Notes under the pieces: model-generated
Told to the model about the DNA's origin: nothing
What the model saw: the letters and a program-made list of their open reading frames with translations, nothing else
The model's database searches: none
Program-made: the position numbers and the translations under genes
Shown: positions 1 to 53,215 of the stretch, piece by piece
How the letters are laid out: each line of letters begins with the position of its first letter
How positions within the stretch are numbered: the stretch's first letter is position 1
Assembly (NCBI GenBank): GCA_018004935.1
Contig: JAGNBF010000050.1
Span: 1-53,215, forward strand
DNA from: Chloroflexota bacterium
GTDB taxonomy: Bacteria > Chloroflexota > Anaerolineae > Promineifilales > Promineifilaceae
Length of the DNA: 53,215 bases
Direction of reading: 5' to 3'

Positions 1-124
1 GCTCTTGTGACATTCACTTTGGTTTTGGTACACTTTCTTTGGGGCATATTGACGCATCCTTGGCGAAGGTTTGCAGTCAATATTGCCCCAATCTATCCCT
101 TACCACAAAATCCATCAGAATTAG

Positions 125-529
125 GATAATCGCACCTTAAATGCGGCCGAATCGGCTAAGATTGACACCTTCCTGGATTATCTCCGCCGCTTCCCGGATG
201 TGCGGGTGACTCCCACCGGCTTTGCCGATCAGCGAGGGGATGTTTCGTACAACCAGCAACTCTCATTGGATCGTGCCAGAGCCGTGGACACGGAACTTCG
301 CACCAAAGGGGTGGCCGCACCGCAAATTGCGCCTGTTACAGTCAGCAGTGGTGGAGGTGAAACAGCGGACTTCACGCCCGACGCTACCACAGATCAGGAT
401 AGCGAGGCCAATCGCCGGGGGAACCGCCGGGTTGTTTTGACCTTTGCCCATGTGCCGGGATTAGGCGGAACTGGCGGGGCTGGCGGAACCGGAGGAACCG
501 GAGGAACGGGCGGCACGGGGACGCCCTAA
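125..529 (+). pseudogene. OmpA-family peptidoglycan-binding domain, N-terminally truncated remnant
   Basis: The frame opens after a TAG at 122-124 and runs to the stop at 529 (134 codons). It reads as the C-terminal half of an OmpA/MotB-type domain: an LNAAESAKID-like first helix, then TGFADQRGDVSYNQQLSLDRA (the 'G.aD.rG...yN..LS..RA' signature), and a final NRRGNRRVVL strand. OmpA domains bind the diaminopimelate peptide of peptidoglycan. A Gly/Thr-rich tail (GGTGGAGGTGG) ends the frame. No signal peptide, anchor or upstream beta strand is present in this frame. The only local start is GTG at 200, inside the domain. Upstream frames 1-3 do not supply an obvious N-terminal part, so this is probably a decayed fragment or a frameshifted gene whose front lies before the window. 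Confidence 0.55.
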
Positions 530-752
530 CCTGGACAAGCCGCAATCAGGAAGAAGAAACACAGAGGGCACAGAGAAGACACCAGCAATTCTCAATTTAG
601 CCAACGGTTAAAACCGTTGCCCGCTAAAAGCACGCTCGAAAAATGGCCCCAGCCGTTGAACAGCCTGATTGTTCATTAAATTTTTAATCGGGTAACGCCT
701 TCATTGACCCCATCCCCCCTGCCGATTCCCGAGGGAAGGGGGGAATTCCCAT

Positions 753-836
753 GGGGCATTTTTCGGGGTATTCGCCCCGAAAAATGCCCCTTAGAAAAGT
801 TCCCCGCCCCTGGGGGCGGGGTTAGGGGTGGGGGGA
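753..836 (+). repeat. Composite repeat: variable-stem hairpin plus G-rich module (copy 1)
   Basis: A near-perfect hairpin (arms GGGGCATTTTTCGGGG and its complement, loop TATTCG) spans 753-790. It is followed by the module TTCCCCGCCCCTGGGGGCGG and then GTTAGGGGTGGGGG. The same hairpin-module order recurs at 1815, 4236 and, inverted, 25366-25447, each time with a different but self-complementary stem. Confidence 0.85.
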
Positions 837-860
837 GATTCCATTACCTGATTAATTTTC

Positions 861-979
861 GGCGTGGTTCAAAAGTCGGCAACCGGTGCTTAACACTTTG
901 TAGGGCGATTTGGTAAATCGCCCACGAGACGATTTACCAAATCGTCCTACAAATTTGTAAAGCTGACCTGAACCATGCC
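861..979 (+). mobile_element. 119-bp MITE-like element, family 1, copy A
   Basis: Terminal inverted repeats are GGCGTGGTTCA and its near-complement TGAACCATGCC. The body contains paired hairpin words TAGGGCGATTTGGTAAATCG and the diverged partner. It is flanked by a perfect 8-bp direct repeat TAATTTTC (853-860 and 980-987). Copy C at 44500-44618 is the same length, inverted, and differs at one base by my alignment. There is no coding capacity, so a transposase in trans is required. The AT-rich 8-bp duplications would suit an ISL3-type enzyme (inference). Confidence 0.9.
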
Positions 980-1065
980 TAATTTTCTAAACTACAAAAA
1001 GGCTGTTCACCCTCTCGCGAAAACAAAAACCGCCAACGTCAGAAGCAAACCAGGGGGAAATCAAT

Positions 1066-1680
1066 ATGAATCAATCCATCGCCCCAAATCATTCGCTAGA
1101 AGACCTCAAGACCCGCTTTTACTCCACTGATCAGGATACGAGTGGGCTGGCTTTGGCGGATCTGATTGACCGAGGGAAAGAGGCACTCCCCATTCTTGTC
1201 GAAGCGCTCACGCATACGAATGCCCGAACCCGGCGACTGGCCGCCGAGGGGTTAAGTGAGATTGCTGATCCTGCCAGTGCGGATGCTCTGTTTGCCGCGA
1301 CGCATGATACCAATGATGAGGTGCGTGCCCGTGCCGCTACGGCTTTGTATCGGATGGGGGATAAACGGGCGTTGGCGGTTTTGGTGGCGGGACTTAATGA
1401 TTACCCGGACGAATTGCATAATCCCTACACGGCAACGATGTATCCGCTGATGCGTGGCGGCAAAGAGGTGTTACCGTTGGTTGTACCTCTGTTGCAAGCG
1501 CCTGCGGCGTTGACGCGGGAACGGGCGTTTTTAGTGGTGAAGGCGGTGGCCAGCCGGGTGGTGCAGGGGCAGAGTTGGGAGCAGTTGTGGCAGAGTTTAG
1601 GCCGTTATGATCCGGCTGATTCTCCGGCTGAACGGAACAAAGCCGCTCAACAATGGCAGGAATGGCTGGCTCAGGATTAA
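1066..1680 (+). CDS. HEAT-repeat domain protein
   Basis: 204 aa. ATG is preceded by AGGGGGA at good spacing, so the start is secure. The protein is an all-helical solenoid. Successive helical pairs read 'ALPILVEALTHTNARTRRLAAEGLSEI', 'ASADALFAATHDTNDEVRARAATALYRM' and 'ALAVLVAGLND', matching HEAT/PBS-lyase-type repeats from about residues 38 to 115. A longer C-terminal helical part ends in QQWQEWLAQD. HEAT proteins act as scaffolds or binding platforms, and no catalytic motif is visible. It lies on the same strand as and upstream of the AAA+ ATPase, but a 300-bp repeat-filled gap separates them, so an operon is uncertain. It has no GCGGCCGC site. The exact partner is unknown. Confidence 0.8.
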   Translation: MNQSIAPNHSLEDLKTRFYSTDQDTSGLALADLIDRGKEALPILVEALTHTNARTRRLAAEGLSEIADPASADALFAATHDTNDEVRARAATALYRMGDKRALAVLVAGLNDYPDELHNPYTATMYPLMRGGKEVLPLVVPLLQAPAALTRERAFLVVKAVASRVVQGQSWEQLWQSLGRYDPADSPAERNKAAQQWQEWLAQD

Positions 1681-1814
1681 TAAATAACTGGACTCTGATG
1701 AATTTAGGCACGATCTCAGGATGTAGCACAGCCTTTTCAGGCTGTGCGTTCTCTGGGGAAAACGAAAAATGCCAATGTCAAGCCCCTTTCCTTTGGGAGG
1801 GGGGGGAAAACCAA

Positions 1815-1980
1815 CGGTGCGGTTTGGCGGGCGTCCGTGCGCCAAACCGCACCGGAAATAGTTCCCCGCCCCTGGGGGCGGGTTTAGGGGTGGGGGTCGC
1901 CTCGGATATACCCGCCGCGACGATAAAGTGGTACGGCGACAGGGTGAAAAAGTATCAGATTATGCCCTTTGGCAATATAT
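1815..1980 (+). repeat. Composite repeat: variable-stem hairpin, G-rich module and downstream 'CGACAGGGTGAAAAA' block (copy 2)
   Basis: The hairpin at 1815-1854 has arms CGGTGCGGTTTGGCG and complement. Then come the G-rich module (about 1862-1897) and an AT-richer block containing TCAGATTATGCCCTTTGGCA. The last block recurs inverted at about 50046-50100 and again at 50409-50436. The repeat ends directly at the start codon of the AAA+ gene. A further repeat word, CAGCCTTTTCAGGCTG, lies just before it at about 1730. Confidence 0.8.
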
Positions 1981-4011
1981 ATGAATAACGCACCCGATTG
2001 GCAAACAATGAATGAGCAGTATCTCGCGGCCGCGTTAGCTTGTTTGCGGCCGCGTTTACAGCACCTCGCCCAGCGTTTTACCGCTGATCCCCCCGTAGAA
2101 ACCCCTTTGGCTGAGGCCGAAGCGATCCTGGCGGCCGCGGCCGCCAACGACCCGCCGCCCGCGCTCATTCTCCTGAGCCAACGTTTTGGCCTCTCGCGCC
2201 TGGAACAAGAAACCCTCTTTTTGTGTATTGCCCTGGAGCTAGACACCGGGTTGACCTTGTTATGTGCCCAGGCCAACGGCAACCCCAACCAACCCTACGC
2301 CACCTTTGCCCTGGCCCTGGCTCTGTCGGCTGAACCCGCCTGGGATGTCCTGTCCCCCGAGCGCCCCCTGCGCTACTGGCGGCTCTTGGAACTGACGCAG
2401 ACGGGCGCACAGCCCTTAACCGCCAGCCCGTTACGTGCTGATGAACGGATTGTCAACTATGTCAAAGGGTTAAACTATCTAGATGATCGCCTGGTGCCTT
2501 TGTTGACGCCACTCGATCAGGTGATGGCGGATGTGGCGTTAGCGCCCTCGCAAGAAGCGGTTGTAACACAGGCGGTTCATTATTTGCAACAACTTCCTCC
2601 CCGGCAACGGCTCCCGTTCATCCAACTGATAGGCATTGATCAGCCCAGTAAACAACTATTAGCCTGGCATATCGCGGCCGCGCTGGGTTTGCGTCTTTAT
2701 GGATTGCCGCTTTCCCTGTTGCCTGGCCACACCGGCGACCTGGAAAACCTGGCCCGGTTGTGGCAACGGGAGAGCCTCCTCTTGCCTATCGCCCTTTATA
2801 TTGATGCCTATGATCTGCCGGAAGGAGATGAAAGCCACGCGGAGTTATTGAGTCGTTTCCTGGCGCGGAGTGATGGCCTCTTTTTCTTGGGCACTCGTGA
2901 CATCCGGCAGGATTTACGCCGCCCATCGTTGGATCTAGATGTGGCGAAGCCGACGGCTTTAGAGCAACAACTGGCCTGGCGTGCTGTTTTAGGGGATCAG
3001 GGTCCCGATATACCAGGGCAAATGGCCGGGCAATTTCATCTGGGTTTACCCATGATTCACCAGATTGCCCAATCGGTGTTGGCCACGCGGCCGCAAAATG
3101 AAAAACAAATGGCGACGATGTTGTGGGATGCCTGCCTGGTACAGACGCGGCCGCGGTTAGATACCCTGGCCGAACGGTTAGAACCAAAAGCCACCTGGAA
3201 CGACATTGTTTTGCCATCCGATAGACTCGATTTGTTGCATCAAATTGCTAATCAGGTCAGGCAACGGGGCAAAGTGTATGAGGATTGGGGCTTCCGCCAA
3301 CGGATGAATCGGGGGTTGGGGTTGGTGGTATTATTCACTGGGGAAAGTGGCACGGGTAAAACAATGGCCGCCGAAGTCATCGCCAATGATCTCCGCCTGA
3401 ATTTGTACCGCATTGACCTCTCCGCCGTCGTCAGCAAATACATCGGGGAAACGGAAAAAAACCTACGCCGCCTCTTTGACGCCGCCGAAGATGGGGGCGC
3501 CATTCTCTTTTTTGATGAAGCAGATGCGCTCTTTGGTAAACGCAGTCAGGTCAAAGATAGCCATGATCGTTATGCCAATATCGAAACCAACTATCTTTTG
3601 CAACGCATGGAAGCGTATCAGGGGCTGGCTATTTTGGCTTCTAACCTGAAAAGTGGTCTGGACGATGCTTTCACCCGCCGACTCCGCTTCATCGTCAATT
3701 TTTCGGTGCCAACAGTGATAGAACGCCAGTGCATCTGGCAAAAAATATTCCCTGCCACTACCCCCCTTGATTCATTAGACTATGAACGGCTTGCCAGTTT
3801 CAATCTGGCTGGAGGCAGTATCTACAATGCCGCCCTAAACGCCGCCTTTCTGGCCGCCCAGGCCAATACCTCCATCACCATGTCCCACGTTCTTAGCGCC
3901 ATCCGCACGGAATTTCTCAAATCGGAGCGGTTGATTGATGAGTCTCGCTTTAGCTGGATGCAGGAATCTACCCCAGCCCACACTCCCCCGGCTGAACGCT
4001 GGCAAGAATAG
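1981..4011 (+). CDS. AAA+ ATPase with N-terminal winged-helix-like region
   Basis: 676 aa from ATG 1981. A TTG four codons upstream lies inside an interspersed repeat and is rejected; ATG 2008 is an alternative, and no clear ribosome site exists for any of them. The N-terminal 400 residues (helical, 'LLSQRFGLSRLEQETLFLCIALELD') resemble the accessory region of ATPases found with contractile-injection and phage-tail-like loci. The C-terminal AAA+ module has Walker A GESGTGKT (454-461), Walker B ILFFDEADALF (Asp about 512), sensor-1 LAILASN and arginine finger DDAFTRRLRF (about 562-570). It is expected to remodel protein complexes by ATP hydrolysis. No tail or sheath gene is inside the window, so a role in an injection system is only a guess. 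Seven GCGGCCGC sites mark it as native, two overlapping at 2131-2144. Confidence 0.85.
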   Translation: MNNAPDWQTMNEQYLAAALACLRPRLQHLAQRFTADPPVETPLAEAEAILAAAAANDPPPALILLSQRFGLSRLEQETLFLCIALELDTGLTLLCAQANGNPNQPYATFALALALSAEPAWDVLSPERPLRYWRLLELTQTGAQPLTASPLRADERIVNYVKGLNYLDDRLVPLLTPLDQVMADVALAPSQEAVVTQAVHYLQQLPPRQRLPFIQLIGIDQPSKQLLAWHIAAALGLRLYGLPLSLLPGHTGDLENLARLWQRESLLLPIALYIDAYDLPEGDESHAELLSRFLARSDGLFFLGTRDIRQDLRRPSLDLDVAKPTALEQQLAWRAVLGDQGPDIPGQMAGQFHLGLPMIHQIAQSVLATRPQNEKQMATMLWDACLVQTRPRLDTLAERLEPKATWNDIVLPSDRLDLLHQIANQVRQRGKVYEDWGFRQRMNRGLGLVVLFTGESGTGKTMAAEVIANDLRLNLYRIDLSAVVSKYIGETEKNLRRLFDAAEDGGAILFFDEADALFGKRSQVKDSHDRYANIETNYLLQRMEAYQGLAILASNLKSGLDDAFTRRLRFIVNFSVPTVIERQCIWQKIFPATTPLDSLDYERLASFNLAGGSIYNAALNAAFLAAQANTSITMSHVLSAIRTEFLKSERLIDESRFSWMQESTPAHTPPAERWQE

Positions 4012-4374
4012 ATAATCCCTGACCATGCCACATTTTGTTGGTGGCAGCATATTATTGAGAAGATACGTCAGAATGAACTCATCTCCCTGACGATTCCCGA
4101 AATCGGGAAGGGGGAACCCACTCCTGGGGACGGGTTAGGGGTGGGGGAAACTCCCTGTATGCAATTGTCCTAGAAGATACGTGAACAGCCTGAAAGGCTG
4201 TTCTACTTCTCGGCGGGCCGGGAAAAAACCCATTTGTGTCATTTTTCGCGGGCATCCGCCCGCGAAAAATGACACGAGAAAAAGTTCCCCGCCCCTGGGG
4301 GCGGGGTTAGGGGTGGGGGGAACTCCCTGTATGCAATTGTCCTAGAAGATACGTGAACAGCCTGAAAGGCTGTT
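4012..4374. repeat. Repeat-filled convergent spacer with 171-bp tandem duplication
   Basis: Two copies of a block running from GGGTTAGGGGTGGGGG through ACTCCCTGTATGCAATTGTC to the hairpin CAGCCTGAAAGGCTG start near 4132 and 4303, a period of 171 bp. The second copy runs into the stop codon of the next gene (4375). Between them is variable-stem hairpin copy 3 (4236-4275; arms GTGTCATTTTTCGCGGGC and complement) with its G-rich module. A solo TATTGAGAAGATAC end of the family-3 mobile repeat lies near 4053. Confidence 0.85.
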
Positions 4375-6834
4375 CTACTTCCCGTCGGGCAGGCGGTGGA
4401 GCAGAAGGCGGTCTACCAGGCCAATGGGGGTGGAGACGGTGAGACGCGCACCGGTTTCCACTTCGTATAGGCCAATTTGTAGGGCGTAAGGGCCGGGGGG
4501 TAACTCTGGGGGCAGGGGGAGTTGATGGAGTTGGGCCAGTTCATCGCCCGGTTGCAGACCGGTCAAGCGCACGTCTAATCCATCGTATTGGGCCACAACC
4601 TGCCCTTCCGCGTTGAGCAAGTGGATGAAAATCTTGAGGCTGGGGGCCGGGTTGGTTGTGAGGGGCTGACGAATGCGCCAGGTGGTCATCAGGGTGAGTT
4701 GGTCAGGTTGGGAGTCACCCATGATGTAGCCTAGAAGCTGAAAAGTGTCGCCGAAGAGGGCGTCGCCGGGTAGGGGTTGGCGTTGTGCTTCCCAATCAGC
4801 CGCACCGACAACCGCCGCGGCCGCGTAGCCAAACTCCCCATAAAACCCCGCTTCACCACTCAGCCGGGCCAGAGGTGATTCTGCCCATTGGTATAACCGG
4901 TAACGCAACCCGGCCCCATTCGCCCCGGAGAGGATTGGGGGTGGGTATAACGTCTGCAAGAGCCGCGACGCCGGAAGATGCCCTTCACCCACCACCGCCC
5001 AGGCATCACCAGCCGTTCCCCCCGGCCACAAGAAAGAGGAGCGGGCGTCGAACCAACGCGGCCGCGCTCCATTCCCCTCTACCATTTGTCCAAAATCCGC
5101 CAGGGCCACATCCGCCAACCCTACGCCCGATAGGGCTATACCCACGGCTGGCCCTTCTGCCGTAACCTCATACACAAATAGGGAGTACCCCACTTTGTCA
5201 TCTGGCTCTTTTTGCTGAAACCAGGCAAACCGGGCGGGATCCGTCAGATAGACGCCCAGTAGTTGAGTCACGCTCAACACATACAACCCCGGAGCCGGAC
5301 GCGGCGGATAAAACGGGCTATATAACATCTCTTCGGAAGCGACTGGCCAGGCGGGCAATGGGGTTCCGTTGATCCCGTAAGCCGATAACGGCGTTGTGCC
5401 TAACCAGGCTACATACACCGGTTCGGTGATGTCGTGCTTGATCAGGTAACGACCCAGGGGTTTAATGTCCTGCCCCCAATCAATGTTAGAGTCCACGACG
5501 ATACGCCAGCCGTTCTCTGGCCCCCCGCCCAAAACATTAAAATAGGCCAGATAATCAGGGTGGATGAGCAGGCTGTCAAGGCTGAACCAGAGGAGAAAGA
5601 TGAGGAAAATGATGCGTGATGCATGATGTATTCCTTTCGCCACTCGTGGCTCGCTACCCACTACTCGCCACTCGCTTCTCCCCAACCAGTGGGCGGTAAA
5701 CAGGTAGAGCAGGGGCAGGGCAGGCAACAGATAACGGTAGCCGATGTTGACCCGGCTCACCAGGGACGCCCCAGCAATGCCCCCGGCAACGAGGAGCGGC
5801 CAGAGCAGAGACCAATCATTGTGGCCGCGTTTGACAAACCCAATGATGGCCGCCAACCCCAGAACCAGGGTGGGCAATGGAGTCTTAACCATAAAAACGA
5901 CCGGGAAGTAATACCACCAACCTTCCCGGCTCAATTGACCCAACAGGTAACTGCTGTGACCGGTTAATTGATGTTCTCGCTCACGGGCAAAATCAGCCGC
6001 CAATGCTGTCAAATCAAATCGGTAAACCAGCAAAAAGAATAACCCGGCCAACAAGAACCAACCCAGTAGTTCAATAATAGTCCGCTTAAAACCCGACCAA
6101 TCACGCCCAAGGCTCAACCACCGATAACCTGCCATCAGGCTAACAGCCGGTAAAATGATCAGGCCGGAAAATTTAGCGGCCAGCGCACAACCAATTCCCA
6201 CGCCCGCCAGAAGGTAAAGGGTGAGTTTCGAGTTTTGAGTTTCACCGTGTTCCCCTGAGTTTTTTCGTGTTCCATGGCACAATTGCCAATATCGCCACAC
6301 CAGATAGGTTGCCAGGGTGAGGAAAAGGGTTAATCCCAGGTCTGCTTTTGCCAATGTGCTATGAGCCAGGATGTTGGGATCGAAGGAGTAGAGAAAGAGC
6401 AGGAGAATAGCAACTGTTTGGCTCTGCGAGAGTTCCCGCCCCCAACGGTAGAGTAATGCTCCCAGCAAAAGAGCCAGACTCATTGTGGCTAACCGGGCAA
6501 CCCACAACATTTGCCAGCCATTGTCATTGATCTGCCAGAGAAAAGCCTGGGCAATTCGCATCCAATCACCCGTGGGCCAGGATGGGTGCTCCAGGGGTAA
6601 GGTGGGTTGGAATAGCAGGCTAACCGGTAAGCCAATGATGGCACTAACCAGAGGGGGGTTTTGTACCACTGGCTCTAACGGGGTGTATTGCCAATAGAGG
6701 GCGCCTGATAAGACGTTGAACATCTCATCGAAGGTGTCGGATTTGACCGCGGCCGCGTGCAACAGCCGCCCCCAAAAGAGCCACAAAAGTAGGATGACCA
6801 GCCAGCGGCCGCGACGGCGGAGAAAAGGCGTCAT
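4375..6834 (-). CDS. GT-C fold (ArnT/PMT-like) membrane glycosyltransferase
   Basis: 819 aa. The N-terminal hydrophobic helix is followed by an acidic first-loop motif SDTFDEMFN (Asp33, Asp36, Glu37), as in lipid-carrier-dependent GT39/GT-C enzymes. About ten further hydrophobic segments run to residue 400. A soluble extracytoplasmic part follows, ending in a beta-sandwich-like module (about 690-800; 'FIHLLNAEGQVVAQYDGL') shared with the two upstream genes and with the protein at 41581. The substrate is not inferable; protein or cell-surface glycan mannosylation-type transfer from polyprenyl sugar is the family role. A cytosolic loop GTRKNSGEHGETQNSK is encoded by a repeat-like GAGTT/GTGTTCC stretch. 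It is last in the three-gene strand, 5 bp after its neighbour. Its stop codon lies in a duplicated repeat. Confidence 0.85.
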   Translation of the reverse strand: MTPFLRRRGRWLVILLLWLFWGRLLHAAAVKSDTFDEMFNVLSGALYWQYTPLEPVVQNPPLVSAIIGLPVSLLFQPTLPLEHPSWPTGDWMRIAQAFLWQINDNGWQMLWVARLATMSLALLLGALLYRWGRELSQSQTVAILLLFLYSFDPNILAHSTLAKADLGLTLFLTLATYLVWRYWQLCHGTRKNSGEHGETQNSKLTLYLLAGVGIGCALAAKFSGLIILPAVSLMAGYRWLSLGRDWSGFKRTIIELLGWFLLAGLFFLLVYRFDLTALAADFAREREHQLTGHSSYLLGQLSREGWWYYFPVVFMVKTPLPTLVLGLAAIIGFVKRGHNDWSLLWPLLVAGGIAGASLVSRVNIGYRYLLPALPLLYLFTAHWLGRSEWRVVGSEPRVAKGIHHASRIIFLIFLLWFSLDSLLIHPDYLAYFNVLGGGPENGWRIVVDSNIDWGQDIKPLGRYLIKHDITEPVYVAWLGTTPLSAYGINGTPLPAWPVASEEMLYSPFYPPRPAPGLYVLSVTQLLGVYLTDPARFAWFQQKEPDDKVGYSLFVYEVTAEGPAVGIALSGVGLADVALADFGQMVEGNGARPRWFDARSSFLWPGGTAGDAWAVVGEGHLPASRLLQTLYPPPILSGANGAGLRYRLYQWAESPLARLSGEAGFYGEFGYAAAAVVGAADWEAQRQPLPGDALFGDTFQLLGYIMGDSQPDQLTLMTTWRIRQPLTTNPAPSLKIFIHLLNAEGQVVAQYDGLDVRLTGLQPGDELAQLHQLPLPPELPPGPYALQIGLYEVETGARLTVSTPIGLVDRLLLHRLPDGK

Positions 6835-6839
6835 AACGG

Positions 6840-9149
6840 TTAATTATTCAAAATGAGTTGCCCATCCGGTTGGACGATGCCGTTCCAGACGACGGGTAGG
6901 CGAGTCAATGTTTCAAGTTGGTAAACGCCGATGGCCAGGTGGTAGGGGCCAGGTGGGGCGTCGGTGGGCAGGGTCAGCGTCACCCAATCGGCGACGGTTT
7001 CTCCTTCGGCCCACAGGGTGGTGGGATACCAGCCCGCTTGCGGTTGGCCGTCGTGTTGGGTGATGAGCTGGCCGTTTTCGTCTAGCAAATGGACAAAAAA
7101 GGTGTAATCAGTGGGCAGGGCCGCGGCCGCACGCCAATACAGCCCCAATCTCACCTCAGCCCCATCATCCACCCGATCATACCCCAACAAAACCAGTTGC
7201 TCCCCAAACTCCGCCCCGATTGCCTGTTGGGGGCGGGCCATTACCGGTTCGGCAGGGGCAATTTTGACCGTGGTCAGACCGAAGGGCAAATCGAGCTGGC
7301 GGCCGCCGGGACTGGTAGCCGCTTGCCATTCACCGGCAGGGGTTAACAAACCGATTTGCAGAACAGCACGGGTGGGCAACGCGGCCGCGTCCACCGGCAC
7401 ATTTAACGTCAGCGAAATGACCTGTCCGGCCATCCAGGCCAACTTGGCCTGTGCCTGCCCGGCGATCTGCCCCTCACGCCCCCTGATCTGTACGGCTAAC
7501 GTCTGGGGTGATGGGCTGTCTGTCAGGCCATACCCATACACCGTCACCGGCAAACTGCCCCCCGGATAGGCCGGGGCGTCTAGCTGATACGCCTCGATCT
7601 CCAGACCGGCATCGAAGCGGGCACACACCGGGGCAAAGGTGACAGCTTGGGGGGATGGTTGGTAGATTTGCGGCCGCGGATAAGCTGGCGCAATCACCCC
7701 GGCCAGACTAAACAGAGACAGGGCGAACAGGGCCACCCCCACGGCCTGGGCCAACCGAGGGCCAGCCAGTTTGAGTAACCCTACGGCTAACAGAACGGCG
7801 AGGGGCGCGGCCGCGGTGTAAGCCAATCGCCCCTGGTAGCCCGACCAGTTAATCGTCTGAATGTAGCGCAAAAGGGCCACATACACGATCAACGTCGCCA
7901 GGGTGGGGAAGAGAATAGCGGTATTGGCTAAAGCAAAATCCCATAAGCGACGCGGCGAGTTTAATCCGTGTTCATCACTTCGTGGCGTGCCTACCGTGTT
8001 TATTCGTGTACCATCTTTCTCTTTTTCCTGTCCCTCTGGGTTCCTTCCTTTAAACAAACCGATGATTGCGGCCGCGACCATCACCGCCAGCAAGCCATAC
8101 ACCCACACCGGCCATTTGATATTCAGCCAGCCAAACCAGCCCCAATACGATTGGAAATGGGTCAGGATAAAATCCCCCAGATCAGCCAGGCGCAAAGGTT
8201 CAGTACGCAAAACATACGCCCCCTTCGCCGCCAGATGAACTTCCCAGGCCAACGGATCACCATACAACTGATAACCTCGCCCATACCACCAACCAGCCAC
8301 TACCAACGGTACAATCACCAGCACCAGCAACGACGGCCAAACCGTCACCATTTTGAACAGGGCACGCCATCCGTGTTCCTTCCTATCCGTGTTTCTTGTG
8401 TCAGCGGCTATTTTCAGCCCAAAGGCTAAAAACGCTAACGGCCATAACCCAAACAGGCTGAATTTGGTCAGTAGTCCCAGGCCGATGAGGAGAGACAGGG
8501 GGATGAGGCGACGCGGCGACAGGGCGAGGGGAGAGTAGGCCAGTTGGATGCAGGCCAGGACGATGGCGGCTCCCAGAAAGGCGGTCAGGTTGTCGTTGTT
8601 GGCACTGGCGGTGATAAAGATGAACTGGGGGTTAAAAGCCAGGATCGCGGCCGCGGCCACCCCCACCCATACGTTATCCCTCTTCACCTGCCGCCCTATC
8701 CCATAAGCCAGCCCCACCGTCCCCGCCCCCAATCCCACCGAGAGCAAGCGCACCAGATGAAAGGCCAGAACCGTGCCCCGCCAGGGAAACTGTTCCGCCG
8801 CAGAGTGCCAGTAGAAATTTTGCCGACCCGGATCATCCGGGTTAGAAGAAAAGCAGGCGTTCAGCGGCAAATCAGCCGCTTCATCCATCTCTATCCAACC
8901 GGTCAGCAACGCCCCCAACAAGTAATACAGCGGCGGCTGATTCGCTTCCAGCGTCTCGTTATTAGCAAACACCGGGTCCATCACCGGGAAAGCCTTCTCC
9001 CGCACCAGATGGCGTACATAAAGGAAATGGTCTACCTCATCCGGGGCTTCCCCCAACGGCACAACCACACTCATTGCCACCGCCAAAATCAGGTACAGGG
9101 CAAGAATGAGCCAAAACCAACAGTGAGGGTGTAAGCGGTTCAATAACAT
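6840..9149 (-). CDS. GT-C-type membrane protein, probable glycosyltransferase
   Basis: 769 aa from ATG 9149. Thirty more codons upstream stay open but translate CACAGAG repeats (CLLCVLCVPSLF), so they are excluded. The first transmembrane helix (11-30) leads into GEAPDEVDHFLYVRH (33-47), an acidic first-loop motif of DUF2142/GT-C-like proteins. 'ANQPPLYYLLGALL' and many hydrophobic helices follow to about residue 500. The C-terminal extracytoplasmic module, 'TDYTFFVHLLDENGQLITQHDG', matches that of the neighbouring paralogues. It probably transfers sugar from a lipid carrier at the outer face of the membrane. Two loops (DTRNTDRKEHGWR and GTRINTVGTPRSDEHGLNSP) are encoded by repeat-like GTGTTNNTCGTG words, as if repeats had been captured in frame. 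It is followed 5 bp later by the 4375 gene. Confidence 0.78.
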   Translation of the reverse strand: MLLNRLHPHCWFWLILALYLILAVAMSVVVPLGEAPDEVDHFLYVRHLVREKAFPVMDPVFANNETLEANQPPLYYLLGALLTGWIEMDEAADLPLNACFSSNPDDPGRQNFYWHSAAEQFPWRGTVLAFHLVRLLSVGLGAGTVGLAYGIGRQVKRDNVWVGVAAAAILAFNPQFIFITASANNDNLTAFLGAAIVLACIQLAYSPLALSPRRLIPLSLLIGLGLLTKFSLFGLWPLAFLAFGLKIAADTRNTDRKEHGWRALFKMVTVWPSLLVLVIVPLVVAGWWYGRGYQLYGDPLAWEVHLAAKGAYVLRTEPLRLADLGDFILTHFQSYWGWFGWLNIKWPVWVYGLLAVMVAAAIIGLFKGRNPEGQEKEKDGTRINTVGTPRSDEHGLNSPRRLWDFALANTAILFPTLATLIVYVALLRYIQTINWSGYQGRLAYTAAAPLAVLLAVGLLKLAGPRLAQAVGVALFALSLFSLAGVIAPAYPRPQIYQPSPQAVTFAPVCARFDAGLEIEAYQLDAPAYPGGSLPVTVYGYGLTDSPSPQTLAVQIRGREGQIAGQAQAKLAWMAGQVISLTLNVPVDAAALPTRAVLQIGLLTPAGEWQAATSPGGRQLDLPFGLTTVKIAPAEPVMARPQQAIGAEFGEQLVLLGYDRVDDGAEVRLGLYWRAAAALPTDYTFFVHLLDENGQLITQHDGQPQAGWYPTTLWAEGETVADWVTLTLPTDAPPGPYHLAIGVYQLETLTRLPVVWNGIVQPDGQLILNN

Positions 9150-9314
9150 CGTCAAAAACAAAGAAGGTACACAGAGAACACAGAGAAGGCACGGAGTTTC
9201 ACAGAGATTTTTATGTGGAGAGCGATTGACAAAACGCATCCAACAACGTCATCTTTCCCTCTGTGAATCTCTCTGTGTTCCCTCTGTGCCCTCTGTGTTC
9301 TTCCCTCTTCTCCT
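9150..9314. repeat. CACAGAG-word inverted repeat between two glycosyltransferase genes
   Basis: An array of ACACAGAG/CACGGAG words at about 9165-9210 faces a complementary CTCTGTGTTC array at 9260-9305. This forms a long imperfect hairpin. The same type of element lies at 37023-37130 and in a fragment near 557. Confidence 0.8.
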
Positions 9315-11819
9315 CTAATCCAGCAGTACCGGCTCGGCCAGGCGTTCCAGGGTGAGGCCATTGTACATACCCACCTGTAGCCGGGACGCCGCGGCCGCGG
9401 AAAAACGGTGCAGTTGGATAATGATGTCTCCCGCCTGCCAGGTGGTTGGCTCCACATCCAGCCCATCCCACTGCCCCACAATCGTGCTGTTTTCATCCAG
9501 GGCGTGAACAAAAATTTTGAGCGGCTGACCCGTGGCTTCTGTCACCTGCCAGGCGGTCAACAGGCTGATCTCATCCGGGGTGGTGGTTTCCATCCGACGA
9601 TAACCCAAGAAGGTCATCACCCCACCCAGGCTGGCCGGTTGGCCCTGCCACGCGGCCGCGAACGGAGCCGCAAGTTGATAAAGGGCCTGTCCCCCAACCT
9701 GGGCTACTGGCGTAGACGGCCAAAACGGTTGCAGGGCCAGATCGGGTGTTTGAGCCGCCACCGCCAGCCAGCTATTCCCGGCAGGCCAGATGAAGCTGGT
9801 ACGGGCATCAAACCAACGGATTACCACATCGTTTGTCTGCCATGGGGCGGGCAACGATGGGTCTAACTCAGCGGGGCGCAACCCGGCAAAGGCCACCGAG
9901 GCCGGTTCGCCTGTGGGTTCCACCCGGTAAATGAAGATGCTTCCCCCGATGCGGGCCAGGGGTTCGCGGCCGCGGAACCCGGCAAAATAATCCTTTCCCA
10001 ACACCAGACCATGCAAATGGGTCACACTAATGGCATACAAACCGGGCGCGGGAGCCGCCGGATTAAACGGTTGATAAGCCGGGTTCATCTGCTCCGGGCC
10101 AGGTTCCCAGATGGGTAAGGCATCAAATTCAAGCCCATAAGCACTGGGGTGGGCTACACCAAAATAGCTCAACTTCAGCCGCTCCCCATTCGCCCGTTGC
10201 CACTCCGCCAACGCCGGTAAATCCTGCCCCCAATCCACATTGCTATCAGACAAAATACGCCAGCTTTCCCCCGACCAACTCACCAACCCGTTGAAATAAG
10301 GAATGTAGTCGGGCCAGGCGAAAAGGGAAGAAAGAATGAGAAGCAGGGTTAGGACGAAAGCTAAGGACTGAGTACTGAGTGCTGAGTACTGAGTTTCGAG
10401 TTTCGAGTTTCGACTTTCGAGTTGTGACTGGCTAACGGGCTGACTGGCTGACCGGCTGAAATGCTGACAAGCTGAAATGCTGACAAGCTGAAATGCTGAC
10501 CGGCTCAAAGTTGTGGCGATGAACAGAGCCAGAAAGGGCAACAGGGGAATCAGGTGGCGGTAGCCGAGGTTGAGCGGGCTAATCAGGCTGATGGCGAAGT
10601 AGGTGAGGGGGGGGAGTAAAAGAAAGAGGCGTGAGGAGTAAGGAGTGCGGGCCGCTGGCGGTTGACTGTTGGCCGCTGGCATTTTCTGGCTAACGGCTAA
10701 CGGCTCGCGGCTAACGGCCCATTGAGTTCCCCGAAGTTCCTCTGAGTTCCTACGAGTTCCTACGAGTTCCCGCACCATACAAACCATCGCCCAGCCCAAC
10801 AAAATCAGGATCGGCAGGGGGGTTTTAACCAGGAAGGTGATGGGGAAGTAATACCACCAGCCCCAGGCATCGGTTTGGCCCAGCAGGTAAGCACCATGCG
10901 GCCGCGACAGATACTCAAACTGCCAGGTGAGATCATCCCAAAAGGCTCCACCGGGCAACGGGGACAGGGCCAAGCGATAGGCGGCCCAAACCGTCACCCA
11001 GGCGACGAGGCCCATTAACAAAAGAGCCATCAGCGGCCGCAGACTACGCCAGCGCACTGCCAGCCAAAGCCCCAACAGGCCCAATGCTGGTAATAACAGA
11101 GCGGCATTAAACTTGGTCGCCGCGGCCGCGCCCAAAGCCATTCCAGCAATAATGAGGGCTGAGGCGTGAGGAGTAAGAGCCGCTGGCCGCTGGCGGTTGG
11201 CCGCTGGCGGTTTTTCGCCAACGGCTACCGGCTCGCGGCTAACCGCCCCCTGAGTTCCCCTGAGTTCCCCTGAGTTCCGACGAGTTCCCTCTTCTACTCC
11301 CCACCGCCAATACCCATACACCGCCAACACCATAAAAAAGGTCAACGGCAGGTCGCTGGTGACGAGTTGGCCGTGGGCCAGGATATTGGGGTCCAGCACC
11401 AGGAGTGCGAGGGCCATCAGACCGGCGGTGGGGCTATGGAGTTGGCAACCCCAGCGGTAGACCAACGCCCCCAGGAGCAACGTCAGCCAGATGGTAGCCA
11501 GCCGACCCAGAAAGATGAGTCGTTGCGGATTGGGGTTCAGTCGCCAGAGAAAAGCATCTCCCGCCACCGCCCAATCGCCCTCGGCCCAGGCGGGTTCATC
11601 GGTAGGCAGGCGCAATTCAGAGAGAGAAAGCAGGGGCAGGGCATTGAGGGCACTCGCCAGCAGGGGATGGCCCCAGAGGAAGTGGGTGGCTCCGGTTTTG
11701 ACGTAAGCCACGCCGCGAAACAAGTGGCCTTGTTCGTCTACGGTGGGGCTTTTCTGGGTGGCACTGCTCACCAACAGAGCAAAGGCCAACAAGAGGAGTA
11801 ACAGGGTTAAACGGCGCAC
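9315..11819 (-). CDS. GT-C fold membrane glycosyltransferase with repeat-derived loops
   Basis: 834 aa. A signal-anchor-like helix (4-20) is followed by SPTVDEQGH (24-32), the first-loop acidic motif of GT39-like enzymes, then multiple transmembrane helices and the shared C-terminal module 'LKIFVHALDENSTIVGQWDGL'. It is closely parallel to the 4375 gene ('YWQ'/'WGHPLLASALNALPLL', 'SDSNVDWGQDLPAL' against 'VDSNIDWGQDIKPL'). Three stretches do not look like enzyme sequence. Loops near residues 180-215 and 330-365 are duplicates of one another (RRNSGELRGTQGAVSREPVA and RRNSEELRGTQWAVSREPLA). Both come from GAGTTCC/GGCTAACGG word arrays. A Ser/Gln-rich loop (about 440-480) comes from CTGAGTACTGAG and TGCTGACAAGC arrays at 10370-10505. 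It is first of three glycosyltransferase genes. Confidence 0.85.
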   Translation of the reverse strand: MRRLTLLLLLLAFALLVSSATQKSPTVDEQGHLFRGVAYVKTGATHFLWGHPLLASALNALPLLSLSELRLPTDEPAWAEGDWAVAGDAFLWRLNPNPQRLIFLGRLATIWLTLLLGALVYRWGCQLHSPTAGLMALALLVLDPNILAHGQLVTSDLPLTFFMVLAVYGYWRWGVEEGTRRNSGELRGTQGAVSREPVAVGEKPPAANRQRPAALTPHASALIIAGMALGAAAATKFNAALLLPALGLLGLWLAVRWRSLRPLMALLLMGLVAWVTVWAAYRLALSPLPGGAFWDDLTWQFEYLSRPHGAYLLGQTDAWGWWYYFPITFLVKTPLPILILLGWAMVCMVRELVGTRRNSEELRGTQWAVSREPLAVSQKMPAANSQPPAARTPYSSRLFLLLPPLTYFAISLISPLNLGYRHLIPLLPFLALFIATTLSRSAFQLVSISACQHFSRSASQPVSQSQLESRNSKLETQYSALSTQSLAFVLTLLLILSSLFAWPDYIPYFNGLVSWSGESWRILSDSNVDWGQDLPALAEWQRANGERLKLSYFGVAHPSAYGLEFDALPIWEPGPEQMNPAYQPFNPAAPAPGLYAISVTHLHGLVLGKDYFAGFRGREPLARIGGSIFIYRVEPTGEPASVAFAGLRPAELDPSLPAPWQTNDVVIRWFDARTSFIWPAGNSWLAVAAQTPDLALQPFWPSTPVAQVGGQALYQLAAPFAAAWQGQPASLGGVMTFLGYRRMETTTPDEISLLTAWQVTEATGQPLKIFVHALDENSTIVGQWDGLDVEPTTWQAGDIIIQLHRFSAAAASRLQVGMYNGLTLERLAEPVLLD
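10370..10505 (-). repeat. Coding microrepeat array inside a glycosyltransferase gene
   Basis: Tandem words GAGTACTGAGT, GTTTCGA and GCTGAAATGCTGACAA follow one another and are translated in frame as a Ser/Gln-rich loop. The same TGAGTACTGAG words occur outside genes at about 20955-20990. Confidence 0.8.
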
Positions 11820-11940
11820 AGAGCTATTCTAGTCCATTTCCGACAGACACGGTAAAACGGCTGGAGATAGTTTTTAACCTGATGAAACCCTTGCCGTATT
11901 GTTGGGAAAATTGATACGAAATAGCCGATAGACAGACAGA

Positions 11941-12498
11941 CTATATGGTGAGAAGTCGCGCCCGCACGTTCATCAGAGCAAAACCGAGTAAGTTTAGCCC
12001 GCGCCATTGTTCGGGGTTTTGAGCCTGGGGATCGTTTTCGCTCCAACCGATGCCCCAGATGCGATCCATGGGGCTGGCTTCGACGAGGATACGGGTGACA
12101 GTGTTGAGGAGAAAGGTTTTCAGGGTCGGGTTTTGGCCGAATTTGGCAATGTTGCCCTGTACCACGATGTCGAACCGGTGTTGTTCCCAGGTGGTTTGGG
12201 TGAACCCCTGTACCGCACGGCCTAAATTTTTGGCGAGACTAGGGTGCGCGGCCGCGATGATCTTCTCCCTCACATCCTCATCCCCAAACAACTGGGCCTT
12301 CTCCGCCATCATGTAATGCTCGGCGGTGGCATACCTCACCCCATCCACCACAAACACCGCCGGATACCACTGGCTCAGACACTCCTTTCCCACCTGTTCC
12401 GCTTTCCCCGGTGTATGCCCCCAAAAAAACAGGTACTTGGGCTGCAAGCCGTTCGTAACTGCTGTAATCAACGTGTTCCGATCATAGACATTCGTCAT
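11941..12498 (-). CDS. NADAR-family N-glycosidase (YbiA/RibX-like)
   Basis: 185 aa, close to the family length. Family hallmarks are 'FFWGHTPGKAEQVGKECLSQWYPAVFVVDGVRYATAEHYMMAEKAQLFGDE', followed by 'AKNLGRAV..F..W...R..IV..GN..KF.QNP.L..FLL.T....LVEASPMDRIWGIG'. In known members the WGIG segment and the conserved Glu/Trp residues line the active site. These enzymes hydrolyse N-glycosidic bonds in phosphoribosyl pyrimidine intermediates of riboflavin synthesis, and some remove ADP-ribose. The gene starts 12 bp after the WD40 gene and closes a four-gene cotranscribed set with an aminotransferase, a HAD phosphatase and the WD40 protein. This suggests a metabolite-repair or salvage role (inference). 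Confidence 0.9.
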   Translation of the reverse strand: MTNVYDRNTLITAVTNGLQPKYLFFWGHTPGKAEQVGKECLSQWYPAVFVVDGVRYATAEHYMMAEKAQLFGDEDVREKIIAAAHPSLAKNLGRAVQGFTQTTWEQHRFDIVVQGNIAKFGQNPTLKTFLLNTVTRILVEASPMDRIWGIGWSENDPQAQNPEQWRGLNLLGFALMNVRARLLTI

Positions 12499-12510
12499 AC
12501 AACAGAGTCC

Positions 12511-13461
12511 TTACACACCTTGTTTTACAAGTTGCCAAATAAAAACCTGTTCGCCCCATCCTACTGCAATCTGTGATTCGTTTTGATTAAAAACAACATG
12601 GACAGGTGCAGCTTCAAGGTCCAGATCAGGTGAAAGCTCAGAGGGTGTGAGTGTAGCAACTTGTATTTTCATGCTTGTGTCAAACAAAAAAAGCTGATTC
12701 GATTCGTAGGTTACAACAGCCGCATATTGAGTAGAAGGGCTTAAGTAAGCAAGCATACCTACAGGTGAAAAATCCCATTCATCTACTTTGTTGCTATCGT
12801 TTATTCTGAAACAGTGAATTATTCCCATGTCTTCAACAGCCCATAAAGTAATCCTGTCCGGTGTAAAAACGATTTGACTGATGCGATTTCCAGGATCGCG
12901 ATCTACTCCAAGTAAAACTACACAACTACCAGAATTTACATGCCATAGACGGAGCGAACCATCTTCTTGTTCACCGCCCGTTGCTAACAATTGATCGTCA
13001 GCACTAAAAGCCAGACTAATAACATAATCTCTGTGCCCTTCAAATACACGTTCTTTATAACCTTCTCTATAGTCGTAAAGAAGGGCGACATTTGTGCCAC
13101 AAGCTATCTTGGTTCCACGATGATCAAATGCCAGAGACGCTATTTCTGAGTCAAAAGTAAATGACCATGTGACAAAATCAGCCAAGTTCCACAACTGAAG
13201 CGTTTCGCCAATTCCAGCCGCCAAAAATTGACTGTCAGAGCTAAATGCCAGGCAGTATACGGAAGAAAAACCCAGCGGATTCGTCTGTGCAGCTGGCTTC
13301 AGCGTTGCCATCAGATTGCCGGTGCGGCAGTTCCAGATTTTGATCGCCGCGCCTCTATAATCGCCTGTTGCCAGCAACAACCCATCAGGGCTGAGAGCCA
13401 TGCTCATTATGTCAGACTTGTGGTTTCCCAAGTATTTTCCGGTAGCAGAAACCTCTGTCAT
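12511..13461 (-). CDS. WD40-repeat beta-propeller protein
   Basis: 316 aa. Seven blade-like repeats are visible: 'IMSMALSPDGLLLATGDYRGAAIKIWNC', 'VYCLAFSSDSQFLAAGIGETLQLWNL', 'ASLAFDHRGTKIACG', 'VISLAFSADDQLLATGG..GSLRLWHV', 'ISQIVFTPDRITLWAVED', 'GMLAYLSPSTQYAAVV' and 'VHVVFNQNESQIAVGWGEQVFIWQL'. It is therefore a single seven-bladed propeller without a fused catalytic domain, presumably a cytosolic binding platform. Its ATG overlaps the stop of the HAD gene (ATGA), so translation is coupled. Base composition is clearly more AT-rich than its neighbours and it carries no GCGGCCGC site, in contrast to the genes on both sides. It may be a later insertion into the operon. Confidence 0.9.
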   Translation of the reverse strand: MTEVSATGKYLGNHKSDIMSMALSPDGLLLATGDYRGAAIKIWNCRTGNLMATLKPAAQTNPLGFSSVYCLAFSSDSQFLAAGIGETLQLWNLADFVTWSFTFDSEIASLAFDHRGTKIACGTNVALLYDYREGYKERVFEGHRDYVISLAFSADDQLLATGGEQEDGSLRLWHVNSGSCVVLLGVDRDPGNRISQIVFTPDRITLWAVEDMGIIHCFRINDSNKVDEWDFSPVGMLAYLSPSTQYAAVVTYESNQLFLFDTSMKIQVATLTPSELSPDLDLEAAPVHVVFNQNESQIAVGWGEQVFIWQLVKQGV

Positions 13462-14171
13462 TGTTGGACCTTGTCATTTGATAAACGATGTACTAACGGC
13501 GGTAAATGACCTAAATGATCCAACTGATGAAATTTCGGTTGGTTGGTTGGGGCCGCGGCCGCTTCGTGTGCCCAGGTGACAGCGTGGGGTATGTGGACAC
13601 CGTACCCGCCCAGTTCCAACACCGGTAATATGTCTGAAGGTAGGGAGTTGCCTACCATGAGGAACCGCTCCGGGGTGATGCTGTGGCGGTTGAGGATGGT
13701 TTCGTAGGTGGCCCGATTCTTGTGACTGACGATTTCAACGTGCCGGAAGTATGGCCCCAACCCGGACTTGGCGATTTTGGCTTCCTGATCCAACAAATCC
13801 CCTTTGGTGATGATCATCAGCGGGTAGTTTTGCGCCAGGGTGGCAACCGTATCGGCTACATGGGGTAGGAGTTGGATGTCGGCCGAGACCATCTCTTTGG
13901 CGAGTTGGATCACCTGGTGGATTTCGCGGCCGCTAATCCTTCCTTCCGTCAACTCAATGGCCGTCTCAATCATAGACAGGGTGAACGCCTTGATGCCATA
14001 CCCAAACACCTTCAGGTTGCGCATCTCCGTCTCATACAACCGGTCTTCCACCCACTCCGGCTCGTGGTACGGGGCCAAAAGTTCCTTGAGCTTTCCCTTT
14101 ACATCAACATACAGGCTTTCGGTGTGCCAGAGGGTGTCGTCAGCGTCAAAGGCGATTAAAGCAAACATCAT
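13458..14171 (-). CDS. HAD-superfamily hydrolase
   Basis: 237 aa. HAD motif I is FDADDTLWH (nucleophile Asp9, acid/base Asp11). Motif II is 'LMIITKGD' (Thr in the MIITKG strand). Motif III Lys lies in 'EIVSHKNRATY', and motif IV is 'FLMVGNSLPSDI'. The helical cap between motifs I and II makes it a C1-cap phosphatase-like member. It is expected to hydrolyse a small phosphomonoester in the cytosol; the substrate is unknown. It overlaps the aminotransferase stop upstream and the WD40 start downstream by 4 bp each, so all three are co-translated. It carries two palindrome sites; one, at 13555, encodes EAAAAP near the C terminus. Confidence 0.88.
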   Translation of the reverse strand: MMFALIAFDADDTLWHTESLYVDVKGKLKELLAPYHEPEWVEDRLYETEMRNLKVFGYGIKAFTLSMIETAIELTEGRISGREIHQVIQLAKEMVSADIQLLPHVADTVATLAQNYPLMIITKGDLLDQEAKIAKSGLGPYFRHVEIVSHKNRATYETILNRHSITPERFLMVGNSLPSDILPVLELGGYGVHIPHAVTWAHEAAAAPTNQPKFHQLDHLGHLPPLVHRLSNDKVQQ

Positions 14172-15490
14172 TGACCTAACTCAGCCTGAACCGCGGCCGC
14201 GAGTAACTCCACCATCTCATCCACCTGCTCCCGCGTCACAATCAGCGGCGGGCCAAGCATGATAATGTCCCCATTCACCCCATCGGCACACCCCTGCGAG
14301 TAGTAAACCATCAACCCGTTGTCAAACGCCCTCTGCCGGATGCGGTCGTTGAGTTTGTCTTTGGCCGGGAAAGGCGTTTTGGTGGCCCGATCCTGCACAA
14401 ACTCCAGCCCCCAGAACAACCCCTTGCCCCGGATGTCGCCGATGTGCGGATGTTCGCTGAAGGTGTGGTAGAGCTTTTGCCCCAGGTAGGTTCCCATCTT
14501 CGCCGAGTTGGCGATGAGATTTTCGTTGTGGATGATGTTGAGGGTAGCGAGACCCGCGGCCGCGCCCACCGTATGATGGCTAAATGTGCCGCCGTGATTA
14601 AAATCGCCCAACTTTTGCCGGATGCGCTCCACATTTTCCAGCCCTGTCGCCACAAACCCAAACGGGAAATACCCCCCGGCTAACCCCTTCGATGTCACCA
14701 TGATGTCAGGCACAACCTGCCAATGGTTTAGCCCCCACCAGGCTCCGGTGCGCCCCATCCCCACCAGCACTTCATCGGCAATGAGCAACACACCATACCG
14801 GTCACAAATGCGGCGCACGGCAGGCCAATAATCATCCGGTGGCACTACCGCCCCCAGGCTGGCCCCACTGATCGGCTCGGCCAGGAAGGCGGCTACCTGT
14901 CCGGCCCCGTAGGCTTGAATGGTGGCTTCCAGTTGCCCGGCCAATTCTTCCCCGGTGAGGTTGGCCCGGTACGGGTAAGGGGGGGCAACATGGGGCATCT
15001 CCTGCATCATGGGCAAATAGGGCGTGCGCAGACCGGCGCGGCCGCTGACCGACAACGCGCCCAAGGTCATGCCATGATAACTCTGCCAGCGCGAAATAAT
15101 CAGGTGGCGACCACCTTCCCCCCGCGCCATCTGGATCTGCCGCGCCAGCTTAATCGCCCCTTCCACCACTTCACTGCCACTGCTCAGGAAGTAAAAACGG
15201 GGGTCTGGCAACGGCACAACCTCGGCCAGAGCATCACAGTAATCTTCAATCGCCTGGCTGGTAAAGGTTAGTGGATGAACAAAGGCCGCTTTTTCGGCCT
15301 GCCGGGCCATCGCCGCCACAATTTCCTGGCGGCCATGCCCCACATTGATGACCAACGGGCCACCGGAACCGTCAATGTACCGTTTGCCGTCGGTGTCCCA
15401 TAAATAAATACCCTCGCCATGAGAAATCATGGGGCGAGGGTGATTGAGTTTGCGATAAAAAACGTGACCTTGGGGATGAGCGTATGGCAT
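14168..15490 (-). CDS. Class III pyridoxal-phosphate aminotransferase
   Basis: 440 aa from ATG 15490. Seventeen more codons are open but derive from a GGGAACTCGT word repeat and are excluded. Fold-type I features in order: 'GEGIYLWDTDGKRYIDGSGGPLV' (26-48), 'SSGSEVVEGAIKLAR' cofactor phosphate site (103-117), YHGMTLGAL (138-146), 'LLIADEVLVGMGRTG' (Asp239 to the pyridine nitrogen), 'DIMVTSKGLAGGYFPFG' with the Schiff-base Lys268, and GGTFSHHT. These enzymes move amino groups from omega- or alpha-amino donors to 2-oxo acids. The substrate cannot be read from the sequence. As the first gene of the set with HAD, WD40 and NADAR genes it supplies the operon's promoter side. It sits downstream of the kamA gene, so a role in beta- or omega-amino-acid breakdown is possible. 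Confidence 0.9.
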   Translation of the reverse strand: MPYAHPQGHVFYRKLNHPRPMISHGEGIYLWDTDGKRYIDGSGGPLVINVGHGRQEIVAAMARQAEKAAFVHPLTFTSQAIEDYCDALAEVVPLPDPRFYFLSSGSEVVEGAIKLARQIQMARGEGGRHLIISRWQSYHGMTLGALSVSGRAGLRTPYLPMMQEMPHVAPPYPYRANLTGEELAGQLEATIQAYGAGQVAAFLAEPISGASLGAVVPPDDYWPAVRRICDRYGVLLIADEVLVGMGRTGAWWGLNHWQVVPDIMVTSKGLAGGYFPFGFVATGLENVERIRQKLGDFNHGGTFSHHTVGAAAGLATLNIIHNENLIANSAKMGTYLGQKLYHTFSEHPHIGDIRGKGLFWGLEFVQDRATKTPFPAKDKLNDRIRQRAFDNGLMVYYSQGCADGVNGDIIMLGPPLIVTREQVDEMVELLAAAVQAELGQ

Positions 15491-15841
15491 AGTGGGAACT
15501 CGTGGGAACTTGTAGGAACTGGGAAACCTGGTGTTAAGCAAACAATAATTAATTGTTGAATTTGTGAATTGTTGAATGATTAGGGTTCGTAAAAATATAA
15601 CTTCCCGGTTCAGACCTGACAGGTTTCCGAAAACCTGTCAGGTCTTGACGGAACTTAATCTTTTACAGGCCCTTAACGAGTAACGTATCCATTAACCATT
15701 CAACAGTTCAACAATTCACCCATTAATTATTTCCCCAGGTTCCTCTGGGTTCCTATACTGTTCGCGGTCAGTAGTTGCGCTTTTGTGCTGTGGCCGGTCT
15801 CCTGACCGAGCCACCAAACTGTGACCGCGCTGAGTATATCT
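15491..15841. other. Spacer with 15-bp perfect hairpin and repeat words
   Basis: A perfect stem AGACCTGACAGGTTT/AAACCTGTCAGGTCT with a 4-nt loop lies at 15612-15645. On the minus strand it is followed by an AT-rich tract, so it may end kamA transcription; the same word is a common bacterial interspersed repeat. Also present are GGGAACTCGT words next to the aminotransferase start, an AGGGTTCG fragment at 15583, and a GGTCTCCTGACC word at about 15795 shared with 26173, 38790, 30765 and 50710. No gene is supported. Confidence 0.65.
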
Positions 15842-17248
15842 TCAATCGGTTGTTGTCTCTGGCAATGCTTCCCGCTTCTCCCCCTTCTCCCCTTCCATGG
15901 CCCCGACGCCGAGGGGTTGCCATTTGGCCGAAAGGTCGCCACTGCGGAGACGGTGTTCCCCGCCGCCACGTGCGTGCGTGCCGGAAAATCCTTCTGGCTC
16001 AATAGACATTTGTTTGCCTTCAAGCAGTTTCAATATGCCTTCCTGGCCGGGTTCGGGACGGTGGGCGATGAGGGCTTCCTGCGCTTTGATCTCGTAGGGA
16101 TCATAATCCAGGGGTTCGGTGTAGGTGGTGATGAACCCTTCAAAGTTGCGTAGAATGACTTTGCCGGGAGCCTGGGAGATGACGTAGTTGGGCATGACGG
16201 GTATTTTGCCCCCACCGCCGGGGGCATCTACCACATAAGTCGGCACAGAATAACCCGATGTGTGACCGCGCAACCCTTCGATGATTTCGATCCCTTTGGC
16301 GACAGTGGTGCGCAAATGGCCGGAACCTTCCACCAGGTCGCATTGGTACAGGTAGTAGGGACGCACCCGGATCTTGACCAGTTCGTGGACGAGTTTACGC
16401 TGGATGTGGACGGAGTCATTCACCCCAGCCAGCAAGACGGATTGGTTGCCCAGGGGGACGCCAGCACGGGTGAGACGGTCGGCCGCGGCCGCGAGTTCTG
16501 GCGTAATCTCTTTCGGGTGGTTGACATGGATGTTCAGCCAGAACGGATGGTACTTGCTGAGCATGTCACAAAACTCCGGCGTGACGCGCATGGGCAGAAA
16601 CACCGGAACCCGTGAGCCAATGCGCAGAATTTCCACATGGGGAATCGCCCGCAGACGGCCCAAAATTTCATCCAACAACTTGGGGGCCAACACCATCGGG
16701 TCGCCCCCGGAGAGCAACACGTCCCGGATTTGTGGCGTCCTTTCGATGTAATCAATCTGGGCGTCAAACTCCGCCCGGCTAAACGTCTGCGTGGGGTCGC
16801 CCACGATGCGGCTTCGGGTGCAATAGCGGCAATAGCTGGCGCACTGCGTCGTAATCAGCATCAGCACCCGATCCGGGTAACGATGCACCAACCCCGGAAC
16901 CGGCGAATGTTTGTCCTCGGCCAGGGAATCTTCCATCATAGATTGGAAAGGAACCAGTTCCCGGTCGGTGGGGATGACCTGTTTCCGCACCGGGCAATGG
17001 GGATCATCCGGGTCAATCAGGCTGGCAAAATAGGGGGTGATGTCCACCCGGAACAACCCCTGGCTGGACAACGCCTTGCGCTCCGAATCGGTGAGGTTGA
17101 TGACCTTTTCCAGTTCAGCCACGGAATTAAGGCGATGACTCATCTGCCAGCGCCAATCCATCCATTTTTCATCGGGCACATCAGCCCAATACGGGGCGCG
17201 GGTATACACTTTGTCGGTGAGGGGACTTGCGGAAACAGTGGGATTCAT
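15842..17248 (-). CDS. kamA: KamA-family radical SAM lysine 2,3-aminomutase
   Basis: 468 aa; AAGGAGA lies 5 nt before ATG. Cluster-binding cysteines CASYCRYC give C136, C140 and C143. 'LLSGGDPMVL' (SAM GGD motif) and PGGGGK (Lys348, Schiff base to PLP) are present. Acidic residues matching those that bind the substrate side-chain amine in clostridial LAM are kept (CDLVEGSGH Asp314 and VVDAPGG Asp341), favouring lysine over glutamate. The reaction is L-lysine to beta-lysine. The last 50 residues (GTHARGGGEHRLRSGD...) look unrelated to catalysis. No kamDE, kdd/kce or ablB partner is in view. Downstream on the strand is the aminotransferase operon; upstream are HepT/MntA and the CoA-transferase genes, which fits amino-acid fermentation or catabolism. 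Confidence 0.92.
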   Translation of the reverse strand: MNPTVSASPLTDKVYTRAPYWADVPDEKWMDWRWQMSHRLNSVAELEKVINLTDSERKALSSQGLFRVDITPYFASLIDPDDPHCPVRKQVIPTDRELVPFQSMMEDSLAEDKHSPVPGLVHRYPDRVLMLITTQCASYCRYCTRSRIVGDPTQTFSRAEFDAQIDYIERTPQIRDVLLSGGDPMVLAPKLLDEILGRLRAIPHVEILRIGSRVPVFLPMRVTPEFCDMLSKYHPFWLNIHVNHPKEITPELAAAADRLTRAGVPLGNQSVLLAGVNDSVHIQRKLVHELVKIRVRPYYLYQCDLVEGSGHLRTTVAKGIEIIEGLRGHTSGYSVPTYVVDAPGGGGKIPVMPNYVISQAPGKVILRNFEGFITTYTEPLDYDPYEIKAQEALIAHRPEPGQEGILKLLEGKQMSIEPEGFSGTHARGGGEHRLRSGDLSAKWQPLGVGAMEGEKGEKREALPETTTD

Positions 17249-17260
17249 ACGTTCTCCTTG

Positions 17261-17288
17261 ACCTATCCCAGTGGGATTCTGGATAGGT
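17261..17288 (-). promoter_or_regulatory. Small inverted repeat in the kamA leader
   Basis: ACCTATCC at 17261-17268 pairs with GGATAGGT at 17281-17288. It lies between the HepT stop and the kamA ribosome site, about 12 nt before the kamA start. There is no T-tract. It may be a weak attenuator or simply chance. Confidence 0.3.
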
Positions 17289-17710
17289 TAATGATTCTTC
17301 TCCAGGTATTCGGCCACATGGTGAGCATATTCTTCAAAATCACCCAGGTCGTTTTGTAGAAATTGGTAAAGTTTGCTCATGTCAACGTCTAGATACATAT
17401 GTACCAGAATGTTGCGAAAACCAGCCATTCGGACCAGTTTTTCGGCTAAGGGAAGGGGGATGATTTGTTGATTGGCCAGGAACGTGAAGATTTCTTTGTA
17501 TGTGGTGGGAATCTGGCTGGACGCGGCCGCGAGCAAAATCGAGCCAATATCCAAAGCGGCTTGAATCGCTACCTGGATTTGTCGTTCTGTAGCCAGTTGG
17601 ATGATGGAATCAGCCAAAAACTCAGCCAATGTCAGTTCGCGCCAGACTTGTAGTGCTTGCAAGGCGTCGGCGATGCGACTCAAACGAGCGGCGATAGCGG
17701 TTATATCCAT
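17288..17710 (-). CDS. hepT: HepT-type toxin (DUF86, HEPN ribonuclease)
   Basis: 140 aa, the usual length. All-helical HEPN protein with the active-site motif R-X4-H-X-Y in GFRNILVHMYLDVD (Arg99, His104, Tyr106). 'ATERQIQVAIQAALDIGSILL' is the family's second helix. HepT proteins are RNases or cell-arresting toxins held in check when the partner MntA adds AMP to the tyrosine of this motif. The start lies inside the 3' end of the upstream nucleotidyltransferase gene (89 bp overlap), so the two are translationally linked. The pair sits between kamA and a CoA-transferase gene. The motif is intact, so the toxin should be active. Confidence 0.93.
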   Translation of the reverse strand: MDITAIAARLSRIADALQALQVWRELTLAEFLADSIIQLATERQIQVAIQAALDIGSILLAAASSQIPTTYKEIFTFLANQQIIPLPLAEKLVRMAGFRNILVHMYLDVDMSKLYQFLQNDLGDFEEYAHHVAEYLEKNH

Positions 17711-18137
17711 CTAATAATTTTCCTTGTCTGGCTTTTGCCAGCACAGCTTTTTCGTGCCGTTCCAGCACCGGTTGAAAATCCAGATATTCGTTGATAGTCC
17801 TAAGTGTGAATCTAATGCGTTTGTTTTCATCCCGATTGAGCAACAGAATGCCTTCATGTATAACTCGATAATTCAGCGTTGCGGGTGTTTCATCCAGTTC
17901 AACGACATTGATTTCTTCAATGTGGAGCAAAGTTTGTAGGTCGAGAATAATTTGACCTTCTATTTGTAGTTTTTGGGTGAGTGACTGCGGCCGCGACCAC
18001 AGAATCCCCACATCTACATCAGAAAGCGTTGTGGCTTCGTTGCGGGCATACGAGCCAAACAGATAGGCCATGTCAATCTCACCGTGGTTGGCGAAATAGG
18101 CTTGCAACTGCTCTATAATCGTCTGGCGTTCAGGCAT
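17622..18137 (-). CDS. mntA: MntA-type nucleotidyltransferase antitoxin
   Basis: 171 aa from ATG 18137; a TTG five codons upstream is less likely. The minimal nucleotidyltransferase signature G-S-X10-D-X-D is complete (Gly28-Ser29, Asp40, Asp42) in AYLFGSYARNEATTLSDVDV. The third acidic residue of the catalytic set is likely in 'EEINVVELDE'. It AMPylates HepT, neutralising it. The C terminus (about 35 residues beyond the family end, YNRYRRSFESHRRRLASTT) is basic and read through the start of hepT in another frame. This extension is longer than I expect for MntA and may be a consequence of a small indel near the gene end. It forms a type VII toxin-antitoxin operon with the next gene. Confidence 0.9.
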   Translation of the reverse strand: MPERQTIIEQLQAYFANHGEIDMAYLFGSYARNEATTLSDVDVGILWSRPQSLTQKLQIEGQIILDLQTLLHIEEINVVELDETPATLNYRVIHEGILLLNRDENKRIRFTLRTINEYLDFQPVLERHEKAVLAKARQGKLLDGYNRYRRSFESHRRRLASTTSLARTDIG

Positions 18138-18196
18138 AATCAGTGACTCCAATCGTAGATGTACTATTCACCCTTCTGATCGTTACTCGACCACAG

Positions 18197-18961
18197 TTAA
18201 CGGTATAGTCCCTGTGGGTCAAGTTGTTCTCTGATAATGCTTAATTCTTCAGCCGATGGGGGGATCATAGGGCGTAGACCAGGGGAAACACGGAGCGTCC
18301 ACCCCAGTTCAGCCTGAACGGATTCCAGGGTTTCGCCGGGAGCCAGCTCGATTAACTGCATTTCCTTTTCTTCGTTGTCAAAGTCGAAGGTGGCTTTGTC
18401 GGTGATGACCTGGGTTGGCCCCTGGCTATGCGTTGGCAGGCCGAGTTCAGCCCGGCTTTGCCCATGCACAAAATGGCCCGGACTGGTCACGAAATCAATT
18501 TTCTCGACAAAAGCCCGTTTTTTCAGCCGCATAATCATTAAGATTTGTTTGGCGTTGATGGCGATTTCGCAGGCTCCGCCGGAACCGGGCAGGCGGGTTT
18601 TTGGCTTCGTATAATCACCAATGACCGTTGTGTTCAAATTGCCATAGCGGTCAATCTGCGCCCCGCCGAGCAGAGCGGCATCCACCAATCCCCCTTGCAG
18701 GTACAGCATGAACAAATCGGCCATGCTCACCACTGAGGTGGCCCCACTCACCAGCGTGGGATCGCCGATGGAAAGGGGCAGGCGGGCCGGTTTGGCCCCG
18801 AAGACGCCGCTCTCGTAAACCAGTTCAATCTGGGGGGAATGACTGCGGCGGGCCAGGTTACAGGCGATATTGGGCAGGCCCACGCCCACAAACAGCACCC
18901 GGCTACCCCTCAGGGCACGGGAGGCGTTGACAATCATTAATTCAGAGGGGGTAAAGCTCAT
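18197..18961 (-). CDS. CoA-transferase beta subunit (glutaconate/3-oxoacid type)
   Basis: 254 aa. The family signature 'FVGVGLPNIACNLARR' is followed by VYESGVFGA, with the catalytic glutamate at residue 50 (ESG). This glutamate forms the CoA thioester in family I transferases. 'AALLGGAQIDRYGNLNTTVIG' and GSGGACEIA follow. It needs an alpha subunit, and the matching gene is at 19881-20807. The two subunits are normally adjacent; here a 0.9-kb block with xisH and xisI separates them. The complex moves CoA between acyl-CoA and free acids, a step of amino-acid fermentation, which fits kamA and the aldehyde dehydrogenase nearby. The substrate is not decidable from sequence. Confidence 0.88.
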   Translation of the reverse strand: MSFTPSELMIVNASRALRGSRVLFVGVGLPNIACNLARRSHSPQIELVYESGVFGAKPARLPLSIGDPTLVSGATSVVSMADLFMLYLQGGLVDAALLGGAQIDRYGNLNTTVIGDYTKPKTRLPGSGGACEIAINAKQILMIMRLKKRAFVEKIDFVTSPGHFVHGQSRAELGLPTHSQGPTQVITDKATFDFDNEEKEMQLIELAPGETLESVQAELGWTLRVSPGLRPMIPPSAEELSIIREQLDPQGLYR

Positions 18962-19023
18962 AGGGTATTCCTCATTAGGTATGATGCGGCTAGAGATGAA
19001 GGACCATCCAGTCGGTGTATTCT

Positions 19024-19359
19024 TCAGGCCGTGGCAAATTGGGTATGCGGCCGCACATCAGGCGGGTGAAAAGCCAAGACAATATCACGCTGGGGTATAC
19101 CGGCGTTCATCAGGTCGTAAGCAATGCCGTGTTCGGTTCCATCGCGCTGAATCCACACTTTGTCATTGATAATGTCAATGTGGATGAGACAACCATGAAT
19201 CCTTTTTGCTTTCTGCCACCCAATTGACATGACCAGGTAGCGGTCATTTGCTGAATCGAAGATCAACTCGTTTTCAATGTCGCTGTGGGCATATTGTATG
19301 TCTACGTAATGAGACAAAACATCCTGAACAATTTGACGGTAAGCCGTTAAGTTACCCAT
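19024..19359 (-). CDS. xisI: XisI-family protein (fdxN-element excision controlling factor)
   Basis: 111 aa, full length for the family. Matches the XisI pattern: 'YRQIVQDVLSHY', 'IFDSANDRYLVMSIGWQKAKRIHGCLIHIDIINDKVWIQRDGTE', 'IAYDLMNAGIPQRDIVLAFHPPDVRP'. XisI and XisH were first named in Anabaena, where they help control excision of the fdxN element. The families are widespread, with an unclear general function. The ATG overlaps the end of the xisH frame by 13 bp, the usual arrangement. Its partner carries a frameshift, so this copy may be functionally orphaned. It has one palindrome site (19047), encoding part of DVRPHT. Confidence 0.92.
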   Translation of the reverse strand: MGNLTAYRQIVQDVLSHYVDIQYAHSDIENELIFDSANDRYLVMSIGWQKAKRIHGCLIHIDIINDKVWIQRDGTEHGIAYDLMNAGIPQRDIVLAFHPPDVRPHTQFATA

Positions 19360-19762
19360 TTGACAATTTCCTCTGTCTGCGGATCGAATACCAACAACTT
19401 AATGGGGTAATCTTCCAGCAAGACCTCACCAATTGGTTCTTCAAACAGGTCGTGATAAACCGCTTCGCGAATTGCCAGGAATAGCACTCGCGCTGGCTCT
19501 GTTCTGCCAATAATAGGAAGATAAAGGAAAAACTGCCCAATGGCATCTTTCAAGTCTTCCACTTCCGATGCGCTAAGGAAACTCTTTATTTCGACCGCAA
19601 TTTTTTGTTCTTCCTTTTGCGCACCAATGAACCGTTCTGCCCCAGGTCAACGTATAAATCTTTTAGACCCCACTTTAGGATATAAGGGTCATCGGTGATC
19701 GTCCAGCCGTCTTTGATGAGGGCGTTGCGGACATGATCGTGATAGAAATCTCGTGCAGGCAT
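19347..19762 (-). pseudogene. xisH: xisH, broken by a one-base frameshift
   Basis: The N-terminal frame from ATG 19762 reads MPARDFYHDHVRNALIKDGW...DPYILKWGLKDLYVDLG, then slips into RKRKNKKLRSK and stops at 19586. A second frame continues with RFIGAQKEEQKIAVEIKSFL...EDLKDAIGQFFLYL and runs to 19347. Adding one base to the run of four C on the plus strand (19640-19643; GGGG in the gene) restores DLGAERFIGAQ and a 138-aa XisH. The family has a PD-(D/E)XK-like nuclease core; the break falls between the Asp (YVDLG) and the E-X-K (VEIKS). It could be a real inactivating mutation, a phase-variable run, or a sequencing error. It overlaps xisI. Confidence 0.9.
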
Positions 19763-19785
19763 AGGAAACCACAATCTGTTACTCG

Positions 19786-19848
19786 AAAGGGGCGTTTTTC
19801 GTTTTTACCAGAGACTGCACAGCCTGGAAAGGCTGTGCTACATCTAGA
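19786..19848 (+). repeat. Interspersed repeat with CACAGCCTGGAAAGGCTGTG hairpin
   Basis: GGGGCGTTTTTCGTTTTTACC is followed by the hairpin and GTGCTACATC. The reverse complement matches the 1716-1770 repeat (TGTAGCACAGCC, TTTTCAGGCTGTGCG, then CTCTGGGGAAAACGAAAAATGCC) and the unit of the 25465 tandem array. It separates xisH from the CoA-transferase alpha gene. Confidence 0.75.
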
Positions 19849-19880
19849 GGTCGTGTACAAATTCGCCAGAGTCGAATATG

Positions 19881-20807
19881 TTATGAATAGCGGCCATAGT
19901 TGACTGAATCGGCCCAGAGGTCGCCGGGGGCCAGGGTGGACAGGTGTTCTTGACCGATTTTGGCCAGGTAGGTGGCCCGGTCGGGGACGCCGTAGACCCA
20001 CTCTTGCAACCAGGCGGCGGTTTTGGCCGGGTCTTGGGAGTTTTCATCCCAACTCAGGTAGAAACTGTTGTCCCGGTCGTAGTAACCCTGAACGTAGCTG
20101 GGGTGTGCGCCGTAGGGTTCACAGACGACGGCATCTACGATGAGGCCGGGGATGAGGGTGCGGTTGGGGTCGCGGCGAACGATGTCGTCATCTACGATTT
20201 CTTCAACGACAACAACAACTTTTTTGCTGGCGAAGGCCACTTCTTTTTGCATGCCTAGCAGGCCCCACAGTTGGGTGTTGCCCTGGCTATCGGCGCGTTG
20301 GGCGTGCAGGAAACAGACATCCGGGTTGAGGGGGGGGACGACGCTGATGGGGCCGTCGCCGTAGGGGCTGTCTACGAATTGGATTTTGGGGTTGGCCTGG
20401 GGCAGATCACTGCCGGTGAAGCTCCGCAGGGGGAAGAAGGGCAGATTGCTGGCCCCGGCGATGTACCGCCCAACCATGCCGAAATGGGTGTATTCTTCAA
20501 CTTCCAGCGGCCGCGGCACACCCTTTTCGACCGCTCGCCGGATACAGTTGAGGTTGCCCACCCCCGGATTACCCAGATAGCTAAAGATCAATTTCTTGGC
20601 GACCCCGGCGGCGATCATCTGGTCGTAGATGAGGTCGGGGGTCATGCGGGCCAGGGTGAGGTCTTGTTTACCCTGACGGATGATTTCGTGCGCGGCCGCG
20701 AAGCAGATAAACGCCGTAAACCCTTCAATCGCTACCACGTCCCCATTCTGGACATAGCGGCTCACGGCCTCGTGCATGGTGATAACTTTGTTGGTTGGAT
20801 CGCTCAT
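19881..20807 (-). CDS. CoA-transferase alpha subunit (glutaconate CoA-transferase A type)
   Basis: 308 aa, typical for the long GctA-like alpha subunits. Hallmarks: 'AVSRYVQNGDVVAIEGFTAFICFAAAHEIIRQGKQDLTLAR', 'FSYLGNPGVGNLNCIRRAVEKG', and 'VDSPYGDGPISVVPPLNPDVCFLHAQRADSQGNTQLWG'. The catalytic Glu is carried by the beta subunit (18197-18961), and together they should form an alpha2beta2-type enzyme. Promoter-proximal to it (higher coordinates) lies the aldehyde dehydrogenase, separated by a 176-bp repeat-bearing gap. Insertion of xisHI downstream has separated it from its beta gene, so stoichiometric expression may now depend on read-through. Confidence 0.88.
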   Translation of the reverse strand: MSDPTNKVITMHEAVSRYVQNGDVVAIEGFTAFICFAAAHEIIRQGKQDLTLARMTPDLIYDQMIAAGVAKKLIFSYLGNPGVGNLNCIRRAVEKGVPRPLEVEEYTHFGMVGRYIAGASNLPFFPLRSFTGSDLPQANPKIQFVDSPYGDGPISVVPPLNPDVCFLHAQRADSQGNTQLWGLLGMQKEVAFASKKVVVVVEEIVDDDIVRRDPNRTLIPGLIVDAVVCEPYGAHPSYVQGYYDRDNSFYLSWDENSQDPAKTAAWLQEWVYGVPDRATYLAKIGQEHLSTLAPGDLWADSVNYGRYS

Positions 20808-20863
20808 GGGTAAGGGGAAAGGAGTGAGGGAAGAGGAGTAAACCTACGGTGAAGAGAAGATTT

Positions 20864-20946
20864 TTACCGCCAAGACGCAAAGAACGCCAAGATATTTTCC
20901 GGGCTTTTTCTTTTCTTAGCGAGTTTAGCGTCTTGGCGGTTTCTCT
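20864..20946. repeat. ACCGCCAAGACGC inverted-repeat element
   Basis: ACCGCCAAGACGCAAAG at the left faces GCGTCTTGGCGGT at the right, with internal GCCAAGAT and TTAGCGAGTTTAGC words. It makes an 80-bp hairpin typical of interspersed bacterial palindromic repeats. CTCAGTCCTCAGCACTCAG words follow to 20990. It may act as a terminator for the dehydrogenase gene (minus strand). Confidence 0.75.
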
Positions 20947-20983
20947 TTCCGTGAACTCAGTCCTCAGCACTCAGTCCTTAGTA

Positions 20984-22552
20984 CTAATCTACAATCGTTT
21001 GGCTTTGTTCTTTCAGGTATTGCTGAATGTAGTAGAAGCTACCGGCGGCTTTGCCGGTGGAGCCACTGCCTTTCCAGCCACCAAACGATTGATACCCCGG
21101 CCAGGCGCCGGTGGTCGCGCCGCTTTCACGATTGACGTACACCACACCGGCTTCGATGTTGTCCAGGAACCATTGGATTTCCTCTTCATCTTCGCCGAAG
21201 AAACCGGCGGTCAGGCCGTATTCCACATCGTTAGCCTTCTGCATGGCGTCGTTCAGGTCGTCGAAACCGGCAACGGTAACGATGGGCAGGAACATCTCTT
21301 GTTTCCACAGGCGGTGATCATCGGGCAGGTTGTCGGCGATGGTGGGGGCGACATAGTAGCCGTTGCCATCCAAAGTTTTGCCGCCGAAAACGATGTTCCC
21401 GTGCGCACGCAAATCGGCCACGAAATCTTGATAATCTTTGTAAGCCCATTCGTTGACCACCGGCCCCATCCAGTTTTCCTTTTTGGTGGGGTCGCCAACG
21501 TTGATTTTCTCGGTCAGGGCCAGAAGTTTTTCCATGAAGGTGTCTTTGACGGCGTTGTGAACGTAGACACGGGAACAGGCGGAACATTTTTGCCCTTGCA
21601 GACCGAAGGCGGAGCGCATGACACCCATGGCCGCTTTGTCCAGGTCGGCATTTTGGCTGATGATGACGGGGTTTTTGCCACCCATTTCGGCGATGACGGG
21701 GCGGGGGTATTGGCCGTTGGCGAACTGGCGCAGGATGCCCATGCCCACATCGTAACTGCCGGTGAAGGTGACACCGGCAATGGCCGGGTTGTCAATGATG
21801 GTCTGGCCGACTTCGCGGCCGCCACCCGTCACAAAATTAAACACGCCCGCCGGTACACCCGCATCGCGGAAACATTCGGTGAGATGCCAGGCGGTCAGGG
21901 GGGTGTCGCTGGCCGGTTTGAGGACGACGGCATTACCAGCGGTGAGGGCGGCCCCGGACGGGCCACCGGCTAACGCGCCGGGGAAGTTGAAGGGGGAGAT
22001 GACGGCCCAGACGCCATAGGGTTTGAGGACACTGCGGTTGTGATGGCGATTGCTTTCGGAGAGGAGCGTGTGGCTGAAGCCGTTGTTTTTCTCCATGGCA
22101 TCACAGCAGTAGCGGATGAGGTCGGCGGTTTCTTCCACGTCACCCAGGGCTTCGAGGCGGTTTTTGCCCACTTCCAGGCTCATGGCCGCGCCCATGTAGA
22201 AGAGCCGTTCGCTGATGAGGTCGGCGGCTTTACGCATGATGGCGACTCGCTCTTGCCAGGGGGTGTCACGCCAGAGGGGCCAGGCGGCTTTCGCGGCCGC
22301 GACCGCATCATTGGCATCCTTGGCCGTGCCTTTCTGGAAATAACCCAACACCAGATCGGTATCTACCGGGCTGGTCTTGGGGAAAGCCTTCTCACCCAGG
22401 CGTTCCTCACCACCAATAAGCATGGGGTAGGTTTTACCGGCATTGGCTTTCACCTCGGCCACTGCTTCCTCAAAATATTCATGCAGAAGCGGATCGGGGC
22501 TGGCGAGGGTGGAATAGGTAACTTTAATGAACTTGCGTGGTTTATCAGACAT
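20984..22552 (-). CDS. Aldehyde dehydrogenase, L-glutamate gamma-semialdehyde (P5C) dehydrogenase type
   Basis: 522 aa. The second ATG (22552) is chosen because GGAGG lies 7 nt before it; the first ATG (22564) overlaps that site. Family features: 'VISPFNFPGALAGGPSGAALTAGNAVVLKPASDTPLTAWH' (NAD site), 'VTFTGSYDVGMGI', catalytic base Glu289 in IAEMGGKN, and nucleophile Cys323 in LQGQKCSACSRVYV. The GQKCSACSR form is typical of the RocA/PutA P5C dehydrogenase branch. It oxidises glutamate semialdehyde, formed from proline, hydroxyproline or ornithine, to glutamate with NAD+. This agrees with the hydroxyproline-dehydratase-like gene 0.7 kb upstream on the strand. It acts in the cytosol. Other semialdehyde substrates, such as those of lysine degradation, cannot be excluded. 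Confidence 0.9.
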   Translation of the reverse strand: MSDKPRKFIKVTYSTLASPDPLLHEYFEEAVAEVKANAGKTYPMLIGGEERLGEKAFPKTSPVDTDLVLGYFQKGTAKDANDAVAAAKAAWPLWRDTPWQERVAIMRKAADLISERLFYMGAAMSLEVGKNRLEALGDVEETADLIRYCCDAMEKNNGFSHTLLSESNRHHNRSVLKPYGVWAVISPFNFPGALAGGPSGAALTAGNAVVLKPASDTPLTAWHLTECFRDAGVPAGVFNFVTGGGREVGQTIIDNPAIAGVTFTGSYDVGMGILRQFANGQYPRPVIAEMGGKNPVIISQNADLDKAAMGVMRSAFGLQGQKCSACSRVYVHNAVKDTFMEKLLALTEKINVGDPTKKENWMGPVVNEWAYKDYQDFVADLRAHGNIVFGGKTLDGNGYYVAPTIADNLPDDHRLWKQEMFLPIVTVAGFDDLNDAMQKANDVEYGLTAGFFGEDEEEIQWFLDNIEAGVVYVNRESGATTGAWPGYQSFGGWKGSGSTGKAAGSFYYIQQYLKEQSQTIVD

Positions 22553-22827
22553 ACGAACCTCCATTGGGATGATGGGATGTTATCCCGCTCTTGCCTGATG
22601 CTGGTTTCAGCCAGATGGGTTGACTCTGAGTTATCGCTCGTGGTTAATGGGAAAAACCAGGGGACGCGAAGGCAAGAGGCGGGTTAGTTGGAAAATTGCC
22701 GAAACCGCAGGTAATTATACCTGGATTGGGGAGGAGATTAAAACGGGGAGGGGGAAGGCTGAGGGATGAATGATGAAGGGTGAAAAGGGGGATGCGGCCG
22801 CATAAACTCAAATACCACAACACTGAG

Positions 22828-23208
22828 TTAGTCGTTGAGGAAAAAGTCATTGACTGACGGGTCATTAAATACGAAGGAAATAAACTCTATGTCATTGTCA
22901 GTAGCACTTTCAATATAGTCGGCAATAGCTTTGGATTGTCTCACAACGGCTTCTGATAGGGACATTTTCGTCCAATCGAATGCTTCTTCAAGAGCAAAAT
23001 CAGCTCCCGGAATTTCAGCTATCCACTCGTTCGATTTATTCACGTATCGCCACCCAGAAACGCCAATGACAAGCTCTCCAAGATTTGAGAATTCCTCGAC
23101 AAAACCTGAAGCATAGTCGAGAGGGAACAAGGCTTCGTTAGTCTTCATAACGACAACTTGCCGATATTTTCTAATCAGTTGAGCAATACCATCCCGATTT
23201 TTCATCAT
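22828..23208 (-). CDS. Hypothetical protein, AT-rich
   Basis: 126 aa (ATG 23208 or the next codon). I do not recognise a family. The sequence is soluble and acidic. A first helical part (IAQLIRKYRQVVVMKTNEA) leads into 'GFVEEFSNLGELVIGVSGWRYVNKSNEWIAEIPGADFALEEAFDWTKMSLSEAVVRQSKAIADYI' and an acidic tail DPSVNDFFLND. No catalytic motif, membrane helix or signal is seen. The size and acidity recall immunity or antitoxin-like proteins, but that is only an impression. It starts 14 bp after the hydroxyproline-dehydratase gene, so it is likely cotranscribed. Its base composition is distinctly AT-rich and it has no GCGGCCGC site inside, unlike both flanking genes, suggesting recent arrival. Confidence 0.65.
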   Translation of the reverse strand: MMKNRDGIAQLIRKYRQVVVMKTNEALFPLDYASGFVEEFSNLGELVIGVSGWRYVNKSNEWIAEIPGADFALEEAFDWTKMSLSEAVVRQSKAIADYIESATDNDIEFISFVFNDPSVNDFFLND

Positions 23209-23222
23209 CCAGGGTCTGTAGC

Positions 23223-24242
23223 TTATCGAATGAGAAATCCGTGCTGTAGTGGATCATTGGGGTTGATGAGGATGTGATTGCGGCCGCAAATATACGCCAT
23301 CCCTTCTACTTGCGGTATCACAGCGGGGTACGAAGCAAAGGTGGTTGTGGCATGAACGGAACCGGTGAAAGTCGTGCCCAGGATGCTCTCCACGACAAAC
23401 GGCTCATTCAGACCGATCTCCCCTCTGGCAAAATGCAGAGCCGCCCGCGCACTCACGCCCGTACCGGTGGGACTGCGATCCAGTTCGCCATTGGCGAAGA
23501 TGCAGACGTTGCGGCTGTGATGGGCGGGGTTCGCGGCCGCGCCGACAAAAATCGTGCCGTATAGGAACGCCAGATCGGGGTCAGAGGGGTGGGTGAGGGG
23601 CAACGAGGCCATGACCGCCCGTTTGATCCGCATCCCCAGGTCAATCAATTTTCGCGCCGAGGCTACATCCAATCCCACACCCACCTCTTCCGCCCGGACA
23701 AAGGCGTAGTACGCCCCACCAAAAGCCACATCGTAGCGCACCTGGCCCACCCCCGGCACATCCACCACCTGATCCAGGGTAAACACATACGAAGGGACAT
23801 TGTGGAAAAAGACGTTGGTCACGCGGCCGCGATCCCTGGTGGCATAAGCCGTTACCCGTCCTGCCGGGGTGTCCATCTTGATCACTGCCGGTTCCCCCGA
23901 AACGGTAATCATTCCCGTATCCAGCGCCACCACCGCCAACCCGATCACCCCATGCCCACACATGGTACTGAACCCTTCGTTGTGCAGGAACAAAACCCCC
24001 AACGTGCCATCGGGCGTGACCGGCTCCGTGACGATACAGCCGTACATATCGGCGTGGCCGCGTGGCTCCCACATCAGGGCGCGGCGCAGATGATCCAGGT
24101 ACTCGCGGGCGTAACGCCGTTTGGCCAGGATGGTGTCGCCGGGCAGGTCAGGGAACCCATCTACCAGCACGCGCAATGGTTCGCCGCCGGTGTGGGCGTC
24201 AATGGTTGTCAATTGGAGCCAGTGTGCAGGTGGTTGCCACAT
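23223..24242 (-). CDS. Proline racemase-fold enzyme, probable trans-3-hydroxy-L-proline dehydratase
   Basis: 339 aa. First catalytic cysteine in FSTMCGHGVIGL (Cys95). The second position, in ELDRSPTGTGVSARAAL, is Thr259 rather than the Cys of proline racemases and 4-hydroxyproline epimerases. In this superfamily the Cys/Thr pair is the mark of trans-3-hydroxy-L-proline dehydratase, which removes water to give an imino acid that becomes proline. 'DAHTGGEPLRV' (15-25) is the usual N-terminal signature. The downstream P5C-type dehydrogenase fits hydroxyproline/proline catabolism. The dehydratase assignment rests on one residue, so confidence in the family is high and in the reaction moderate. 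Confidence 0.88.
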   Translation of the reverse strand: MWQPPAHWLQLTTIDAHTGGEPLRVLVDGFPDLPGDTILAKRRYAREYLDHLRRALMWEPRGHADMYGCIVTEPVTPDGTLGVLFLHNEGFSTMCGHGVIGLAVVALDTGMITVSGEPAVIKMDTPAGRVTAYATRDRGRVTNVFFHNVPSYVFTLDQVVDVPGVGQVRYDVAFGGAYYAFVRAEEVGVGLDVASARKLIDLGMRIKRAVMASLPLTHPSDPDLAFLYGTIFVGAAANPAHHSRNVCIFANGELDRSPTGTGVSARAALHFARGEIGLNEPFVVESILGTTFTGSVHATTTFASYPAVIPQVEGMAYICGRNHILINPNDPLQHGFLIR

Positions 24243-24254
24243 ATCAAATCCCCC

Positions 24255-24348
24255 CTATGGTTCAAAAGTCGGCAAGCTGTATTTAACATTTTGTCGGGCG
24301 ATTTACCCAATCGTCCGATCAATTTGTAAAGCTGAACTGAACCAGGCC
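24255..24348 (+). mobile_element. Internally deleted copy B of the family-1 119-bp MITE
   Basis: It shares both ends with copies A and C (GGTTCAAAAGTCGGCAA...; TTTGTAAAGCTGAACTGAAC) but keeps only one half of the central hairpin, giving about 94 bp. Terminal repeats are worn and no clean target duplication is visible. The stop codon and last codons of the 24303 gene lie within it. Confidence 0.8.
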
Positions 24349-25286
24349 AAATTTTTCCAACCGGTGGCAAATGCGGCCGCGTCACTCTCGTTCATTCCCA
24401 GATTGATGGGCGACAACACGTGCCACACCTCTTTATGGTGCACCGTTTGTCCTGGCTCTAATAGAGTACGTGGCCCCAATGTTTCTAACTCAATAAAACC
24501 AGGGCGGCAATAACATTGGCTGGAACTACCCATATCAAAATAAATGGTTTCAGGCTGGTACACCGCTTCTTTAATGAATAACATATCCTGCCATTGGTAG
24601 GCCATCCAGCCAGACGGGTTGGGCCAGCCTATTTTTAGATGCCATTCGCTGGCTGGTTCCACCCCTCTGGCTTCGGTACGGGCTGGCTCGGCCTGGACAA
24701 AAACATACTGATTGCCCCAATGAATGAAGGGGTTGTTGATATCGGTGTAAGGCCAGAGAACCAGGGCACGGTTGGGTTGCAGGCCAGCGACATCGGTGGG
24801 GGTGTTTTTTTGGGGCAGGATGGCAAACCCCCCAGATTTGAGTTGGGTAATGGCCCAGGGGGCGCAGAGCCGCGGCCGCGAACCTCCATTGGTCAACGTA
24901 TGCTCTACCACGACCATAGCCCGCTCGTTGGGCATGGTAATCGTGAGCGATTTTTGCATCCCTGTCCCCACTTCCGCCGGTTGCACGACCCGCATTCCCC
25001 TGGCGATGGGCGTGATTTCTACCGGCGCATTATCGGGTAAATAGGTAATTTCCCGTACTTCTGGGGCATACCACAGACGATGCCCCCCCCACAAATGGAG
25101 CGGTTGCCCTCCCGGCCCGGCCAACACAAAATCCGGTAATTCTGCCAGCAAATTCTCCCGCCCCGGTAGGCGCAAAGATAAAATCCGTGGCCCCACCTTC
25201 TGCGTGACCAACAACTCCAGGGTGCCGTTACTCAGCCCCACACACTCCAAGCCTAAAAAATGATCTTCGGTATATAACATAGTCAT
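24303..25286 (-). CDS. DUF4380-like / aldose-mutarotase-fold protein
   Basis: 327 aa from ATG 25286. The open frame extends 50 codons further but crosses a G-rich repeat. All-beta sequence: 'LELLVTQKVGPRILSLRLPGRENLLAELPD', 'LWGGHRLWYAPEV', 'ITITMPNERAMVVVEHTLTN', 'APWAITQLKSGG', 'KIGWPNPSGWMAYQWQDMLFIKEA'. This pattern resembles galactose-mutarotase-fold proteins of the DUF4380 type. His and Glu/Asp candidates are present but I cannot place the active site. A sugar-binding or epimerase function is possible, not shown. The last dozen residues (FSSALQIDRTIG) and the stop are encoded by an inserted mobile repeat, so the native C terminus has been replaced. Confidence 0.65.
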   Translation of the reverse strand: MTMLYTEDHFLGLECVGLSNGTLELLVTQKVGPRILSLRLPGRENLLAELPDFVLAGPGGQPLHLWGGHRLWYAPEVREITYLPDNAPVEITPIARGMRVVQPAEVGTGMQKSLTITMPNERAMVVVEHTLTNGGSRPRLCAPWAITQLKSGGFAILPQKNTPTDVAGLQPNRALVLWPYTDINNPFIHWGNQYVFVQAEPARTEARGVEPASEWHLKIGWPNPSGWMAYQWQDMLFIKEAVYQPETIYFDMGSSSQCYCRPGFIELETLGPRTLLEPGQTVHHKEVWHVLSPINLGMNESDAAAFATGWKNLAWFSSALQIDRTIG

Positions 25287-25365
25287 TGTTTCGTCATTAT
25301 ATCCTTTCTTAAACGGGTGCATACACCTCCCGTCCGGCTTTAGGGTAATCGCATACTTTATTTTC

Positions 25366-25447
25366 CCCACCCCTGACCCCTCCCCCAGGGGCGAGGAACT
25401 TTTTAGAGGGCGTTTTTTGCGGGCATTCGCCCGCAAAAAACGCCCTC
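25366..25447 (-). repeat. Composite repeat: variable-stem hairpin plus G-rich module (copy 4, inverted)
   Basis: The C-rich module CCCCACCCCTGACCCCTCCC leads into hairpin 25406-25447. Its arms, GAGGGCGTTTTTTGCGGGC and complement, are perfectly paired with loop ATTC. Order and loop match copies 1-3 on the other strand; the arm sequence does not. Confidence 0.85.
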
Positions 25448-25464
25448 AATCCGCACGACGGTCA

Positions 25465-25800
25465 ATTGGGCGTAGCACAGCCTTTCCAGGCTGTGCGTTC
25501 TCTATGGAGACGGAGCCAGGCTTCGGCAGGCATTGGGCGTAGCACAGCCTTTCCAGGCTGTACGTTCTCTATGGAGACGGATCTGGGCTTCGGCAGGCAT
25601 TGGGCGTAGCACAGCCTTTCCAGGCTGTGCGTTCTCTATGGAGACGGAGCCGGGCTTCGGCAGGCATTGGGCGTAGCACAGCCTTTCCAGGCTGTGCGTT
25701 CTCTATGGAGACGGATCTGGGCTTCGGCAGGCATTGGGCGTAGCACAGCCTTTCCAGGCTGTGCGTTCTCTATGGAGACGGAGCCGGGCTTCGGCAGGCT
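25465..25800. repeat. Tandem array, five 67-bp units
   Basis: Units begin ATTGGGCGTAGCACAGCC at 25465, 25532, 25599, 25666 and 25733, each containing the hairpin CACAGCCTTTCCAGGCTGTG. A variable spot alternates GAGCC(A/G)GG, GATCTGGG, GAGCCGGG, GATCTGGG, GAGCCGGG. This points to duplication of a 134-bp dimer. No spacers differ, so it is not a CRISPR. Single copies of the word occur at 1720 and 19820. A CAGCCTGAAAGGCTG hairpin follows at about 25817. Confidence 0.95.
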
Positions 25801-25892
25801 CAGCTTTCGAGGGTGAACAGCCTGAAAGGCTGTTCTACGGGTTGGGCCATTTTTCGAGCGGGATCCTGGATGGTTGAAATCATTGCAAAATA

Positions 25893-25920
25893 TTGACAAA
25901 ATATCTAAAATGTGTACAAT
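25893..25920 (+). promoter_or_regulatory. Sigma-70-like promoter 1 upstream of the CarH-like gene
   Basis: TTGACA (25893-25898), a 16-bp spacer, then TACAAT (25915-25920). The -10 region lies within TGTGTACAATACATG, a partial dyad that could serve as an operator. The region is the only strongly AT-rich stretch between the tandem array and the gene. Confidence 0.6.
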
Positions 25921-26017
25921 ACATGAAATAAGCCCACATGCTACCCTTCAATCAGCGCTTGTCGTAAAGGAAATGTGACCTGTTGTTCTATTCACACAGG
26001 CCATATTCTGGAAAATA

Positions 26018-26047
26018 TCGACAAAATATAAACAAATGCGCTATCAT
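26018..26047 (+). promoter_or_regulatory. Second promoter-like site sharing the GACAAAATAT word
   Basis: TCGACA (26018-26023), an 18-bp spacer, TATCAT (26042-26047). The sequence AATATYGACAAAATAT occurs both here and at promoter 1, 125 bp apart. It may be a repeated operator for the B12-dependent repressor (inference). Confidence 0.4.
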
Positions 26048-26060
26048 TGTGTGATAAACT

Positions 26061-26225
26061 GTAGCGACTAAGCCGTTGCCTGAGTTTGTCGAAGGCAACA
26101 CGAGGCTTCGACAAGTTCAGCCCTCGGGAGCTTTAGGGTTCGCTCGCAAATAAGTTTTGAGTTTGCTGGGCCGGTCTTCTGATCACAGCACCTGACTTCA
26201 TTTTAAGCGAACCCTTAGTCGTTAC
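26061..26225. repeat. 165-bp nested inverted repeat in the carH-like leader
   Basis: Outer arms GTAGCGACTAAG (26061-26072) and CTTAGTCGTTAC (26214-26225) enclose two further palindromes. One is a GTTGCCTGAGTTTGTCGAAGG/CCTTCGACAAG-type repeat (26075-26128). The other is an 81-bp element with AGGGTTCGCT/AGCGAACCCT ends (26135-26215). The whole lies between the promoters and the start codon. Confidence 0.75.
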
Positions 26226-26266
26226 GATAAGCCTGGCAATGGGATGCGAGCCACAAGGATTGACAC

Positions 26267-27634
26267 ATGAGCGCAAACAACGACCCCACCTTTAATCTGA
26301 AAGTTGTTATTCGAGAAACTGGCCTGAAACCTGATACGTTACGTGCCTGGGAGCGGCGTTATGGTTTGCCGGATCCTCAACGCACGGAAGGGGGTCATCG
26401 CCTGTATACACGGCGGGACATAGATATGCTGAAATGGCTGATGGCCCGTCAAAATGAAGGTGTCAGTATCAGCCGGGCCGTTAGTTTGTGGCAAGGTTTG
26501 GTTGCCGAAGGGAAGGATCCTTTACAAGAACATATTACTTATGACACAACCGTTGAAGAAGAGCGGTATGCTCCGGTAGCCTTTATTGGCAGTACTATGA
26601 CGCAACTGCGCGAGCAATGGGTTAATGCCTGTTTGGCCTATGATGAAAAACAGGCCCGGGAGATTCTTAATCAGGCTTTTGCCCTTTATTCCCCAGAAAG
26701 TGTCTGTTTTGCTATTCTTCAACATGGGTTGGCCGAGATTGGCGACGGGTGGTTTCGGGGAAATATAACAGTTCAGCAAGAGCATTTTGCCTCGGCCCTG
26801 GCGATCCAACGGTTGCAAGCGCTTTTACTGGCATCCCCTCCGCCAACTCGTCCTGAGCGCATTCTGGTGGGTTGTTCCCCAGAGGATGATCACACCTTCA
26901 GCCCATTGCTCATTTGCCTGATGTTGCGTCGTTATGGGTGGGATGCCTTGTATCTGGGAGCCAATGTTCCTGTTGTTCAAATGGAGCGCACGATTGAAAC
27001 AACGCACCCGGATCTGGTGGTGATGTCGGCGCAGTTACTGAACGCGGCCGCGAACTTGTTGGAAATGGCCCAACTGTTACAACAACGACGGATTCCTCTG
27101 GCTTATGGCGGCCGCGTCTTCAACTATATTCCCGCAATTCGCCAGCGTATCCCCGGTCATTTTCTCGGTGAAGAGATGGAAGAAATTCCCCATGTTGTGA
27201 GCCGTTTGCTCAATAACCGGCCCCCAATGCCCGTCGTTACCCCCGTTAGCCTGGAGTATGAACAGGCTCTTTCACAATTTACCCGTTACCAACCCGTAAC
27301 TGAAGCCCGCCTCTGGCAAGCCGCCAGTGAGATCGGAATGCCGCATACGGAACTGACACGAGCCAACCAGAACATGGCTCAGAATATCAAGTCTGCCCTT
27401 AAATTAGGCGATTTAAACTTTATCAGTAGCGACCTGGCATGGCTTTCCGAACTTTTGTTTAACTATCATTTGCCGCATCACTGGTTGCACCATTACCTTG
27501 AAGTCTACAGTCAGGCTATTTATCAGGAGATAAATGGTAATGGGGGCCCGATTATGAAGTGGCTGGGCAAGTTTTTAGCGCAGGAAAGTATGACCAGGAA
27601 TACCTATACACCTCATGAGAATGATTTGGGGTAG
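26267..27634 (+). CDS. MerR/CarH-family B12-binding transcriptional regulator
   Basis: 455 aa, ATG with AAGGA upstream. MerR-type winged helix at 10-60 (IRETGLKPDTLRAWERRYGLPDPQRTEGGHRLY). A helical cobalamin-capping domain contains W-X9-E-H (Trp162, Glu172, His173), the signature of CarH/LitR photoreceptors that cover adenosylcobalamin. A Rossmann B12 domain (197-320) has CSPEDDHTFSP with His209 as the candidate lower ligand. In the dark such proteins form DNA-bound tetramers; light breaks the Co-C bond and releases DNA. A long extra C-terminal part (330-455) is unassigned. Downstream CrtI-like and photolyase genes on the same strand are classic light-induced targets. The residue after Trp162 is Phe, unlike the His of Thermus CarH, so the light-state ligand may differ. 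Confidence 0.9.
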   Translation: MSANNDPTFNLKVVIRETGLKPDTLRAWERRYGLPDPQRTEGGHRLYTRRDIDMLKWLMARQNEGVSISRAVSLWQGLVAEGKDPLQEHITYDTTVEEERYAPVAFIGSTMTQLREQWVNACLAYDEKQAREILNQAFALYSPESVCFAILQHGLAEIGDGWFRGNITVQQEHFASALAIQRLQALLLASPPPTRPERILVGCSPEDDHTFSPLLICLMLRRYGWDALYLGANVPVVQMERTIETTHPDLVVMSAQLLNAAANLLEMAQLLQQRRIPLAYGGRVFNYIPAIRQRIPGHFLGEEMEEIPHVVSRLLNNRPPMPVVTPVSLEYEQALSQFTRYQPVTEARLWQAASEIGMPHTELTRANQNMAQNIKSALKLGDLNFISSDLAWLSELLFNYHLPHHWLHHYLEVYSQAIYQEINGNGGPIMKWLGKFLAQESMTRNTYTPHENDLG

Positions 27635-27636
27635 GG

Positions 27637-27740
27637 GCTGGCCTTGTGCCTGCCCCGCAGGTGAGAGCCATTACAAGGGTTGCCTTATCGCCTGTCGCCC
27701 CCTCACTTTGTTGCCGCGTCGGGTATAAAAATAACCCAAT
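27637..27740. repeat. Degenerate pieces of two interspersed repeats
   Basis: GGGGCTGGCCTTGTGCCTGC (part of the 111-bp family) is followed by TCGCCTGTCGCCCCCTCACT, a relative of the block at 50080-50110. They fill most of the 133-bp gap before the oxidoreductase gene, which lacks a strong ribosome site. Confidence 0.6.
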
Positions 27741-27767
27741 CCTGTTTGCTCCACGAGAGCCATAAAA

Positions 27768-29297
27768 ATGAAACAGATTATTGTTATTGGTGCGGGTGTG
27801 GGGGGACTCACCGCGGCCGCAACCCTGGCGCGTGCTGGTTGGCCGGTTACGGTACTAGAAGCCCATGTGTATGCCGGTGGCTGTGCCGCCACCTTCTACC
27901 ACCAAAAATACCGCTTTGAAGCTGGGGCCACCCTGGCGGGCGGCTTTGATGCAGGTGGGATTATGGCGCAGGTGGGTCAGGCCACGGGCATCAGGCAGTG
28001 GCCCGTGCGCCCGGCCGATCCGGCCCTGGTTGTGCATTTACCCGATGGTACAGCCATAACACGTTGGGGAGATGAGCGTCGGCACGATGAACACCGACAG
28101 GCATTTGGCCCATCCGGTGATGCTTTTTTTGCCTGGCAGGAGCGTACTGCCGATGCGTTGTGGGCTTTGGCCCAACGTACCCCAGCCTGGCCGCCGCAAT
28201 CTTTGCCCGAATTATTCTCTTTGGCCCAGACTGGTGCTCATTGGCTCAGAGCCGACTGGCACCGTCTGCGGCCTTCGCTGTGGGCAGATAGCTGTCGCCC
28301 GGTGGCCGCTCATCTGAAAAATGCCCCGGCCAGGTTACGCCTGTTTGTGGATGGACAGTTACAGATTGCCGCCCAAACAACCAGTGCTTATGCCAATGCG
28401 TTGTATGGCGCGGCCGCGCTCGATTTGCCGCGCCGGGGAGTGGTGCATCTGGAAGGGGGGATGGGTGGTATTGCCGAGACGTTGGTTCGAGCCGTGCAGG
28501 AAAATGGGGGACAGGTGTTGTATCGGCAAGAGGTGACACGCATTGTGCAAGAGAATGGCCGTCCGGTGGCCGTAGAGACAAAACGGGGGGACCGTTTTCC
28601 GGCCGATATTGTTATTGCTAATTTAACCCCCTGGGATGTGGCTTCTTTGTTGGGCGCTCAGGCTCCGTCCCCTTTGCAGAAGTTACCCGCGCGGCCGCAA
28701 CCTGGATGGGGCGCATTTGTGGTTTATGTGGGTTTGGAGGGGCAGATCATCCCGCCCGATTGGCCTTTGCATCATCAACTTATTGTGCGGGAGCCACTCG
28801 GTGAAGGGAATAGTCTCTTTTTGTCGCTGAGTCCAGCCTGGGATCGCGGCCGCGCCCCTGACGGTCAGCGTGCCCTCACTATCAGTACCCATACAGACCT
28901 GGCCCCCTGGTGGGACCTGTTTCACAATAACAAGGAGGCATATGCGGCCCGCCAGCAAAGTTATCTCAGCCGCATTTTAGCGGCCACCGAGAAATTGTTG
29001 CCGGGCTTACGCGACGCGGCCGCACTTGTTATGCCCGGTACACCTATTACATTCCAGCGCTTTACTCGGCGTGCTTTTGGTTGGGTAGGAGGCTTCCCGC
29101 AAACCCGCCTGTTGCCACGCTGGGGGCCACGCCTGGGACCGGGGTTGTGGCTTGTGGGTGATAGTATTTTCCCCGGTCAATCTACGGCGGCTGTGGCCCT
29201 GGGAGGACTTCGTGTAGCCAGTTTGGTGAATAACAATCTCCTGGTGAATGGCCGAGGGGGTTATAAGCCACACAGGCCCATGATCGTCAATGTGTAG
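27768..29297 (+). CDS. CrtI-like FAD-dependent oxidoreductase (phytoene desaturase family)
   Basis: 509 aa. FAD Rossmann motif [20 protein letters not shown] (4-23) with [17 protein letters not shown], the pattern of carotenoid desaturases and isomerases. The middle strand '[25 protein letters not shown]' and the C-terminal FAD motif [22 protein letters not shown] are complete. Related enzymes desaturate, isomerise or saturate carotenoids, or act on other polyprenoids at the membrane. No phytoene synthase (crtB) is in the window. Its position between the CarH-like regulator and the photolyase supports a light-induced carotenoid role. Five palindrome sites mark it as resident DNA. The precise reaction is uncertain. 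Confidence 0.85.
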
Positions 29298-29303
29298 GGG
29301 GTA

Positions 29304-30731
29304 ATGATGACAACGGCAATCTGGTGGATACGGCGCGATTTGCGACTGAGTGATAATCAGGCCCTCGCGGCCGCATGTAAACATAAGCAGGTGATACCCG
29401 TTTTTATCCTGGATACGGCTCTTTGGGCATCGGCGTGGGTGGGGGAGAAGCGGGAGGCTTTTTTATTAGCGGGTTTGCGCCAATTGGATGAGGCGTTGCA
29501 GGCACGAGGGAGTGTTCTGATAGTGCGCCTGGGAGAACCGGCTAAGGAATTGGCAAAGCTGGTGCAGGAGTATGGCGCGGCCGCGATTTATGCGGAAGCT
29601 GATTATTCCCCTTATGCCCGTCGCCGGGATGCGGCCATCGCCCGGGAGTTACCACTCACACTTTTACCCGGGGTTTCGCTTTTTGTGCCCGGGGCCGTGC
29701 TCAAAGCGGATGGTACACCCTATGTGGTCTATACCCCTTTTAGCCAGACGTGCAAACGATTGCTTCATGCGACTACCCATGATTTGCTACCGGCTCCGAC
29801 ACAGTTGCCCGCACTACAGGATATGTCTTCTCTGGGCATACCGGACACGCCCGCCCTGGAGCGGTCTGTGCCCTTTGTTGCCAGTGAAGCAGAAGGCCAA
29901 CACCGTCTCCAACTGTTTGCCGGTCAATGGACGGATCCTATTGCTCGTTATCGGGTAGCGCGGGATCGGTTAGATGCGGAGGGAACGTCTACCTTGTCGC
30001 CATATTTGCGCCTGGGTATGGTTTCTATACGGCAGGCAGTAGTAGCGGCATTAGCTTGTTACACCGCCGCATCTCAGGCAGAGGACCAGGAAGCCCAACA
30101 GGGAGCCGAGATCTGGCTGAATGAGTTGTTGTGGCGTGAGTTTTACATTCACATTCTTTATCATTTTCCTTATGTTCGCGGCCGCAGTTTTCGTCCCGAC
30201 TATGACCATATTGTCTGGCAAACGGATGAAACCCTCTTCCAAGCGTGGTGTGAGGGGCATACGGGTTTCCCTGTGATAGATGCGGCCATGCGCCAGCTTG
30301 AATACACCGGTTGGATGCACAATCGCGGCCGCATGATTGTCGCTTCATTCCTGGTGAAAGATTTGCTCATTGATTGGCGCTGGGGAGAAAAATGGTTTAT
30401 GCAACAGTTGATTGATGGGGATCCGGCGGCTAACAATGGTGGCTGGCAGTGGACAGCCGGTACAGGTACAGATGCCAGTCCCTACTTCCGTATCTTTAAT
30501 CCGGTAACGCAAGGCCGGAAATTCGATCCTGAAGGACAATATATTCGTCGGTGGCTACCGGAACTAAGAAATGTGCCGACTCAGCGCATCCACACACCCT
30601 GGCAGATGACGCTGGCGGAACAACGAGCTTATGGCTGTGTGCTGGGGCAAAATTATCCCCGGCCTTTGATAGATCGTCAGCAAACGCGGCCGCGGACATT
30701 AGCGGCCTATGCACAGGGAAAGCGGACGTGA
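29304..30731 (+). CDS. phrB: Class I deoxyribodipyrimidine photolyase
   Basis: 475 aa. It follows the oxidoreductase by 6 bp; GGGGG precedes ATG 29304/29307. N-terminal antenna-binding alpha/beta domain starts IWWIRRDLRLSDNQALAAAC. The C-terminal FAD domain has LLWREFYIHIL, GHTGFPVIDAAMRQLEYTGWMHNRGRMIVASFLVKDLLIDWRWGE, and 'WQWTAGTGTDASPYFRIFNPVTQG'. MHNR and the Trp cluster are as in cyclobutane-dimer photolyases. The enzyme uses blue/near-UV light and reduced FAD to split pyrimidine dimers. The tight spacing makes it the last gene of the CarH-linked operon and a natural target for light induction. Confidence 0.95.
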   Translation: MMTTAIWWIRRDLRLSDNQALAAACKHKQVIPVFILDTALWASAWVGEKREAFLLAGLRQLDEALQARGSVLIVRLGEPAKELAKLVQEYGAAAIYAEADYSPYARRRDAAIARELPLTLLPGVSLFVPGAVLKADGTPYVVYTPFSQTCKRLLHATTHDLLPAPTQLPALQDMSSLGIPDTPALERSVPFVASEAEGQHRLQLFAGQWTDPIARYRVARDRLDAEGTSTLSPYLRLGMVSIRQAVVAALACYTAASQAEDQEAQQGAEIWLNELLWREFYIHILYHFPYVRGRSFRPDYDHIVWQTDETLFQAWCEGHTGFPVIDAAMRQLEYTGWMHNRGRMIVASFLVKDLLIDWRWGEKWFMQQLIDGDPAANNGGWQWTAGTGTDASPYFRIFNPVTQGRKFDPEGQYIRRWLPELRNVPTQRIHTPWQMTLAEQRAYGCVLGQNYPRPLIDRQQTRPRTLAAYAQGKRT

Positions 30732-30807
30732 GAATTGATAACTCTGCTGTTCTGGGGTGGCGCGGTCAGGAGACTGGCTCGAGCAACCCCGTAAGCCTCC
30801 TCTCTTT

Positions 30808-30918
30808 GGTTCTTTGGGAATTTAGGGGGTTGACACCAGATGTAGGGGCTGGCCTTGTGCCTGCCCCGTGTGGGGCAACCACAAGAGTTGCCCGTACCCC
30901 ACAAAACCCCAAAGAACC
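30808..30918 (+). mobile_element. 111-bp MITE-like element, family 2, copy 1
   Basis: Terminal inverted repeats are GGTTCTTTGGG / CCCCAAAGAACC. The body contains a GGCCTTGTGCCTGCCC hairpin and GGGGCAACCACAAG. The same length and sequence recur at 50298-50408 and, diverged, 50773-50885. No clean target duplication is visible here. It precedes the start of the next gene by 10 bp, so that gene's leader lies in the element. Confidence 0.85.
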
Positions 30919-30927
30919 ATTTCTTTT

Positions 30928-31986
30928 ATGAAAACAGAACCTGGTTTGATTATCCTGTTTGGCTCTGGAGAGGCATCTCCTAGCGGCCGCGAGGTGTGGG
31001 AATGGTTATTTGCCCAGATGGGTACGCGGCCGCAGGTCGCCATTGTGGAGACACCCGCTGGCTTCCAACCTAATTCGGCTCAGGTTGCCCGGCGAATCGG
31101 AGACTTTCTCGACCATCACCTGCAAAACTATGAGCCGCACATTGATATTGTGCCTGCTCGCCAACTAAATACACCCTTCAGCCCCGATAACCCAGACATC
31201 CTGACCCCCATGCTGACCGCCAATGTGTTTTTTCTTGGCCCCGGTAGCCCCAGTTATGCCGCACGCCAATTAGAAGGCTCACTGGCCTGGGACATCCTGG
31301 CCGTGCGCCACCAGATGGGAGCGCATGTGGTATTAGCCAGTTCGGCTGTGGTGGCTGTAGGATCCTTTGCTTTGCCGGTGTATGAAATATACAAAGTAGG
31401 CGAAGCGTTACATTGGCACACCGGGCTGGATTTTCTCATTCCTTACGGCCTGCAACCGACATTTATTCCCCATTGGAATAATAACGAAGGGGGTGAGGAG
31501 TTAGATACGCGTTATTGTTTTATGGGGCAGGCGCGTTTTGATCAGCTACGGGAGATGTTGCCGGGTACGGCGACGATTGTCGGAATTGATGAGCATACGG
31601 CTCTGATGATGGGGTTGGTGGAGGGGCAATGCTGGGTTCGCGGCCGCGGTCAGATTACCATTTTACGTGGGTCTAACAGCGAAATTTACCCCGCCGGTTC
31701 TACTTTTCCCCTGGAAAAACTGGGCCTCTGCCACATCCCGGCGGAATATCTGGATATCCGGCCAGAGGCGTGGCAGATGATTCAAGAAGCCGAGCAGGAA
31801 GAAGTGGCCGAGGCGGCAGTGCCCCCGATGGTGCAAAAACTGGTAGAAGAACGGGTGAGAGCACGCGGCCGCAAAGAATGGGCCATCGCTGACCAACTCC
31901 GTACCCAAATCGAGGCCTTGGGATGGGCCGTCAAAGACACACCCCATGGCCCGGAACTAGAACGACTTACCTCACTCAGTTGGTGA
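30928..31986 (+). CDS. Peptidase S51/amidotransferase-like protein with CysRS-like C-terminal tail
   Basis: 352 aa from ATG 30928. The open frame upstream is the mobile repeat and is not used. 'GLIILFGSGEASPSGREVWEWL' opens an alpha/beta domain. FFLGPGSPSYAARQL and the nucleophile-elbow-like VVLASSAVVAVGS (Ser138/139) resemble dipeptidase E/cyanophycinase-type S51 proteins. His residues at LHWHTG and IPHWNN could complete a catalytic set. The C-terminal 40 residues (LVEERVRARGRKEWAIADQLRTQIEALGWAVKDTPHGPEL) read like the end domain of cysteinyl-tRNA synthetase, an odd fusion. A hydrolase acting on peptides or small molecules is plausible; the substrate is unknown. Four palindrome sites. It overlaps the convergent M28 gene by 15 bp. 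Confidence 0.7.
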   Translation: MKTEPGLIILFGSGEASPSGREVWEWLFAQMGTRPQVAIVETPAGFQPNSAQVARRIGDFLDHHLQNYEPHIDIVPARQLNTPFSPDNPDILTPMLTANVFFLGPGSPSYAARQLEGSLAWDILAVRHQMGAHVVLASSAVVAVGSFALPVYEIYKVGEALHWHTGLDFLIPYGLQPTFIPHWNNNEGGEELDTRYCFMGQARFDQLREMLPGTATIVGIDEHTALMMGLVEGQCWVRGRGQITILRGSNSEIYPAGSTFPLEKLGLCHIPAEYLDIRPEAWQMIQEAEQEEVAEAAVPPMVQKLVEERVRARGRKEWAIADQLRTQIEALGWAVKDTPHGPELERLTSLSW

Positions 31987-33363
31987 CAACATAAAAGGTA
32001 GATAATTCGGCTCATACACCACAGTGGGAGGCAACATAAAATCTACCGTGGTCACTGTATCGGTCACGATAATTACATTCGTCACCGTTACTGGCGTAAA
32101 CCCTGTTACCGAGGCCGTCATGGTATAAACACCAATGGGCAAAGTAGCGGTATATTGCCCCGCACCATTGGCCATACTGTGAAAAATAGAGCCATTACCA
32201 ACCATCTGCACATTGGCCGAAGGCAACGGTGTAGCATTTTCATCGGTTACTGTCCCCATTACCGTGCCACTGGCCCCAGCCAGACACCCATTCATGTGGG
32301 CAAACGCTCCCACCGCCGCCCGCACCAACTCCGTAAAATAAACAACATCCACATGGGCCAGATTATCTTGTGTTGTATGGTAATACGGGTTGAAATCGCC
32401 TGTGCCTGATCCCGCCGCATTGCGATAATCCTCTATAGCCAAAATCGCCGGATACCCATATGACCAGAATGAGGCATGATCGCTGGCTCCTGTTCCGTTA
32501 GGGATAATTTGGGGAATCAGGTTCAGGTTATAAACATCTACCACATCGGTAAAAAGTTGGGCCAGGGCCACAGAACCAGCAACACTTTGGCTGGCATGGA
32601 TGTCAATATCCGGGCTACTGTTGAGCGTATTCCAGGCGATCATATCCAGGTTCAAAACCCCCAGAATGGTTTCCCCATTGGAAAAAGCGCGACTGGCATA
32701 TGCGGCACTGCCCAAAAGCCCCTGCTCCTCGCCGGTGAAAAAGACAAAACGGAGCGTACAATCCCATTGGTATTGGCTAAGAATGTCGGCGGCTATCATG
32801 ACGGCGGTTGAACCACTGGCATTATCATCCGCACCCGGAGCCGTTGTCCCTGAAGGCATATCATCCAGATGGGCACCGATAATGTAAATATCATCGGGGT
32901 TGGCGGCTCCGGTCATCTGGCCAATAACGTTGGGGGGGCGGACGGCATTCCAGGTATGATATTCCACGGCCATACCCAACCCTGCCATATGTTCGCCTAC
33001 GTATTGCGTGGCCTTTTGAATGGGTTCGCCGCTGTAGGTATGGCGTGTGGTCAGGGTATAAGATTGCCCCCCGATGGTGACGGGCCACTGCCCACTCAAA
33101 CCACCATCATATTGCATCACCGTACTGCTGATGACCTGGTTGATCATCCCTTGAATCACGGGATCGGGGTCCAATACGGTGGGGTAATGAAAATTGTCCG
33201 GCAGTGGGTGAGGATTGATGGGTAAGGGGGCAGATGGCTGGGGAGCCAGGGGAAAATCGGCCAAAGGATCATGGGGAAGAGAAGCGGTAACAGGTTGAAG
33301 AACAAAAATAAGCACGGCCAACAGGCTCAGTGCCAGAACCAGAGGAAATGAACGGCGGGTCAT
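31972..33363 (-). CDS. Secreted M28-family zinc peptidase with carboxypeptidase-regulatory-like domain
   Basis: 463 aa. Signal peptide at 1-28 (MTRRSFPLVLALSLLAVLIF...VTA). The M28 core has the di-zinc ligands in order: GAHLDD (His165, Asp167), PGADDNASGS (bridging Asp179), FFTGEEQGLLGS (Glu212/213), an Asp in LNLDMIAW, and the late His in GASDHASFWSYG. Family members are aminopeptidases or glutamyl-cyclase-like enzymes acting outside the cytoplasm. The C-terminal 85 residues ('ASGTVMGTVTDENATPLPSANVQMVGN...GVYTMTASVTGF') form a CarboxypepD_reg-like beta domain, then FMLPPTVV. It has no GCGGCCGC site over 1.4 kb. A family-3 mobile repeat is inserted just upstream of its start, probably within or next to its promoter. 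Confidence 0.92.
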   Translation of the reverse strand: MTRRSFPLVLALSLLAVLIFVLQPVTASLPHDPLADFPLAPQPSAPLPINPHPLPDNFHYPTVLDPDPVIQGMINQVISSTVMQYDGGLSGQWPVTIGGQSYTLTTRHTYSGEPIQKATQYVGEHMAGLGMAVEYHTWNAVRPPNVIGQMTGAANPDDIYIIGAHLDDMPSGTTAPGADDNASGSTAVMIAADILSQYQWDCTLRFVFFTGEEQGLLGSAAYASRAFSNGETILGVLNLDMIAWNTLNSSPDIDIHASQSVAGSVALAQLFTDVVDVYNLNLIPQIIPNGTGASDHASFWSYGYPAILAIEDYRNAAGSGTGDFNPYYHTTQDNLAHVDVVYFTELVRAAVGAFAHMNGCLAGASGTVMGTVTDENATPLPSANVQMVGNGSIFHSMANGAGQYTATLPIGVYTMTASVTGFTPVTVTNVIIVTDTVTTVDFMLPPTVVYEPNYLPFMLSPTE

Positions 33364-33380
33364 GATGAACTCCTCTTATG

Positions 33381-33480
33381 GTATCTTCTCAATAAAGTGT
33401 GGTGACGCTGGTTGAGCCTGTCGCAACCACTCCCCTGCGACAGGCTCAGGTTACGTTTCCCCGAAATATTGAGAAGTTAC
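33381..33480. mobile_element. 100-bp MITE-like element, family 3, with 8-bp target duplication
   Basis: Ends are GTATCTTCTCAATA and TATTGAGAAGTTAC. The core is the palindrome GGTTGAGCCTGTCGC...GCGACAGGCTCA. Perfect direct repeats CTCTTATG flank it at 33373-33380 and 33481-33488. A second copy lies inverted at 49637-49737, and partial copies at about 46313-46370 and 46970-47047. Confidence 0.92.
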
Positions 33481-33544
33481 CTCTTATGCTTGAAAAGGGC
33501 GTTTTTGCTTCGTCACCCCTCTCCCTGGCTTCTGTCCGCCCCTA

Positions 33545-34309
33545 TTAACCAGAAGCCAGGACGTAAACCATGTGGGCGTAATGCTGACGCACGCTCAACG
33601 GCAGGAATGGCTCCAGCCGGGCGTAATAGTTGAGTCCCCACATGGCTAAACTTTCTACAACCCCGGTCGAAGCCTGCTCCCTTTGCGCCGCTGAACGAGT
33701 GGTTCCCGAGGGGAAAGGGGGCAGATCGGCCAGCCCGACCTGGGCCGAGGGGGTAGCCTGCACCAGCGTTTTTAGCTCGTCCAGGCTGAGGGTGCGTAAG
33801 CCGCTGAGGGTGCTGTGGGCGGGGTTGCCCGCGTTGGGGGTGAACAGGGCAATGGCCGGGGCTAAGGCCCGCAACCGTTGCCAGTAGACCGGCCGGTCGG
33901 CCACGGGCAGAGATTGGAGCACTTCGCAACAGATGGCTAAATCGAAGGAGCCGTCTATTTCGCCTAACCGGGCCGGGTCAGCTACCTGGATAAAGTGGGG
34001 GGAGACGTTGCGGAGCAGGTTTTGCCGTTGCGCGGCCGCGAGCGACTCCTTCCCCTTCGCTACAAACTCAGCCCGGTACTCGGCCACCACCACCTCCGCC
34101 TGCAACTCTTCGGCCAGGAGCAAAAAATCCAGACTACTGCCATACTTCTCCGGCAAACCAGCGACCAAAATTCGCCGGGGGGGAGCCATCCGGCGGAGAA
34201 AACGGCGCAAAATGAGCCGCTTGGCATAATATTCATACGCCGTGCCGACGCCTTCGCCTTCAGCCAGGGCCAGGGGATAGAGGGATTTGATGGAGCGGGA
34301 TGGGAGCAT
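33545..34309 (-). CDS. Class I SAM-dependent methyltransferase
   Basis: 254 aa from ATG 34309; thirteen upstream codons come from a GGAACTC word repeat. 'RRILVAGLPEKYGSSLDFLLLAEELQAEVVVAEYRAEFV' is a motif-I/II Rossmann start, with the glycine loop less canonical (AGLPEKYG). 'SFDLAICCEVLQSLPVADRPVYWQRLRALAP' corresponds to motifs IV-V of a class I methyltransferase. 'GNPAHSTLSGLRTLSLDELKTLV' follows, as in lipid or small-molecule methyltransferases. It should use S-adenosylmethionine on a small or envelope molecule. It precedes no partner on its strand before the peptidase-side repeat; the epimerase gene lies 120 bp upstream, and the two may share a transcript. Confidence 0.75.
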   Translation of the reverse strand: MLPSRSIKSLYPLALAEGEGVGTAYEYYAKRLILRRFLRRMAPPRRILVAGLPEKYGSSLDFLLLAEELQAEVVVAEYRAEFVAKGKESLAAAQRQNLLRNVSPHFIQVADPARLGEIDGSFDLAICCEVLQSLPVADRPVYWQRLRALAPAIALFTPNAGNPAHSTLSGLRTLSLDELKTLVQATPSAQVGLADLPPFPSGTTRSAAQREQASTGVVESLAMWGLNYYARLEPFLPLSVRQHYAHMVYVLASG

Positions 34310-34369
34310 AGTTGGGTTGGGGAACTCTGGGAACTCGAAAATTGTCAATGGTTAATAGCCAATTGTCAA

Positions 34370-34450
34370 TGGCGAATGAGCCGAAGTTCACTGGTTACTG
34401 TTCACTGGTTACTGTTCACTGCTCACTGGTTACTGGTCACTGCTCACTGC
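34370..34450. repeat. Microrepeat array TCACTGGTTACTG at the epimerase 3' end
   Basis: About six variants of CACTGGTTACTG/CACTGCTCACTG in tandem. They overlap the last codons of the epimerase gene. Confidence 0.8.
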
Positions 34451-35428
34451 TCCCAGCCACCCCTTCTCCCGATACCAGGCTACTGTCCGCTGTACCCCTT
34501 CGGCCAGGTCAAACTGGGGGGTGTAGCCGAGTTCGGTGTGGGCTTTTTGCCAGGAGAAGCGGCGGTCTTCGCTGAAGAAGGCGACGCCGGTGCGGGTGAG
34601 GGGTGGTTTTAGGCCGGTGAGCTGGCCGATGAGTTCTAACGCGGCCGCGCCGCCCCACACCACCGGTTTCGGCAACTGTAACCAGGGGGGCCGCACCCCT
34701 ACCGCCTCCGCAATAGCCGTGCCCAACTCCCGGAACGTCACCGGGCGCGGGCCAGCAATGTGATAAATGGCTCCCGGTTGGCCCTGTTTGAGGCAGAGGA
34801 GAAGCCCGGTGACAGCATCATCAATAAAGGTGGGGTGGCAGGTATTGCGGCCGCGACCCACATAAAAAAACAGCCCCTTTTGCACTGACCGGAACAACCC
34901 TAACACATGGGCATCACCGGGGCCGTAAATGAATTCCGGGCGGCCAATGACAACGGGGAGACCCGCGGCCGCAAACCGGTGAACAATCTGTTCCGCGGCC
35001 GCTTTGCTTCGTTCATACGGGTTGCTGGGAGCCAACGGGGTGGACTCGTCGGCGGGTGGCCCGGCAATGGGGCCAAGTACACCGGGGCTACTGATGTAGA
35101 GGAGGCGACGGAGAGAGGGTGTCGCGGCCGCTTCTGTCAGCACATTTTCCGTGCCCTGGGCGTGTAGCTGGTGGTAAGCCGCTTCCGGCACACCGGCCTG
35201 GCCTAACATCCCGGCCGAGTGAATGAGCCAATCGGCCCCGGCAAAGGCCCCGCGCAAACTGGCCGGGTCGGTGACATCCCCTTCGTGCCAGGTGATGGGT
35301 AAGGGGGAGAGCGTGTGGCGGGGGGATTGCGGCCGCGCTAGAGCCACCACCTGCGCCCCTTCCGCCACCAACGCCCGCACTAATGCTCCCCCTACAAACC
35401 CGGTCGCCCCGGTCACAACCACCTTCAT
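34430..35428 (-). CDS. NAD(P)-dependent epimerase/dehydratase (extended SDR)
   Basis: 332 aa. MKVVVTGATGFVGGALVRAL is the extended-SDR glycine motif (T-G-A-T-G-F-V-G). 'HEGDVTDPASLRGAFAGADWLIHSAG' is the adenine and NxAG-like segment. The catalytic pair Y-X3-K is Tyr138/Lys142 in NPYERSKAAAEQ, and the Ser lies in YISSPGV. The downstream 'GRPEFIYGPGDAHVLG' and 'TFRELGTAIAEAVG' regions are typical. Members interconvert or dehydrate nucleotide sugars or reduce sterol-like and polyketide ketones. With glycosyltransferase and SAM genes nearby, envelope sugar or lipid work is plausible. The last few codons (SDQ, stop) fall in a CACTGCTCACTGG word array. It is very rich in the palindrome (six sites). 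Confidence 0.88.
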   Translation of the reverse strand: MKVVVTGATGFVGGALVRALVAEGAQVVALARPQSPRHTLSPLPITWHEGDVTDPASLRGAFAGADWLIHSAGMLGQAGVPEAAYHQLHAQGTENVLTEAAATPSLRRLLYISSPGVLGPIAGPPADESTPLAPSNPYERSKAAAEQIVHRFAAAGLPVVIGRPEFIYGPGDAHVLGLFRSVQKGLFFYVGRGRNTCHPTFIDDAVTGLLLCLKQGQPGAIYHIAGPRPVTFRELGTAIAEAVGVRPPWLQLPKPVVWGGAAALELIGQLTGLKPPLTRTGVAFFSEDRRFSWQKAHTELGYTPQFDLAEGVQRTVAWYREKGWLGAVSSDQ

Positions 35429-35439
35429 CCCTCACCCCT

Positions 35440-35515
35440 TAAGAGTTTTTGTACACGGATTTTCACGGATGGCACGGATCAAAAAACAAGAATCTGCGCT
35501 AATCCCCAAATCTGC
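35440..35515. repeat. ACACGGATTTTCACGGATGG word repeat
   Basis: Words of the common bacterial interspersed CACGGATT...AATCTGCG type lie between the epimerase start and the end of the next gene. Confidence 0.6.
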
Positions 35516-35518
35516 GGA

Positions 35519-35800
35519 TTACTCCTGCTCATAGCGCATGACGGGACGGTAGACACAGCGGCAACGCCGCCCCAAGGCACAATTGGGCAAGGGGAGATGG
35601 GGGGCCTCATCGGGGTGATAAACTGTGCCAGTGGGAAGAGATTGCGCGGCCGCGCAACACCCCGCATCCACCTGCACCCGTACTCCCACAATCGAACCCC
35701 CCGCCTTCATCCCCAACCGATACGCCGCCAACGTCCGCTCGGCATAATCAGCCGGTTTCTCCATCTCTTTATGAAAATCGTCCAACCACCCAAATGCCAT
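35519..35800 (-). CDS. Small Cys-rich hypothetical protein
   Basis: 93 aa from ATG 35800. Not assigned to a named family. MAFGWLDDFHKEMEKPADYAERTLAAYRLGMKAGGSIVGVRVQV is a helix-strand start. A cysteine-bearing part follows: DAGCCAAAQSLPTGTVYHPDEAPHLPLPNCALGRRCRCVYRPVM. The spacing C-C...H...C...C-R-C looks like a small metal-binding knuckle. 'YHPDEAPHLPLPNC...RCRCVYRPVM' resembles a short domain I associate with uncharacterised Chloroflexota and phage-head-like proteins, but I cannot name it. It has one palindrome site, encoding CAAAQ, so it appears native. It lies between the epimerase and the radical SAM gene on the same strand. Confidence 0.65.
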   Translation of the reverse strand: MAFGWLDDFHKEMEKPADYAERTLAAYRLGMKAGGSIVGVRVQVDAGCCAAAQSLPTGTVYHPDEAPHLPLPNCALGRRCRCVYRPVMRYEQE

Positions 35801-35814
35801 AATTGAGCCACCTG

Positions 35815-35900
35815 TCAAGAACCCCTCACCCTAACCCTCTCCCCAGGGAGAGGGGATAGACTCCCTTCTCCCGGTGTGGGAGAAGGGCCGGGGATGAGGG
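35815..35900. repeat. CCCTCACCCTAACCCTCTCCC hairpin repeat
   Basis: A CTCCCAGGGAGAGG stem and a CTTCTCCCGGTGTGGGAGAAG stem stand in tandem. This is a common intergenic REP-like motif, also present at 41448-41525. It lies just after the radical SAM gene (minus strand 3' side) and may stop transcription. Confidence 0.7.
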
Positions 35901-35903
35901 TAT

Positions 35904-37010
35904 TTATTTTCGCACTTCAATCGAATCCGGCGTAATCACCTTCATGCCCACCTTCGCCAACGTCGGCACATCCAACAGCATGTTGGTATAAGACGCATTT
36001 GCCAGCGGACAATGGCACTCCTTCGCCGCAATACTCCGCCGCACTTCCTTGATCTTCTCCCCAAACCAGATCGCCCCAAAATCGTAGTTGTGGTCGCGCA
36101 AATTGCCTAACTTATCCGCCCGCACACAACAGGGCCAGACCGTACCATCGGCATAAATCTGGGCACTGGCCCATCCGGCATAACAGGGAATCACCTGATC
36201 CTCTTCGTCCAGAATGCGCTTTACCAACTTGTAATACTCCACCCGGAACGCCTCGGTAATCTTGGACACCCCTTTGTAGGAGCGTTTTTCGACATGGGCG
36301 ATGAGCCGATCAATCGCCTGGCGATAACTCTCTTTATCCGGTGTGATGGGCAGTCCCACCGTGTCCAACTCCACCCGTGGCTCGGCAATCTCCGTGATAA
36401 ACTGATCCGCGCCGGATTGATCCGCGTAGGCCATCACCTCTTCCAGATGCCCCACGCTGAACACAGACACAACGGTGTGAATGCCGAGCGTCAGGTTGGG
36501 CAGGCTGTCGCGCAAATCGAGCAGGGCATGGAGCGTCCGCTCGAACTTCTCGAAATTGCCCGCCACGCCGCGGATGAAATCATGTTTTTCGCCCACCCCA
36601 TCTAACGAGAGGTTGATGATAAGCCTGCTTTTGGGGCACGATTCGGCAATCTGTTTCACTTTTTCGGGGATGGTGTTGAGGATGCTGTTGGTGGGGATGT
36701 TGATGATGCCGGGCTGGCAATATTCGTAGGCCATCTGGCAAATCTCGACGATCCCCTTAAACATAAACGGTTCACCGCCGCTGACGGTGAACCAGTATGG
36801 GGCTTTACCCAACGAACGGAGTACCTTCTCCCACTCGTCCATATTCAGCTCATTCTCCCGCTTCATCCAGATGTTGCAGGTGAGACAGCGCGAATTACAG
36901 CGCGGCGAGGGTGAGAGGGTCAGGTTGATGGGGAGCATCTTCGGCCAACCGAAGCGGCGATAGCTCTTGTACAACGGAACACGGGCCAAAACGCCCAACA
37001 TTGAATTCAT
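35904..37010 (-). CDS. Radical SAM protein with SPASM-like C terminus
   Basis: 368 aa. The [4Fe-4S] motif CNSRCLTC (Cys38, Cys42, Cys45) follows 'LPINLTLSPSPR'. 'WFTVSGGEPFMF' is the GGE SAM-binding motif. The C-terminal cysteine set, CYAGWASAQIYADGTVWPCCVR, then ECHCPLANASYTN, is a SPASM/twitch-type auxiliary cluster site, as in peptide- or sugar-modifying enzymes. The substrate is unknown; no short precursor peptide gene was found next to it. The GT2 gene begins 127 bp upstream on the same strand, across a CACAGAG repeat, suggesting a joint envelope-modification role. No GCGGCCGC site is present in this gene or the next. Confidence 0.9.
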   Translation of the reverse strand: MNSMLGVLARVPLYKSYRRFGWPKMLPINLTLSPSPRCNSRCLTCNIWMKRENELNMDEWEKVLRSLGKAPYWFTVSGGEPFMFKGIVEICQMAYEYCQPGIINIPTNSILNTIPEKVKQIAESCPKSRLIINLSLDGVGEKHDFIRGVAGNFEKFERTLHALLDLRDSLPNLTLGIHTVVSVFSVGHLEEVMAYADQSGADQFITEIAEPRVELDTVGLPITPDKESYRQAIDRLIAHVEKRSYKGVSKITEAFRVEYYKLVKRILDEEDQVIPCYAGWASAQIYADGTVWPCCVRADKLGNLRDHNYDFGAIWFGEKIKEVRRSIAAKECHCPLANASYTNMLLDVPTLAKVGMKVITPDSIEVRK

Positions 37011-37022
37011 AGATGTTGACTA

Positions 37023-37132
37023 AAAGAGGGGACACAGAGAGCACAGAGGAGACACAGAGATACACAGAGGTAAAAATCTGTTTTTGCTCTGTGTATCTCT
37101 GGCTTTTTATCTCTGTGGCCTCTGTGTCCCCC
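37023..37132. repeat. CACAGAG-word long hairpin
   Basis: ACACAGAGAGCACAGAGG words (37028-37070) face the complementary CTGTGTATCTCTGG / CTCTGTGGCCTCTGTGTCC (37085-37128). It has the same structure as 9150-9314 and fills the space between the GT2 and radical SAM genes. Confidence 0.8.
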
Positions 37133-37137
37133 CATTT

Positions 37138-38046
37138 TTACGAACTTAACTCTTTGGTGGTGGTGGCGATTTCCCAGACACTGTGATCCCGTTTGGCTTT
37201 GTAGTCGCGCCAGCCCAGGTAACGGCCATACATTTCCAGGGCCACAACCAGCCATGTCCAGACGAACTGTTTGGGTCGCCAATCGAGATGGGCCAACAGC
37301 AGGCGCAGAATTTTGAGGCCGCTCATCGTGCTGACGGCATAACCGAGCGATTCCTTAATGATGAGATGCCCGGCGTAGATGCGCCGCCGCTGGCGCAGAA
37401 AATCGTCCACCGTTTCTGCCCCTTTGTTGTAGATGATGGCATCGGGCACGTAACGCACCTTGTACCCCTGACCACGAATGATTGGCTCGACACTGGCTTC
37501 GTCTACGGCGGTATCGTAGGGGATACGCTCAAAAATTTTGCGGAAGGCGGTCATTTCCCCGGCTTTGAACCCGTTCAGGTTAATCTGGTGATGCAATTCC
37601 CACAGCAGATGAACGCCAAAACCCATAAACGTCTGGGGATCATTCACCGGAACGGGGCGGCAACTGGTCATGCCGATATTGACATCGGCCAGGGGAGCCA
37701 CCAGTTTTTCGATGGCGTCCAGTTCGGGTAGTACGTCCGCACTGCACAGGATGAGGATGGGCTGGGTGGCGTGGCGCATGAACAGGTTGATGGCTGAGGC
37801 TTTGCCCTCGCGCTTTTCTTGAATGAGCAGAGAGATACGTGGCTCGCGGCGGGCATATTCGCGCACAATCGCCTCGGTGTTGTCGGTGCAACCGCTGATA
37901 ACGACGATGATTTCGTGCAAAACGACGGTCGAAAGTTGTTGTTCGAGGACGCGCTCCAGCAAACGGCCAATGTTAGCTTCTTCGTTATGGGCGGTAATGC
38001 CCATGGCGCAATGCAAGGGGGGGGCAGATGGAGTCACTTCGGGCAT
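37138..38046 (-). CDS. Family 2 glycosyltransferase
   Basis: 302 aa. GT-A fold: 'CAMGITAHNEEANIGRLLERVLEQ' nucleotide-sugar start, 'IIVVISGCTDNTEAIVREYA', and 'KREGKASAINLFM'. Then comes ILCSADVLPELDA, where the usual DxD is a variant 'SAD'. 'EMTAFRKIFERIPYDTAVDEASVEPIIRGQGYKVRYVP' supplies the ED acceptor motif, and DDFLRQRRR is the QxxRW-like segment of processive members. It is cytosolic with a C-terminal membrane-associated helix region (LLLAHLDWRPKQFVWTWLVVALEMYG). It transfers sugar from a nucleotide donor to a lipid or glycan acceptor. No palindrome site is present over 0.9 kb. Confidence 0.9.
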   Translation of the reverse strand: MPEVTPSAPPLHCAMGITAHNEEANIGRLLERVLEQQLSTVVLHEIIVVISGCTDNTEAIVREYARREPRISLLIQEKREGKASAINLFMRHATQPILILCSADVLPELDAIEKLVAPLADVNIGMTSCRPVPVNDPQTFMGFGVHLLWELHHQINLNGFKAGEMTAFRKIFERIPYDTAVDEASVEPIIRGQGYKVRYVPDAIIYNKGAETVDDFLRQRRRIYAGHLIIKESLGYAVSTMSGLKILRLLLAHLDWRPKQFVWTWLVVALEMYGRYLGWRDYKAKRDHSVWEIATTTKELSS

Positions 38047-38294
38047 GATTATTCACCTTTCAGGCTCCGAAGTATAGTCTACCAACCGCCCCAATGCTAC
38101 CGTAGCGATGCGGGTGGGCGGTGTTCTAATAATTTAGCGACAGAAAACTGGTGTGGTTCTTTGGGTGGTTGGATGGAGAGAGGGAAATGGGGGTTGCGGC
38201 GTTCACTACCTATTACACAAATAGTGGGAAGGGGCGTTAGGCATCGCGTTTTGTTCCGCTTGTAATGTGGTTGCGATGGGGCTATATTTGGATC
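38047..38294. other. Divergent spacer before the brnT remnant
   Basis: 248 bp. No repeat family or convincing promoter was recognised. TTGTTTGGGACC and AT-rich bits occur, but no consensus pair at good spacing. Confidence 0.4.
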
Positions 38295-38351
38295 ATGCGC
38301 TTTGTTTGGGACCAGCAAAAGAATCAAGCCAACATTAAAAAGCATCGGTAG
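38295..38351 (+). pseudogene. brnT: Truncated brnT toxin gene (18-codon remnant)
   Basis: ATG at 38295 encodes MRFVWDQQKNQANIKKHR then TAG (38349-38351). This is the N-terminal signature of BrnT RNase toxins (MxFxWDxxKxxxNxxKHG), which normally run to about 90 residues. Everything after KKH is missing, and brnA begins at once. An internal deletion joining the first 17 codons to a stop explains it. The toxin cannot be active. Confidence 0.85.
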
Positions 38352-38365
38352 TGAGCGAACACAAT

Positions 38366-38629
38366 ATGAGCAAGCCTACCAAGACGAATTTGGAACTCCT
38401 TGATGCGATGACCGATGAAATGATTGATACGACAGATGTGCCGCCATTGACGGAGAAGTTTTTCAAAACAGCCAAATGGCGGAAACCTCAATCCACCGTA
38501 AAAGTTACGGTAGAGGTGGAACCGGAAGTCATCGAGTGGTTTAAAGCACAAGGTGAAAATTATGAGCGTTATTTGGCGGCCGCACTACGCATTTATGCCC
38601 AGGCGCATGTTGTGCCCGAAAACACATAA
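38366..38629 (+). CDS. brnA: BrnA-family antitoxin
   Basis: 87 aa from ATG 38366. A GTG at 38351 overlapping the remnant's stop would add five residues. MSKPTKTNLELLDAMTDEMIDTTDVPPLTEKFFKTAKWRKPQ is the typical toxin-neutralising N-terminal arm. VKVTVEVEPEVIEWFKAQGENYERYLAAALRIYAQAH is the ribbon-helix-helix DNA-binding end. Such antitoxins bind BrnT and repress the operon. Here the toxin is reduced to a remnant, so the protein may act as a lone anti-addiction factor or local regulator. The palindrome at 38576 encodes LAAAL inside the second helix. Confidence 0.9.
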   Translation: MSKPTKTNLELLDAMTDEMIDTTDVPPLTEKFFKTAKWRKPQSTVKVTVEVEPEVIEWFKAQGENYERYLAAALRIYAQAHVVPENT

Positions 38630-38916
38630 GCCAGTAACGTTAAACGTACCCCCCGTCTGGCTTCTAACCATTCTCCCCCTCATTCCTCACCCCTTTTACC
38701 TCAGCCCTCAGTTTTGCGGCCTTTGGGAAATCCGTTTGTTTATTAATCCGTTGATGTAATCCAGTGGTTGCGAGGCAAAGGTGGCACGGTCAGGAGACCG
38801 GCCACAGTGAGGCTTCTTATTGAACAGGAACACCTCGCCACAGCTAGGGGTGGGGAAGGGTGGACACGGGTAAAAGAATGGGAATGCGGCCGCAGGGCGA
38901 GGGCTTGATCAGCAAG
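38630..38916. other. Spacer with a palindrome and GGTCAGGAGACCGG word
   Basis: GGTCAGGAGACCGGCCACAG at about 38789 is shared with 15790, 30765 and 50712. One GCGGCCGC lies at 38886. No gene is supported. Confidence 0.5.
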
Positions 38917-39786
38917 CTATACGGTAAGAGACCATTTTGTTCTTTTCATCAACGCAGTTAGCTTGTCTTTTTCCAGATTAGTGAGCGTCTTAAGCCCTGC
39001 ATGTTCTTCTCCCTTAATGCGGGCCAATCGCACATTCTTAATATTCTCAAGCATGGTACACATAAAATCCATATGGCTGAGGCTTTCTAGCGGGTTGAAA
39101 TGTTGAAATACTTCTCTAACCTGACGTGACCCGTCTTGAAGTTTTTCAATTTCTAGATATCTAATTGAATCGTCAGATGAGAAAGTCAATCCCGATTCTG
39201 GGGCGTTGTTAAGCCTGAAACTAAAGTAAGTGGAACCGGTCATGATTCTAAGTCCATGCTTGTAGGAGTTGTACTCATTGTAATTTAAGTACTTATATGC
39301 CATTCTTTGCAACATCCACCTCAGATTATCAATATTCGTCTCCCATTTCTCGCTAACTGCAGGATTATCACTTCTGAAACCCAAATAAACTGCTTCATCA
39401 AGAGCTTCATTCATGTTAGTGAAGAGTCCATTTGAAAAGTTAACAGCGTTGCTATCTAGCAAGGCCTGTGCTTTCTCTTTGATCTCTTTAGTTGTGTACG
39501 ATGTTAGATAAAGCCAATGAGCCAGTGGTTGGAATACAGCAATAATAAGTGCTAAAAAAGCTTCAAACTGCTGAAATTCAGAGAAGTGGATGTGAGCGCG
39601 TAAAGTCTCAAAGTACTTATCTTTGATGTCGTCGGGATTACCCCCAGCATCACTTATTAAGCTTCTGAATTTGTCTGGGTTCTCGATAATTAAATACAAA
39701 GCTTCTACTTTATTCCAGAGAAAGTTATGGTCATAGCCCTCGTAGAATCTCAAGTTTAGGTTATCTGGGTCTCGAATTATGTACAT
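38917..39786 (-). CDS. Hypothetical protein, AT-rich, probably acquired
   Basis: 289 aa from ATG 39786; a start 13 codons upstream is possible. Not recognised. The protein is largely helical and soluble: 'RFYEGYDHNFLWNKVEALYLIIENPDKFRSLI', 'ALLDSNAVNFSNGLFTNMNEALDEAVYLGF', 'WMLQRMAYKYLNYNEYNSYKHGLRI', and 'TLENLEKDKLTALMKRTKW'-like end. The YNSYKHG.R segment recalls a conserved Lys-His patch, but no named motif is present. Aromatic and Asn residues are frequent. Base composition is the most AT-rich of any gene here, no GCGGCCGC occurs in it, and flanks are gene-poor. Together these suggest horizontal transfer. Confidence 0.7.
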   Translation of the reverse strand: MYIIRDPDNLNLRFYEGYDHNFLWNKVEALYLIIENPDKFRSLISDAGGNPDDIKDKYFETLRAHIHFSEFQQFEAFLALIIAVFQPLAHWLYLTSYTTKEIKEKAQALLDSNAVNFSNGLFTNMNEALDEAVYLGFRSDNPAVSEKWETNIDNLRWMLQRMAYKYLNYNEYNSYKHGLRIMTGSTYFSFRLNNAPESGLTFSSDDSIRYLEIEKLQDGSRQVREVFQHFNPLESLSHMDFMCTMLENIKNVRLARIKGEEHAGLKTLTNLEKDKLTALMKRTKWSLTV

Positions 39787-40023
39787 GATGTAATACTCAG
39801 CTTTCCGAATAGCGAAAAGTGGCAAATCACTAATGTTGAATTAAGAGAGTTGTGAGCATCAATTAACAAATAAAATTTTATGTGGTAGTAAAAAGTAAGT
39901 CAATTCTCAGGTGAAAGGAATTAATTGCGGTATGGACTGCATAAGAACAAATAAGAAGGGTGCTTGCGGCCGCGAAAGGGGGATTGACGAGGGGGTGGGT
40001 GTTGTATATTGCTCCCCTCACCA

Positions 40024-41310
40024 CTAACTGCCACCCCCCTTCTGCGTATCAACCCAGACCAGGACAAGGGCCAGGATGTTGCCCACCAGTCCCGCGCTGA
40101 CCATGATGGTGGCGATAGCGGCGAGGCTGGCATGGAAGAAAATCATCCCCAGCAGTTGGCCGATGACGACGATGACAAGGGCGGTAATGAAGGCGGGGCG
40201 TTTGAGGGAGAGGGCGTAGTTGAGCCAGATGTTGAGGGTAGCAAACAGGGTCGTCGCCAGCCCCACCAGCCCCAAAACAAGGCCGGGGTCCTGGTACGCC
40301 CCGCCGAAAATGGTGCTGACCAGCCAGGTGGGGAAGAGAAAGTAGAGAACAGTCAGAGCCAGACCGGGGAGCAGAGTCACAAGCAGGGCTAACAGGAGGA
40401 CAGGGCGGGGATCGCGGCCGCGGGCCTGCCTTTGTGTCGCTTTAGGAAACAACACCATGCCCATTGCCAGGGGAATAAACAGGTTGATCTTGCCCAATGT
40501 CACCACCGGGCCATAATTGCCCGCCATCTCCGGGTCAAACAGGAGCTTCACCAGGATGGCGTCCATGTTGGTGAGCAGGGCGAAGGCGAGCAGACCGGCG
40601 AGGGTTTGGGCGGAGTAGCCGAGGCTGACAATTTGAGAAAGAGGTTGGGGTGGTGTGTGGTGCGTGGTGCGTGGTGCGTGGGTGTGCGGCCGCAATAATG
40701 CCAGCGCAATCAACAAGGCCACACCACTCGCCAGGGGCAGGGCCAGAATCGCCCCAAACGATTGCCAGCCCCAGTTGATCAGCACCCCCGCCAGCACCAG
40801 CCGCAACAACGCCTGCGTCACCTGGATCACCCCCAGGCCGGTAAAATGTTGCAACCCTTGCAACGCCCCATCGGTGACGGGGCGTAAAAAGAGCAGGAGC
40901 AGGGCCAGACTGGCGGCCCATAACGGGGTGGGTGTGGTCAACTTGAGGAGCCGGGCGATCAAGGGACTCACCAAAGCCAATAAAATTGTCGCCACGACAC
41001 CCCAACGCCAGGCCCAACGCCACATCTGTCGCACAAACAACCCCACTTGCGCTGTGGTTTCGACGCGGCCGCTCATATCCGCCGTGTAATAGGCCACCAC
41101 ATTACGAATGACGTTGGTCAGGTGGACAGCCACTTGCAACAGGGCGGTGATGGAAACGAGCACCCCAAACTCCACCGGGTCGAGCCAGCGGCCAGTCAGG
41201 GCGTTGTACAGATAATCCAACACCCCGGTGATGAGCGTGGCTCCGGCCATTGTCAGACCATGTCGTGCCCCGGAGAGACTAAATTGGGAGAGACGAGACT
41301 TTATAGACAT
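40024..41310 (-). CDS. Polysaccharide flippase-like membrane protein (Wzx/MOP type)
   Basis: 428 aa with about twelve hydrophobic segments. 'ARHGLTMAGATLITGVLDYLYNALTGRWLDPVEFGVLVSITALLQV' is the MATE/MOP flippase opening. 'FALLTNMDAILVKLLFDPEMAGNYGPVVTLGKINLFIPLAMGMVLFPKAT' is the mid-protein signature of oligosaccharide flippases. It should move lipid-linked sugars across the cytoplasmic membrane, serving the glycosyltransferases of this region. A loop HTHAPRTTHHTPPQP is translated from a GTGGTGCGTGGTGCGT microrepeat (about 40652-40685), another case of repeat capture. Three palindrome sites. Confidence 0.88.
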   Translation of the reverse strand: MSIKSRLSQFSLSGARHGLTMAGATLITGVLDYLYNALTGRWLDPVEFGVLVSITALLQVAVHLTNVIRNVVAYYTADMSGRVETTAQVGLFVRQMWRWAWRWGVVATILLALVSPLIARLLKLTTPTPLWAASLALLLLFLRPVTDGALQGLQHFTGLGVIQVTQALLRLVLAGVLINWGWQSFGAILALPLASGVALLIALALLRPHTHAPRTTHHTPPQPLSQIVSLGYSAQTLAGLLAFALLTNMDAILVKLLFDPEMAGNYGPVVTLGKINLFIPLAMGMVLFPKATQRQARGRDPRPVLLLALLVTLLPGLALTVLYFLFPTWLVSTIFGGAYQDPGLVLGLVGLATTLFATLNIWLNYALSLKRPAFITALVIVVIGQLLGMIFFHASLAAIATIMVSAGLVGNILALVLVWVDTQKGGGS

Positions 41311-41580
41311 AATGAAGCAAATAATTAATGGGTGGTAACTATTCAGGTGTCACAACTTATTCCCACGCTCGGCGTGGGAATTTCCTCTGGGACGCTCTGC
41401 ATCCTACACAACGCTGAGCGTGAAATGAGGATGTGAAACCGCTGACCCTCACCCCCGACCCCTCTCCCGAAGCGGGAGAGGGGAGTTAGTTCCCTCTCCC
41501 TGGGGAGAGGGTTAGGGTGAGGGGCTGTATAGATACAATGGGTGAATTGTTGAATGATTAACCGTTCACCAATTCACCCA
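41311..41580. repeat. Spacer with REP-like hairpins
   Basis: CCCACGCTCGGCGTGGG near 41363 is a small hairpin. CCCCTCTCCCGAAGCGGGAGAGG at about 41469-41492 and CCCTCTCCCTGGGGAGAGGG at about 41493-41512 are tandem stems of the family at 35815. GTGAATTGTTGAATGATTAA words near 41541 also occur at 15555. Confidence 0.65.
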
Positions 41581-43329
41581 TTAATTATTATTCCCCACCT
41601 CAAGCAAGGCCCGGCCATCGGGCAATGGTTCGCCGGTGGCGGTGGTGACAGGCCAACGGGCCAGGGTGACGGGATCGTACAGGCCGATAGCCAGGTGATA
41701 CGGGCCAGATGGGGCATCCGCCGGTAGGGTGAGCCGGTGTTCGTCAGCGACGATAAAACCGGGTGTCCAGACCGGCAACGGGTAGGTTCCTTGCACCGGG
41801 GGGCTGTCCTGTTGGGCCAGAATATTGCCCGCTGAGTCCAGTAAATGGACAAAAATGGTGGCGTAGGTGTCGTTCGCGGCCGCGGTGCGCCAATACAGCG
41901 TAACCACCATCTGCCCTTCAGCTTCTGCCACCTGATAACCCACCAGTTCCACCGACACGCCAAACCGTTCCCCGGCAGGCTGAAGGGGCACAGCGGATGG
42001 CAACGGATCAGCCAGGAGCCAGGGGGCGGGGCTGAGGAGTTGGGGCATAAGCCAGGCTCCGGTCGGTTCACCCTCGCCGGGTGTGGTGCGGAAGAAGAGT
42101 AAACCACCCTGCCCACCCCAGGCCGACAGGTCTACATCGAGCCATTGACTGCCGTCTGTGGCCTTGACCACCTGGGTGTGAATTGTCTGTTCTCCCCACA
42201 GCACGGTAAAGGTCAACGCTCCTTCACCCTGCACCTGCATCCCCAGGCGCAACCGACCCGCCAGGGGCAAGGTCAGGGGGTATTCCAGCGTGGAACTGGC
42301 CGGGACAAGAATGGCCGAAACGCCATCTACCAATCCGGTAGACACAAACCGGGGTTCGGGTTTGCGCGTGGCTGTCCAGAGGGTCTGGCTGAAATCTTGC
42401 ACCAACCGGGGTAGGCCGTCCGGGGGCGGAACCAGGGCCAGCGGTTCGGCCTGATTTTGCAGGGGGATGGTTTGGACGAAGAAGGGGATGAGCACGCGGC
42501 CGCGTCCCATCAGCCACACCAACCCCATCAGCCACAACCCCAGCACCAGGTAAATGATGATACTTTTCCCCCTATCCGGCAGGGAGAAGAAGAAAAAGGC
42601 GACCGTCGCCAGGGCGGTAAGGCCCAACAACACCGGGAAAGCCACCCCTTTGAACGCGGTCGGTTTGTACTGTTGCAAACGCAGACGGAACACCGCCGGG
42701 AGTAGCTGTTCGCCCAAACTGCTCCCGGCCCCACGCCCGTAGGTGGTCAAGGCCAGATTGCCCGGTTGCCGGTATTCGTTCACGCGCAACGAACTGCCCA
42801 ACCGGTCGCCACCCACGGCACGGGTGATGACCGGCTGTGCGGCGGTGGCAGATGGGGCGGAGAGGGTGAGAGTGTAAACGCGGCCGCGATCATCCCCCCC
42901 GCCCATTTCTGGCACAGCCAATCGGTACACCCGGCCCCCACTCGCTTCCAATACCACCTCACCACCAACTACCACTCCCTCTGTCGCCAGCGAAAGTTCG
43001 ACGGGGGTTCCGGCCGGGCCTTCTAGCCATAGTTCCAGCAAGATCAGCGACGCGGCCGCACTGACAAACGATTGCGTCAGCCGATTAGGGCCGTATAGAG
43101 CCGCCACTGGCGCGGGATCGGGCACGCCGGGGGCTTCCTGTTCTTGTGTCCAGGGGCGTTGGTACAGGTAATGATCGTCATAAAACATAGGAACCTGCAC
43201 CTCTGGCCCCACTGCCGCCCCCTGCCACCAGCCAAATACGGCCAGAATTAAGGTGATCAACAAGAGTGTAACCAGGAGAAGTGTGGTGCGGGTGAGGTGT
43301 TGGGTGAAGCGGGCAACCATTATTGTCAT
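41581..43329 (-). CDS. Membrane protein sharing the C-terminal module of the GT-C enzymes
   Basis: 582 aa from ATG 43329; ATG 43320 is possible. An N-terminal anchor (TLLLVTLLLITLILAVFGWW) is followed by an extracytoplasmic beta-rich part with 'FYDDHYLYQRPWTQEQ'. Two transmembrane segments lie near the middle (VLLGLTALATVAFFFFSLP, IIIYLVLGLWLMGLVWLMG). A further beta-rich domain comes next. The last 110 residues, 'VTLYWRTAAANDTYATIFVHLLDSAGNILAQQDSPP...GPYHLAIGLYDPVTLARWPV', match the ends of the three GT-C proteins at 4-12 kb. No first-loop DE motif is seen, so it is probably not itself a GT-C transferase. It may be a glycan-binding or accessory part of the same surface pathway. Four palindrome sites. 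Confidence 0.7.
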   Translation of the reverse strand: MTIMVARFTQHLTRTTLLLVTLLLITLILAVFGWWQGAAVGPEVQVPMFYDDHYLYQRPWTQEQEAPGVPDPAPVAALYGPNRLTQSFVSAAASLILLELWLEGPAGTPVELSLATEGVVVGGEVVLEASGGRVYRLAVPEMGGGDDRGRVYTLTLSAPSATAAQPVITRAVGGDRLGSSLRVNEYRQPGNLALTTYGRGAGSSLGEQLLPAVFRLRLQQYKPTAFKGVAFPVLLGLTALATVAFFFFSLPDRGKSIIIYLVLGLWLMGLVWLMGRGRVLIPFFVQTIPLQNQAEPLALVPPPDGLPRLVQDFSQTLWTATRKPEPRFVSTGLVDGVSAILVPASSTLEYPLTLPLAGRLRLGMQVQGEGALTFTVLWGEQTIHTQVVKATDGSQWLDVDLSAWGGQGGLLFFRTTPGEGEPTGAWLMPQLLSPAPWLLADPLPSAVPLQPAGERFGVSVELVGYQVAEAEGQMVVTLYWRTAAANDTYATIFVHLLDSAGNILAQQDSPPVQGTYPLPVWTPGFIVADEHRLTLPADAPSGPYHLAIGLYDPVTLARWPVTTATGEPLPDGRALLEVGNNN

Positions 43330-43409
43330 GGTAAAAATAAAAGCGGGTATCCAGAGAGGCAAAACAGGGGCCTGGAGAGATCTTTTTTCGTTTAATCAGA
43401 GTGGAGATA

Positions 43410-44375
43410 TTACCCGGGCAGACCAGCGACAAACGTTATAACGGCATCTAAAAAGAGTGCTGGCTGTTCTTCCTGAGGTACATGTCCACAATCGGGAATG
43501 ATAACTAACTCGGCATTGACTAATTCATTCGCCAGACGCTGGCTTTCTGCTGTGGGCACAATGCGATCATCATCGCCGGTAATGACCAGCACTGGCAAGG
43601 TCAGCTCATCGAGCCGGTCGGGCAAGTCAGAGGCGGTACTGGCCAGGGTGAACTCCCAGAGTGATTTATCCCAATTTTCGACCTGGAGGGGTTTTTCATA
43701 ACTGGCTATGTCCTCGGCGGTGATGCGACTGGGATCGTGCCAGGCCAGGTCCAACAGAGAGCCACCTTGCGCGAGAAAGGAGCGTGAGATTAAGGGACCC
43801 AGGTGGCGCATTTGCGGGGTACGCAAAAGAGGTTTTACAAAATCGGGGGCACCGCCACCCGTATAAATGGCGGCATCTACCAGAATCAGGGCCTGAACCC
43901 GCTCTGGATAGGCCAGGGCAATGTCGGCCGAGACTGTGCCCCCTGCGGAGTTACCTACCAGGATGGCCTGGTCTAGCGCCAGGGCATTCATCAGGCTGAT
44001 GGTTTGTTCTACCTGAGCTTCACGGGTGTAGGGGTTGTCCCCTTCCCAGGTTAGCGGCCGCGCCGAAAGCCCAAAACCGATGCGGTCGTATAGGAGGACG
44101 GTGCCATGCTGGGCCAGTTCAGGGACGATTTTGTGCCAGGTATAGGTGTTTGAGGCGAAGCCATGTAACAGAATGAAGACAGGTTCGCCTGCGCCATATA
44201 CTTTGTAATGCAACATTTGACCCTTGACTTCGATAAAATGACTGTCAGGGTCGGCTAAGGCCTGGGGGGGAACACTATTTTCCAGGTCAGGAACGGGTAC
44301 AAGAAAGGGACCAACCCCAATCAGGAGCAGAAGAATTGCCAGAATGATGAGGATGGTGCGACGACGTTTGTTCAT
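43410..44375 (-). CDS. Alpha/beta hydrolase, membrane-anchored
   Basis: 321 aa. N-terminal membrane anchor (RTILIILAILLLLIGVGPFL). Oxyanion-hole motif LLHGFASNTYTW (70-81), nucleophile elbow ILVGNSAGGTVS with Ser143, Asp in 'VITGDDDRIVP', and catalytic His in IPDCGHVPQEEQP. The triad is therefore complete. The fold serves esterases, lipases, dehalogenases and C-C hydrolases; the substrate is not inferable. Its location outside the membrane suggests lipid or ester hydrolysis at the cell surface. One palindrome site (44054), encoding the RPLT loop region. Confidence 0.9.
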   Translation of the reverse strand: MNKRRRTILIILAILLLLIGVGPFLVPVPDLENSVPPQALADPDSHFIEVKGQMLHYKVYGAGEPVFILLHGFASNTYTWHKIVPELAQHGTVLLYDRIGFGLSARPLTWEGDNPYTREAQVEQTISLMNALALDQAILVGNSAGGTVSADIALAYPERVQALILVDAAIYTGGGAPDFVKPLLRTPQMRHLGPLISRSFLAQGGSLLDLAWHDPSRITAEDIASYEKPLQVENWDKSLWEFTLASTASDLPDRLDELTLPVLVITGDDDRIVPTAESQRLANELVNAELVIIPDCGHVPQEEQPALFLDAVITFVAGLPG

Positions 44376-44447
44376 GGGCAGAGGTATACCTGAAAAATCA
44401 CAGTCGGCAACCCCGTTAATTTTGAGCGAACCCTAAATTATACTTAC

Positions 44448-44487
44448 CACGGTCATGAAGTGACATTTTGTTTTGGCGGCAACCACA
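44448..44487. repeat. Shared 40-bp word ACGGTCATRAAGTGACATTTTG, copy 1
   Basis: Copies at 44448, 45250 and 46367 share TACTTACYACGGTCATRAAG and TGACATTTTG, then a GCGGCMAC end. Two lie within 75 bp upstream of minus-strand starts, so a regulatory role cannot be ruled out. Confidence 0.7.
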
Positions 44488-44499
44488 ATTCTCAATTTG

Positions 44500-44618
44500 G
44501 GCATGGTTCAGGTCAGCTTTACAAATTTGTAGGACGATTTGGTAAATCGTCTCGTGGGCGATTTACCAAATCGCCCTACAAAGTGTTAAGCACCGTTTGC
44601 CGACTTTTGAACCACGCC
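44500..44618 (-). mobile_element. 119-bp MITE-like element, family 1, copy C
   Basis: Reverse complement of copy A (861-979) with one mismatch. Flanked by perfect 8-bp direct repeats TCAATTTG (44492-44499 and 44619-44626). With copy A's different duplication this shows real transposition of a non-autonomous element, probably recent. Confidence 0.95.
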
Positions 44619-44717
44619 TCAATTTGGTTTGCTCCTGGCGTTTGCCGTTTTTTGTTTTCTTGATGGGTAATTTGGCGCTCTCTCGGGTTTCCTCTTTTTC
44701 TGGGGAATCGTCCAGGT

Positions 44718-45227
44718 TTAGCCATAATGGCCCTGGCGATATTGTTCTTTGCGTTCCACATAGCTGGCAGTACCGGCGGCGTTGGTTTTCTGGCGAGCTT
44801 CGGAGACAGTACCGACAAGGCGTGCCGGAATGCCTAAGGCTAACATGCCTGCGGGAATGTGGGTTCCTGGAGCGACGACGGCCCCGGCCCCTATCACGGC
44901 TCCGGCTCCAATGTAGGCTCCATCTAAAACAATCGCCCCCATGCCGATCAGCGCCCCTGCCTCAACTGTACAGCCGTGTACAATGGCCCGGTGGCCGATG
45001 GTGACATCGCTCCCTATGGTGCAGGGAAAACCGCCAGAGATGTGTAATATGGCACCATCTTGAATGTTGGTACGGTCGCCTATGCACACGGGTTCTTCTT
45101 CGGCACGGATAACGGCCCCGAACCAGACGCTGACGTGTTCACCCAGGGTAACGCGGCCGCGGACCACTGCTGTTTCGGCTAACCAACAAGTCGTTGGGAT
45201 GATAGGTTGTATGGGTTTGTTTGTCAT
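44718..45227 (-). CDS. Gamma-class carbonic anhydrase-like protein
   Basis: 169 aa from ATG 45227. The frame runs 48 codons further into repeats and is trimmed. Left-handed beta-helix hexapeptides ('VVRGRVTLGEHVSVWFGAVIRAEEEPVCIGDRTNIQDGAIL', 'AYIGAGAVIGAGAVVAPGTHI') fill residues 18-145. The three zinc histidines of gamma carbonic anhydrases are present (His62 in ILHISG, His79 and His84 in IGHRAIVHG). The C terminus (KEQYRQGHYG) is the family's capping helix. Members hydrate CO2 or are inactive structural relatives (PaaY/YrdA type), so activity is not certain. A shared repeat word stands 25 bp before the start. Confidence 0.88.
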   Translation of the reverse strand: MTNKPIQPIIPTTCWLAETAVVRGRVTLGEHVSVWFGAVIRAEEEPVCIGDRTNIQDGAILHISGGFPCTIGSDVTIGHRAIVHGCTVEAGALIGMGAIVLDGAYIGAGAVIGAGAVVAPGTHIPAGMLALGIPARLVGTVSEARQKTNAAGTASYVERKEQYRQGHYG

Positions 45228-45619
45228 AAATATATCCGATTTGCAACGATACTTACTACGGTCATAAAGTGACATTTTGTGAGCGGCCACAGCTATAGAT
45301 ACTCCGATTTTATGATAACGCTCCTGCGAAAATGTAGGGCGATTTGGCAAATCGCCCGGACGATTTATCAAATCGTCCTACAGATTTTCATCCATCTTGG
45401 TGCGGCCGCTGGCCCATGGGGAACGCCTACGAAAATAAGTTTGCGAGTAGTGAGTGAATGCCCATTCGCAAACTCGCCTACTCGCTGTTTTCATCTATAA
45501 ATAAGTGTACCCTGTTAGAACTACCTTTTCAGGTTGCCCTATACCCAATTTAAGGCAAAATAAAGGTCTACCCTCACTCTGCCTCATTGCTACCCATTTT
45601 ATTGTCAGGAAAACCGATC
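45228..45619. other. Divergent promoter region with two repeats
   Basis: Shared 40-bp word (about 45250-45290) next to the carbonic-anhydrase start, then the repeat at 45321-45428. An AT-rich part at 45480-45600 before the response regulator contains no confident -35/-10 pair. Confidence 0.5.
45321..45428 (+). repeat. 107-bp repeat with CGATTT hairpin, copy 1 (carries GCGGCCGC)
   Basis: CTCCTGCGAAAATG, then the paired words TGTAGGGCGATTTGGCAAATC and GACGATTTATCAAATCGTCC, and on to CTTGGTGCGGCCGCTGGCCC. The inverted partner is at 51498-51604. The central hairpin is related to the family-1 MITE core, but the ends differ. No terminal inverted repeat was seen. Confidence 0.85.
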
Positions 45620-46297
45620 ATGAGTAGAAGTAAAGAGCAACCCGTTTTCCCTTTACGTGTCCTGATTGCCGATGATACCCAACAAACAAGAAGAAGTACC
45701 CGCTTGATGTTGACGCTTATCCCTGGAGTAGAAGTTGTGGCCATGGCCCAAAATGGGCGGGAGGCAGTGGAACTGGCCCGCAAATATCGCCCTGATGTTG
45801 CCCTGATGGATGTGAATATGCCCGAACTGGATGGTATAAGCGCCATCAAGGCTATGCGGCAAATGTTGCCCGATCTGGTCTGCCTGGTAATTTCCGCTGA
45901 GCGTGATAATAAAACGTTGCGGGCGGCGATGGTGGCCGGAGCGCAAGATTATCTGATTAAACCGTTTACCACGGAAGAGTTGCAGGATGCGATTCAACGG
46001 GTACGGCCAAAGGTGCGTAGTGGTCATTCGCAGGTGCAGGAAACGGAGAAAATTCGGCAACAGCGGGATGTCTATTTGAAGCAGTTGGCGGATGAGTATG
46101 CCAAGACGCGGCGCACAGATGAAAAAGCGCTCCATGTGTTTGAGGAGTTGGCCGCTGATCCGCGCTGTGAGTTGCACTGGCTTATGCACCTGGCGACGAT
46201 TTACCTGGTGCGTCGGGAGTGGGGTAAGCTAAAGCATATTTCTGAGCGCCTGGAAGCGACGGATCAACCCGCCGTGCCCGGTGGGGGAAGCAGATAA
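45620..46297 (+). CDS. Response regulator receiver protein with unassigned C-terminal domain
   Basis: 225 aa from ATG 45620 (AGGAAAA upstream). Receiver domain (12-130): acidic pocket IADD (Asp18/19), phosphoacceptor Asp64 in VALMDVNMPELDG, Ser in VISAERDN, and Lys in YLIKPF. The rest (about 135-225) is helical, starting with a coiled-coil-like EKIRQQRDVYLKQLADEYAKTRRTDEKA, with no recognised DNA-binding motif. It could act as a phosphorelay or type-IV-pilus/motility-style output. No histidine kinase is adjacent; the NarL-type pair lies 0.8 kb downstream and is complete in itself. No palindrome site. Confidence 0.9.
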   Translation: MSRSKEQPVFPLRVLIADDTQQTRRSTRLMLTLIPGVEVVAMAQNGREAVELARKYRPDVALMDVNMPELDGISAIKAMRQMLPDLVCLVISAERDNKTLRAAMVAGAQDYLIKPFTTEELQDAIQRVRPKVRSGHSQVQETEKIRQQRDVYLKQLADEYAKTRRTDEKALHVFEELAADPRCELHWLMHLATIYLVRREWGKLKHISERLEATDQPAVPGGGSR

Positions 46298-46365
46298 CAA
46301 GATGTAACTTTGCCGTTGGTTGAGCCTGTCGAAACCAACGGCACTGCGCTTTATTGGGAAGATAT

Positions 46366-46405
46366 ACTGCGGTCATAAAGTAACATTTTGTTTGCGGCAA
46401 CTGCC
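46366..46405. repeat. Shared 40-bp word ACGGTCATRAAGTGACATTTTG, copy 3
   Basis: ATACTGCGGTCATAAAGTAA lies 65-105 bp before mscL. It follows a partial family-3 repeat (GGTTGAGCCTGTCGAAACCA...TTTATTGGGAAGATA) at about 46316-46366. Confidence 0.65.
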
Positions 46406-46472
46406 TGGGTAGGTTGGGCTGAAGACCCATACCCTTGGGCCATATAACTTTACTGATACAGGAGGAAAATGT

Positions 46473-46898
46473 ATGTTGAGGGAGTTTGTAGATTTCATTA
46501 AGCGGGGGAATGTCTTGGACCTGGCTGTGGCCGTTATTTTGGGTGGGGCCTTTGGTAAGATCGTGACTTCGATGGTGAATGACATTATCATGCCGTTGGT
46601 GGGTTTGGTAACAGGTGGACTCAGTTTTGTGGATCTGTATGTGGATTTATCTGGGGGACAGGCCGCTGGGATGACATTGACTGAGGCGCAGGCCGCCGGG
46701 TTGGCGACGCTGAATTATGGGCTGTTTCTTAACAATGTCCTTGATTTTGTTCTTGTAGCATTTGTTATTTTTATGATGGTGCGGACGGTGAACAATATGC
46801 GTAAACAGGACGCGGCCGCGCCGCCACCACCGCCTGTCCCTTCTGCCGAAGAGAAGCTCCTTACCGAAATTCGCGATCTCCTTAAATCTGGTCGCTAA
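46473..46898 (+). CDS. mscL: Large-conductance mechanosensitive channel MscL
   Basis: 141 aa, family length. A strong AGGAGG precedes the ATG. N-terminal amphipathic helix and TM1: MLREFVDFIKRGNVLDLAVAVILGGAFGKIVTSMVNDIIMPLVG, the most conserved segment of MscL (the GGAFGKIV pore constriction). A periplasmic loop (50-80), then TM2 (FLNNVLDFVLVAFVIFMMVRTVNNM) and a charged C-terminal bundle (EEKLLTEIRDLL). The homopentamer opens on membrane tension to release solutes in hypo-osmotic shock. The Ala/Pro-rich linker DAAAPPPPPVP carries the palindrome at 46812 (AAA). It has its own terminator, so it is monocistronic. Confidence 0.97.
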   Translation: MLREFVDFIKRGNVLDLAVAVILGGAFGKIVTSMVNDIIMPLVGLVTGGLSFVDLYVDLSGGQAAGMTLTEAQAAGLATLNYGLFLNNVLDFVLVAFVIFMMVRTVNNMRKQDAAAPPPPPVPSAEEKLLTEIRDLLKSGR

Positions 46899-46924
46899 TC
46901 AGTAATGGGTTGATTACAATAGAA

Positions 46925-46958
46925 AGCTGGATTCTCTCTGAATCCGGCTTTTTTTTTG
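46925..46958 (+). terminator. Rho-independent terminator of mscL
   Basis: Stem AGCTGGATTC / GAATCCGGCT, loop TCTCT, then a run of nine to ten T (46949-46958). It lies 26 bp after the mscL stop. Confidence 0.9.
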
Positions 46959-46969
46959 CCGTGTTCCTA

Positions 46970-47047
46970 TCGTTGGTTGAGCTTGTCGAAACCAACGGCC
47001 TTCGACAAGCTCAGGCCTCGTTATTACCCCGAAATTTTGAGAAGTGA
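46970..47047. repeat. Partial family-3 repeat
   Basis: CGTTGGTTGAGCTTGTCGAA ... CTTCGACAAGCTCAGGCC, then TTTTGAGAAGTGAC. It matches the core and right end of 33381-33480 (about 80 bp), with no clear left end. Confidence 0.7.
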
Positions 47048-47089
47048 CGCCCCCCCCATGAAAACTGAGCAAATGGCAGGGAAATTAAG

Positions 47090-48304
47090 ATGACACTACT
47101 GCAACGGATGGAACGCGAAAAGGGTGGATTGGTAGCCATGATTGTTCTGGTGATTTCTGCCTTTGTGGTGACATTTGTTCGTGGGCATTATGGGGCCGGG
47201 GCCATTACTCTGCTTGTGATTCTGGGCATGGTATATCTGGTAGCTAATGTCTGGGCGGCTTTTTATCTGACACCAGATACTCCTTTTCGCTGGATAACTT
47301 CTGTTTACTTTGCCGGGACATTGAGCCTGGCTACCGCTATTAATTTTGTGGCTATGAAAGAGCAGGATTTCAGTATGACCTGGCTCATTGTGTTACCCGT
47401 TGTGTCGCAAAGCCTGGATATTTCACCTCACCCTAAATTTTGGAATGGGGTTGTATCGGTGTTGGCTTTGCTGACTTTTGTCTGGCCTACAACGCAAATA
47501 TTTGGTTTTGCTGTGGCTTTGGAGACGGCTTTTTTTCTGGTGCCCGCCATTTTGTTTGTTAATGTGTTTACACGTATGGCGCAACAAGAGCGTCATATGC
47601 GAGAGAAGATGGAACGGTTGGCGGTGGAATTAAATGAAGCTAATCAGAAACTCCGGGTATATGCGACGCAGATTGAGGAGTTGGCCACGACAAAGGAGCG
47701 TAATCGGCTGGCACGGGAGATTCATGATAGTCTGGGGCATTATCTGACGGTGATCCATGTGCAGATTGAAGCGGCCCAGGCGGTATTGGATGTAGATAGA
47801 GGGAAAGGATTGGATGCGTTACGCAAGGCCCAACAATTGGCTCAGGAGGGGTTAGGGGAGGTGCGTCGGTCGGTGAAGGCGTTGCGGGAATCACCTCTGG
47901 ATAATCATTCGTTGGGGGAGGTGATAGGGGAGTTGGTGGAGACCTGCCGGGCGGCGGGCCTCGCGGCCGCGTGGCAAATTACCGGCATCGCTTATCCCTT
48001 AGCTCGGGAAGTGCAAATGACGTTATACCGGGCCGCGCAAGAAGGGCTGACTAATGTACGTAAACATGCGCTGGCTTCTCGTGTTGATGTAGCGCTGGAT
48101 TATGGGCTGGATCGGGTACAGTTAATGATAGTGGATAATGGCATCGGTGCGGCCGCGGCAACCCATAATGGGTTTGGCCTCATCGGTATTCAAGAGCGGG
48201 TGGCCTTGTTGGGGGGGCAGGTACAGATGAAAACCGCGCCCACCCAGGGCTTCTGGCTAACCATAGAAATACCGGTGCAGGATGGAGTAAAGGGTGACGC
48301 ATGA
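47090..48304 (+). CDS. Sensor histidine kinase (NarL/DesK type, HisKA_3)
   Basis: 404 aa. Five to six N-terminal transmembrane helices (to about 160) with no periplasmic sensor domain, as in DesK/LiaS-like kinases. A coiled coil follows (165-200), then the HisKA_3 dimerisation box RLAREIHDSLGHYLTVIHVQIEAA with phosphoacceptor His212. The HATPase domain has 'LYRAAQEGLTNVRKHALAS' (N box) and 'LMIVDNGIGA...FGLIGIQERVALLGG' (G boxes). It probably senses membrane state or envelope stress and phosphorylates the next protein. Its stop overlaps the regulator's start (ATGA). Two palindrome sites. Confidence 0.95.
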   Translation: MTLLQRMEREKGGLVAMIVLVISAFVVTFVRGHYGAGAITLLVILGMVYLVANVWAAFYLTPDTPFRWITSVYFAGTLSLATAINFVAMKEQDFSMTWLIVLPVVSQSLDISPHPKFWNGVVSVLALLTFVWPTTQIFGFAVALETAFFLVPAILFVNVFTRMAQQERHMREKMERLAVELNEANQKLRVYATQIEELATTKERNRLAREIHDSLGHYLTVIHVQIEAAQAVLDVDRGKGLDALRKAQQLAQEGLGEVRRSVKALRESPLDNHSLGEVIGELVETCRAAGLAAAWQITGIAYPLAREVQMTLYRAAQEGLTNVRKHALASRVDVALDYGLDRVQLMIVDNGIGAAAATHNGFGLIGIQERVALLGGQVQMKTAPTQGFWLTIEIPVQDGVKGDA

Positions 48305-48975
48305 TTCGCGTGCTTTTGGTAGATGATCAGGCTTTGTTTCGGGAAGGTTTAAGCATCTTGCTTTCGGTTTACCCAGATATGCAGGTGGTGGGTGAGGCGG
48401 GGAATGGCGAAGAGGCCCTTACTCAGGTAGCCGCCCTTCAGCCTGATGTCGTGTTGATGGATTTGCGGATGCCGGTGTTAGACGGCGCGGCCGCGACCCG
48501 GCGACTGCGGGCAACTTATCCCCATGTCCAGGTCATTGTCCTGACCACGTTCGATGATGACGAACATATTTTTGAGGGTTTGCGGGCTGGGGCGTTAGGG
48601 TATCTATTAAAAGATGTGCCTTCTCCAAAATTAGTGGAAGCCATCCGCACCGCGGCGCGGGGCGAATCCTTCTTACATCCTTCCGTGGCAACCCGCCTCG
48701 TGGCCGAATTTAATCGCCTGACAGATAACCTGCCGACCCCGCTCACCTCGCCATCGGGCAACCCGTTCTCACCCCTCGTCGAATCACTTTCTGAGCGGGA
48801 GCAGGAAATTCTGCGCCACCTGGCCCAGGGGGCCAGCAATCGCGAAATTGCCCACATCTTATACATCACCGAAGGCACGGTGAAGAATCATATCACTAAT
48901 ATTTTGGGGAAGTTGGGTGTGCGTGACCGCACACAGGCGGCCTTGCGTGCCCGAGAGTTGGGGCTTATCAGTTAA
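48301..48975 (+). CDS. NarL/LuxR-family response regulator
   Basis: 224 aa. Receiver domain: acidic pair in LLVDDQ, phosphoacceptor Asp54 (VVLMDLRMPVLDG), VLTTFDDD, and GYLLKDVPSPKL. A 25-residue linker follows. The LuxR-type HTH is 'LSEREQEILRHLAQGASNREIAHILYITEGTVKNHITNILGKLGVRDRTQAALRA' (about 163-217). It is translationally coupled to the kinase through a 4-bp overlap and should be its DNA-binding output. The nearby LiaF-like membrane protein (50973) would be a natural target or partner. It overlaps the convergent LON-domain gene by 8 bp. One palindrome site (AAATR). Confidence 0.95.
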   Translation: MIRVLLVDDQALFREGLSILLSVYPDMQVVGEAGNGEEALTQVAALQPDVVLMDLRMPVLDGAAATRRLRATYPHVQVIVLTTFDDDEHIFEGLRAGALGYLLKDVPSPKLVEAIRTAARGESFLHPSVATRLVAEFNRLTDNLPTPLTSPSGNPFSPLVESLSEREQEILRHLAQGASNREIAHILYITEGTVKNHITNILGKLGVRDRTQAALRARELGLIS

Positions 48976-49609
48976 TGGAGAAAGGACCCTGATCCTGGCG
49001 AGGCATGGTGTGTAAAAGCGGCACCTGATCTTTATACACATCATAAACAGCCAGCAGGAGTTGGGTGGCATCTTCGGAAGCCAGAAAACTTTGTTTTTGT
49101 AGGGGGGGGAGTTGGAGCAATGAGGCCCCCAAATAGCCAATCGCCAGGGGGTCGGTGGGGAGTTTGGCGGCTTCCAGGTCAGCCCCGCTGATCTCGCTAA
49201 TGGCTTCGAGATAACGTTGGATAAGCGGCCGCAAATGTTTGCTTAACCGTGTCAACAAAGCCGGTTTTTCCGTCTCCAGAGGGTATAACTCAACCATACC
49301 TACCAGATAAGGACGATGATGTTTTAAGCCATGAATCCGAAACCGCTCTCGTCCCACCGCAATGAGATCATAACGTCCATCTTCTAGAGGGCGGATATGC
49401 TCAATCTGAGCCACACAACCCACTTCAAATGGTTCAGCCAATTCACCTGATGATTCCCGGCCATCTTTAATCAGCACGACACCAAACGGCTCATCCTCTT
49501 GGAGGCAATGGGCGATCATTTCCTTGTACCTATCTTCAAAAATATGCAACGGTAATGGCATTCCTGGAAACAGAACCGTGTTGAGTGGGAATAAGGGCAG
49601 TTCATTCAT
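48968..49609 (-). CDS. LON-protease N-terminal substrate-binding domain protein
   Basis: 213 aa from ATG 49609. 'LPLFPLNTVLFPGMPLPLHIFEDRYKEMIAHCL' is the classic LON-NTD (PUA-like) opening. 'FGVVLIKDG', 'GCVAQIEHIRPLEDGRYDLIAVGRERFRI' and 'PYLVGMVELYPLE' follow in order. No ATPase or Ser-Lys protease domain is attached, so it belongs to the stand-alone LON-NTD proteins whose role is thought to be substrate or partner binding. The C-terminal half is helical. There is no clear ribosome site. It converges on the two-component operon with an 8-bp overlap. One palindrome site. Confidence 0.93.
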   Translation of the reverse strand: MNELPLFPLNTVLFPGMPLPLHIFEDRYKEMIAHCLQEDEPFGVVLIKDGRESSGELAEPFEVGCVAQIEHIRPLEDGRYDLIAVGRERFRIHGLKHHRPYLVGMVELYPLETEKPALLTRLSKHLRPLIQRYLEAISEISGADLEAAKLPTDPLAIGYLGASLLQLPPLQKQSFLASEDATQLLLAVYDVYKDQVPLLHTMPRQDQGPFSIN

Positions 49610-49636
49610 AACAAGCACACTTTTGGTATTGCATGA

Positions 49637-49737
49637 GCGTCTTCTCAATATTTCAAGGGAAGCGTAGCCTGAGCTTGTCGAAGGCGGTTGGTTGCGACAG
49701 GCTCAACCAACGTCACCACATTTTATTGAGAAGATGC
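49637..49737 (-). mobile_element. Family-3 MITE-like element, copy 2 (inverted)
   Basis: Ends are GCGTCTTCTCAATA and TATTGAGAAGATGC. The reverse complement aligns with 33381-33480 throughout. Flanks TTGCATGA and ATGTATGA agree at 6 of 8 bases, a worn target duplication. It sits directly upstream of the LON-domain gene. Confidence 0.85.
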
Positions 49738-49792
49738 ATGTATGACGAAATAATCTCCGACTCTCTCCGCAAAGCTATGACCTTGAGGAAAG

Positions 49793-49885
49793 GTAACTAT
49801 ACACGTCAGAAACCGGGTTTTTCTCTTGTAGGGCATGAGTTGGCCTCAGCAAAAACCCGGTTTCTCCAGTGAGGCTGTATAGTTA
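49793..49885. mobile_element. 93-bp MITE-like element, family 4, with 9-bp target duplication
   Basis: Outer ends GTAACTATACA and TGTATAGTTA. Inner arms AGAAACCGGGTTTTT and AAAAACCCGGTTTCT. Direct repeats TGAGGAAAG lie at 49784-49792 and 49886-49894. Only one copy is in this window. Confidence 0.88.
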
Positions 49886-50297
49886 TGAGGAAAGTATACT
49901 CGATTTTAAAAGGTGTTGGGGAGTATTGTAGCAAGCGTTCAATTCCCTGAGAAAATGGACTTTCCGAAGGTTTCTGTGTAGATGTTGACCCATGGTACGA
50001 ACGTTCGGAAGGCTGAATGGTTATGTATTGTAATAACTTTTGGTATCTATACTGTCAAAGGGCATAATCTGACATTTTTTCGCCCTGTCGCCGTCTCACT
50101 TTATCGTCGTGTTGGGTTTATCCAAGGCCACCCCCACCCCTAACCCCACCGCCAGGGGCGGGGTTAGGGGTGGGGGTCGCTTCGGATAAACAGATCATGA
50201 GTCCGAGCACCAATACATGGCCCCATTCCCACCATGATGATCAAGCGTGTGGCGATGATTAAATGATCTAAACCGCCACTCTCTGGGAAAATGTCAG

Positions 50298-50408
50298 GGT
50301 TCTTTGGGAATTCAGGGGGTTGACACCAGAGGTAGGGGCTGGCCTTGTGCCTGCCCTGTGTGGGGCAACCACAAGGGTTGCCCGTACCCCACAAAACCCC
50401 AAAGAACC
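50298..50408 (+). mobile_element. 111-bp MITE-like element, family 2, copy 2, nested insertion
   Basis: Same length and sequence as 30808-30918. Flanked by perfect 8-bp direct repeats AATGTCAG (50290-50297 and 50409-50416). The right flank continues as ATTATGCTCTTTGGCAATATATA, the block found before the AAA+ gene at 1958-1980. The element therefore jumped into an older repeat. Confidence 0.93.
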
Positions 50409-50772
50409 AATGTCAGATTATGCTCTTTGGCAATATATACCCGTCCTCGAGGGCTAAGTTTGTCGAAGTCCGGCTCCGCCTTCGACAAGCTCCGGCAGAG
50501 CCACATCCCCACCTGTAGAGTTACTGACTTTTTACTGAATATGACCAGATACATGACCTGAGGATGACTTCCGGCACATCCGGGCATTACCTGTATTTCG
50601 GTAGGATGAGAGTAGATGAAGGGCAGAGACACTTTTCTGAGTGTGGTTTTTCGGGGGCACGCTCCGAAAAACCACATCCTTAGTCATCGTTCAAAAATAA
50701 CCTGGGTGGCGCGGTCAGGCGACCGGCCACAGCAAATTGCTAAGGGGTGTGTTTCAAATGAGTTGAATAATG

Positions 50773-50885
50773 AGTCTTGGGGGGAATTCATGGGGTTGAC
50801 AGCAGATGTACGGGCAGGCCTTGTGCCTGCCCCGTGCGGGGCAACCACAAGGGTTGCCCGTACCCCACGAAACCCCAAAGAACTT
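50773..50885 (+). repeat. Diverged copy 3 of the family-2 element
   Basis: The right end ACCCCAAAGAAC and the core GGCCTTGTGCCTGCCC are well kept. The left end is worn (GTCTTGGGGGGAATTCATGG). Confidence 0.8.
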
Positions 50886-50972
50886 ATTTTCTTCCTCTCA
50901 ACCGAAATGAAACACACCCATTGCTAAGTTAATTGCGAACGATTGCTTAATATTGTCATACAGGAGTTATGC

Positions 50973-51491
50973 ATGAACGAGTTTAAGTCGGGCAAACGGA
51001 ATGAAATCATCGGTGGTGGTGTGTTAATTTTGTTGGGGCTTATGTTTTTGGTGGGTCAGTTATTGCCGCCAAACATGGGGTTGTTGATTCCCCTGCTGTT
51101 GGGGATTGTTTTTCTGGCCTGGGGTATTGTTGCCCGTCATGCTGGCCCGATTATCCCTGGTGGTATTTTGTTGGGTGTTGGTGTTGGCGTTTTATTGACG
51201 GAGGTGTTTTTTCCTCGGGCAAATGAAGCAATCTTTTTGTTTGGTTTTGCCGGGGGATGGGTGGTGATTACGCTGGCTTCGGCGCTGTTTACTCGGGAAA
51301 CACAGTGGTGGCCGTTGATTGTGGCAACGATTATGCTGGTGGTGGCCGCGGCCGCGACGTTTGGTGGCTTCTTACTCACCATACTTTCCTGGATGGGAAC
51401 CTTATGGCCCCTCATTCCTATCACCATCGGCTTATGGATCGTATTGCGCCAGACCGTGGGGGCGAAAGAAAAAGGCAAAGATAAAACGTAA
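50973..51491 (+). CDS. LiaF-like polytopic membrane protein
   Basis: 172 aa from ATG 50973 with AGGAG 6 nt before it; a start 10 codons upstream lacks a site. Six hydrophobic segments in three pairs (GGGVLILLGLMFLVGQLL, LLIPLLLGIVFLAWGIVA, PIIPGGILLGVGVGVLL, IFLFGFAGGWVVITLASALF, PLIVATIMLVVAAAATFGGFLL, LWPLIPITIGLWIVLRQ) resemble the transmembrane half of LiaF/DUF5668-type proteins. The soluble LiaF domain is absent. Such proteins modulate DesK/LiaS-type kinases, and a kinase-regulator pair lies 2 kb upstream. A functional link is an inference. One palindrome site inside a helix (AAAAT). Confidence 0.75.
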   Translation: MNEFKSGKRNEIIGGGVLILLGLMFLVGQLLPPNMGLLIPLLLGIVFLAWGIVARHAGPIIPGGILLGVGVGVLLTEVFFPRANEAIFLFGFAGGWVVITLASALFTRETQWWPLIVATIMLVVAAAATFGGFLLTILSWMGTLWPLIPITIGLWIVLRQTVGAKEKGKDKT

Positions 51492-51497
51492 AATCTC

Positions 51498-51604
51498 AGG
51501 AGTTCCCCATGGGCCTTTGGCGCACCAAGAGGAATGAAAATCTGTAGGACGATTTGATAAATCGTCCGGGCGATTTGCCAAATCGCCCTACATTTTCGTA
51601 GGAG
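51498..51604 (-). repeat. 107-bp repeat with CGATTT hairpin, copy 2 (lacks GCGGCCGC)
   Basis: Inverted partner of 45321-45428. Where copy 1 has GGTGCGGCCGCTGGCCC, this copy reads (reverse strand) GGTGCGCCAAAGGCCC. The rest aligns closely. It lies directly after the LiaF-like gene. Confidence 0.85.
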
Positions 51605-51690
51605 TATAAAGTGGCGCGACCGGAGCAAACAGGGTGGGGTTTGCCTGCACCAGGGTGATGCACTTCTTACCGGTAGAGCCAGGAAAGATA

Positions 51691-51724
51691 AAAGGCCAAC
51701 GACATATGTCTGTCGTTGGCCTTT
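51691..51724. terminator. Bidirectional hairpin terminator
   Basis: A perfect stem AAAGGCCAACGACA / TGTCGTTGGCCTTT around TATGTC lies between the convergent LiaF-like and UDP-sugar dehydrogenase genes. Short A and T tracts on either side could serve both directions. Confidence 0.75.
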
Positions 51725-51738
51725 GTCGTTTCTTTGTC

Positions 51739-53049
51739 CTACAACCGCCAGTAACTAAAACCGTGCGCGGCCGCGGCCTCTGACGTAAACAAGGCCTTCA
51801 CATCAATCAACACCGGATCTGTACCATTGCCTAACGTGCGTAAGCCAGCCAGCCCCAGGGTTTGATACTCCTGATGAGCAACCGCCAGGATAATAGCATC
51901 AGCGCCGTGGATACTCTCTAAAGGTTGCAGGGCTACTCCATAATGCGCCTGAGCTTCGGCCACATCGGCAATAGGGTCATGGACAATCACCTGTACCTGA
52001 TAATCCTGAAGTTCGGTAATAATGTCCGCCACTTTAGTGTTACGCAGATCGGGCACGTTTTCTTTAAAGGTAATACCCAAAACGGCTACTTTGGCTCCAC
52101 GCACTTGTTTACCGGCATGGATGAGTAGTTTGACCGTTTTTTCGGCCACAAATTTGGCCATGCCATCATTAATGCGCCGTCCGGCCAGAATCATAGCCGG
52201 ATGGTAGCCGAGGGATTGGGCTTTGAAGGTGAGGTAGTAGGGGTCTACACCAATGCAATGGCCCCCCACCAGGCCCGGACGGAAGGGGAGAAAGTTCCAT
52301 TTGGTCGCGGCCGCTTCCAACACCGCTAAGGTGTCAATGCCCATATGGTCAAAAATCAGGGCCAATTCATTCATCAGGGCAATATTCAGATCCCGTTGCG
52401 TGTTCTCAATCACCTTGGCCGCCTCGGCTACTTTGATAGAGGGAGCTTTATGGATACCCACCTTTACCACCTGACCGTAAATTTGCGCCAGAAAATCAGT
52501 GGTTGCCGGGTCAGAGCCAGAAACGACTTTGGCAATCTGATCAATCGTATGTTTTTTGTCCCCCGGATTCACCCGCTCCGGTGAATAGCCCAGAGTAAAA
52601 TCTACCCCCATCTTCAGCCCCGATTCTTTTTCTAGAATGGGCAGGCACACCTCTTCGGTGAGGCCTGGGTAGACGGTGGATTCGTAGACGACACAGGAAC
52701 CTGGCCCCATCACCTGGCCCACGCTGGTAGAGGCGGAAACGAGCGGCCGCAAATCCGGAATACGGTATTCATCAATCGGGGTGGGAACCGCTACGATAAA
52801 CAGATGGCACGCGGCCATATCTGCCGGGTCACTGGTATATTGAATCCGGGCCTGGCAGAGGCGTTCATCCTCGACTTCTCGTGTGCGGTCGTGTCCCTTC
52901 TTTAACTCGGCGACACGAGCGGCAGAGATGTCAAAACCGATAACGGCAAAATAGTCGGCCAGATGGACAGCCAGGGGTAAACCGACATAGCCCAGACCAA
53001 TAATGGCTATTTTTTCTTGGTGTTGCTGAAAAGCAGGAAAGGATAACAT
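51739..53049 (-). CDS. Nucleotide-sugar dehydrogenase (WbpA/TviB-type UDP-sugar 6-dehydrogenase)
   Basis: 436 aa from ATG 53049, with AAGGAAG 6 nt before it. 'KIAIIGLGYVGLPLAVHLADYFAVIGFDI' is the NAD Rossmann start. 'VAVPTPIDEYRIPDLRPLVSAS', 'YESTVYPGLTEEVCLP', 'GYSPERVNPGDKKHTI' and 'KVVSGSDP' match the UDP-N-acetylhexosamine branch rather than UDP-glucose dehydrogenase. Catalytic Cys265 lies in GLVGGHCIGVDPYYLT, and the Lys/Asn set in 'AEAAKVIENTQRDLNIALMNE'. It makes a UDP-uronic acid for surface polysaccharide, fitting the many transferases and the flippase in the window. Three palindrome sites. Confidence 0.93.
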   Translation of the reverse strand: MLSFPAFQQHQEKIAIIGLGYVGLPLAVHLADYFAVIGFDISAARVAELKKGHDRTREVEDERLCQARIQYTSDPADMAACHLFIVAVPTPIDEYRIPDLRPLVSASTSVGQVMGPGSCVVYESTVYPGLTEEVCLPILEKESGLKMGVDFTLGYSPERVNPGDKKHTIDQIAKVVSGSDPATTDFLAQIYGQVVKVGIHKAPSIKVAEAAKVIENTQRDLNIALMNELALIFDHMGIDTLAVLEAAATKWNFLPFRPGLVGGHCIGVDPYYLTFKAQSLGYHPAMILAGRRINDGMAKFVAEKTVKLLIHAGKQVRGAKVAVLGITFKENVPDLRNTKVADIITELQDYQVQVIVHDPIADVAEAQAHYGVALQPLESIHGADAIILAVAHQEYQTLGLAGLRTLGNGTDPVLIDVKALFTSEAAAAHGFSYWRL

Positions 53050-53061
53050 AAACAACTTCCT

Positions 53062-53215
53062 TTAAGAAGGGGTGGCTTCGGTGGTGGGTGGGGGGACGAG
53101 GATAGGTGTGGCGGTGAAGGTGGGGGTGGGGGGAATATTGGTGGCCTGGGGAATGCTTGTGGTATCCCCATAGATGGCGACGGATTCGCCAATGACCCAC
53201 CCTTTGCGGCCTTCG
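53062..53215 (-). CDS. C-terminal end of an SH3-domain protein with Pro/Thr tail (5' end outside window)
   Basis: Minus-strand frame open from the window edge to TAA at 53062-53064. It reads EGRKGWVIGESVAIYGDT, the closing strands of a bacterial SH3 (SH3_3) repeat ('G..GWV.G..V...G'). A low-complexity tail, TSIPQATNIPPTPTFTATPI followed by LVPPPTTEATPS, completes it. Such domains sit in exported, cell-wall-associated proteins. It ends 12 bp before the dehydrogenase start on the same strand, so the two may be cotranscribed. Only 50 codons are visible. Confidence 0.75.
   Translation of the reverse strand, partial: EGRKGWVIGESVAIYGDTTSIPQATNIPPTPTFTATPILVPPPTTEATPS

Follow-up and report, generated by a model that had tools for sequence, protein, structure and literature searches.

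Nested Elements at 50290–50416

The DNA analyzed here, termed the window, is the whole contig C219 (53,215 nucleotides) of a Chloroflexota assembly that comprises 7,977,649 bases in 229 contigs and is 96.57% complete. Direct reading of its forward strand revealed a 111-bp element at 50298–50408, GGTTCTTTGGG...CCCAAAGAACC, which has 11-bp perfect terminal inverted repeats and belongs to a repeat family termed family 2. It is preceded by the 8-bp sequence AATGTCAG (50290–50297) and followed by a second copy of the same sequence (50409–50416), with 8/8 bp identical; ATTATGCTCTTTGGCAATATA comes right after the second copy. Inside the element, on the same strand, a hairpin core, GTAGGGGC...GCCCGTAC (50332–50387), consists of an inverted hairpin pair that resembles a REP doublet, with GTAG and GTAC as its outer ends.

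When the insert and one duplication were taken out, the sequence CCACTCTCTGGGAAAATGTCAGATTATGCTCTTTGGCAATATA was restored. The insertion lies in a MITE-like element of another family, family 1 (50048–50437), which measures 390 bp with the insert and 271 bp without the insert and one duplication. The left duplication occupies positions 22–29 of the host terminus. The block TCAGATTATGCCC... was identified as the right terminus of the abundant family-1 element, the usual left end of which is TATACTTACCACGGTCATAAAGTGACATTTTG. In the window host, the right-type terminus (type B, TATACTGCCAAAGGGCATAATCTGACATTTT) stands on both sides (B/B). At the loci L048, L056 and L060, right ends without an insertion were found in the same left context, CCACTCTCTGGGAAAATGTCAG. 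Since the 8-bp duplication is exact and empty host ends exist elsewhere, the nested insertion of a 111-bp element at 50290–50416, which had been proposed in an earlier note on this DNA, was confirmed.

The same note had equated the restored block with one in front of the gene of an AAA+ protein and with an inverted one near 50070. A similar block, i.e., a B-type terminus of family 1, does stand at 1955–1979 on the forward strand, where it immediately precedes the ATG (1981) of the AAA+ gene, but it reads AGTATCAGATTATGCCCTTTGG, with 3 mismatches. The inverted block near 50070 is likewise present, but it is not an independent copy: since the right-type terminus stands at both sides of the host, this block represents the opposite terminus of the host itself.

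The B-type end TCAGATTATGCCCTTTGGCA had 185 matches in the genome at ≤3 mismatches, with 0 matches for the control. Family-1 elements show imperfect inverted termini (A/B) in pairs 275–470 bp apart, as is characteristic of MITEs, and their flanks show a possible TA and nothing beyond. Their interiors contain a hairpin slot before AGTTCCCCGCC (1723–1900 and 50100–50190 in the window, and L031–L060), the stem of which is wholly different among copies and still palindromic. Of 137 places of this slot, 92 had an arm with a length of 10 bp or more, with 58 different arm-start 12-mers, some of them only register-shifted.

Family 2 across the Genome

With the 127-bp stretch as query, at least 41 matches were listed in the genome, with 40 of 683 candidates scored. 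The hairpin core had 482 genome matches (243 + 239, at ≤3 mismatches), and the reversed control had 0. Complete elements, defined as two ends with ≤3 mismatches each and 45–180 bp apart, were counted in a non-random sample of about 1.25 Mb (1,253,215 bases), which consisted of 11 long contigs, including the window, picked partly for holding matches. Eighty two-ended copies were obtained, mostly of 109–112 and 123–124 bp; 39 more ends without a listed partner stand outside this count.

A perfect 8-bp duplication flanked 29 of the 80 two-ended copies, and 41 copies had a duplication with at least 7/8 matching bases. When one mismatch was allowed, duplications of 4, 5, 6, 7, 9, 10 and 11 bp were found in 9, 5, 3, 2, 1, 0 and 0 of the 80 copies, respectively. 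Since length 8 was observed in 41/80 copies as compared to 0–9/80 at the other lengths, chance was excluded as an explanation of the duplications. Family 2 combines short length, a lack of coding capacity, terminal inverted repeats and a target duplication of fixed length, i.e., the features of a MITE.

The copies strongly keep away from predicted ORFs: 71 of 85 sampled copies were mostly noncoding, as compared to about 19% of the sample as a whole. Relative to genes, 45 of these copies lie upstream of one, 23 upstream of two and 12 downstream of both neighbors, while 4 lie within an ORF and 1 could not be placed.

The window holds two further copies on the forward strand. The copy at 30808–30918 is 96% identical to that at 50298–50408, and its flanks, CTCTCTTT and ATTTCTTT, show a duplication of merely 6/8. 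The copy at 50774–50884, which the earlier note does not list, is diverged (86%), and its duplication is not clear by eye. A dispersed repeat, GGGTGGCGCGGTCAGGAGACCGGCCACAGCAA, was noticed at 50704–50735, 30755–30786 and 38779–38810; elsewhere, family-2 elements enter this repeat at fixed sites.

Relationship of the Insert's Ends to ISL3 Elements

In ISL3 elements (DDE_Tnp_ISL3) of related genomes (L214–L217), both ends matched the MITE ends, each on its own side, with GGGGTTGACA on one side and GGGGTAC on the other. Elements around the ISL3 transposase genes in relatives measured 1,251–1,397 bp. At ≤4 mismatches, 14 of 30 ISL3 loci (81,668 bases) carried the end pattern, with 22 occurrences in total. 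Among the controls, 30 Y1-transposase loci (85,763 bases) gave no occurrence and 80 unrelated loci (724,649 bases) a single one. The protein encoded at L217 matched the NCBIfam ISL3 model with an E-value of 2.2e-30, but under the curated cut-off. Because of the correspondence between its ends and those of ISL3-family insertion sequences from relatives, family 2 was classified as an ISL3-type MITE.

The ISL3 transposase (PF01610) was found in 17 of 59 genomes and had 0 matches in the own assembly (G000; 229 contigs, 96.57% complete), and a protein probe for this transposase, run without a positive control, also returned nothing from the own assembly. Around complete ISL3 copies, 8-bp duplications were seen in 0 of 5 cases (L211 and L214–L217, from draft genomes), which may reflect the misjoining of multi-copy elements in such assemblies. 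IS1595 (PF12762) was rejected as a partner, as none was found in the own genome; the positive control for this search came from Haloferax volcanii only.

Matches to family 2 were found in 24 of 59 genomes; some of these covered only the ends and others only the core, and in relatives the same outer ends enclose other interiors. In 20 regions fetched from relatives, 12 of 17 two-ended copies had an 8-bp duplication. Autonomous long versions of family 2 were not among the two-ended matches in these regions, all of which were MITE-sized (99–177 bp).

An ISMac21-related MITE from Methanosarcina acetivorans is given in an excerpt of the literature (PMC3852290) with 179 bp, 6 copies, IR 22 and DR 7. 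Like such ISL3-family MITEs, family 2 is non-autonomous and short and has ISL3-like ends and short direct target repeats. Unlike the ISMac21-related MITE, it measures about 111 bp, occurs in hundreds of copies and has an 8-bp duplication; moreover, its hairpin-doublet core is common to another shell, and a partner element is absent from the assembly. A literature search for ISL3 MITEs in Chloroflexota and for hairpin-cargo MITEs turned up no paper.

Target Sites within Family-1 Termini

ISL3 elements generally favor A+T-rich targets and give 8-bp repeats. In a target matrix derived from the other family-2 insertions, the left half was A-rich and the right half T-rich. This matrix is symmetric by construction since both strands were counted; a one-strand tally of 41 duplications showed the same trend, with A at position 1 in 28/41 and T at position 8 in 21/41.

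For the tally of insertions within family-1 termini, duplicates were merged (141 to 121), and L002 was added by eye. All seven in-terminus insertions with a good duplication (≥7/8) were located at positions 21–32, i.e., within a 12-bp stretch. At the outer edge of family-1 termini, three more elements overlap the terminus or directly adjoin it; one of these has a 6/8 duplication, and the other two have none. In the sample, the hot stretch had received 4 insertions. Uniform insertion into noncoding DNA would predict 0.08 (P 1.8e-6, or 8.8e-5 when the finding itself is excluded), and the target matrix predicts 1.15 (P 0.03, or 0.11 with the same exclusion). Since the excess is weak after correction by the matrix, base preference explains most of the hotspot.

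An active choice, in which the transposase recognizes the family-1 ends themselves (or the cruciform formed by them) beyond their A/T content, is rather unlikely. The confinement of 7/7 insertions to 12 bp and the 4 insertions observed against 1.15 expected would be in line with such a choice, but the P-value is just 0.03 and rises to 0.11 without the finding itself. In addition, other repeats are entered at fixed sites too, such as ACTTTTGA in L004, L007, L014 and L016, and empty sites matched repeats (≥3 spanning matches) in 15/41 cases versus 28/163 for shifted controls, which is only a modest excess. Base preference is thus the preferred explanation of the hotspot, and the insertions show that the termini of one MITE offer reproducible target sites to another, very abundant bacterial MITE.

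The Family-2 Copy Upstream of the Gene at 30928

A family-2 copy had been described in the earlier note as standing 10 bp before an S51-like gene and forming its leader. The copy at 30808–30918 is indeed directly upstream, but the gap to the ATG at 30928 is 9 bp, and its role as leader or promoter found no support. The gene itself is real, since 362 encoded relatives were confirmed. Of 10 listed homologues, 6 have an ATG start at the equivalent position, and the alignment of the other 4 begins at residue 5 or 6. On this basis, the coding start was assigned to 30928, which leaves the MITE outside the conserved coding sequence. For one window protein, the closest relatives came from Caldilineae/Anaerolineae bins, with 56% identity at best, which pointed to Chloroflexota as the origin of the genome. 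An identity of the gene product as S51 peptidase was rejected: Pfam (E ≤0.001) and NCBIfam (E ≤0.01) gave no match, and the best relevant PDB match, a cyanophycinase-like exopeptidase, was not significant (E 0.088).

It is improbable that the 30808 element has been kept because the 30928 gene obtains its promoter or RNA leader from it. Besides its position 9 bp ahead of the ATG, a strong RNA fold (z = -4.87) would fit such a function, but every copy tested folds strongly, and a sigma-70-like promoter was not found inside the element. Of the 85 sampled copies, only 5 have a predicted start within 40 bp, and 12 are situated downstream of both neighbors, so that a placement like that at 30808 is incidental.

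Independence and Relative Age of the Insertions

The junction CCAATGTCAGATTATGCYC was found without mismatch at three places only, namely on C124, on C187 and in the window. The same 8 bases have been entered in other host copies at the former two (L281 at C124:34482 and L002 at C187:48555). The insert in the window is 92.0% identical to that of L002 and 91.9% identical to that of L281, as compared to 96.4% identity to its nearest copies, L004 and 30808. The L281 insert is inverted relative to its host, and the window host is unlike the L002 and L281 hosts left of the insertion site. Since the identities are lower than 96.4% and L281 has the opposite orientation, the three same-site insertions are best read as independent hotspot insertions. 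The earlier note had regarded composites found elsewhere as one unit as an argument against nesting; for the same reasons, L002 and L281 do not refute it. A single origin of the nested pair, followed by its spread as one block to C187, C124 and the window, is very unlikely. The use of one 8-bp site at three places and an apparent case of composite copying at another repeat (L012 and L013, with common long flanks and a ACTTCACG variant inside the insert) would favor it, but the above differences in insert identity, insert orientation and host sequence count against it.

With regard to age, the earlier note had proposed that family 1 is older and family 2 younger. At this locus, the exact duplication and the empty host ends firmly indicate an older host and a younger insert, so that the insertion fixes the order of two repeat layers here. 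Genome-wide, an older age of one whole family is only suggested. The absence of family-1 ends from 80 family-2 elements (0 cases) favors family 1 being older, as do the nearer neighbors within family 2 (nearest-neighbor identity of 92.0–92.8% versus 85.3–87.5% for family 1; 30 copies each). The last 31 bp, which are more uniform in family 1 (88%) than in family 2 (78–82%), count against it.

Nested elements in prokaryotes are known as 'Russian dolls', as stated in an excerpt of PMC3852290. The arrangement at 50290–50416, one element inside another, does not differ from these in kind; its local detail consists in the repeated hits at the same bases of another MITE's terminus.

Proposed Origin of the Nested Insertion

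The 111-bp element is very probably an ISL3-type MITE that was moved in trans into an older family-1 MITE, with independent hits at an A-run/T-run site. This explanation accounts for the observed ends, duplication, empty sites, abundance and match to ISL3 ends as well as for the independence of the three insertions judged from sequence and orientation. An ISL3 transposase provided in trans would recognize both ends of the non-autonomous element and move it, and joining at an 8-bp stagger would duplicate AATGTCAG within the right terminus of the older family-1 MITE, in its inner part. The target would be an A-run followed by a T-run. Since family-1 ends contain the conserved motif TGACATTTT, which conforms to this rule, the same spot would be hit repeatedly and independently. 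The transposase would have been lost from the genome, or would not have been assembled, and the target preference would be its own. In this way, the local finding ties a very abundant bacterial MITE to ISL3 elements.

The Hairpin Core in Different Shells

Among 111 core places in the sample, 77 belonged to a listed two-ended shell; for 20 others, one or two diverged ends were located nearby, and for 14 there were none. Since some core places are without a complete listed ISL3-type shell, the 482 core matches are not all family-2 elements. A second shell, with the ends CTATAG...TTAAGAWAAWGATTTTGG, was found by pattern at 6 distinct places (12 rows, as each place was found by two patterns), 5 with the family-2 core and 1 with another hairpin. 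The core stands in the CTATAG...GATTTTGG shell at C50:11937, C74:59273, C83:83662, C196:72408 and C207:95778 of the own genome, and the other hairpin is enclosed by this shell at C207:92031. The core at C50:11937 was 94.7% identical to the window core, and the shells were no more alike than shuffled sequence. For C83:83662, a fallback procedure was used to excise the core, and the value of 78.5% obtained for it is hence unreliable. In the window, 27630–27655 may be a remnant of the CTATAG...GATTTTGG shell.

In relatives, the core was also found without ISL3 ends, including in other families of the class (e.g., L143, L150 and L160). Naked core copies with GTAG...CTAC were present in relatives such as L143 and L146, and ISL3-type shells in relatives enclose other hairpins.

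GTAG repeats have been reported in Chloroflexi in an excerpt of PMC3733652. As far as excerpts of PMC3116915 and PMC3733652 describe REPINs and GTAG-tagged REP doublets, the core shares with them the inverted hairpin pair and the GTAG (or GTAC) outer ends, with GTAG at one end and GTAC at the other. Unlike REPINs, the core of the own genome lies mostly inside a transposon shell with its own duplications, and it was found at 0 of 31 loci of Y1 transposases (RAYT), for which 30 of the matches in relatives were taken as loci. RAYT was rejected as mobilizer of the core on this basis and in view of a single weak Y1 match in the own genome.

We regard the chances as roughly even that MITEs of this Chloroflexota lineage are modular, with a transposon-derived shell and an exchangeable hairpin cargo. 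One doublet occurs in at least two unrelated shells, and one shell occurs with different hairpins in different genomes. In our reading, this suggests an exchange of cargo between shells, as chance convergence is unlikely at 94.7% identity; the same picture would result from gene conversion or from a free doublet that had entered two elements. If the modular reading is true, the nested locus would be three layers deep, with a hairpin doublet in an ISL3 shell in a family-1 MITE, and REP-like hairpins may spread without a transposase of their own as cargo of other transposons' ends.

Other Repeats in the Window

In the window, the palindrome GCGGCCGC was counted 90 times, as compared to 5.0 expected from 4-mers; in 1.25 Mb, it was counted 1800 times, as compared to 92 expected. 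It is comparable to the HIP1 octamer of cyanobacteria, which has a different sequence. Finally, a tandem array with a 67-bp unit was found at 25398–25866; the GTAGCACAGCC...GGCTGTGC hairpin of this unit is also present at 1723.
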